Positions 1 to 36,498 of a stretch of 36,498 nucleotides of DNA are shown one piece after another. The notes beneath the pieces are model-generated. The model saw only the letters and a list, made by a program, of their open reading frames with translations. It did no database searches and was not told the origin of the DNA. The position numbers and the translations under genes are program-made. Numbering within the stretch: position 1 is the stretch's first letter; each line of letters starts with the position of its first letter. The stretch is from a virus, in IMG/VR virus record IMGVR_UViG_3300023313_000019, positions 1-36,498 of that record; one strand, written 5' to 3'.

Positions 1-127
1 AAGTGTTGGTATGATTAATTATATTAGCTTTACTTATAATCTATACGACAAAGGTTTATTGAGAAATACCTATTGAGCCAGTACAAGCATATAGTGTAGA
101 TGAAGAATTAGATAAAAATATAGCAGT
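1..127. repeat. Terminal direct repeat, left copy (circularity overlap)
   Basis: This segment is identical, base for base, to 36372-36498. Both copies lie inside one open reading frame (the endolysin), which reads straight through when the ends are joined. The length of 127 matches a common maximum assembly k-mer, so the simplest reading is an assembly overlap of a circular or circularly permuted molecule rather than a biological terminal repeat. Confidence 0.95.
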
Positions 128-626
128 AAGTACAGATGAGTTTTTAGAAAGAGCAGATAAGATATATAAAGAAAAAAGAGAGTTTGATATAGATAAACTT
201 GCTGTAATACATAAAAAAGATAGTGAAGTAATACAAGAAGCAATGAAGTTTTTAAAGAAATATGAATGAATGAGAACTTTAGCTTATTTTGACCATAAAC
301 AATGGAGTGTCTGTTATTGAACTAAGAGTTATAAATGAGAAATAGTAAGTAAAGAAAATTGTGATAAAAGATTAGAAGCTAGAGTTAAAACAGAATTATT
401 AAGAATAAATAGATTAGCAGACAATTTAGCTTGGAATAAAAAAGTTGCCCTTATAAGTTTTATGTATAATACAGGTTACAATTATAAAATATTAAACTAT
501 GCTAGAAGATGAGATGATAAGAGTGTTATATTTTTAGTTAGTCAATATAATTCAGCAGGTGGAGTTTATTTAAAAGGACTACAAAAAAGAAGAAATGCAG
601 AGATAGATTATTATATGAATAAATAA
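1..626 (+). CDS. GH24 phage lysozyme (endolysin), C-terminal part
   Basis: This is the continuation of the gene that starts at 36203; the joined protein has 264 residues. A transmembrane segment (about residues 53-74, VLVGLIILALLII) follows a basic cytoplasmic N-terminus. From about residue 135 there is a glycoside hydrolase 24 domain that cleaves peptidoglycan. E145 in KYEGMR and D154 in AYFD match the family Glu and Asp in spacing. The position of the usual Thr (WTIGYG) is WSVCYG, so it is a serine here (S159). Further support comes from ALISFMYNTG and the C-terminal GGVYLKGLQKRRNAE. The enzyme should be anchored in the membrane with the catalytic domain outside, like signal-anchor endolysins. 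Five TGA glycines are read in this part. Confidence 0.93.
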
Positions 627-632
627 AGACTT

Positions 633-812
633 ATGATAAGACAACAATTAGAAGAATTAAAATTACATATAAATTATGCAGATTTTGCAGATAGATATTT
701 AGAAGCAGAAGAAGTAATAAAAGAATTAGAGTGAATAAAAATAGATATTGATTTAATTATTAATAATTTAAAAGATGCCAACAAAGATTTATTACAAGAT
801 ACTTGAGATTAA
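633..812 (+). CDS. Small hypothetical protein, 59 aa
   Basis: I do not recognise the family. The protein is acidic and mostly helical (HINYADFADRYLEAEEVIKE), with two TGA glycines. It follows the endolysin by 6 bases and its 3' end overlaps the next gene by 38 bases, so it is probably cotranscribed from the promoter at 36103. Confidence 0.7.
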
Positions 813-945
813 ATCAAGTTTAGATTACTCTTCATATATAGACCAGCAATGACAATCTAGTTATGAAGTTATAGAACAACTAGAGATAGTGAAAAGAGAG
901 GTGGAGGATTTAATTCTTAATATAAAAGAAGACTATGTTAAATAA
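775..945 (+). CDS. Small hypothetical protein, 56 aa
   Basis: This frame overlaps the previous gene by 38 bases and the next by 11. The product begins MPTKIYYKILEIKSSLDYSS and ends in a charged helix with regular hydrophobic spacing (YEVIEQLEIVKREVEDL), suggesting a short coiled coil. One TGA glycine is read through. No function can be assigned. Confidence 0.65.
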
Positions 946-1123
946 AAGACAAGAACAAATATTAAAAGTTAGTAGAGATATATTAGATATATTTGCTTGA
1001 TATGATTTATCTAATATATCTAGAACAGATAAAGATGAAATAAATAATTTATTATGATATGATAATGCAGAACAAGATATATGATGTTTAGTAGATGATA
1101 TCAATATAGAATTTAATTTATAA
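935..1123 (+). CDS. Small hypothetical protein, 62 aa
   Basis: The start overlaps the preceding stop by 11 bases, the arrangement of translationally coupled genes. The acidic product begins MLNKRQEQILKVSRDILDI and contains three TGA glycines. No domain is recognised. Confidence 0.7.
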
Positions 1124-1135
1124 TATAAAAGAAGA

Positions 1136-1435
1136 ATGAAAATAATAGAACAGTACATTACTTTTTGAATTAATAATTGAAGCAAAAAAGCAAAAATATA
1201 TCACGAACAAGAAAAATCAAAAACTGGTCTTTTGAACTTACCGTTAATGTTTATATTTGTTATCACTTCAAAAGATTTTATAGAAGCAATAGCTAAATGA
1301 TTAAGTGATGATAATGAAATTCGGAGTTTAGAAGTTGATAGAATTACAACTAAACAGGCAATCGCTATTCGTGATAACAAGTTAGAAGAATTTATTATTA
1401 ATTTAAACTTATGAGAGAAAGTAAAAAACAATTAA
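1136..1435 (+). CDS. Hypothetical protein, 99 aa
   Basis: The family is not recognised. The product begins MKIIEQYITFGINNGSKKAK. It has a short hydrophobic strand (LPLMFIFVITS) followed by a charged C-terminal half (ITTKQAIAIRDNKLEEFI), more like a small alpha/beta fold than a membrane protein. Four TGA glycines are present against one GGT. The last 25 bases overlap the next gene. Confidence 0.72.
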
Positions 1436-1845
1436 TAGAACTATTAGAGCCTTATATGCCTAAGAATTTAAGTGAGGGGTGTTTAATTGAATTTGAATGA
1501 GAAGTGATTAGAGTATGTAATTCACATACTAATGAATTAGGAGATACATATATTGATTTTTGATGAAGGGAAATTAGATATAAAAAACAATTTGTACAAA
1601 TTCTTTGACATTATGATATAACAGCAGTGCTGAAATATATAGAAGATAAATATACTATCGAAATAGATGAATTTAATTTTACAGTAATTGATTATTATAA
1701 TTCTAATAATAGATGTGATGAATGTGATAATGCATATGATTGAAAAATATTATGAAAGTTTCCAAACAAACCATTACATTTATATAGTGAAGAAGAAGAA
1801 CAATTTTTACTTAAATTATTAAAAGACTTATGAAAGAAAAATTAA
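1411..1845 (+). CDS. Hypothetical protein with CxxC motif, 144 aa
   Basis: The start lies inside the preceding gene, in the common TTATG context. The acidic protein reads MRESKKQLIELLEPYMPKNL at its N-terminus and carries CDEC near residue 107 (NNRCDECDNAYDGK), which could be half of a metal site or a redox pair. No second CxxC is visible, so a zinc finger is not established. It belongs to the small-gene block behind the endolysin. Confidence 0.75.
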
Positions 1846-1994
1846 ATGAAGTTAGTATAGTATTAGATAATGCTAAGGAAGAACTTAGTGACTTAGAATG
1901 TTTAAAGCTATACGAACGAATAGCAGAGCAATTACATTTTGACATCATTCAGATGCAAGATAGAGTTAGAAAAAGAATGGAGAATATTATTTAA
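1830..1994 (+). CDS. Small hypothetical protein, 54 aa
   Basis: The gene overlaps the preceding one by 16 bases. The product is almost entirely helical and charged (DNAKEELSDLECLKLYERIA, then QMQDRVRKRMENII), with no glycine at all and therefore no recoded codon. It may be a small dimeric or coiled-coil accessory protein. Confidence 0.72.
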   Translation: MKEKLNEVSIVLDNAKEELSDLECLKLYERIAEQLHFDIIQMQDRVRKRMENII

Positions 1995-2005
1995 CTTAAA
2001 ATATT

Positions 2006-2227
2006 ATGTTTATAGAATTATTATACAAAGGAGAAGTATTTATAAAAAACTTTACACAAATAACTGAGATAACAAAAGAAGAGTTAGATGACGATAAGTG
2101 ATGGTCAGTATCATTTTATTATTTAACGGATACAGAATATAACTGTTATATATTTAATAACATTAATGATAGAGATATTTTTTACGAAAGAATATTAAAA
2201 CTTTTATGTCGTTATAATCCTAAATAA
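2006..2227 (+). CDS. Small hypothetical protein, 73 aa
   Basis: The frame opens MFIELLYKGEVFIKNFTQIT and closes with RILKLLCRYNPK. The middle is rich in aromatic residues (WSVSFYYLTDTEYNCYIF), suggesting a compact beta fold. One TGA glycine precedes the only tryptophan, in the triplet pair TGA TGG, which shows the two codons being used differently side by side. No function is assigned. Confidence 0.72.
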
Positions 2228-2273
2228 GATTTAAAACTACCTATTATTATTTAACTTAAACAAAAATGGAAAA

Positions 2274-2429
2274 ATGGAAACTTGTAAAGAATGTGAATTA
2301 ATAATGTTAAAATCATTATGATGATTAAAATTAGAAGACATAGAGGAAGCTAAGCTATATGATTTAGATATAGATAAAAATATCTGTATCAAATGTTTGC
2401 TTAGAATATTAAAAAGATTTATTAAATAA
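2274..2429 (+). CDS. Small protein with paired CxxC motifs, 51 aa
   Basis: The product begins METCKECELIM and carries a second pair, CIKC, near residue 38. Two CxxC pairs about 33 residues apart fit a small zinc-binding ribbon. Another in-frame-looking ATG eight bases upstream opens a frame of only a dozen codons, so 2274 was chosen. A nucleic-acid or host-protein binding role is plausible but is inference. Confidence 0.68.
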
Positions 2430-2440
2430 CTTAAATAAGA

Positions 2441-2869
2441 ATGAACAACTTAGAACAATTAAAGAAACAATATAAAGCTCTATGAGAAGAAATAGAGAAA
2501 CTAAAAAATAGTGAAATAGATTTTAGTAAATGGATATGCAGAAATTGAAATGTATTAGCTATTAAATGAGAGAAACTTTTAAAGAGTTTTAAAAATTGAG
2601 ATGTATTTTATAGTAATAATATTAGTGAATACTATAAAGCCCCTATTACATACACTCACACTACACTAGATAAGCTAGAGAAGAATGATGTGTTTATATG
2701 TGAAGATAGTTTATATGATATATGTATAGTTCAATTTAATATCTTTAAATGAAAAGATGATGAATGAGAATGCTTAGTGAATTTTTTAGATACTCATAAT
2801 TGAATAGAAATAATTAAACATTATTCTATTGTATGAAATCCTAAAGTAATAAAATTTAACAGATATTAA
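2441..2869 (+). CDS. Hypothetical protein, 142 aa
   Basis: An N-terminal charged helix (MNNLEQLKKQYKALGEEIEK) is followed by a region rich in beta-type residues (DVFYSNNISEYYKAPITY; ECLVNFLDTHNGIEIIKHYS). Nine in-frame TGA codons are read as glycine and no GGN codon is used. No known family is recognised. Confidence 0.75.
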
Positions 2870-2871
2870 TT

Positions 2872-3225
2872 ATGAACATAAAAGATTTTAAAAACCATTA
2901 TGAGTTAAAGACTTATAAAGACCCCGAAGACTATACGGTAGTAGAATATGAAACTTGAAAACATAAGATAGATTTCTTAGAGAAGTTTACTAAAGTATTT
3001 ATAGACTACCCTATGTTTTATATTACAGTTGATGAGCATATATGATTTATTCATAATGATGAAACATTATACTTTAATGAAGAATATCTAGACTTCTGTA
3101 TAGAACATAAACTAACAGACGAGAGTGCGATTGACTTATATGATTTAAATTTAGAACAAAATACAATAAGAGAAATGGATAATTTAGAAACTTATAAACA
3201 AACTTATGAAAAGAGAAACTTATAA
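2872..3225 (+). CDS. Acidic hypothetical protein, 117 aa
   Basis: The gene starts two bases after the preceding stop in the AATTATG context. The product is strongly acidic, with many Asp, Glu and Tyr residues (YKDPEDYTVVEYETGKHKID). Small acidic proteins of phage early regions often bind host proteins or mimic DNA, but nothing here proves that. The last 20 bases overlap the next gene. Confidence 0.75.
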
Positions 3226-3445
3226 GGAATTAGTTAAGAGATTAAATTTTATAATTCCAGATGCAGGTTATAAATTTATTAATTCTAATAAAGATACAAT
3301 ATCTATATTAATATATAGTGAGGTTAAGAATAATAGATTTAAAGAAATAATATCTATTCTAGATAATTGTATATTATTAGAAAAGAATAATACAAAAACA
3401 AGTAATTGATTATATCAATATTTATTGAAATTTAATAGAAATTAA
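3206..3445 (+). CDS. Small hypothetical protein, 79 aa
   Basis: The product begins MKRETYKELVKRLNFIIPDA and would look like a 67-residue protein if TGA were a stop; with TGA as glycine it continues through GLYQYLLKFNRN to TAA. It is basic at both ends with an alternating hydrophobic core (DTISILIYSEVKNNRFKEII). Family unknown. Confidence 0.73.
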
Positions 3446-3465
3446 TATTTACTTAATAAAAACTT

Positions 3466-3927
3466 ATGACAATAGCAGAAAAGCATAGAGAATTTTGTAA
3501 AAAGTATAATAAAGAATTAATTTATTATACTTACTATAAATATCATAAACAATGATACTCTGATGAGAAGTTATCTAAAATGGATTTTAAAGTATGATGA
3601 CCTAAAGGTAAGAAAAAAAACTCTTTACTTCAACAATGGTTAAATTGGAAGAAAGAAACTTGAAGAACTAATTGTTATGATTGGTATAGAACAAGAATAA
3701 ATGAATGAAGAAGTTTAGATTATGATTATTTTGAACATACTATTAAAAGTGATTGGATAAATTATAATAAACATAATGATTATATATCTTATTCTTCATA
3801 TCATAATAAGTTTGCAAAACCTAAACAGGTAGAAGTTAAACAAGTAGAGGTAGACAGAGAAGTTAAAACTAAATTAGATTTAACTAATGTAGAAGTAGGA
3901 GATGATTATTATTATAACACTTTATAA
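3466..3927 (+). CDS. Hypothetical protein rich in Tyr, Trp and Lys, 153 aa
   Basis: The product has clusters of aromatic and basic residues (KELIYYTYYKYHKQGYSDEK; SLLQQWLNWKKETGRTNCYD; DWYRTRINEGRSLDYDYF), then a short charged stretch (KQVEVKQVEVDREVK) with a repeated QVEV unit before an acidic tail. This looks like a nucleic-acid binding protein, but no named family is recognised. Confidence 0.75.
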
Positions 3928-3930
3928 AAA

Positions 3931-4098
3931 ATGAATAAAATATACTTGGGAAAATACCCTATAAAATTTGAGGAACCTTTGAATACTGAATTAAAAGAAC
4001 AATTAAAAAAACAATGAATAATTTGAATGTTGCCACTATTTGATAATAAGAAAAAAGCAATAAAATTAGTATGAGAGGATTGATTATATAATCTGTAA
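3931..4098 (+). CDS. Small hypothetical protein, 55 aa
   Basis: The product begins MNKIYLGKYPIKFEEPLNTE and contains GIIGMLPLFDNKKKAIKLVG, with its last four glycines written TGA and the first written GGA. It starts three bases after the preceding stop. Function unknown. Confidence 0.68.
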
Positions 4099-4157
4099 TA
4101 TTGATTTGCAATTTATATAATCATACATATACTGTATATGTTAATTAATAAAAAAAG

Positions 4158-4328
4158 ATGAAAATATATAAGACAAAAGTTGAGTATTCTAAGCTAAAAA
4201 GTGTGCATATTCAAACAGTAAATAAAAGAGAAAAAATATGAAGATTATCTAGAATTATTACGAATTGAAAAACTATATGATATATAGATAAAGTTGAAGT
4301 ATTAAAAGATTATGTAAATAAACTATAA
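4158..4328 (+). CDS. Small basic hypothetical protein, 56 aa
   Basis: The ATG at 4158 gives an unbroken basic frame (MKIYKTKVEYSKLKSVHIQT; then REKIGRLSRIITNGKTIGYI). The ATG at 4138 is in another frame and closes after 19 codons, so it was not used. The pattern of short strands and many Lys/Arg suggests a small nucleic-acid binding protein. It is the last gene before the three-hairpin spacer. Confidence 0.7.
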
Positions 4329-4353
4329 TGAGCGAAATCTCAATAAACTAGGT

Positions 4354-4450
4354 AACATAATATAACTATTATGTTTATTAATTGCTTACTACTCTAATTG
4401 AGTGGTAGGTTGAATTCATAAATGATTGAATACTAAGTTTATGAGTTCAA
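4354..4450 (+). ncRNA. Three consecutive stem-loops upstream of the modification cassette
   Basis: Three hairpins follow one another in the 147-base spacer. The first is AACATAAT/ATTATGTT (4354-4361 with 4368-4375). The second is CTTACTACTC/GAGTGGTAGG (4385-4394 with 4400-4409, two G-U pairs). The third is a 13-bp stem, TTGAATTCATAAA/TTTATGAGTTCAA (4410-4422 with 4438-4450, one G-U pair). The G-U pairs favour function as RNA on the + strand. It could be a compound terminator closing the small-gene operon, a leader for the ParB-like gene at 4476, or a small RNA. Confidence 0.55.
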
Positions 4451-4475
4451 TTTACTATTTAATAAGATAAACTAT

Positions 4476-5162
4476 ATGGCTTGAAAATTATTAAAAGTAT
4501 CTGCACAAAGAATTATATTGCCTCTTGATGAATTAAAAGAGTATGAATTTAATCATAAGGTACATTGAACTAAACAAATAGAATGAATTAAGGAAGCCAT
4601 AGAGAGATTTTCATATATAGATGAAATAACTATTGATAAAAACAATGTTATTATATTATGACATTGAAGATATAGGGCTATTAAAGAAATGTGATATAAA
4701 AAAGCACAAGTCAAACAACTCAATATGAATGTGAATGATGCTAAAGCTCTAAGGCATATTCATAATGCTATATCTGAATATGATATTACATATAAGGTAA
4801 AAAACATTCAATATGAAATAAACAGTTGAGTGGATTTTTCTATTTGAAATATATCTACTGATGATTTATTTAGTAAATTTAATTTACAATCAGAACAAAA
4901 TCAAGAAACTTGACAAATTAACCAAAAAGATGCTTCATTATATGAAAAACAACAAGATGAAGTTGATGATATAGCTGATATACTTGCAGAAATGGAGGAC
5001 ACTTATGTACCTGAAACTAATTCAAGTGTTGTGAGGAGAGTGCAAATCAATGTAAAATACGATTTATATTCTAAGGTTTTTGCTATGTTTAAAAATGCTA
5101 TCAATAACAAGATAAACTTATGAGAACATTTAATAAAAGAATTAAAATTAATAATTAAATAA
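4476..5162 (+). CDS. ParB-like nuclease/DNA-binding domain protein A, 228 aa
   Basis: The N-terminal 85 residues form a ParB/Srx-type domain: an LPLDELKEY strand, then KQIEGIKEAIERFSYIDEIT, then the signature IILGHGRYRAIKEMGYKKAQ (GHGR at residues 62-65). Every glycine in that signature is TGA. The remaining 140 residues have no recognised domain: a QN- and D-rich linker followed by a positively charged helix. Phage ParB-like proteins of this kind are predicted DNA-binding or nuclease/ATPase modules and occur near DNA-modification genes. The gene heads a four-gene cluster with a paralogue, an oxygenase and a glycosyltransferase, and is preceded by the structured spacer at 4354-4450. Confidence 0.85.
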
Positions 5163-5164
5163 TT

Positions 5165-5782
5165 ATGAAAGATACATTAGTACCCGAAGCTAAATTAGTT
5201 ATAGTTAAAGTTGATGATATTATTGAATATGAAAACAACAATAAAGAACATTGAGATAAACAAATTAAAGCTATTCAAGACTCTATAGATAGATTTACTT
5301 ATATAGATGAAATGGTTTTAAGTAAAAATAATGTAGTTATACTTGGACATTGAAGACTAGAGGCTATTAAGCAAATGTGATATGATACAGTTGAGGTAAA
5401 GCAACTAGATATTTATATAAATGATGAAAAAGCATTAAGAGTTATCCATAATGTTTTAGCTACTTATGATGTAGAGTTCTTATTAGAGAATTTACAATTA
5501 GATAAGCAAAGTTGAGTAGATTTTTCATTATGAGGTGTAGATTTTTGAGGGATAGAGTCAGTAGATTGTACCTTAGAGGATATAAATAACACAAATGAAG
5601 ACCCTTATGATTTTTGAGTAAAAGAAATAAAAGGTATTTTAGTTCCTATTTATCAAAAAAATTATATTGAGGTAATAGGATTACTACAAAAAGCTAATCA
5701 GCAATGAATTAATATATGAAATTTATTTATTAAAATTTTAGAAAATGTACAAACTACCGATACTAGAGATAAAGAAAGTTAA
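5165..5782 (+). CDS. ParB-like nuclease/DNA-binding domain protein B, 205 aa
   Basis: This is a paralogue of the preceding gene, starting two bases after its stop. The domain reads KQIKAIQDSIDRFTYIDEMV and then VVILGHGRLEAIKQMGYDTV (GHGR at residues 61-64). Within it one glycine is GGA and the others TGA. The C-terminal half differs from that of protein A and carries a glycine-rich SLGGVDFGGIE segment followed by an acidic stretch. The 3' end overlaps the oxygenase gene by 38 bases. Two tandem ParB-like proteins may form a heteromer or recognise different DNA sites; this is inference. Confidence 0.85.
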
Positions 5783-6521
5783 AGTAGGGGTAAAGAAAAA
5801 TCAACCAGTAGAAACAATAGAGCCAAATATAACTGAAAGTTGCTTATTATCTGAAAATAATAAGATAGTATGATTTTATTTAAGATGAGAAGATGTCCCC
5901 GAAAGAGTTAGAAAGTTAGCGACATTATTTAATAATGAGCTTTTAAGTAAAAATGTACCTAAAAGTATTATGAATAGAGTTGCTTATGATAAAATGTGAA
6001 ATGAAATATTACTCCCTCAATTTTCAGCTATTATTTGATGAACTAAACCTAGCCCCTTTAAGTGTAGATATATACCTTGACTATCTCACTTGCATTTAGT
6101 TAAAAGTGCAGAAAAATATATAAAGTTAAAATATATGTTTGCATCTGAATGTGAAAAAATGATAAAAGAAATTACTCCAGAATTATATGAGAAACAATAT
6201 AATTTATTAAAATCACAAAAAATCAAAATATGAAACCTTTGGACAAGTTGAATAGATAATTTCAATTGAAGTGTAAATACCCATATAGATTGATGAAACA
6301 TAAAATGAGCTAATAACATTATTTATTTTAAAAGAAAAAACTCTACTTGATGAAATTTACATATCCCTGAATATGGTTGAGTTGTAGATAGTGCAAATGA
6401 TAGTTTAGTATTCTATCCTGCTTATGCACATATTCATTGAGTAGATAAAATAACCCCAACAGATAAATGAGGTTATAGAAACAGTTTGGTTTTATATCCA
6501 TTAAACATTAAATATGATTAA
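5745..6521 (+). CDS. 2OG-Fe(II) oxygenase, TET/JBP-like
   Basis: This 258-residue protein shows the core of a 2-oxoglutarate/iron(II) dioxygenase. H180 and D182 in NTHIDGGNIKG are the HxD iron ligands, with an Asn two residues beyond the glycines as in the HxDxxN pattern of TET/JBP-type enzymes. GGNLHIPEYGGVVD follows, then the distal His in AYAHIHGV (H229 or H231), and R245 in GYRNSLVLYP for 2-oxoglutarate. TET/JBP enzymes hydroxylate the 5-methyl group of 5-methylcytosine or thymine in DNA. The glycosyltransferase overlapping its stop by 8 bases supports a hydroxylate-then-glycosylate pathway on phage DNA. A protein hydroxylase is the main alternative. Confidence 0.75.
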
Positions 6522-7254
6522 TATAGTTATCCCAACACACAAAAGAAGTGAAGCAATAGTAAATGATACATTAAAACTTATTAAACAATTCGATAAAAGT
6601 AAATTCAATATATATATATTCCCTAATCCATTATCAGAACAAGCAAAATATGCCCATCTATGAACAGATAACATAAAAGTGGTATGAGTGGATACAAAAT
6701 GAATATTGCCTACTAGAAATGCTATTTTAAATCACTTTAAAGAATGAGATAAGTTATTATTTGCAGATGATGATATAACAGGAGCAATATTATGATATAA
6801 TAATAAATGAGATAGAGTTGAAAAGAAACTTAACCCACAGCAAATCGAACAAGTAATAATAAAGGGATTTAACGATATAGAAAAACAATGATATAAGATA
6901 TTTTGATTTTATCCTATATCTAATCGGTTTTTTATGAGTAAGAAGATTACAAATAATCAATTCATAATAGCTTCAATATTCTGAATGATAAAAACAAACT
7001 TAATATTTGATGAAAACCTACCATTAAAAGAAGATTATGACTTTACTTTACAAAACTATATTACATATGGTTGAGGGTTAAGATATAATTATATATCATT
7101 TAAAGCTAAACATTACACTAATGCTTGATGATGTCAAACAGAAAGAACAGATGATAGAGAAAAAGAGAGTTGTAATTATTTGTTGCAAAAATGGAATGAT
7201 TTAGTAAAATTAAATCCAAAGAGAGAAAATGAAATACTTATTAATATAAAATAA
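6514..7254 (+). CDS. GT-A fold glycosyltransferase, probably DNA-modifying
   Basis: The 246-residue protein starts with a nucleotide-sugar binding strand (MINIVIPTHKR). The GT-A metal-binding motif is LLFADDD (D85-D87). A likely catalytic-base region follows, PLKEDYDFTL (E173, D174, D176), and then the C-terminal GGCQTER motif. The overall layout resembles the glycosyltransferases that accompany phage TET/JBP-type oxygenases, which add a sugar to a hydroxymethylated base. There is no membrane segment, as expected for a cytoplasmic DNA-modifying enzyme. It overlaps the oxygenase by 8 bases, so the two are almost certainly coexpressed. A role in modifying a phage or host glycan cannot be excluded. 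Confidence 0.78.
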
Positions 7255-7255
7255 T

Positions 7256-7696
7256 ATGGCTGTAAGAAAGTATAATTATCCAGAATTAAGGTTAGAATTC
7301 TTTGCTAGCCCCATTAATGAAGTGAAAGGCTTCTTTCAAGACAAGTTTAATACATATAATGCAAGTATACGAGAAAAAACAAAATGATGGACTAATGAGA
7401 AAAAGGAATATCAAATGGAGCAAGTTAAAAAGGCTGAATTAGTTTATGAGAAAGAAAGACAACAAAAATGGACTAAGGTATTAAGGAATATGGATACTGC
7501 AAGAATGGCTTGATTACAACAGTTATGAGAAAGACTTGTAAATTCTAAAGTAATTAAAGAAATGCAAGTTAGAGAAATAGTTGAGGCATTAAAACATATG
7601 AGGTTAGAGATTTGAGAAACAACAGAAAATGTAAAAGAAACAGATAATTTATCTATTTTAGAAAAACTGCATAATGAACATTATTGAAAAAAGTAG
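7256..7696 (+). CDS. Probable small terminase subunit
   Basis: This 146-residue protein lies immediately upstream of the large terminase and overlaps it by 23 bases, the canonical position for the DNA-recognition subunit. It is highly charged and helical (KTKGWTNEKKEYQMEQVKKA; QVREIVEALKHMRLEIGETT). I do not see a clear helix-turn-helix sequence, so the call rests on position, size and composition. It ends with TAG. Confidence 0.6.
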
Positions 7697-9065
7697 ATTA
7701 GATGATTTGGAAGAATTGGCACCATTTATGAAGCCTTTAGAATATAAGGCTTTTTTAACAGCAAAGTGCTATTATGATAAAGAATTATTTTGACAAACTT
7801 TTTTTAAACATTTAAAAGGAAAACAAACACCCCCTTTTCATTTAGAACTACAACAATTACTAGATGAGGATTGTAATATAGATATAATATGTCCTAGATG
7901 ACATTGAAAGACTACTACATTACTTATTGATATAATACATAGTTTAGTATATGAGAAGTATTGAAGTCAATTATATATAGCTCCTGCTTGATTATGAAGT
8001 GAAACATTATGAAAGATTAAATGTGAATTAGAAACGAATGAGTTATTAACAGAGGTATTTTGAAGTTTAGTACCAAAGCAAGATACAAAAACAAAAGAAT
8101 TAACTTGAACAAAGAAATGGAGAGAGAGAATGTTAGAACTTACTAATTGAGAAAGTATAGAAACATTAAGTAAATGAAATCCAGTTAGATGAAAAAGACC
8201 TAGAAGAATTATAGTAGATGATTTAGATGAGAATAAAGATGTAATGACAAAATCAGTAGTAGAAAAGGCTAGGAACTGGTTTTTTACTTCATTATATAAT
8301 ACTTTATTGCCTTGATGAAAGATAGTAATCTTATGAACTATAGTAGGTAATATGTGTATGGTAAAATATATAAAAGAAACTAAAGACTGGAAAGTAGTTG
8401 AGTATAAGGCAATAAATAATTGAAAAGCTTTATGGGAGGATATGTGGAGTTTAGAAGAATTAGAAAAAAGAAAAAGGGAAATATGAAGTACACTTTTTAA
8501 TCAAGAGTTTATGAATATACCTCTGCAAAGTGAGAATACAATTATTAAGCAAGAACATATACAATACTTTACATATAGTTGAGAAGTATTTGATTATGTT
8601 TATATGTGAGTAGACCCTGCAATATCTGAAAAAACAACAAGTGATGATTTTGCGATAGTAATTACTTGATTAATATGAGAGAAAAAATATGTATTAGAGT
8701 CTAAGGCTTTAAAATGAACAGATAAAGACCCATTCAGGGCAACAAAGACAGTTACTAGTTTATATAATAAATGGAATGTAAATAAGATTTATGTAGAAAC
8801 AGTTGCATTTCAACAAGTTATGAGTAAATTATTTAAGAAAGAACATCTTGCAACAGTTGAAATAAACCCCCATAGAGATAAGGTAACAAGACTAATGGAA
8901 TGGCAATGAGAGTTTGAACAATGATTTGTTTATTTTAATAAAGAATTAACTTATGATTTAGTCGAACAATTATTAGACTTCCCAGATGTAGAACACGATG
9001 ATGAAGTAGATGGTATGGTATATAGCTTTTGACCTAGGAGGAAGAAATTATTATTTATCGATTAA
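7674..9065 (+). CDS. Large terminase subunit
   Basis: The 463-residue packaging motor has an N-terminal ATPase and a C-terminal RNase H-like nuclease. Walker A is CPRGHGKTTT (residues 73-82) and Walker B is RRIIVDDLDE (D182, D183, with E186 next to it). Nuclease acidic residues appear in YMGVDPAIS (D314), YVETVAFQ (E375) and HDDEVDGM (D446). About 25 of 28 glycines are TGA, including both in Walker A, which makes this gene the clearest proof of the TGA=glycine code. It drives ATP-dependent DNA translocation into the prohead through the portal (9361) and cuts the genome. Confidence 0.96.
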
Positions 9066-9068
9066 TGT

Positions 9069-9344
9069 ATGACTAGGAGGATAGTTGTATTAACAGCATT
9101 TAAAAATGTTTGTTGGAAAGCAACAAAAATATATATAGCCCATTATAGAATGAAGTATCCACTTGAATTATATAATGTTCTTATTTGACCTCTTATAGAT
9201 TTATATAGAAAAACTGAATTAGAAATAGATAATGATGAGAAAAGATATAATAAATTTCAATATTATGAAAAAATCAAACAATTAGAAAAAGAAACATTAA
9301 AAAAATTTAACAAAGGTAATAAAATAGATATTATTAAAGAATAA
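9069..9344 (+). CDS. Hypothetical protein between terminase and portal, 91 aa
   Basis: A short basic protein (MTRRIVVLTAFKNVCWKATK; HYRMKYPLELYNVL) with a C-terminal charged helix (YYEKIKQLEKETLKKFNKGN). It starts four bases after the terminase stop; the ATG at 9065 closes after three codons and was not used. Small proteins in this position are common in siphoviruses. No function is recognised. Confidence 0.72.
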
Positions 9345-9360
9345 CAATTAATTAAAAAAT

Positions 9361-10557
9361 ATGGGATTAATGGATTGGTTTACAAAACCTTCAGATAAAA
9401 AACCGATAGTAAAAGGTTATACATTTGGTTGAAATATCTTATCTTATGATTTAAGTTATGAAACTTATTTTAAGTATTACGACTTAAATCCTTTTATATT
9501 TATGTGTATAAATAAAAGAAGTAATGATGCTTTTAGTAAATGATTTGATATAACTAGATGATGAAAAACATTATATCCGTTAGATTTTGAAGAATTAATT
9601 AAATATTCAACTGCTTGAACTCCAAAAGAGTTTATTAAAAGACTTGTAAGAGATTATGATATAACAGGTAATGCCTATGTATACATAGTTAAAAATGAAA
9701 AAGGTACTAAACCTATATGAGTACAAATACTAGACCCTAGATACATAAAGCCAGTTGCAGATAAAACAGGTAAATTATTATGATATGTTCAAAATCTATA
9801 TTGAATTAAAGTATTTCTTCCAGATGAAGTATTCCATATTAAAAATGATAATGATATTACAAATGAAATAGTAGGTAAATCAAGAATGACAAGTTTATTT
9901 GTAGATGTAGAAACAGACCAAGAAGCAAAAGATAGTAACTTAGCTTTTTTCAAGAATAATCAAACACCTAGTTCATTAATATTATTAGACCCTGAATTTG
10001 AAGTTGATGAAACAGACCAAACAAAGATAAGAGCAAAAATAAAACAGATGTTTGAATGAGGGCAATATATATGAGGAAAGAACAAGCATAGAAGTATGAT
10101 GGCTCAATGAATAAAAGATGTAATTAAAATACAAGATAAAATAAGTGATTGAGAATTTTTATGAATAAGAAACTTTACACTTGATTTGGTAAGTGCTGTA
10201 TATGAAGTACCTAAGAGTATTTTATGATTTACTGAAAATGCTAATTATTCAAATGGATTAAATCAGTATGATATTTACTGGGATAATATAGAAGCACTTG
10301 AAAAGAAGTTTGGAGATTTTTTAACAAGTATTTTACAAGTATTTGACAATAGATACCAGTTTCTACCTAAGAGAGATAATCTTAGAAAACTAATGCTTAA
10401 ATCTGACATTGCTTGAAGCTTATATAAAGATAAACAATTATTAACTTTAAATGAAGCAAGAGAGATTATAGATTATAAACCTGTAAAAGATTGAGAAAAA
10501 TTTAATAGTGTTCCTGCTCCTATTATAAATCAAAATCCTAATCCAAAGAAAAAATAA
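9361..10557 (+). CDS. Portal protein (HK97-type)
   Basis: The 398-residue length and motif order fit the HK97/SPP1-like portal family. They include YDLNPFIFMCINKRSNDAF near residue 40, DYDITGNAYVYIVKNEKG, PIGVQILDPRYIKPVADKTG, EVFHIKNDND, and VYEVPKSILGFTENANYSN before the C-terminal helical domain. Twelve copies form the ring at one capsid vertex through which DNA enters and to which the connector proteins attach. Glycine is coded by both TGA and GGN in roughly equal numbers. The protein ends in a Pro- and Lys-rich tail. Confidence 0.93.
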
Positions 10558-10592
10558 TTGCAAAAGGTAATTACTATTATACAATAAAATTA
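10558..10592 (+). promoter_or_regulatory. Candidate late promoter for the capsid operon
   Basis: TTGCAA (10558-10563), a 16-base spacer and TACAAT (10580-10585) form a sigma70-like promoter in the 55-base gap before the protease-scaffold gene. Its first 13 bases, TTGCAAAAGGTAA, recur with one or two changes at 15122 and 21751, each upstream of a structural gene, so the whole motif may be a late-gene element rather than only a -35 box. Confidence 0.5.
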
Positions 10593-10612
10593 TATACTTA
10601 ATAAATATAAAT

Positions 10613-11599
10613 ATGAAGACTTACTCTAGTATTGAAACAAATATAATAAAAAAGAAATCCGATTTAGGTTGAGATATAGCTTCTAAAATTCCAGATTGAG
10701 CAATTTACTTTGAATGAGTTGTATCTACTGGAGATAAAAATAGGAATTGATATACAATAGACTCAAAGGCTTGGTTTTTTGAAAATTGAAAATATATAGA
10801 TAAATTTTTAAAAAGTTGAAGTGTACTATTCTCTCACGAAGATGATAAACCTATATGAAGACCTCTCACTTTTGAGAAAAAGGGAGATAGTATAAAGGTT
10901 AGTTGATATGTATTTGATGATACCTTTACTAATGGAGCAATAGGTAGATGATTAATACTTTGATTGTCTACTGGACATATTACACATAATGCAGTTTATA
11001 GAAATACTAAGGATTGAACAGAAATAGATGCAAATGATTTTAGTAAAATGATTTGGAGAGATGAAGACTTAGAAGATGAATATAGAAACTGATTATGGGA
11101 ATATGTAGTAACACAAGCAGAAATTGTAGAATTTAGCTTTGTTACAACTCCTAGTAATAGAGATAGTATATTGAACGGGGCAGAAGTCCTTACTAATCTA
11201 ATTAGTAAAAACCTAAATGTAGACCCAAAAGAGGTTAAAAATAATTTATTTTCTAATAGTAAAACTATGAAATTAGAAGAAGCACTTAAGGAGGTTGAAA
11301 CATTAAAGACTAGTGTTGAAACTTTCGAGAAAACAGTTTCAGAAAATGAAACTAAAATAAATGCTTTGGAAGAAGATTTAGCCTCTAAAGACAAAGAATT
11401 AGAGGAAACTAAAACTGCTACTGAAGAAGCAACTGCTGAAGTTAATAGTTTAAAAGAAGAAATAGCTACAAATGAAGCTACTATTCTAAAACTAAAAGAC
11501 CAAGCAAAAGAAGTTATATTAGCTAATGCAAAAATTGATTGAGCTGATGAAAACAAAATGGGGAGTATTGCAGATTTTACTGCAAAGTATTCTAAATAA
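10613..11599 (+). CDS. Prohead maturation protease fused to scaffold domain
   Basis: Residues 1-185 resemble the HK97-type prohead protease. They have YFEGVVSTGDKNRNGYTI at the start, the catalytic His in VLFSHEDDKPIGRP (H75), a Ser in LGLSTGHITH (S119), and a closing strand AEIVEFSFVTTPSNRDS. Residues about 200-328 are a long glycine-poor coiled coil (LEEALKEVETLKTSVETFEK and onward) ending with DFTAKYSK, as expected for a fused scaffold. It should sit inside the prohead, template capsid assembly and be destroyed on maturation. Glycines of the protease part are mainly TGA. The major capsid gene follows by 25 bases. Confidence 0.88.
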
Positions 11600-11624
11600 T
11601 TTTAATTTATAATTTATAAGTAAT

Positions 11625-12809
11625 ATGAAACTTACAGAACAGTTATTATATAACTCAATAGCTTTATACCACATAAATAAAAAAGGTGGAGAAATGTTAA
11701 AAGACTTAAATACAATTTTAAGTAAAGATAAAACAAGTGTATCTGATTTATTACAAATGGATAATGCTAGTTTTATACAAACAAATGCTAATGAAGTACT
11801 AGGTACTACACAAGTTGGTTTTTGACAAGAATTTGTACAACAAACTATTTTATCTTCTGAATTAATTGAAAGATTAAAAGTAGGAGAAAGTTTATTAGTT
11901 GATGCTACAATTAAACTAATGACTAGTAAGTCAATGGACTTCCCAGTTAGAGGTGGAAGATTAAGAATGAGCTTAACTACTGAAAATGTAAATTCTCCAT
12001 TATGAGGAGCTACAGACCAATCACAAGTTAAAAAAGCAGGTACAGTATCAGTAAATCTAACTGCAAAAGAAATGAAAATTACTGTTTACTACTCTGATAC
12101 TTGGTTAGAAGATAGTGTAGTAAGTGTTGCTGAATATGTACTACAAGCTATAACAGAGGCTTACGATAGTTCTATACACGAAATTCTTATTAATGGTGAT
12201 ATAGCTACTTGATTAAATGCTAATATAAATATCATTGATGGAAATACTACTGCTCTTCCAGATGGTGCTAAAACTGATTTACTATTAGCTGATGGTTGAA
12301 GAAAATTAGCTTTCACTACTGGTGCAACTGTTGATGCTTTAGCAAACTTTGTAATATCTAATTTAAGAAGTGCAAGAGCTGCTATGGGTGTGAAATGATT
12401 AAATCCAAAAGACTTAAGAATAGTTCCAGACATAACAACTTATAATTCTCTAATGAATTTAACACAAGTTGAAACAATGGAAAAATTTGGAGATGCTGCT
12501 ACTATAAAGAGCGGTGTACTAGTTGCAATCGATTGAATAAAAATTGTAAATAGAGAAGAAATGACTAAATGTTTAGCTACTGGTAAACAATCTTCTAATC
12601 CTGCATTGAATGTTAAAGGTTCATTATTAGTTATACATACTCCATCTATTCTTGTATGAATAAGAAGAGATTTAACTACTGAAACTTCAAGATATGCTGA
12701 AGACGGTGTAACTGGTATCACTGGTACTGCAAGAATAGCTGTTACTCTTGATAATACTCAAAATAACATTGAACCTACTTCACCAAGTGCATTAGTTATA
12801 AATATTTAA
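11625..12809 (+). CDS. Major capsid protein (HK97 fold)
   Basis: The gene directly follows the protease-scaffold fusion and precedes the connectors, and its 394 residues fit the HK97 family. Typical elements are SMDFPVRGGRLR in the N-arm/E-loop region, KKAGTVSVNLTAKEMKITVY, the spine-helix region WLEDSVVSVAEYVLQA, and GVLVAIDGIKIVNREEM near the C-terminus. The codon usage is distinctive: about 22 GGN glycines against 7 TGA, while most neighbouring genes favour TGA. The leading explanation is selection for efficient decoding in the most abundant protein. Confidence 0.9.
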
Positions 12810-12827
12810 TCCTTAACCTAATCTATT

Positions 12828-13349
12828 ATGATAAGAATAGTAAAAATTGAATTTACTTCAAATGTTGCTACTTCATTGAGTGGTGGACCTAGACAAGAAT
12901 ATAAAAAAGGAACTAAAGTTGTAGTAACGGAAGATGAAATGCTTCCATTACTAAGACTTGGTTGTAAACTTATATGAAAATTTAGTTTTACTTATGAAGA
13001 CAATAAAAAATTAGTAGATGAAAATATAAAAGTTCATCAAGCTAAACTTGAAAAAGCACAAAAGGAAAAAGAACTAGCAGATGAAAAAGCTAGAAAAGAA
13101 GAAGCTAAAAGATTGAAAGCAATTGAAGAAGCTGAACAAAAAGCAAAAGATGAAATTGAAGCTAAAAGACAAGCTGAAATCAAAGCACAAGAAAAACTTG
13201 AAAAAGAAAGACTTGAAGCTATGGAAGAAGCTAAAAGGATAGCAGAAGAAAATCTTATTGAAGCTAAAGCACAAGCTAAGCTAGAAGAAGAAGAGCTTGA
13301 AAAAAAAGTTGCTAAGAAATTAGAAGAGAAAAAAAAGAGCAACAAATAA
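12828..13349 (+). CDS. Capsid-adjacent protein with long charged coiled coil, 173 aa
   Basis: The first 60 residues form a small beta-rich head (VKIEFTSNVATSLSGGPRQE; KLIGKFSFTYEDNKKL). The remaining 110 residues are a nearly unbroken Lys/Glu/Ala helix (EKARKEEAKRLKAIEEAEQK and onward) ending KKKSNK. Only one glycine is TGA. Position after the major capsid gene and before a terminator suggests a head-associated, decoration or fibre-like protein, but no family is recognised. The same helical stretch creates spurious open frames on the other strand. Confidence 0.75.
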
Positions 13350-13369
13350 ACATAGCTCACTTATAATTT

Positions 13370-13400
13370 AAAGGGGCTATAAGTCCCTTTTTATTTTTTT
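13370..13400 (+). terminator. Intrinsic terminator after the capsid operon
   Basis: AAAGGG (13370-13375) pairs with CCCTTT (13385-13390) around a nine-base loop, and the stem runs into a nearly continuous T tract to 13400. It separates the head genes from the connector genes and would let capsid transcripts be more abundant than tail transcripts. Confidence 0.8.
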
Positions 13401-13412
13401 AAACATATAATT

Positions 13413-14000
13413 ATGGCTGTATTACTAACAGAAGTTAAAGACTATTTATGAATTACTTGAACTAATGATGATGTTAGGTTACAAGCAATTTTGGATTGAT
13501 TAAATGAGGATATAACTAATAAGGTATGAGATATTACTTTATGAGATAAAACTATGACTATCCAAAATAAAACATCTAAAAGTAATTTTGCTTTTAATTC
13601 TGTTATAAGAGATAGTAAAATCACTTTAGATATTATTAATCCAACAGCTATTAAAACAATTAACTGAAATGACTTTACTTCAAAGGTTATATGAACTGAT
13701 TATATTATAAATCCAGACTGAACAGCTTATGTGAAAAATTTATCTCTATATACTATTAATAATTTTGGTTTTTTTGATGTTGTTTTTACTGCTGGTTACT
13801 CAACTACTCCAAAACAATTAATAGCTATTACGAGTGAATATTTAGGGTATTTGTTTAGTAAAGATTTGTGAAAAGATATAATAGAAGAAAAAATGTGACC
13901 AAGATGAGTGAAATATGCTCAAGGAAGTGAAAAAGAAGTTAAAAAGACTTTTTATAAATGATTAAATCAATTTATTCCTTTATCTTTGAGAGTATGGTAA
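13413..14000 (+). CDS. Head-tail connector (adaptor) protein
   Basis: The 195-residue protein begins MAVLLTEVKDYLGITGTNDD and continues VRLQAILDGLNEDITNKVG, the usual start of gp6/gp15-type adaptor proteins that bind the portal. A beta-rich middle (FTSKVIGTDYIINPDGTAYV; FDVVFTAGYSTTPKQLIAIT) and a helical C-terminus complete the fold. It overlaps the next gene by 7 bases. Confidence 0.82.
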
Positions 14001-14329
14001 AAAAATATTATGATACATTATGTACTATTTCAAGAAAATGAGTAAACACAGTTAGATGAAGTCAAGTTGAAACAATAATTAATATTTATACAAATATATA
14101 TTGTGCTATATATAAACAAACTAAAAGACTTACAGAAACAATACAAGCAATAGAAACAGATAGTAATGAAGTTCATATGGTAATTGATTGATGATATAAT
14201 TGAATACTTATATGAGATGTAGTAACTATTGCTAACCTAAAATATCAAATAATGAGTACTCCTTTAGAAAATAAAAGAAGTAATTGACTTATTGATAATT
14301 ATGAATTTACAATTAAAAGAACTACATAA
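13994..14329 (+). CDS. Probable head-tail joining/closure protein, 111 aa
   Basis: A small beta-rich protein (TNIYCAIYKQTKRLTETIQA; GYNGILIGDVVTIANLKYQI) in the canonical second-connector position. Length, location and the strand-turn pattern around NGILIGDVVTI fit head-closure (stopper) proteins. It overlaps both neighbours. Confidence 0.68.
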
Positions 14330-14694
14330 TGCCTATAAAATTTAAAATAGATTTCGGTAATATAAAGAAGAAAACTTTAAAGCAAACAGTAAGTGCAGTT
14401 TCTGAAACAACACAAGATGTTTACAACGATATAAAGTTATATTCTCCAATAGATACTGGAACATATTTAAAATGACATAGGAATAGATGAATAACCATTA
14501 AAGGTAATAGGGTTGTATGAATTGTAGAAAACTTATGAGATTATGTAGAAAGAGTTGAGTCAGGATTTAGGAAAAACTCTGTAAACTGGCACTTAAAAAA
14601 CTTATGACAAATCTATACTTCAAAATGAGCAGATGTTTATTGAAAAGCGACTGCTAAAAATAAAGATAAATTTATAACTAAATTAAAATGATAA
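14329..14694 (+). CDS. HK97 gp10-like tail completion protein, 121 aa
   Basis: The conserved element YSPIDTGTYLKG (around residue 40) matches the 'P.dTG.lr.S' signature of HK97 gp10-like proteins, and DYVERVESGFRK is close to the 'YA.yvE.Gt' element that follows it. The family sits at the head-tail interface. Start and end overlap the adjacent genes by one and seven bases. Confidence 0.82.
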
Positions 14695-15119
14695 CAAATA
14701 TAGGAGCTAAATTTGACTTATTGCAAGCATATTTAGTAAATAATGCAACATTAACTGCTCTGTTCCCTTGATGAATAACTGCTTGAAAGCCTATAATAGT
14801 ATGAAATCAATTAAGTTTATATTTTGAATTGAATAGTAATGCTCCCTATGTTACAAATGATAGGAATTGAGATAATAATTTAGTTAAAAAGGCTACTATT
14901 AATTTTGTAATAACTACAAATCAAAAAAATGTAGCAAATGTAGTGATTTATGAAGCTTTAGATACTCTATCTAATGTTTTAGTTTGAAATCCTATATATC
15001 TTACTTGAATGGATATAAACTCTGTTCAAGAGGGGATACAAAGTGGAATTTTATATGATAAAAATGCAAATCCACTATTAATAGCTGAATATGATTTTGT
15101 TTATAAATCTAGTTATTAA
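14688..15119 (+). CDS. Probable tail terminator protein, 143 aa
   Basis: The fourth small protein between portal and tail tube, with the expected size and mixed alpha/beta pattern (GAKFDLLQAYLVNNATLTAL; KKATINFVITTNQKN; NVVIYEALDTLSNVL). Tail terminators cap the tube and stop its polymerisation. The call is mainly by gene order. Confidence 0.62.
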
Positions 15120-15121
15120 TT

Positions 15122-15154
15122 TTGCAAAGGGTAAAACCTTAGATATCATATAAT
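15122..15154 (+). promoter_or_regulatory. Candidate late regulatory element before the tail-tube gene
   Basis: TTGCAAAGGGTAA (15122-15134) is the second copy of the motif found at 10558. A TATAAT box lies at 15149-15154. The distance of 21 bases between TTGCAA and TATAAT is too long for a normal -35/-10 pair, so the upstream motif may instead bind an activator. Confidence 0.42.
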
Positions 15155-15180
15155 TATATTAATATTTAATTAAAAAAATT

Positions 15181-15798
15181 ATGGCTGTATTAAATTTTGC
15201 ACAAAATGCAATGACAGGAGAGAATGGTAGTTGAATACTATCAATAGCTACAAATTATACTGGTACTACATATGCTGATTGAAATGGTGCTAATGAAAGC
15301 ATTTCGATAGCTGCTATTGAAGCACTAACTTTTGCTGATATAGGATACTTTGAAAACTTTTCAGTATATATTAAAAAAGGTAATGAAAGAATTATAACTA
15401 CTGATTATACAGATGTTCAAGAAATAAGTAGAAAACAAGAAAAAATAACTTGATTTACTTTTGATTTACAAGAAGTTCTTGAAATGACTAATTTAGGTAA
15501 GTTATTAAATGCTTCTGTTGAAGTAGTTGCTCAATGAGTATGAACAAAATGACAAGAAATAATAGGTATGAAAAGAATTACTAAAACACAACCTTTTCAA
15601 TTATTTAGATTTGTTTCAGCTCCAGATGCAAACGGGTTAAGTAATGTATTTTACTTTGTAAAAGCTGTTATGACTGGAGATTTAGCTCTACCATATACAA
15701 ACTTAAGTAAAAATGACTTTACTGGTGTAACTTTTGACCACGAAGTTGCTCAAAGTGGTAATATGTTTATTAAGAAAGAAGTATCAGTTGCCTTATAG
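15181..15798 (+). CDS. Major tail (tube) protein
   Basis: The 205-residue protein lies between the tail terminator and the tail-assembly gene, the fixed place of the tube subunit, and is followed by its own terminator. It is beta-rich (FENFSVYIKKGNERIITTDY; VQEISRKQEKITGFTFDLQE) and ends VTFDHEVAQSGNMFIKKEVS, the kind of closing strand seen in tube proteins. Only about one third of its glycines are TGA, again low as in the capsid protein, consistent with a high-copy structural protein. It stops with TAG. Confidence 0.82.
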
Positions 15799-15819
15799 TA
15801 TTGTAATAAAAAGAAAATT

Positions 15820-15852
15820 AGATATAATTGTAAAAGATTATATCTTTTTTTT
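15820..15852 (+). terminator. Intrinsic terminator after the tail-tube gene
   Basis: A perfect 9-bp stem AGATATAAT/ATTATATCT (15820-15828 with 15837-15845), loop TGTAAAAG, followed by eight T residues. It would limit read-through from the abundant tube message into the tail-assembly genes. Confidence 0.85.
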
Positions 15853-15858
15853 AAATTT

Positions 15859-16452
15859 ATGAAAAAAACACAATTTCCAACTAAAAGAACTTTTGAACAA
15901 GATTTTTTAAACACAAAATGAAAGACACTTTTTACTTTAAGATATGAACAAGCTACAATATGAGAATATTATGAGTATTTAGCTAAAAGTCCTGAAGCTC
16001 AAACATTAGAACTATTTTCTATTTTAAAAAAACACATCGTATATAATTTAAAAGATAAAATATTTAAGTTTTTTAATAAGAATTATGTATCAAATATAGA
16101 AAAATGATTAAAAGTAGAAGATATTTTAACAAGTATATTAAAAAATAAATATAGAGGGTATGAAAGTATTTTTACAGAAGTAAGAAGATTTAAAGAGAAA
16201 AGATGATGAGGTTCAATTGAAAGTGTTTGATTATCTGCTATTTGTAAAACATATAATATATCTCCTACCGATTTAATGAAAAATTATACCTTAGAGCAAT
16301 ATTTTTGGTTTTTAGATGGTGTAGAATGGATTAATAACTCTATGGATAAAGAATGAGAAGCATTAAATAAAATGGCTATTATCGATAAAAAAGAAGTTAA
16401 AAAAAGAGCTGAAGAAACAAGGAAAGCATTTGAAAAAATAAGAAAGAAATAA
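15859..16452 (+). CDS. Probable tail assembly chaperone, 197 aa
   Basis: A helical protein between the tail-tube and tape-measure genes, the position of gpG-type tail assembly chaperones. It opens MKKTQFPTKRTFEQDF. Later come ICKTYNISPTDLMKNYTLEQ and YFWFLDGVEWINNSMDKEGE, followed by a charged C-terminal helix. A short A-run near the end (16433-16438) could allow a -1 shift but would add only about 17 residues, so the usual long frameshift extension is not evident. Confidence 0.68.
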
Positions 16453-16553
16453 TTTTCACAGGTTTTTCACAGGTTACTATAATAAAGTAGTTAGTTTTCT
16501 TGATAAACTAAGGGAAAAGTAAAGCTGTAAAAAGCTGTAAAAATAATAAACTC
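16453..16553. repeat. Tandem repeats around a hairpin
   Basis: TTTTCACAGG (16453-16462) and TTTTTCACAGG (16463-16473) stand on one side of a 7-bp hairpin TTAGTTT/AAACTAA (16491-16511), and two copies of AGCTGTAAAA (16523-16532, 16533-16542) stand on the other. The two repeat families are near-inverted versions of each other (CACAG against CTGT, flanked by T or A runs). This first part of the long gene-free stretch holds no open frame. It may be a protein-binding site or a large imperfect stem. Confidence 0.55.
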
Positions 16554-16563
16554 AAAAAAAGAT

Positions 16564-16598
16564 TTGTTTATTTGTATTTTTTTATTATAATATGTTTA
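16564..16598 (+). promoter_or_regulatory. Promoter of the kissing-loop RNA
   Basis: TTGTTT (16564-16569), a 16-base spacer and TATAAT (16586-16591) predict a start near 16598. The bases just before, TCAAAAAAAGATTTG, resemble the TCTAAAAAAGTTTTG box of the promoters at 29623, 33308 and 36103. It stands alone in front of a short terminated transcript rather than a protein gene. Confidence 0.6.
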
Positions 16599-16692
16599 CA
16601 TAAAAACTTATATCGTGAGTATAAGTTGTCTGACAACCTATACAAGATATAGTTTTTAGCACCAATTACTCACGATAGTTGGTGTTTTTTTT
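16598..16692 (+). ncRNA. Small RNA with complementary (kissing) loops
   Basis: The predicted 95-nt transcript folds into hairpin 1 (ACTTATA/TATAAGT, 16606-16626) with loop TCGTGAG, two short hairpins (16626-16636; CTATA/TATAG at 16638-16652), and terminal hairpin 4 (CACCAATTA against TAGTTGGTG, 16660-16684) with loop CTCACGA, followed by eight T residues. The two 7-nt loops are exact reverse complements. The complementarity extends to 10 bases (16611-16620 with 16668-16677) if the stems open. No start codon with a useful frame is present. This is a self-contained non-coding RNA, or one half of a loop-loop pairing between two molecules. No known family is recognised. Confidence 0.7.
16660..16692 (+). 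terminator. Terminator of the kissing-loop RNA
   Basis: CACCAA/TTGGTG with a further partly paired TTA/TAG segment closes the CTCACGA loop and is followed directly by TTTTTTTT. It ends the transcript begun near 16598. Confidence 0.85.
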
Positions 16693-17012
16693 ATGCTACT
16701 AGGTATAAACTAGAGGGTATCCCATAAATTAACTTATCTTGAGTGGAATAAGATACTGACAAGAGCATTGAGCAATCAGAAGTCGCAGGCAGATAAGGCT
16801 AGTAAACGAACGATATACGATTATAGCTAGTAAAGTATTGATGTTTTGTAGAAATACAAACAGGCAATAAGTTATTTAAGATAACTGAGTGGTTACGACT
16901 AGTTTCAGTTTTGTCTGACTAGAGTATTTTCTTATAAGGGTTTTGTATTCTAGGCAGGCTTATAACTAGACACTCACTCAACCGATTATATCTTTTAACT
17001 AATTACTAAAAT
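16693..17012 (+). other. Gene-free, structured, CTAG-rich stretch
   Basis: No frame of useful length is open on either strand with TAA and TAG as stops. The sequence is visibly richer in G and C than its surroundings and contains several stems. These include TATCTT/AAGATA around GAGTGGAAT, AGTTAT/ATAACT around TTAAG followed again by GAGTGG, CTAGT..CAG/CTG..ACTAG, and TTATAAG/CTTATAA near the 3' end. CTAG occurs eight times in about 300 bases. GCTAGTAAA occurs twice. It may be a large structured RNA or a cis-acting DNA site; I do not recognise it as a known RNA class or as a tRNA. Confidence 0.5.
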
Positions 17013-17237
17013 ATGAAAGAATTATATAAATGATATATTAAATATATAAATGATAAATGATTAAAAAATAAAGTAATTGAAATCAAAGATAATACAAAAT
17101 GGAAGATAAGTAAGAAATGAAAGAAATATGCTAAATATGATAACTGATTAAATTTAATATTATTATTTGAAAATGATTATGTTATGATACAAGAAAGAGA
17201 AAAATATATGAAAGAAAAATGAGATTTAAGTTTTTAA
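17013..17237 (+). CDS. Small basic hypothetical protein before the tape measure, 74 aa
   Basis: The product begins MKELYKGYIKYINDKGLKNK and is rich in Lys and Tyr; all glycines are TGA. Its place between the probable chaperone and the tape measure is that of the second tail-assembly-chaperone frame in many siphophages, but here it is separated from the first by 560 bases and could not be joined by simple frameshifting. Confidence 0.65.
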
Positions 17238-17300
17238 TAGAATTTTGAAAAGTAACCTTTATAGATATAATGAATATATTATTATATAATACAATCAAAT

Positions 17301-19883
17301 ATGTCTGTTGAAAAAATACAAGCACAAATTATAGCAGAAGTTGATGACGCAAGTTTCCAAAGAGCAGGAGATAAAACAAAAGCATTTGCTAGAGATACTT
17401 GAAAAGAATTAGATAAGAGTATGTTATTTAAACTTCAATTAGATAAAGCAAATACTAAAATTCAATTAGATAATGCAAGGAAATTATTAAGACAAGCAAA
17501 AAAAGATTGAGATAAGGCATTAGAGTTAAAAATGACTTTAAAAACTCAAGCACTTCAAAGTAAATTAACAGAAGCAGGAAGAAAATTAAATAATTTTGTA
17601 AATACTGGTAATAAGAAATTATCAAGATTATGAAAACATTTTGAGAGTTTAAAGACAAATGTATGAGGATTAATAGGTAAATTATGACTAGTTGCTGTTG
17701 CTATGTGAGCTTTTAAGGCTTGAAGTTCTGCTATTGAGCTATGAGATAGACTAGAACAAGCTACAATTAGTTTTACTACTATGTTATGAAGTGCAAAGGA
17801 AGCTAAATCACTATTGCAAGATTTAGCTATTTTTGCTAGTAATACTCCTTTTGAGTTACTTTGATTGAGGGATACAGCAAAACAATTAATTGCTTTCTGA
17901 ATAGAAAATAAAAATATAATACCTACATTAAAGGCATTATGAGATGTTTCAGCTTGATTATCAGTACCTATTGAACAAGTAGCTTATGCTTATGGACAAG
18001 TAAAGGTTGCAGGTAGATTAATGGGGCAAGAATTAATGCAATTCACAAATGCAGGTGTCCCTCTTATTGCTGAATTATCAAAAAATCTTTGAGTAGCACA
18101 AAAGGATATTAAAAAAATGGTATCACAAGGTAAAATATGATTTGCAGATGTTCAACAAGCATTTAAAACAATGTCTAGTGAATGATGAAAATTTGCAAAT
18201 ATGATGGATAAACAAACTGAAACTTTAACCTGAAAATGGAGTAATCTACAAGATACAGCTGATATGATGCTGGAAAAAATAGGTACAGCTTTATTGCCTT
18301 TTGCTAAAAAAGCTGTTGATGCTATGGCTTTTGCTTTAGATTGGTTTGGAAAAATAATTTTATGATTAAGGTGAGTTTATGAATTAATGGTTTCTTGAAT
18401 AGTTCAAAGTATTTTTCATATTCAAAAGGCTTGGAATACTGTTATTACTAATGTACAAATACTATTTAATGGTTTTATCTGAACTTTTAGAGATTTTTGA
18501 GTAAATGTAGGTATTTTTGTTAGAAATACTGGTAAGGTGTTTTTATCTTTGCCACACTATATAGGTGTTGCACTTGATAAATGAATAACACAAATAGAAA
18601 GTTTCTTAAATAAAGCTAGTAATTGAATTAATGCTTTTGCTAAAAAACTATGATTTAAGTGAGATTTAGCTTGAAAAGTTAAATTAGGAAGAATATCTAG
18701 TGAAGATTGAGCTCCTACACTAGAAAAATTTAAAGATATAAATAGAAAAGCAGCAGCTTTAAAGAATTTAGAATTATTAAGAGAAAAAAAAGAGTATGAT
18801 AAAAGTAGAAATGATTTATTATCATCTGAAAAAAATAGATTAAGTAAAGAATTAATTGAGTTATGAAAAGCTAACGGAGTAGCAAAGAAACTTAATACAG
18901 AGATGATTATTAATAGAAATAATGCTACTAAATCAGTAAGTGAAACTCAAAAAGCAGCAGCAAAAGCTAAAAAAGAAGCAGATAAAGCAGAAATAGCTAG
19001 AATTAAAAAATATAATAAATATCTTGATGAAAAATCTAAAAAAGAAGAAAATAGAATTAAATCTATTGAAAAATGAAAAAGTCTAGTCAAATCTTTTTAT
19101 AATAATATAAATAGTGAGATAGATAAATCATCTGCTAAAATAGATAAGTTTAATACTTCTATTGAATGAAGTATGAATAAAATTAAAGATTTACAAAATG
19201 CTTTAGCAAATAATAAAAATGATACTGGAGTTGCATTGTTTCAAAGAAAATTAGATTTAGAAAAACAAATTAGAGATTTAGAGGATAGTAATAGATGAAT
19301 AGGTGTTACGGCTTGAAGATTTAAAAAAAGTACCTTACAACAGATTTGAACAGGTACTATTTGATGAATTAGTTGAAATGATTTATTAGCTTATAAAAAA
19401 TTAGTTGAAGAAAAGCAATTAATAGACCAAAATGCTAATCTAATTAGTGAAGAAAATAAAAAAGTAGCACAACAAAATGATACTGAAAAACTACTTGCAG
19501 AATTTACAGCAAAACAAGAAAAAATACAACAAGATATAAAAGATGAGCAAGATAAATTAAAAAGAACAGAAGAAAACAAGAATAAAGAGCAAGAAATATT
19601 AGCTCAATTAAATGAATATAGAACAAATCTAGAAACTACTTATACTAGTGTAGTGCAGGCAGAAGTACAAAAAAGAATATGAATATTAGAAAAAATGAGG
19701 CAAAAAGCTATTGAAACTGCAAATGCAATGGCTAAGGCTTGAATAACAACAAACCATAATACAACAAATAATAATGTAAATGTAAATCTAAAAGGTACTT
19801 GATTTAGTAATGTAGATGCACAAAATATAGGTAATACTTTAGTTCCACACTTAAATAATGCTGCTAAGTGAATAAATAATTAA
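17301..19883 (+). CDS. Tape measure protein
   Basis: This is the longest gene (860 residues), 47 bases past the tail-chaperone region. An N-terminal coiled coil leads to a hydrophobic GLIGKLGLVAVAMGAFKAG near residue 125. The conserved tape-measure domain follows, including FASNTPFELLGLRDTAKQL, GRLMGQELMQFTNAGVPLIA, KKMVSQGKIGFADVQQAFKT and the closing ETLTGKWSNLQD. A second hydrophobic region lies near residues 340-430. The rest is charged coiled coil, ending NVNVNLKGTGFSNVD. The protein fills the tube lumen, sets tail length and is ejected with the DNA. Most glycines are TGA. Confidence 0.93.
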
Positions 19884-19885
19884 TT

Positions 19886-20722
19886 ATGAATACAATAATA
19901 AACTCTTGAATAAATATATCTAATGCTCCGACTTGATTAACAAAATGAATTATACAATATAATAATATTGATTTAACTAATTTTGCTAATTGAAGTGGTT
20001 ATATGATACAAACTTGAAATGATTTAAGTTTGGATAATACTATTATACAAGAATATACTTCAAAAATAATAGATTGATGAACTGTTATAGATAAAAGATA
20101 TTGAAATAGGCATCTTAATTTGAATTTATTTATACAATGAACAAGTAATGCTGATTTAATATCTAAAATACAATATTTAAAACAAGAATTAAATGCTCCA
20201 AATGGTAAACTATATATTACTAGAAATGGAGTAGTTTATTCTTATGAAGCTACTTGTACAAATATTGTAGTACCTAGTTTTTCAGTAAATGACGATTTTG
20301 TAGAAAATATTAATCTTAATTTCTTATTAACAAGTCCTTATGCAATAATAGAAGAAGCAGTAAATTTACAAACACACGAAACAGCTAATTATTTTGCGAC
20401 TATTCAAAACGAATGAAATTATAAAGCATATCCAAAAATAATGCTAATATGAACTAGTTGATGTGCTATAACAGATATAAATATTGAAATAAAAAAATTA
20501 TGAGATACAACTGGAACAAGTATATTTATTGCACAACCTATTAATAATTGAGATGTAATGATAATAGATTATAATTTAAAAACAGTAACTTTAAATGGAG
20601 TAGAACAAGTTTTTGATGGTTTTTTAGCTCCTTTGCAAACTGGTTTTAATGTTATTACTTTTAGTTGTACTTGAACAGTTGCTCTTGATAGTAATATTTT
20701 ATATAATAAAACTTTCTTATAA
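19886..20722 (+). CDS. Distal tail protein (Dit-like)
   Basis: The gene lies directly after the tape measure, two bases past its stop. The N-terminal half has the pattern of Dit-type tail components: a beta-strand-rich start, then KIIDGGTVIDKRYGNRHLNL and a DLISKIQYLKQELNAPNGKL stretch. The C-terminal half, SPYAIIEEAVNLQTHETANY then GNYKAYPKIMLIG, resembles the galectin-like second domain. Hexamers form the adaptor between tube and tail tip. The one-base overlap with the next gene indicates coupling. Confidence 0.78.
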
Positions 20723-21756
20723 TGGAATTACAATTAAAATTATATGATTTTAAATGAGTATTTAAAAAACAAATAAACCCAAAAGATGTGTTTAGTGATA
20801 TAGCTTTTCAAGAACAAACTAATTGATGACAATGAGATATTGGTATTGTGGTAAAATGATTATTAAATGATTATAAAGTATCTGATATAATTGAAATAAA
20901 AGATAGTATAAACGGGGCTAGATATACTTGAATACTTGAAAGTATAAAAGTGGTAGAATTTGAAAGTTGAACTACCTTAGAACTTAAATTTTTAGGTGTA
21001 TTTACTGCCTTGAATGATTTAATATTCAAAAGTTGATGATTAAAAACATTTACTGCTACTTGAACACCTTGAAATTTAATAAAACAAGTAATAGATAGTT
21101 TTAATGCTGAATATTGAACTATACAAGATACACAAATTTTACAAACTAATCTAATTAGATATACTTGAACAAGTATAGATGTAACCTGAACAAGTGTAAA
21201 TATAGATTTTGCTAATGATAATTGCTTAAGTGCTATAAATAAAATAATAAAGAATACCCCTTTTATATATTATATATGAGTTGATTGAATTATTACTGTT
21301 ATAAATAAAGTAAATGCTATTGTTAAAACAGTAACTTTTGAAAAAGAAATATTATCTATAACAAGAGAAATAAGTAAAAAAGATTTATCAAATAAATATT
21401 ATCTTACTTGATGAACTTGAATAACAGAAAAAGTGTATCAAAATACTACTTCTCAAACTACTTTATGAATAAAAGAAAAAGTTTCTTCAGATAGTAATAT
21501 ATTAGATGTGGCTACACAAGATTTGAAAGGTAATGAATATATAACAGAAAATTATTTAGAAGATAATATTGTAGTTATAAAAATAAAGCCTAATAGTGTA
21601 AGCTTAATACCGTTAAATAAAATAACTACTTTAAATTCTAGAAATAATATAAGTGATGAGCCTATAACAAAAATAAGGTATCAAAAAGAGTTTACAGAGA
21701 TATATTTATGAAATTTTATATCTTTATGAAAAATAGTACAACAAAAACAATTGTAA
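20722..21756 (+). CDS. Tail-tip hub / tail-associated structural protein, 344 aa
   Basis: The protein follows Dit, where the Tal/gp27-like hub is expected. It begins MELQLKLYDFKGVFKKQINP and has FQEQTNGGQGDIGIVVKGLL and GARYTGILESIKVVEFESGT, the turn-rich strands of the hub N-terminal domain. The conserved-type NDNCLSAINKIIKNTPFIYY precedes a beta-rich end. No peptidase motif or long C-terminal helix is visible, and 344 residues is short for the family, so it would be a bare hub. Confidence 0.68.
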
Positions 21757-21781
21757 AAGGTAAATAAAAATGTAATATAAT
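21751..21781 (+). promoter_or_regulatory. Candidate late regulatory element before the glycine-rich adhesin
   Basis: TTGTAAAAGGTAA (21751-21763) is the third copy of the motif at 10558 and 15122; here it begins inside the last codons of the hub gene. TATAAT follows at 21776-21781 with a 19-base gap. The next start codon is at 21806. Confidence 0.42.
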
Positions 21782-21805
21782 ATTAATTATTAATAATAAA
21801 ATACT

Positions 21806-23398
21806 ATGGTTTATACTAAAAAAAATAGTGAAAATAATGCAGAATGTGGATTATCTATTGCTTTAACTACTTCTAGTTTAGTAATGTTTGCAAGTGGTAA
21901 TTTTGATAGATTTTCTACTTCAGATTTTGTTGTTGAGGTATCAACTTTTGACAGTGCAGGAAATGTTACTGCTAGAGAGAATATGTTTATTACTTCTAGA
22001 AGCTGAAATCAATTCAATATATGAACTAGGGCTTATGAGGCAGTGCCTATTGATGATACACAAACTACAAATATTCAACAAGCACTTGCTTTTTGAACTA
22101 CTAATACAGTAATAAAACAAGTTATTTCTAAAATTCTACTTGATGAAATACAAGATGAATTAATTAATCTTTGAAAATGACAATCAGTCTATTCTGCTTC
22201 ATCTACTTGAAATGATAGTTATTCAATAACAATTCCAAATATAACAAATTATATTGATTGAGAAATATTTAGATTTAAAGCAGATGTAGCAAATATATGA
22301 CCTGCTACTTTAAATGTAAATGGTATGTGAGCAATTCCATTAAAAAAATTACAATGAACAGTTGATTTAGATGATAACGATGTACAGGCAAATTGAATAG
22401 TTACAGCAGTTTATAATTCTACTTGACCAGTTTTCCAGTTTACTTGACAGAATTGAGCTTTGCCTGTATTATGATGAGTTTCATTATATTGAAATTGAAA
22501 CTTATGAGCATTGGTGGTTAGTTGAACAACAAATATTAATACTAATACTATATATCAGTATACTGATTTAACTATTAATAATTGAGCATTCTTAAAATCA
22601 TTATCTACTAGTTGAAATATTTATATTAAAGTTGCTTGAATATTAACTGTAAATTGAGTAATAGATATGTCTTGAATTAATTGAAGTTCTGTATTTCAAA
22701 ATTCACTTGGATTATCTTGACAATTTTGAACTCATTGAAGTTGATGAGCTTGAGCAAATGGGTGAGCTTGAGCTTATTGATGAGCTTGATGAGCTTGATG
22801 AGCTTGAAGTGCTTTATGATATGGTTGATGAGGTTGATGATGAGGTGGACAATGAGCTTGATGAGCAGGGTGAATAGGTTGAACTCCTTGATGAATTTGA
22901 TGAGCTTGATGAGCTCCATCGTGAACTTGAACTGGTTGAGGTATTTCTGCTTGATGAGGTTGATGAGGTTGAGCTAATTTTGGGTGATGATGATGGAACC
23001 CTTGAGTGGCTTGATGAAATGCTTATTGAAATGCTTGAGCAAATGCTTTAGTAACATCTATTTGAACTTGAGGTTGAGCAGGGTGATTACCATCTACTTC
23101 TAGTCCATTAATTTATATAGAAGCTAAAACTATTGTATGAAATTGACAGATTATAGCTAATTGATGAGCTTGATGAGCAGGGTGATTATGATGAGCAGTT
23201 TTTAGTCTAAATTGACAATGATGAGCTGGTTGAGGTTGATGATGAGCTGGTTGAGGTTCTGTGATTATGATAAATAATGTAAATAATTTCACTTGAAGCA
23301 TAAGTGTAGCTTGATGAGCAGGGTGAACTTGATGAAATCCTTGATGAGCTTGAACAAGTTGAACTACACAATTGTTATTAGACTCTAATTTATTATAA
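21806..23398 (+). CDS. Glycine-rich tail fibre/adhesin
   Basis: The 530-residue protein has about 286 residues of ordinary beta-rich fibre sequence, with a C-terminal part of that region reading SLSTSGNIYIKVAGILTVNG. From about residue 290 to the end it is extremely rich in glycine (GAGGAGGAGSALGYGGGGGG and similar runs mixed with Ala, Asn, Pro, Thr). Roughly 105 codons are TGA and about 20 are GGN, so under the standard code nothing but fragments would remain. Glycine-rich domains of this sort form packed polyglycine helices in phage receptor-binding adhesins, the likely role here at the tail tip. Frame is unbroken to TAA. Confidence 0.85.
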
Positions 23399-23405
23399 AA
23401 ATATT

Positions 23406-23774
23406 ATGAAACTAGATAAAAAAACATTAACAGAAGAACAACAAGCTCTTGAAAAAGAGTTTGGAGTTTCTTATTACATAACTAAAGATAAAAAGTTATG
23501 ATTAAAAACGAATAAAAAATATGATGCTTTTGTTTTAAAAAATCAAAAAAAATATGAAATAGATAAACTTGCAACTTTATCTGACCAACTAAATTTACTA
23601 GCTGTAAATCTAAATCTAGTAATAGATGAAGTTTGAAAAACTAATCCAATAATTTTAACTAATCCAAATGTAGTACAAGGTAAGAAAATATTACTCTGAA
23701 TACAAGACATTCTTGCTTGAAAGAAAAAAGCTATACCCAAACCAACTACTACAAAAAAAACTACTATCATATAA
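23406..23774 (+). CDS. Hypothetical tail-associated protein, 122 aa
   Basis: The product begins MKLDKKTLTEEQQALEKEFG and has a helix DKLATLSDQLNLLAVNLNLV followed by a Pro/Thr/Lys-rich tail. It follows the adhesin by seven bases and ends just before a terminator. It may be an adhesin chaperone or tip protein; no family is recognised. Confidence 0.72.
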
Positions 23775-23778
23775 AACT

Positions 23779-23809
23779 AAATAATACACTTGGAAAAGGT
23801 GTATTATTT
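23779..23809 (+). terminator. Intrinsic terminator after the adhesin genes
   Basis: A perfect 11-bp stem AAATAATACAC/GTGTATTATTT (23779-23789 with 23799-23809) around TTGGAAAAG, followed by TGTTTAT. The T tract is interrupted, so efficiency is uncertain, but the stem is among the longest in the genome. Confidence 0.72.
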
Positions 23810-23854
23810 GTTTATACTGAAAGAAGTTATATTTATATGACTAACTAATTAAAA

Positions 23855-24151
23855 ATGCTAATAACAGTAACTACAACAAGTAAGAATTTACTAGAAATTT
23901 TAACTCCTACTCAAAAGGCGAGTATGGATAAAACAAAATTTTCTACAAGTAGAGAAGTATGATATTATAGTGTTTTAATACAAAATTTAGGTAATACAGA
24001 GATTTATTTAGATTTTTGAACTCCAGCTTTAGTTACTGAATGAATACAGATATGAGTTTGAGAGATTTTTACTTTTACTGGAGTGTTGTTAGAACAATGT
24101 TTTTTAATTGCTCCAACAGCAAATAACAATATTCGTATAACTTCAAATTAA
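23855..24151 (+). CDS. Small beta-rich tail protein, 98 aa
   Basis: The sequence (MLITVTTTSKNLLEILTPTQ; then EVGYYSVLIQNLGNTEIYLD and GEIFTFTGVLLEQCFLIA) has the alternating pattern of a small beta-sandwich such as tail-tip decoration or receptor-binding modules. The ending APTANNNIRITSN is common in such folds. It overlaps nothing and is one base from the next gene. Confidence 0.7.
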
Positions 24152-24152
24152 T

Positions 24153-24404
24153 ATGGCTTTAAACTTGATAACTAAGGGTACTTGATGAGGTATTCAAGCA
24201 GGAGATGAAATAATTACAGTTGTAAATACTTCGAATAAAACAATTACATTACTACATACTCCTATTGCTAATTGAATGATAATTAATATTAATTGATTGA
24301 TACAAGATGTTTTAGAATATAATATATTATGAAATACAATTACATTATGAAATAATATTATTCTGAATATATGAGATATAATAACAGTTAAATATTTTTA
24401 TTAG
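24153..24404 (+). CDS. Small beta-rich tail protein, 83 aa
   Basis: The product reads MALNLITKGTGGIQAGDEII and ends NIILNIGDIITVKYFY, with seven TGA glycines. The closing segment resembles the end of the 24445 fibre (GDEIYVDYNY), hinting at a shared small domain. The stop is TAG at 24402, just before the left inverted repeat. Confidence 0.68.
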
Positions 24405-24405
24405 T

Positions 24406-24422
24406 ATAATACTACCCTTAAT
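24406..24422. repeat. Left arm of 17-bp inverted repeat flanking the fibre gene
   Basis: ATAATACTACCCTTAAT is the exact reverse complement of 25397-25413, 975 bases away. The two arms enclose only the fibre gene at 24445-25383. See the right arm and the finding for interpretations. Confidence 0.85.
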
Positions 24423-24444
24423 GATATTCCTTAACTAAACGATT

Positions 24445-25383
24445 ATGGCTCAATTACAAATTAGAGGTAATACTCAAATAAAAATCGGTACAGTTACTGC
24501 TGATAGACTAGCATTTAACCCAGCTACACAAGTTGAATTAGATGCTGTTGTTAATGGAGTAATAGCTACTAACACTGCAAATATTGCTACTAATACTGGT
24601 AATATCTCTGCTAATACAACAGCTATTGCCTCTGCTAATACAGCTATCGGTGTAAATACTACTGATATAGCAACTAACTTGGCTTCAATAAATACTTTGA
24701 ATACAAATGTTGCTTCAAATACAGCTGCTATTGCTGTAAACACAACTGATATAGCAACTAATGCTACTGCTATTGCTGCTAACTTAGGTAGTTCAATGCA
24801 AAAAGCTGCTAACTTAGGTGATGTTGTTGATGTTGTTGCTGCTAGAACTAATCTAGGTGTTGACAGTTCTACTACTGTTGATACAAAGATTAACAATGCA
24901 GGACTTGCATTAGGTTCAAACTACTCTGTAGCTGATATTGCTGCAAGAGATGCTCTAACTGGACTAACTGTTTGAGATAATGTATTCGTTACTGCATCTA
25001 CAGGTGGTACTTGGGAAACTTTTAAAGTTACTTCAGTATGACCAGTTGTATTCCAATCTATTATGACTGAAGCTTTATATGCTAATGCTAATTCAGCTGC
25101 AAGTATAAAAGCTAGTTATGAAAGCAATCCTAATACAAACGCATTTACAGATGCTGATGTTGCTACTTTAGCTGCATTAGGTACTGTTAATTCTATTTAT
25201 GGTGAACAAGTAACAGTTGCTCCTGCAACTAATACTGTAACTTTAGCTAATGTACCTACATTAATTAAAGGTGTTTACTTAAATGGTTTAAGAACTAAAT
25301 ATTACACTTCTGCTGGAGCTGTTATAACAATGACAGATTTATTAGAAGCTGGTGATGAAATATATGTAGACTACAACTACTAA
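24445..25383 (+). CDS. Tail fibre-like protein with repeated ANT/TN units, 312 aa
   Basis: Residues 35-120 are a tandem array of 7-residue-type units (IATNTANIATNTGNIS and onward, with NTTDIATN twice), typical of trimeric fibre shafts. Then comes MQKAANLGDVVDVVAARTNL, a junction motif very common in phage tail fibres. The C-terminal part is a small beta domain ending GDEIYVDYNY. Two in-frame TGA codons (near residues 177 and 202) must be read through. Nineteen of 21 glycines are GGN, unlike the neighbouring genes. The gene is bracketed by a perfect 17-bp inverted repeat. It may be a high-copy fibre or a laterally acquired one. Confidence 0.85.
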
Positions 25384-25396
25384 AATGTAAATTAAA

Positions 25397-25413
25397 ATTA
25401 AGGGTAGTATTAT
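25397..25413. repeat. Right arm of 17-bp inverted repeat flanking the fibre gene
   Basis: ATTAAGGGTAGTATTAT matches the reverse complement of 24406-24422 exactly. It contains the only purine-rich ribosome-binding-like sequence (AAGGG) of the next gene and reaches its start codon at 25412. Pairing with the left arm in an RNA spanning both would therefore hide that start. Confidence 0.85.
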
Positions 25414-25714
25414 GTTAATAAATTGAAAAAATATAACTAGCACAGCTAGATTATTAAAAATAGCACGAGAATGAAAAATGAATATTATAGTTAAATGATT
25501 ATTGATGTTTAAAACATTATCAGATAATTATAATAAGAGTAAAGTTAAATGGATATGAAATCCATTAAGATGATTAAAATGAGATATAGCTATATATAGA
25601 GCTGATACATTTACAGAGTCTGAAGTTAAGAGGATAAACAGATATTTAAAAAATAATCCTCATTGAAAAGTATATTATAATTCTTTATGAATAAATGAAA
25701 TTTTAGAAACTTAA
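25412..25714 (+). CDS. Hypothetical protein, 100 aa
   Basis: The product begins MLINGKNITSTARLLKIARE and is basic, with a C-terminal FTESEVKRINRYLKNNPHGK. Glycines are all TGA, in sharp contrast to the upstream fibre gene. Its AAGGG ribosome-binding-like sequence lies inside the right inverted repeat. Function unknown. Confidence 0.7.
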
Positions 25715-25723
25715 TAAGTAATT

Positions 25724-25993
25724 ATGTGAATGAATATTAAATGAACTCAAATACGAGACAATACAGTACAGTCTGTAGACATACAAGATTGAACTATAAG
25801 GTTAGTTGACTTGCATCCTGAAGTAATAAATGCGATGTGAAATTGATGAACTGCCATTGTAATAGACGAGTGAATAGATATACACTTCACTTGAAGTAAG
25901 TTAATAAAACAATATAAACAATATATAGTATACTGAGTATTCGAGGTTGAATGAGAACTTCAAATAGAATGAACTCTTATTTTAGAAAAATAA
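25724..25993 (+). CDS. Small tail fibre-related protein, 89 aa
   Basis: The start ATG is followed at once by a TGA glycine. The N-terminal repeat GTQIRDNTVQSVDIQDGTIR resembles motifs in phage fibre proteins in which 'I.d.TV.s.DI.dgti' units form short beta-helical turns. The second half is a strand-rich module (GVFEVEGELQIEGTLILEK). It is probably part of the tail-tip or fibre complex. Confidence 0.72.
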
Positions 25994-26003
25994 CAATTAA
26001 ATT

Positions 26004-26540
26004 ATGAGCTTAATAAGATTAACTAAATGAACTGCACCTACAATTAATCCACCTACTTGAAAAGTGTTTGTATGAGTAGATACTATGTGACCATATAGTT
26101 TAGATGATACTGGTACTAAAACATATTTATGAGTTACACAACCTACTAATATATATGGTACTGAATTTCATTTATTTGAAAGTAATGTAAAAACAAATAG
26201 TACATCTAAAATAACTAAGATTAATTGAACTACTTGAATATTGCCAGTATGAAAATATAAGATAACAATATCTTATAACTGGTTTTATGAAGATAAAGAT
26301 ACAAACTTTATATCATACTTTAAATTTTGATGAGTAAATGTATGAGAATGAAGTAGTGATATAATACACAGTCAAAGACCTAGAGATAAGAAAACAAATC
26401 AAGCATATTGATTTGAAAAGACTTTTTATGTAGATGTAACTACATCTTGAACTAAGTCAGTATCATTAGATTTTATGCCTGAAGATATTATAAATGCTTG
26501 TATGTGGAATGCAAACATTGAAATAATTAGAGTTTCTTAA
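26004..26540 (+). CDS. Probable tail fibre/receptor-binding protein, 178 aa
   Basis: A beta-rich protein: MSLIRLTKGTAPTINPPTGK, then VFVGVDTMGPYSLDDTGTKT, which looks like the short structural head seen in tail-fibre modules. A jelly-roll-like pattern follows (GILPVGKYKITISYNWFYED; DVTTSGTKSVSLDFMPEDII). It lies at the end of the tail-fibre block. A carbohydrate-binding role is inferred from position and fold type only. Confidence 0.68.
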
Positions 26541-26550
26541 TAAAATAATT

Positions 26551-27144
26551 ATGTTATTAGCTTGAAAAAAACCTAGAGAAGCATTAGTATTTAATTACTT
26601 AAATGATTGACAGCATCCTGAATTTACTGATTTTTGTTTACTATGATTAGATAAAAGAGATTGGGAGATACATAAATGAAGAAGAGTTGTTAGATATTAT
26701 TATGAAGTACCTGAAGATGCTACTGATGTACCTAGACCAGTTATTAAAGACCATTATAAATATGTAATGAATTGACACGAAATAGTATCATATATTAGAG
26801 ATTTAGAATGGTTAGATAAGAATTGATTACCAGTATATGAAAAGATTGTTAGATGAAATTCTAATTTATGATGAATAACTGCATTAAATAAAATGATAAG
26901 AGATAATCAATTTAATGTACTTAGAGAGCTTTGAAAATGAACACCTAATGAACCATATGTAAAAATGCTTATGGAGTACTATAAGCAAGATATAGTTGAT
27001 TATATAAGTATGTGATGAACTTGATTATTAGATAAGATAAATGCAGAAACAGACCCAACAATACTTGCTATACTATGATGACCTACAACAGACCCACTGT
27101 TTGCAACAGTTAAAGATGCAATAATTTACCAAATAACAGAATAA
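26551..27144 (+). CDS. Hypothetical protein, 197 aa
   Basis: The sequence is rich in Asp, Tyr and Trp (CLLGLDKRDWEIHKGRRVVR; SYIRDLEWLDKNGLPVYEKI) with a final acidic/hydrophobic part. No family is recognised. It stands between fibre genes and the membrane proteins and could be a fibre chaperone, a tail component or the first lysis-region protein. Confidence 0.72.
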
Positions 27145-27148
27145 GGAG

Positions 27149-27430
27149 ATGCTTTATATTTGACTTTGAATAGGATTAGTCTTATGATTAATCCTGTGAT
27201 ACATAATCTGAAAAAAGAATGTTAATTTAGCTCTAATGAAATTTGTATACATTGAAAAATTTGTATGAATAATAGTTATACTAGCTTGGGCATATATGAA
27301 TATACAACAAATACCAATCTCACAGACATTCGACTATGTAAGTGCAGGTATATTATTCCACCTAATGGGCTTAGACTTATGAACTTTACTTAATAAATAT
27401 AAATGACAAGATGTCAAAAAGGATAATTAA
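27149..27430 (+). CDS. Small membrane protein, holin candidate, 93 aa
   Basis: Three hydrophobic segments are visible: LGIGLVLGLILGYIIGK at the N-terminus, FVGIIVILAWAYM in the middle, and VSAGILFHLMGLDLGTLL near the end. A charged tail follows (KYKGQDVKKDN). The layout fits a class I holin. A perfect AAGGAG lies at 27143-27148 but abuts the ATG with no spacer; an in-frame ATG at 27236 would give a 64-residue form with two segments, the classic dual-start arrangement, which I cannot confirm. The 3' end overlaps the next gene by 20 bases. Confidence 0.68.
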
Positions 27431-27908
27431 ACAATTACAAGAAGTTGAAAAATCACATAGATGGACTTACTATGTGTTAAATATTTTTGCAACTTCATTT
27501 ATAATATGAACTATATATCATATATTATCTTATTTTTTTATACTTGTAATGCCTTATGCTTATTGGTTTGAGTATGAAAGTGTTGAGCCTATAAAACAAG
27601 AATTTACATTAAATGATAAACCTACATTTATATCAGATACTAATGTAAAAAGACCAGTTGAAATAACTTGGAATGATGTATTGATGTGTGATTACAAAGA
27701 TTGATTATGATATAGGCTTTATAGAAGTCTAACACAAACTTATACATATACAGAAGCTAGAGATTTAATGGAGCCGTGGATATTTAATATTAGATGACCA
27801 TTGTACCCAGCAACTTGTTATATGGAAACCTTTGCTACTGCAAACTTAGAATATTGAGTACATAAAACTCAAACTGTTAGAAGTAAAGAATTTTATTTTG
27901 TAAAATAA
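27411..27908 (+). CDS. Membrane-anchored protein with external domain, 165 aa
   Basis: A basic N-terminus is followed by a hydrophobic region (about residues 21-52, NIFATSFIIGTIYHILSYFF and on), then an external domain of about 110 residues. That domain has two cysteines (LMCDYKDG and PATCYMET) that could form a disulphide. The last part is strand-rich, like an immunoglobulin-type or spanin-like domain. It lies in the lysis cluster and may link or disrupt the envelope; this is inference. Confidence 0.65.
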
Positions 27909-27912
27909 TATT

Positions 27913-28113
27913 ATGAATAGTAAAAAATATAGTCTAAATAAACAAGACTTAAAAAAAGTTATAAGACAAATTATTATAATTTATAGTCCAGTATTATTAT
28001 TATTTTTAAATCAAATACAAGATTGACATTTTGATATGAAAATAGTTTACGCCTTAATTATATCGACTTCAATTGATGTGTTGAGAAGATACTTAAAAGA
28101 TTATACTAAATAA
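27913..28113 (+). CDS. Small membrane protein, holin-like, 66 aa
   Basis: One clear hydrophobic segment (VIRQIIIIYSPVLLLFLNQI) and a weaker second one (VYALIISTSIDVLRRYLK) flank a short turn. The termini are basic. Size, topology and place beside another membrane gene and a peptidase fit a holin or antiholin of the lysis cassette. Confidence 0.65.
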
Positions 28114-28123
28114 ATTTTATATT

Positions 28124-28519
28124 ATGACAGTAGAAGAAGCTATACAGAAATATAAAGATACTTGAATACTAACGGATAAAATGAAGTTAGTATTAAGACA
28201 ATCTTGAATTATTAATTGATTATGACCTATTCATTCTAATTTTTTTGTTAAGGAATTAATAGAGATTATAAAGAATATTTTTATTAAAGAATGAAGATGA
28301 GAGTTTGAAAGTGATGCGATGTATCACGATATTAATTATTATATAGGTTGAAGTGAATTAGATAGAAAAAAAGCTGATTTATGATTTTTTAAAAGATTAA
28401 GTATGGATATTCTTAAATTGAATATATGATTTTTTAAATGATTATATTATCTAGCTTTTTTATATGTTGCTTATAAACAAGTAAGAAAACATTGAACTTT
28501 ATATTTTAACTATAAATAA
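28124..28519 (+). CDS. Phospholipase A2-like protein (tentative), 131 aa
   Basis: The middle reads SDAMYHDINYYIGGSELDRK followed by KADLGFFKRLS. This matches the order of the secreted/viral PLA2 core: a His-Asp dyad in 'DA...HD..Y' and a later 'AD..f' (His-Asp near residues 68-69). Upstream INGLGPIHSNF could stand for the calcium loop. A hydrophobic C-terminal stretch (IGFFKGLYYLAFLYVAY) could associate with membrane. If right, the protein would cleave phospholipids during lysis or entry. The match is by eye and weak in the calcium-loop part. Confidence 0.45.
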
Positions 28520-28520
28520 A

Positions 28521-29348
28521 ATGCCTATAAAAGTAAATTGAGCTTTAGATAAAAGCGATGAGAGAGATTACAAATATTCAGATGTATTTGAGTGAGTAGT
28601 ATGAGCAATACTACCTACTTGAAAGATAATAGATTTATGAACAGATTATCAAAATCAAAGTTTAGAAGAAATAACAAAATATATGTGTGTATTTTATAAT
28701 ACAGCTCATTGAACTAACATATTAAATATTATAGAATGAAGTGAAGTATTTTCTAAATGAAAAGATTTATGATTAGAAGCAATTGATAAATGATTATTAA
28801 ATCCTAAAAGTTGAGCATATATTGTAAACTGACCTAAATTATTAAAGTCTAAGGGGCTTATAAAGTGATATACACTTATTCATACCTTAGAAGAAATAAA
28901 ACACTCCATAGCTCAAAATAAACCTGTTAGCACTTGAAGTAATAAAATAAATTGGAGAGCTTGATTAAAAGCTCCTTATATATTATCTGAATGACCTAGT
29001 TATTGACACGCCTTTTTAATTATTTGATATGATGATGATAAGGAATTATTAACTATAAAGAATAGTTATTGAAAATGAAAGTTTGATAACTGAAAAAACT
29101 ATTTGAAATATAGTGATATATGATTACTATTTAATAGTAAATATTCATTAATAGATAGTGAAGACCCTATTTTAACTTATAAGAAAAAAATTATGGATTG
29201 AATAAATTTAGAAGAAGCAAAAAAAATGTTTGAGCTTTGATATTGGAATTGAGAAAGACCAACAGAGTCTATGTCAAGAGAGGAGGTAATGACTGTTTTG
29301 TCTAGAGTAATGAAAGACTTAGAAAAGAAATTTAACCAAACAAAATAA
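28521..29348 (+). CDS. Papain-like (C1-type) cysteine peptidase
   Basis: The 275-residue protein ends its catalytic domain with SYGHAFLIIGYDDDKELLTI followed by KNSYGKGK, the classic His (H163) and Asn (N181) region of C1 peptidases. The likely nucleophile is C56 in EEITKYMCVFYNTAHGTN, in the expected N-terminal position, though the usual GSCW context is missing. A conserved-type start (LDKSDERDYKYSDVF) precedes it. A helical 70-residue C-terminal tail has no recognised domain. Placed after holin-like genes and before a strong terminator, it may cleave peptidoglycan cross-bridges or host proteins. Nearly all of its glycines are TGA. Confidence 0.78.
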
Positions 29349-29354
29349 TGAAAC

Positions 29355-29381
29355 AAGCTAGAAAATAATCTAGCTTTTTTT
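29355..29381 (+). terminator. Intrinsic terminator after the lysis region
   Basis: AAGCTAGA/TCTAGCTT (29355-29362 with 29369-29376), loop AAATAA, then a run of T to about 29381. It closes the long late transcription unit before the replication region. Confidence 0.88.
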
Positions 29382-29402
29382 GTGAAGTTTGTGTGAGGTT
29401 TC

Positions 29403-29437
29403 TTTACAATGGTATAATTTAATATATAATAAAAGTA
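29403..29437 (+). promoter_or_regulatory. Promoter of a short transcript
   Basis: TTTACA (29403-29408), 16-base spacer and TATAAT (29425-29430) predict a start near 29437. It lies immediately after the late terminator and reads into a short terminated unit ending at 29593. It lacks the A-tract repeats of the next promoter. Confidence 0.6.
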
Positions 29438-29453
29438 TCTTAACTAAGATATT

Positions 29454-29546
29454 ATGAAACATAGAAAACATAGCTCAATAAAGGCGAGTACAAAAGTTGT
29501 ACAATATGAGAAAATAAACAGAATTCAGTTGCTAAGACAACTATAA
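29454..29546 (+). CDS. Very small basic peptide, 30 aa (tentative)
   Basis: A frame reading MKHRKHSSIKASTKVVQYEK then INRIQLLRQL ends with TAA. It has the ATTATG start context used across this genome, and a short hairpin (ATCTTA/TAAGAT, 29437-29450) sits just upstream of it. It is the only frame in a transcript with its own promoter and terminator. No TGA is present. It could equally be a chance frame in a small RNA. Confidence 0.45.
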   Translation: MKHRKHSSIKASTKVVQYEKINRIQLLRQL

Positions 29547-29565
29547 AAATCATTAAAATATAATT

Positions 29566-29593
29566 AGTGTCTATTTTTTAGGCACTTTTTTTT
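29566..29593 (+). terminator. Intrinsic terminator of the 29437 transcript
   Basis: AGTGTCTA/TAGGCACT (29566-29573 with 29579-29586, one G-T pair) closes a five-T loop and is followed by eight T residues. It separates this short unit from the promoter at 29623. Confidence 0.85.
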
Positions 29594-29622
29594 CTTTTAA
29601 AATAAAGGTTTTTTAATGGTTA

Positions 29623-29679
29623 TCTAAAAAAGTCTAAAAAAGTTTTGGTGTTTAAAGAAAAAGTGTTACAATACTTGTG
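29623..29679 (+). promoter_or_regulatory. Early promoter P1 with tandem TCTAAAAAAG boxes
   Basis: Two direct copies of TCTAAAAAAG (29623-29632, 29633-29642) with a 10-base period run into TTGGTG (29645-29650). A 16-base spacer leads to TACAAT (29667-29672). Phased A-tracts at one per helical turn curve DNA and act as an UP element. The start near 29679 serves the gene at 29721. ACTTGTGTATTAAT just downstream of the -10 is shared with P2. Confidence 0.8.
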
Positions 29680-29720
29680 TATTAATAAATTAATACTTTT
29701 ATATTTTAATTAAATAGGTT

Positions 29721-30107
29721 ATGAAATTAAGAGAATTAGAAATAAGTAAATTAGCTCAATTAGAGTTTGATTGCAATGAGATATATAAACTTATTAGATG
29801 ACATTATTATTCTATGAGTTGGGGGTTAAATAGTCCTGCATTATATGAACATACAGTATTAGCATTTAAGGTACAATGATTTATTCATAAAGGTTGGGTA
29901 TATGTTAGTTTAGATTTTGAAGACACTTTTACTTTAACATTATGCAAAAGAAATAGAACAACTATTGTAAAGCAAATTAAAGGGGTATACATAGAAGATT
30001 TAATCACTACCTTAGATGAGAATATAGAAAAAGGTTGTAGTGATGATAAGTATATAGAAAAGGTTAGTAATATTTATAATTTAACTAAAGAAATATGACA
30101 AATATAG
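29721..30107 (+). CDS. Hypothetical protein, 128 aa
   Basis: First gene of the P1 operon. The product begins MKLRELEISKLAQLEFDCNE and has an aromatic middle (GHYYSMSWGLNSPALYEHTV; FIHKGWVYVSLDFEDTFTLT) and an acidic end. No family is recognised. It ends with TAG and overlaps the next gene by 13 bases. Confidence 0.72.
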
Positions 30108-30295
30108 TATATTTTAATTATGAGGATATACATCATATATTCTCTACATACATAAACTGAAACAGAAATGACGCAGTAAAACAAATAAAAGAATTAAAGG
30201 AAGTATTACAAGAAGAAGAATTTATAGAGCAATTAAGTGTTTATAAAAAAGAATTCCAAATAGAGATATTATCTTATTATTTAAAAAATAGTTAA
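30095..30295 (+). CDS. Small acidic hypothetical protein, 66 aa
   Basis: The product is helical and acidic (DAVKQIKELKEVLQEEEFIE; YKKEFQIEILSYYLKNS) with one TGA glycine. Start and stop overlap or abut neighbours. Function unknown. Confidence 0.68.
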
Positions 30296-30296
30296 A

Positions 30297-30443
30297 ATGC
30301 AAAAATACCAAATAACAACTACTTCTATGAGAAAAATAATAGTAACAGCAGGAAGTAGTAAAGAGGCTGAAAAAATAGCAAGTGGACAATTTAAAGATGA
30401 ACACGAAACAGTAATGATGACTTCATCTATGGAAAATTTATAA
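30297..30443 (+). CDS. Very small hypothetical protein, 48 aa
   Basis: The frame reads MQKYQITTTSMRKIIVTAGS, then SKEAEKIASGQFKDEHETVM, and starts one base after the preceding stop. Both glycines are GGA. The 'I.V.A.s..eA...a..G' pattern resembles small strand-helix domains of phage early proteins. Function unknown. Confidence 0.62.
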   Translation: MQKYQITTTSMRKIIVTAGSSKEAEKIASGQFKDEHETVMMTSSMENL

Positions 30444-30458
30444 TTTAACAAAAATATT

Positions 30459-30812
30459 ATGAGAGAAATAAAATTTAGAGCATATTGAAAACATTGATTT
30501 AATGTAAAAAACAATGAAATGATTTATAATTGGGAAAATAGTAGAGAAATGGAAGATGTATGATTTAATTGATGAGAATATTATAAAATTATGCAATACA
30601 TTTGATTAAAAGATAAGAATTGAAAAGAAATATATGAGGGAGATATATTAGAGTGTGATAATATACTATATGAGGTGCAATTTAAAGAATGAACTTTTTA
30701 TTGATATGTCGAGTGAGAAGAAGAATTAGCTATGTTATGATGATATCACTCTTTAAGTTATTGAGCATTTGATATTGAAGAAGTAAAAATTAAAGGAAAT
30801 ATATTTCATTAA
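30459..30812 (+). CDS. YopX family protein
   Basis: The 117-residue protein matches the YopX layout well: MREIKFRAYGKHGFNVKNNE at the start, then KIMQYIGLKDKNGKEIYEGD (the family hallmark 'l.QyTGlkDknGkeIyEGDi'), and GNIFH at the end ('iiGNi.e'). YopX proteins are common in phages of Gram-positive and other bacteria; their function is not established. About a dozen glycines are TGA, including those in the hallmark motif. Confidence 0.88.
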
Positions 30813-30827
30813 TTCTTTTAAAAAAAG

Positions 30828-30862
30828 TTGCTTAATAAGAAAAAATTAATATAATACTAAAG
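30828..30862 (+). promoter_or_regulatory. Promoter of the replisome-organiser operon
   Basis: TTGCTT (30828-30833), 16-base spacer, TATAAT (30850-30855), preceded by TTTTAAAAAAAG, the single-copy form of the A-tract box seen at P1-P3. The start near 30862 coincides with the first pairing segment of the leader RNA. Confidence 0.75.
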
Positions 30863-30949
30863 ACTAAGAGATTAAATGTTCGACAAATTTATTTAAAAAC
30901 TCGTTTTTGCAGGTTCTCTTAGTCGAACAGCCTGCAGGGACGAGTTTTT
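30862..30949 (+). ncRNA. Leader RNA: terminator hairpin with alternative upstream pairings
   Basis: The outer stem AAAAACTCGT/ACGAGTTTTT (30895-30904 with 30940-30949) encloses TGCAGG/CCTGCA (30908-30913 with 30931-30936) and a 17-base loop. The outer stem ends in five T, as a terminator would. Loop bases TCTCTTAGTC (30915-30924) exactly complement GACTAAGAGA at the 5' end of the transcript (30862-30871). Overlapping loop bases GTCGAACA (30922-30929) exactly complement TGTTCGAC (30877-30884). The two loop pairings share three bases and exclude each other, as in a switch. The replisome-organiser gene starts at 30964, so it would be controlled by attenuation. Confidence 0.7.
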
Positions 30950-30963
30950 AACTATTTAAAATT

Positions 30964-31656
30964 ATGAAGAAAACATTTATATTCTATAATGATTGGATAG
31001 ATTATACCGAAGAAATGACATTAGAAGAAAAAGGGTTATTTCTTGAAAGTATACTACTATTTCAACAATGAAAGGAAATCAAAAAAGATTTATGAGGTAT
31101 TAAATTTATCTGGAGTAGAGTTAAAAAACAACTTGAAGATGATAATTATAAATGGAAAAACGAGATAGAGAAGCGAAAAAAAGCAGGTAAACTATGATGA
31201 TTAGCAAAAGCTAGCAAATGAAAGCAAGTGCTAGCAAGTGCTAGCAAGTGAAAGCAACTACTAGCTGATAATGTAAATGTAAATGTAAATGATAATGTAA
31301 ATAATGTTAATAATATATCTAAAGATATAGAGCAAAGCTCTAAAATAATAAAAAAAGATAACAGAGTTTTAGAAATTGATTTAATAATAGAAACATTAAA
31401 AGAATTAAACTGATGAATTATAGATGATAAAGTGCAAGCTCAAAGAAGATATTGAAAACATATAAAAACAAAGTTAGATAAAATGAGTTGATTTAATTGA
31501 GATTATGTTTGATTTATTAAATATATTTATAAAAATTCAGATGAATATAGAAAACAATATTTTAGGAGTGCAGAAAAGTTTTATTATAATATAGCTTGAA
31601 TAATAGCTTGAATAAAAACAAATATGAAGACAAAAATAAAAACAGTATCAATTTAA
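30964..31656 (+). CDS. Replisome organiser / replication initiation protein
   Basis: The N-terminal domain reads KKTFIFYNDWIDYTEEMTLE, then EKGLFLESILLFQQGKEI, typical of phage replication proteins with a DnaD-like or DUF6291-type head that acts on a dimeric winged-helix fold. A low-complexity linker follows (GKLGGLAKASKGKQVLASAS; DNVNVNVNDNVNN), then a C-terminal helical domain (QRRYGKHIKTKLDKMSGFNG; GFIKYIYKNSDEYRKQYF) of a DNA-binding type. The linker DNA carries iterons that may be the origin. The gene has its own promoter and switch-like leader. It should open the origin and load the host helicase. Confidence 0.75.
31211..31320 (+). other. Candidate replication origin (iterons plus AT-rich tract)
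   Basis: Five 10-base units in register, CTAGCAAATG, AAAGCAAGTG, CTAGCAAGTG (twice) and AAAGCAACTA (31211-31260), fit (CT or AA)AGCAARTG. Next come three copies of ATGTAA and then an almost pure AT stretch to about 31320. Iterons inside the initiator gene, next to an AT-rich unwinding region, are the arrangement known from lambda O and lactococcal phage origins. The period of 10 is not a multiple of 3, so the repeat does not simply reflect a repeated peptide. Confidence 0.6.
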
Positions 31657-31674
31657 TTTTTAATTTTAAAGAAA

Positions 31675-32085
31675 ATGTTGTCAAAAAATATAAGAAGCCA
31701 TATAGTTATATTAAGAGATTGAAGAAAGTTTAATATAACACAAGACCAATATTCTACATTAAAACTTGCTAGGCAAGACTTTAAAAGAAATGAGCCTTTA
31801 GAGATAAGAGATGCAGATACGAGAGAATTAGAGTATGATTGAGAAATGTGAGATATTAAAGAATTTCAAGAAAGAAAACAAGACCCTAACTTAGCAGCAG
31901 CAGTTTATGTATGTGATTATGGAACTAGGCATCATATAAGTGAATGAAAAGAATGTGATTGCTGAAAGGATTTTGATTGTATAGGAATTGTTTTTAAGGA
32001 TAGATTAAAAGCAATGTGATATAAAATACATTACAATAGAGATATAACTAGAGAAATGAAAACAGCTTACTTAAATAATATGTAA
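31675..32085 (+). CDS. Hypothetical protein with Cys/His cluster, 136 aa
   Basis: The N-terminal half (RSHIVILRDGRKFNITQDQY) looks like a small DNA-binding fold. The second half holds GTRHHISEGKECDCGKDFDC (two His then C-x-C and C), which could bind zinc, then a basic helix KDRLKAMGYKIHYNRDITRE. It lies between the replisome organiser and recombination genes, so a role in replication is likely by context only. Confidence 0.72.
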
Positions 32086-32087
32086 TT

Positions 32088-32408
32088 ATGAAAATAATAT
32101 GTTCATTACACTCTAAACAAAGAGTAGTTCAAAGAGTGAAGAAAATAAAAACAGAAGAAGAAGCAGAAATATATCTAAAAGATAAATTTAGTAGAATGAT
32201 GACCTGAACCTTTAAATGAGATTTTGTAAGGTATGGAAGATGAAATAGTTGAAATTTTTTTATGTGAACAGGTATACATAGATTTATTTATGAAATAATA
32301 GATAATTGAACATTTAAAATTATAACATACCATATAAAAGATGATAAAAAATATAAAAAATATATGAAAAGTGAAATTAAGAGAATTGAAAGATTATATA
32401 AACATTAA
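32088..32408 (+). CDS. Basic hypothetical protein, 106 aa
   Basis: The product starts MKIICSLHSKQRVVQRVKKI and has a glycine-rich loop (GDFVRYGRGNSGNFFMGTGI) followed by a strongly basic helical end (KKYKKYMKSEIKRIERLYKH). All glycines of the loop except two are TGA. A nucleic-acid binding role is plausible. The 3' end overlaps the next gene by 68 bases. Confidence 0.7.
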
Positions 32409-32511
32409 AATATGAGATAAAATAAAACAAGATTGAAAATCTTATATAGTTTGAACAAATAAAGAATGAAAGTTAATTTTAATTAAATACCCTTTAAAAA
32501 GATATTACTAA
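32341..32511 (+). CDS. Small basic hypothetical protein, 56 aa
   Basis: An alternative frame inside the end of the preceding gene reads MIKNIKNIGKVKLRELKDYI, then NIKIGDKIKQDGKSYIVGTN and KEGKLILIKYPLKRYY. The GDKI...G..YIV pattern is like a small SH3-type beta barrel. Without this frame the stretch 32409-32510 would be empty in a genome with few gaps. It abuts the HNH gene with a one-base overlap. Confidence 0.65.
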
Positions 32512-32780
32512 TGCAAAAACATATTAAAGTATATTTAGATTATTTCTGAATAGATAACCCAGATTATATACAATGTGAGGTGTGTTGAAAAAAAGCTACC
32601 GACATACATCATATTATATTTAGAAGTCATTTTTGAAAGAAAGCTAAACATTTACAAGATAATATATCTAATTTAATTGCACTTTGTAGGCAAGACCATA
32701 ATAAAGCACATTTTAAACAAGAGCCATATTTAACAAAAGAAGATTTACAATTTATTCATAATCAAAATATATGAGAATAA
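32511..32780 (+). CDS. HNH endonuclease
   Basis: The 89-residue protein carries CEVCG (C22, C25), DIHHI (H33, H34), an Asn in DNISNLIALC (N51/N54, C59) and QDHNKAHF (H63, H67), the C-C, HH, N, C-H order of small HNH nucleases. It may nick or cut DNA during packaging, recombination or competition. Its place directly before a RusA gene supports a recombination role. It overlaps the RusA gene by 10 bases. Confidence 0.88.
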
Positions 32781-33112
32781 CACTATTATGAAATCCTTAC
32801 TCTACAAATAATATATATGCAAGGAATTGAAGACATTGATTTATTAAAGCTAAACCTAAAGCTCAAAAAGAAAGTTATATATTACAAGCTAAACAGCAAA
32901 AAACTAGCTTCTATGAGTGAGATATAACTATTGAGGTAGTATTATGGTTTGGAGATAAAAGAAAGAGGGATATAGATAATTATAATAAGTTATGGCTAGA
33001 TGCTTTAAGTGGAGTTATTTATAAAGATGATAAACAAGTAAAAGAATTACATTTATTAAAAATGTATGATAAAGAAAATCCTAGAATAGAATTATTAATT
33101 AATAACTACTAA
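32771..33112 (+). CDS. rusA: RusA-like Holliday junction resolvase
   Basis: The 113-residue protein matches the RusA family: an N-terminal GNPYSTNNIY strand, the catalytic acidic residues in RKRDIDNYNKLWLDALSGVI (D67, D69, D77) and YKDDKQVKELHL (D86, D87). RusA dimers cut four-way junctions at the crossover and resolve recombination and replication intermediates before packaging. It works with the Sak-type annealing protein at 33674. The start codon overlaps the HNH gene. Confidence 0.92.
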
Positions 33113-33312
33113 TGGAAAACTATAAAAGAATACTACTAAAATATACAGATAAAGAATATAATAGAGTAATGGTTAGAGAAGAAAGAACTAAAACAACCTT
33201 ACAATATTTTAAACAATTCAATAGATGAGAGATAGTTCCTAGGTGCCTTAATGAAGATAAAATGTTTAATGCAGGAGATTTATATTATATAAATAAAATA
33301 AGAGAAATATAA
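33112..33312 (+). CDS. Small hypothetical protein, 66 aa
   Basis: The product begins MENYKRILLKYTDKEYNRVM and ends AGDLYYINKIREI, basic in character with one TGA glycine. Start overlaps the RusA stop by one base and the end runs into the tandem boxes of P2. Function unknown. Confidence 0.68.
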
Positions 33313-33364
33313 AAAAGTCTAAAAAAGTTTTGCTTTATGTGTAAAAAAAAGTATACTACTTGTG
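33308..33364 (+). promoter_or_regulatory. Early promoter P2 with tandem A-tract boxes
   Basis: TATAAAAAAG (33308-33317) and TCTAAAAAAG (33318-33327), then TTGCTT (33330-33335), 16-base spacer, TATACT (33352-33357), with ACTTGTGTATTAAT shared downstream with P1. The start near 33364 leaves a leader of about 100 AT-rich bases, in which I see no further gene, before the start at 33461. Confidence 0.8.
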
Positions 33365-33460
33365 TATTAATAATTTAAAAGCTATTTAATAATAAACATT
33401 AAATACAAGTTAGAAAAAATCTTTTAAATAAATACATTTTAATTTTTATAATAATATATT

Positions 33461-33655
33461 ATGGCAAAAGTAATATGGGATACTAATAATTTAGTTGGAG
33501 AAATGTACTCTATAATGAGTAAATTAAAAGATAATTTTGATATACAGGAAGAATATACGGATTTTGATGAATATATCATAGTGAAATTATCAGAAACTTC
33601 AAAAGAAGCTAAAGAATGGCTAGCAGATGATGAAGTAGAAAGTAAGGAAGTTTAA
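33461..33655 (+). CDS. Small acidic protein, 64 aa
   Basis: First gene after P2. The product (MAKVIWDTNNLVGEMYSIMS; then acidic DIQEEYTDFDEYIIVKLSET and a charged tail) is highly acidic and uses no TGA; its single glycine is GGA. Small acidic products immediately behind a strong early promoter are often inhibitors of host nucleases or transcription, but there is no direct evidence for that here. Confidence 0.72.
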   Translation: MAKVIWDTNNLVGEMYSIMSKLKDNFDIQEEYTDFDEYIIVKLSETSKEAKEWLADDEVESKEV

Positions 33656-33673
33656 TTTTTAATTATATAGATT

Positions 33674-34285
33674 ATGAAAGATAACTATTTTAAAACTCTT
33701 AGTTGAGTTAAATGTTCAGTAGATAAAAAAGGACCTCAAAAATTAAATTATATAAGTTGGAGTGAGGCTTGGAGTGAAGTTAAGATGAAATATCCAAATT
33801 CAACTTATGAAAGAATAAGAAATGATGATAAGAGTTATTTATTTAAAAGTGGTACTTGATGAATGTGTGAAGTTGCAGTAACTATTGAATGAATAACACA
33901 TAGTATAGACTTACCAGTATTAGATTATAAAAATCAACCAGTAGCTTATGATAGAATAGATAGTTTTCAAATTAATAAAACATTAATGAGAGCTTTTACT
34001 AAAGCAATAGCAATGCACTGAATATGATTATATGTTTATAGATGAGAAGACCTACCAAATAGTGAAACAGATAAACCTAGAATAGAAAAAAAGAAACCTA
34101 ATTTTACAGAAGCAATATTTGAAGTAATGAAAGAAAAAACAGACTTCAAAGATTATATAGAAGCAAAAACAAAAATAGAACAAAAATATACTTTAGATTT
34201 AAAATTAGCAAAGATAGTAAAGAAATATTATGAAGATAAAGATGAATGAGTGGAGATGAAAGAAGATTGACAGCCCCCATTTTAG
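33674..34285 (+). CDS. Sak-type single-strand annealing protein (DUF1071)
   Basis: The 203-residue protein starts DNYFKTLSGVKCSVDKKGPQ, followed by KLNYISWSEAWSEVKMKYPN. Later come GGMCEVAVTIEGITHSIDLP and the hallmark NQPVAYDRIDSFQINKTLMR with AFTKAIAMHGIGLYVYRGED. This is the Sak/Rad52-like annealing family. It binds single strands and pairs them for phage recombination and repair, working with the RusA resolvase upstream and the Gp157-like protein downstream. It ends with a charged tail QPPF and TAG. Confidence 0.9.
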
Positions 34286-34301
34286 TATTAATTAAATAAT
34301 T

Positions 34302-34736
34302 ATGAATAATATTAGCACTACACCTTGATTAATAAGTGAATTATCAAGAATAAAAAGTAAAACACTTGAATATAAAGCATTAGTTTCTAAATTGGAACTA
34401 GAATTAAGTGAAAGTGAATTAATGAAAAGAATAAATAAATGAAAAGATTTATTAAAAGAATTAGCAGAACAAGAGATAACACTTAAAAATCAATGAATAG
34501 AAATATTACAAAAATCTTGAATAGATAAATTTGAAGCAAATTGAATTAAAGTAAGATTAAAAAATAGTATTTGAAGATTAGTAATTGAAGATGACAGTAA
34601 ACTAGATGATTATAAAAAAGAAAAAGTAACAATTACGATAGATAAAAAAGCTATCAAAGAAGATTTAAAAGAATGATTAATAATTGAATGAGTTAAAATA
34701 GAACAAGATGTTACTTTAGAAATTAAATATAGTTAA
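34302..34736 (+). CDS. Siphovirus Gp157-like protein
   Basis: Helices at the N-terminus lead to the family's C-terminal part, KVRLKNSIGRLVIEDDSKLD, followed by VTITIDKKAIKEDLKEGLII and EGVKIEQDVTLEIKYS, close to the Gp157 end ('v.iddeskiP..y......t.dkkaIkealk.G..v.ga.l...ltIk'). Family members are encoded beside single-strand annealing proteins. Here it follows the Sak-type gene by 16 bases. Function in the family is not firmly known. Confidence 0.8.
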
Positions 34737-34737
34737 G

Positions 34738-34959
34738 ATGAGCAATATAGAATATATATTAAATAATTTAATAACTGAAAGAGAAAAAGATATTTATTTA
34801 ATGAGATTAGATAAAATAAAATATGATGACATAGCAAAAAAACATAAGATTAGTAATCCTAGAGCACAACAAATATTTAGAAGAACAGATGAAAAAGTAA
34901 AAGAGTGTTTATTAAGATTTAAAGATATAAAATGTAGTGAATTTAAAAAAATAATCTAA
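34738..34959 (+). CDS. Sigma-70 region 4-like regulator, 73 aa
   Basis: The whole protein corresponds to a sigma region-4 helix-turn-helix: LITEREKDIYLMRLDKIKYD, then DIAKKHKISNPRAQQIFRRT, and a final helix ('l...er.i...r.....yeeIa...gis..rv.qi...a'). Without a region 2 it cannot be a full sigma factor. It may contact RNA polymerase as an anti-sigma, co-sigma or promoter-appropriating factor. The A-tract promoters are possible targets. No glycine is present. Confidence 0.78.
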   Translation: MSNIEYILNNLITEREKDIYLMRLDKIKYDDIAKKHKISNPRAQQIFRRTDEKVKECLLRFKDIKCSEFKKII

Positions 34960-34965
34960 ATAATT

Positions 34966-35280
34966 ATGCAATTTAATGAATTAGCACACCAGTTATATGA
35001 GAAAGGGAAAGAATATGCTAGCGTAAGAGCAAAGAGTGAAATGTTATCAGAGAGTAAAAAATCTGTTATAGCAAGTATAGCTTCTAAATATGAATGAAGT
35101 GAAGCAACTAAAGAAAGAATTGCAAGAGCTAGTGATAAATTTAAGGAATATCTTTGACAAGTCCAACAAGTAAGACAAATGGAACTAGAGTTAAAGTATG
35201 AGATAGATAGTATTACAATGCAATTTGAATATTACAGAAGTATGAATTCTGTAAGAAAAAAAGAAGCTAATATTTTATAA
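34966..35280 (+). CDS. Helical hypothetical protein, 104 aa
   Basis: An almost entirely helical, charged protein (LAHQLYEKGKEYASVRAKSE; KKSVIASIASKYEGSEATKE; LELKYEIDSITMQFEYYRSM). It has the feel of recombination-module accessory proteins found beside Gp157/Sak genes. Family not recognised. Confidence 0.73.
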
Positions 35281-35289
35281 AAAAGAATT

Positions 35290-35544
35290 ATGCAAAAAAT
35301 AAAATACAAAGAACTCCAAAGGTGGAGAAGTGATAAGTATAAAAGTATATGAGAAGTATTATATTATGATATTATAGGAATTTCTTATGATAGGTTAGAT
35401 ATATGTTATTCGGTAACAGTAACAAAGAATTGATGAATAATAGATATGTATTCAAAAAATACAAGATTATCTACATTCAGTAAATTAATAAAAAGGAATG
35501 AAGCAATTTTAGAACTTAAAAATTTAGAACAATGAAAAAAATAG
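35290..35544 (+). CDS. Small hypothetical protein, 84 aa
   Basis: The sequence (MQKIKYKELQRWRSDKYKSI; then a strand-rich EVLYYDIIGISYDRLDICYS and NGGIIDMYSKNTRLSTFSKL) is basic with mixed structure. It stops with TAG and overlaps the next gene by 13 bases. Function unknown. Confidence 0.7.
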
Positions 35545-35720
35545 AACACTTTAACAAAGGAAAAACATATAATAAAGACCCTAGAGGTTGAAGTAAAATA
35601 GTAAAATATATTACTATTAATAGAGATTTGAATGAGAGCCTTATTCAAGAAGCAGAAAAGACTTGATTTTCAATGTCTAAAATTACGGAAATTGCACTTA
35701 AATTATATCTTAATAAATAA
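35532..35720 (+). CDS. Ribbon-helix-helix type regulator, 62 aa
   Basis: A basic tail precedes VKYITINRDLNESLIQEAEK, followed by TGFSMSKITEIALKLYLNK, the strand-helix-turn-helix layout of Arc/CopG-type repressors. Such dimers bind inverted operator sites. Given its place close to P3, it may control the early promoters; that is inference. One of its glycines is TGA in the turn (KTGFSMS). Confidence 0.8.
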
Positions 35721-35722
35721 TT

Positions 35723-36016
35723 ATGAATAATAGAGATAAAGTATTAAATATATTAAATAGGTATCCCGAAGCAAGAAATGATGATGTAGAACTCACTATC
35801 TTATTACTAGAAAAATATAGTTGCAATAGTTGGTTAGAAAAACTAATATTAAGAAGAGTATTAAAAAGATTTTGAACTCCATTATCTACTATAATCAGAT
35901 ATAGGGCAGATTATCAAAATAAGAAAAAACAATTTGAAGCAGATGAAGAAATAAAAAGAGAAAGGCAAAAACACCAATATAGGAAACAACAAGAATTTTG
36001 AATTGATTATAAATAA
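35723..36016 (+). CDS. Hypothetical protein, 97 aa
   Basis: The product (NRDKVLNILNRYPEARNDDV; then LEKLILRRVLKRFGTPLSTI; IIRYRADYQNKKKQFEADEE) resembles small helix-turn-helix-containing phage proteins that follow replication genes: 'L...P.aR.dd..L...yw...' is a pattern found in several phage early proteins. It ends with a charged helix. Exact role unknown. Confidence 0.72.
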
Positions 36017-36018
36017 AT

Positions 36019-36117
36019 ATGAATAAATTAGAAAAACTATTATTAAAATGGAAAGATAAAAAGCCTTTAAATAAAGAATTAGATATGTTTTTTATTAAAA
36101 AGTCTAAAAAAGTATAA
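36019..36117 (+). CDS. Very small basic protein, 32 aa (tentative)
   Basis: The frame reads MNKLEKLLLKWKDKKPLNKE, then LDMFFIKKSKKV, two bases after the preceding stop. Its final codons lie inside the A-tract boxes of P3. It is short and could be chance, but its start fits the pattern of close-packed genes. Confidence 0.5.
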   Translation: MNKLEKLLLKWKDKKPLNKELDMFFIKKSKKV

Positions 36118-36160
36118 AAAAGTTTTGCTTTTTAAGTAATAATAAGTTATAATTAATGTG
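36103..36160 (+). promoter_or_regulatory. Early promoter P3 with tandem A-tract boxes
   Basis: TCTAAAAAAG (36103-36112) and TATAAAAAAG (36113-36122), preceded by a partial third copy, then TTGCTT (36125-36130), 17-base spacer, TATAAT (36148-36153). The start near 36160 serves the endolysin at 36203 and probably the whole small-gene block that follows across the junction. Confidence 0.82.
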
Positions 36161-36202
36161 TACCTAATAAAAAAGTACAATTTATATTTTAATTTATATG
36201 TT

Positions 36203-36498
36203 ATGAAAACTATAAAAGTTACTAAATGAGTTCTTTCAGATAAAGAGAGAGCAAAAATAAGAAAAAGTAAATATACTATTGATTTAGCTTGACCTACTTT
36301 TAAAGAAAGAGTAAAAGCTAGAAAAAGTATTAGAATAAAAAAATTAACAGATAGTTTATGGTTAGAAGTTAAAGTGTTGGTATGATTAATTATATTAGCT
36401 TTACTTATAATCTATACGACAAAGGTTTATTGAGAAATACCTATTGAGCCAGTACAAGCATATAGTGTAGATGAAGAATTAGATAAAAATATAGCAGT
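36203..36498 (+). CDS. GH24 phage lysozyme (endolysin), N-terminal part
   Basis: This is the first part of the gene that continues from base 128 when the circle is closed. The first 52 residues are strongly basic (LSDKERAKIRKSKYTIDLAG; FKERVKARKSIRIKK, with a twice-used K.R.K.RKS pattern) and should stay in the cytoplasm. The transmembrane segment follows, then a short acidic linker. There is no signal-peptidase-type site after the hydrophobic segment, so the protein should remain anchored until released. Three TGA glycines lie upstream of the enzyme domain. It is the first gene behind P3. Confidence 0.92.
36372..36498. repeat. Terminal direct repeat, right copy (circularity overlap)
   Basis: Identical to 1-127. 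Removing one copy leaves a 36,371-bp circle with an unbroken endolysin frame. Confidence 0.95.

Follow-up and report, generated by a model that had tools for sequence, protein, structure and literature searches.

A recurrent candidate small RNA with phage-specific complementary hairpin loops in phages that use genetic code 25

Introduction

The pRNA of phage phi29 is a single RNA with two complementary loops that are able to pair between molecules. Pairing is also central to the immunity conferred by the CI RNA of the satellite phage P4, whose targets, seqA and seqC, are part of the replication operon's leader (PMC4825925). Antisense attenuators have been described in the plasmids pT181 and pIP501 (PMC4878617; PMC6562991). 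Absconditabacteria and Gracilibacteria use genetic code 25 (PMC10746230); in the literature that we searched there was no regulatory RNA from a phage with this code.

Here we describe a locus that, as in pRNA, combines two complementary loops in one putative RNA. It lies in a 36,498-nt stretch of viral DNA (IMG/VR record IMGVR_UViG_3300023313_000019), which we call the window. The window has an exact terminal repeat of 127 nt (1–127 = 36372–36498), and because its end repeats its own first 127 nt we take the record to be a complete circular genome. Its genes, essentially all of which are on the + strand, are fully open only when TGA is decoded as an amino acid. The terminase motifs PRGHGKTT and GVDPA identify this amino acid as glycine and therefore the code as NCBI code 25. 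One 530-aa ORF (21806–23398) has 105 TGA codons read as glycine and encodes a very glycine-rich, tail-fibre-like protein.

Results

The predicted RNA is ~95 nt long (16598–16692, + strand; read from the sequence, fold z = –5.3) and sits within a 560-nt non-coding gap of the tail operon. Its promoter, TTGTTT-16-TATAAT (16564–16591, + strand), has the 16-nt spacing seen in most of the related phages described below. Hairpin 1 (16605–16627, + strand; AACTTATA-TCGTGAG-TATAAGTT in DNA and AACUUAUA-UCGUGAG-UAUAAGUU in RNA) has eight perfect pairs that close loop 1, UCGUGAG (16613–16619). The RNA ends in an intrinsic terminator (16660–16692, + strand; CACCAATTA-CTCACGA-TAGTTGGTG in DNA and CACCAAUUA-CUCACGA-UAGUUGGUG plus U8 in RNA), the hairpin of which (16660–16684) has nine perfect pairs, one of them G-U, and is followed by T8. 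Loop 2, CUCACGA (16669–16675), is the exact complement of loop 1 and has a YUNR motif (CUCA) inside it. This terminator is the sole terminator-like site between 15800 and 17400, a region for which shuffles give 0.1.

A first-pass annotation of this DNA had proposed a discrete promoter–hairpin–terminator RNA in the tail operon. All of its elements are present where it places them, and from the sequence we infer that it is transcribed. The same annotation had the loop complementarity extending from seven to ten nucleotides; the 7-nt complement is exact and the extension reaches 11 nt, as an exact inverted repeat with arms TATCGTGAGTA (16611–16621) and TACTCACGATA (16667–16677). The promoter that it named has a perfect –10 (TATAAT, 16586–16591) and a weak –35, and a stronger promoter-like site (TTCACA-17-TATAAT, 11/12; 16455–16483, + strand) was found by promoter scan ~110 nt upstream, so that a ~200-nt form of the RNA is possible; these scans used an E. 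coli-like consensus, which may not be that of the host RNA polymerase. Both stems stand as perfect hairpins in the sequence, but when the full-length RNA is folded, the minimum-energy structure has, in place of hairpin 1, a competing long hairpin of 58 nt (16601–16658), which half-buries loop 1.

The gene upstream of the RNA (15859–16452, + strand, code 25) is probably tail-assembly-chaperone-like, judging from its position and from comparison with L002. The first gene 3' of the RNA, ~320 nt past the terminator, is a 74-aa ORF (17013–17237, + strand) for which a family search gave no match, and the tape measure gene follows (17301–19883, + strand; phrog_9959, E 4e-80). Several other features of the window were noted. 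Between the major-tail-protein-like and chaperone-like genes, an AT-only perfect hairpin, AGATATAAT...ATTATATCT, is followed by TTTTTTT (15812–15852) and is likely an A/U terminator overlooked by GC-based scans. At 16453–16540, a tandem TTTTCACAGGT (two copies) and a tandem AAAGCTGTAA (two copies) form an approximate inverted repeat, beyond which the sequence becomes very AT-rich; these may be protein-binding sites or an origin. GC skew around 16453–16600, examined for a replication origin, was uninformative because the genes are all on one strand. The 320 nt at 16693–17012 have no ORF, eight CTAG sites and a GC content of 30–39% against ~25% for the genome, and a search for a structured RNA there gave a fold that did not surpass those of shuffles (z = –0.4). 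A further promoter–terminator unit separates the peptidase gene from the early genes (29389–29594; promoter TTTACA-16-TATAAT, several small hairpins, terminator 29566–29586), in which loop complementarity is absent.

A dinucleotide-shuffled genome is expected to yield 0.15 cases of two hairpins that lie within 150 nt and have stems of at least 7 pairs and a kissing complement of at least 7 nt; 16598 is the only such locus in the window. With a terminator required as the second hairpin there were no matches in 2.2 Mb of shuffled sequence. Rfam searches of the region at gathering level and in a relaxed scan returned no meaningful match, and no DNA homologue of the RNA was found in phage records. 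A pattern of both loops had 10 matches among viral contigs, all of them unrelated sequences on inspection. Scans of genome contigs for the RNA found none, a tRNA-Gly(UCA) pattern for host genomes had no match, and scans with the major tail protein and tape measure found no relative with the same tail module.

We gathered related code-25 phages by terminase alignments, and more by a C1-peptidase-like gene. Six of these carry one RNA each with the same architecture and unrelated sequence, consisting of a promoter, mostly TTGC(TT/AA)-16-TATAAT, hairpin 1 and a terminator hairpin, with loops complementary over 6–10 nt (fold z between –3.6 and –8.3). In G001 (L034:9405–9525) the terminator loop CCCCUCAGACU includes CCCCUC, which is complementary over 6 nt to the GAGGGG in the loop that caps a 24-bp hairpin; this element was first picked by a promoter and terminator scan that was blind to loops. 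The G002 element (L036:8708–8790) has a 13-bp hairpin with loop AUCUCAGACA and then a terminator with loop UUGUCUGAGA, giving a 10-nt complement. The loop pairs are GUUGUGA/UCACAAC in G006 (L048:9688–9824), CAACACCU/AGGUGUUG in G007 (L063:3289–3416), GUGGUCUAG/CUAGACCAC in G008 (L050:4639–4725) and AUCCCCCGA/UCGGGGGAU in G010 (L062:1869–1948). Together with the window, seven phages thus have a complement of at least 6 nt in both apical loops along with the promoter, hairpin 1 and terminator hairpin. None of the relatives' elements had a gathering-level match in Rfam. Pairwise identity among the first five RNAs was about that of shuffled sequences, which places the conservation in architecture and pairing rather than in sequence; the elements are accordingly grouped by these two properties and not by descent from one ancestor. 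A loop match kept with wholly different letters in each phage looks, from the sequences, like a selected lock and key. A YUNR motif is present in the terminator loop of six of the seven elements. Since this motif is a feature of fast antisense loops (PMC6562991), its presence gives mild support to loop recognition.

The contiguous loop complements in the seven elements are 9, 6, 10, 7, 8, 9 and 9 nt, compared with an off-diagonal mean of 2.95. When each loop 1 was set against each loop 2, the matched assignment was uniquely the best of 5,040, above all 5,039 mismatched ones; this permutation test is not fully blind because several members had been found via complementarity. For that reason we ran a blind promoter–terminator scan of twelve records (TTG-15..18-TATA(A/C)T, then a terminator within 40–150 nt). 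It returned 14 units. In seven of them, one per phage, an upstream hairpin of at least 10 pairs contains a loop complement of at least 6 nt; among the five units that shuffles gave, none has such a complement. Taken alone, G001 is weak by complement length (p 0.05–0.14).

Such a locus might be a coincidence, no more than an ordinary terminator with an AT-rich hairpin in front of it, given an AT-rich genome with many hairpins and the ~12 cases per shuffled genome that a looser cut-off (stem and kiss of at least 6) yields. Strict criteria contradict this, with one convincing element per genome in the seven related phages, against none when 2.5 Mb of shuffled sequence was scanned and a single GC-rich match in 0.56 Mb of unrelated viral DNA, and we find coincidence scarcely credible. 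It is also highly improbable that the inverted repeats act at the DNA level, as operators or as sites of recombination, and that the RNA hairpins are incidental. The 11-bp inverted repeat does exist in the DNA and a tandem/inverted set, CACAGGTTTTTCACAGG ... GCTGTAAAAAGCTGTAAAAA, lies upstream of the RNA, but in 7/7 phages the repeats are in the apical loops of two hairpins, the second of which is a terminator on the transcribed strand, directly after a promoter, and a DNA site has no need of such a placement.

The strict scan had two further matches in related phages, the G002 MTP-TAC hairpin (opposite strand) and a weaker one in G006 (L056 minus strand, 12576–12634; 9 nt, TGCCAATTT, upstream stem 7). 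GC-rich terminator hairpins follow the major tail protein gene in G002 (L014:10536–10596) and G003 (L002:11093–11202), and their loops (TGCTTGTT and TTGTTTGTTT) complement sequence just before the next ATG (AACAAGCAAAACATG and AAACAAACAACTATG); where the two phages differ here, the changes compensate each other. These are candidates for a loop-to-start-codon pseudoknot. A further small RNA was seen at L038:5386–5455 and in the near-identical L040 (~728–798), with a hairpin GAAAATTA...TAATTTTC, a terminator and, in L038, the promoter TTGCTT-16-TATAAT. Between these contigs the stem is kept and the apical loop of hairpin 1 is entirely replaced, making it hypervariable. Its two hairpins lack loop complementarity, and it could be a member that has diverged and has an external target, or else an RNA of another kind. 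An apparent kissing pair at this locus was discarded because one loop falls in the promoter, 5' of the transcription start.

We folded the window RNA at successive 3' ends. In these folds, which are thermodynamic predictions and not kinetics, hairpin 1 predominates when the 3' end is between 16627 and ~16640, and the predicted order is hairpin 1, the long hairpin, a loop1:loop2 helix (best at 3' ends 16675–16679), and finally the long hairpin plus terminator. Given the predicted burial of loop 1 in the full-length RNA, loop 1 may be accessible only while the RNA is nascent. The helix at 3' ends 16675–16679 speaks for a reading in which loop1:loop2 pairing (9–11 bp) is a transient antiterminator in cis, formed once loop 2 exits the polymerase and competing with the terminator. 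Also in its favour, the helix is the minimum-energy fold of a transcript ending just past loop 2 in four of the seven elements (window, G002, G008, G010). In the other three (G001, G006, G007) hairpin 1 has 21–24 bp and stays closed, so that the helix cannot form in this way and alternation between terminator and antiterminator is possible in 4/7 elements only. In addition, the complementarity stops at the loops, whereas classic antiterminators extend through the 5' arm of the terminator. We therefore think it unlikely that the elements are cis attenuator switches, and equally so that a ligand, a protein or pausing decides the outcome and makes pairing in trans needless.

Linker lengths bear on whether the two loops pair within one molecule. 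A straight kissing complex with intact stems would span 90–126 Å in G001, G002 and G010, against linkers of 7–11 nt (42–66 Å); the complex length is a rough estimate with which partly melted cis forms remain compatible. The short linkers in these three phages probably favour pairing between two copies, and by geometric estimate two molecules facing each other could form both kisses without strain. A stiff coaxial kissing complex in cis, considered as a general model, was rejected on linker length. The first-pass annotation had raised an intramolecular pseudoknot that could protect the RNA, and a stable kissing pseudoknot of this kind could also build a fixed, riboswitch-like aptamer fold. The loops are exactly complementary and the 32-nt linker of the window RNA could bridge a 24-bp rod. 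By the same rough estimate the linkers in three relatives could not bridge theirs, and a conserved ligand core and an Rfam match are both absent, which makes this very unlikely. Its other suggestion, a switch or a dimerising RNA, fares better in that a trans or dimer role, or a transient antiterminator, is likelier than a static protective pseudoknot. We found no support for a decoy or antisense RNA to another mRNA, the loops having no other 8-mer match in the phage genome, or for a packaging RNA, the relatives' RNAs adjoining replication and not packaging genes.

In six phages the terminator is ~15–50 nt from the ATG of the next gene. This gap leaves no room for a promoter, so the genes need readthrough of the terminator or of upstream transcription. 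The following gene is a replisome organizer in G006 and an HNH endonuclease in G010; in G002 a replication initiation gene comes second, behind a 73-aa ORF. In G008 it is a Rha-like antirepressor ORF (weak match), in G001 a gene that is probably early and is truncated at the contig end, and in G007 an unnamed 164-aa gene with no match in a family search. The window copy at 16598 alone lies in a tail operon and ~320 nt before the next ORF, and a leader role is therefore weaker for it than for the relatives.

The window has a second element of the same principle (30862–30955, + strand; p 0.003, fold z –6.1) just 5' of the gene at 30964, with a promoter, TTGCTT-16-TATAAT (30828–30855, + strand; read from the sequence), of the type found in the relatives. 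Its 5' end, GACUAAGAGA, is complementary (10/10) to the apical loop UCUCUUAGUC (30915–30924), which crowns a long terminator-like hairpin; the 5' partner is predicted to be single-stranded and the 5' end is itself a prediction. The gene at 30964 (DUF6291) matches phrog_19415, as does the C-terminus of the replisome organizer in G006, and it is probably a replication gene. Unlike the copy in the tail operon, this one occupies the usual leader position of the element type.

With 8-mers, four of the five genomes tested, including the window, have no other match to the loops, and G007 has one extra site. Searches of the window and G002 for antisense duplex partners in their own genomes found none better than shuffles. 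From these two results the likeliest partner is the same RNA. They also weigh against a free-standing trans sRNA, the loops or loop–loop homodimer of which would target a protein or a second RNA, of the phage or of the host (as a sponge, decoy or anti-defence RNA). Such an RNA would fit the elements' own promoter and terminator, their varied positions (in the tail operon, 3' of a peptidase gene or of RusA, or 5' of an HNH gene) and the hypervariable loop of the L038/L040 RNA. Against it, no above-chance partner was found in the phage genomes tested, most members directly precede replication or early genes, and unrelated sequences would each require their own target. We judge this role improbable, and the same holds for the version in which loop pairing merely stabilises or stores the RNA.

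Discussion

The best explanation, which we put forward tentatively, is an RNA-only leader attenuator that is autonomously transcribed and has phage-specific loop–loop self-recognition. Sequence, architecture, recurrence, pairing specificity and gene context are seen directly in the data. The mechanism that we infer involves transcription, termination, pairing in the cell and an effect on the next genes. Code-25 phages would have a family of RNAs of ~80–140 nt, autonomously transcribed and self-terminating, each comprising a promoter of its own, a hairpin at the 5' end and, past a short linker, an intrinsic terminator. Within each RNA the two apical loops are exactly complementary, and no two phages share their loop sequences. 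By default, the leader RNA would terminate before the following operon. The released RNA would then recognise its own copies, loop 2 of one pairing with loop 1 of another, whether nascent or released. In members with a short hairpin 1, including the window RNA, loop 1 and loop 2 may also pair briefly in cis before the terminator closes. The outcome would be a phage-specific, dosage-dependent control of downstream genes. The window copy at 16598 may tune transcription on the tape-measure side or act solely in trans.

It is possible, if doubtful, that the elements form an RNA-only self-recognition class, for immunity or copy-counting, in phages of code-25 bacteria, in which one short transcript would bear both halves of a phage-specific kissing pair, and each phage would recognise no RNA but its own and shut its own early or late operon. 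If so, the loop sequences might diversify like immunity types, a suggestion that we hold no more strongly. A recurrent RNA with natural orthogonal kissing pairs, found mostly before replication or early regulatory genes, would mean that RNA pairing serves where others use repressor proteins, and the elements would provide ready-made orthogonal kissing-loop pairs. The combination of promoter, terminator and complementary loops would be a simple route to functional RNAs that share no sequence.

The known systems resemble these elements to different degrees. Purine and other kissing-loop riboswitches also have two pairing hairpin loops upstream of a terminator. The code-25 elements differ from them in having no three-way junction, conserved core or Rfam match, and in loops that are fully Watson-Crick and different in each phage. 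Compared with phi29 pRNA, the code-25 RNA is about half as large and has a terminator at its end; it is not near packaging genes and has no Rfam match. The likeness to the pT181 and pIP501 attenuators includes a leader before a replication gene, an intrinsic terminator, recognition by loop–loop kissing, orthogonal loop pairs and the common YUNR motif. In those plasmids the partner is a separate antisense RNA transcribed from the other strand, whereas each code-25 element carries the partner loop itself; a consensus scan listed no minus-strand promoter-like sites in window 16571–17020.

As in P4, a small untranslated phage RNA is involved, and pairing inside a leader transcript would govern premature termination before replication genes. 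A P4-like leader position before replication genes is found in G002, in G006 and, if the gene at 30964 is a replication gene, in the second window element, but not at 16598. The CI RNA arises by processing of the leader, and its target sites are separate, with copies of seqA and seqC flanking it; the RNAs here are self-terminating, hold just one complementary pair each, and present both partners as hairpin loops. What the CI RNA has in common with all seven elements is complementarity to a site in its own leader transcript, provided here by loop 1 and loop 2.
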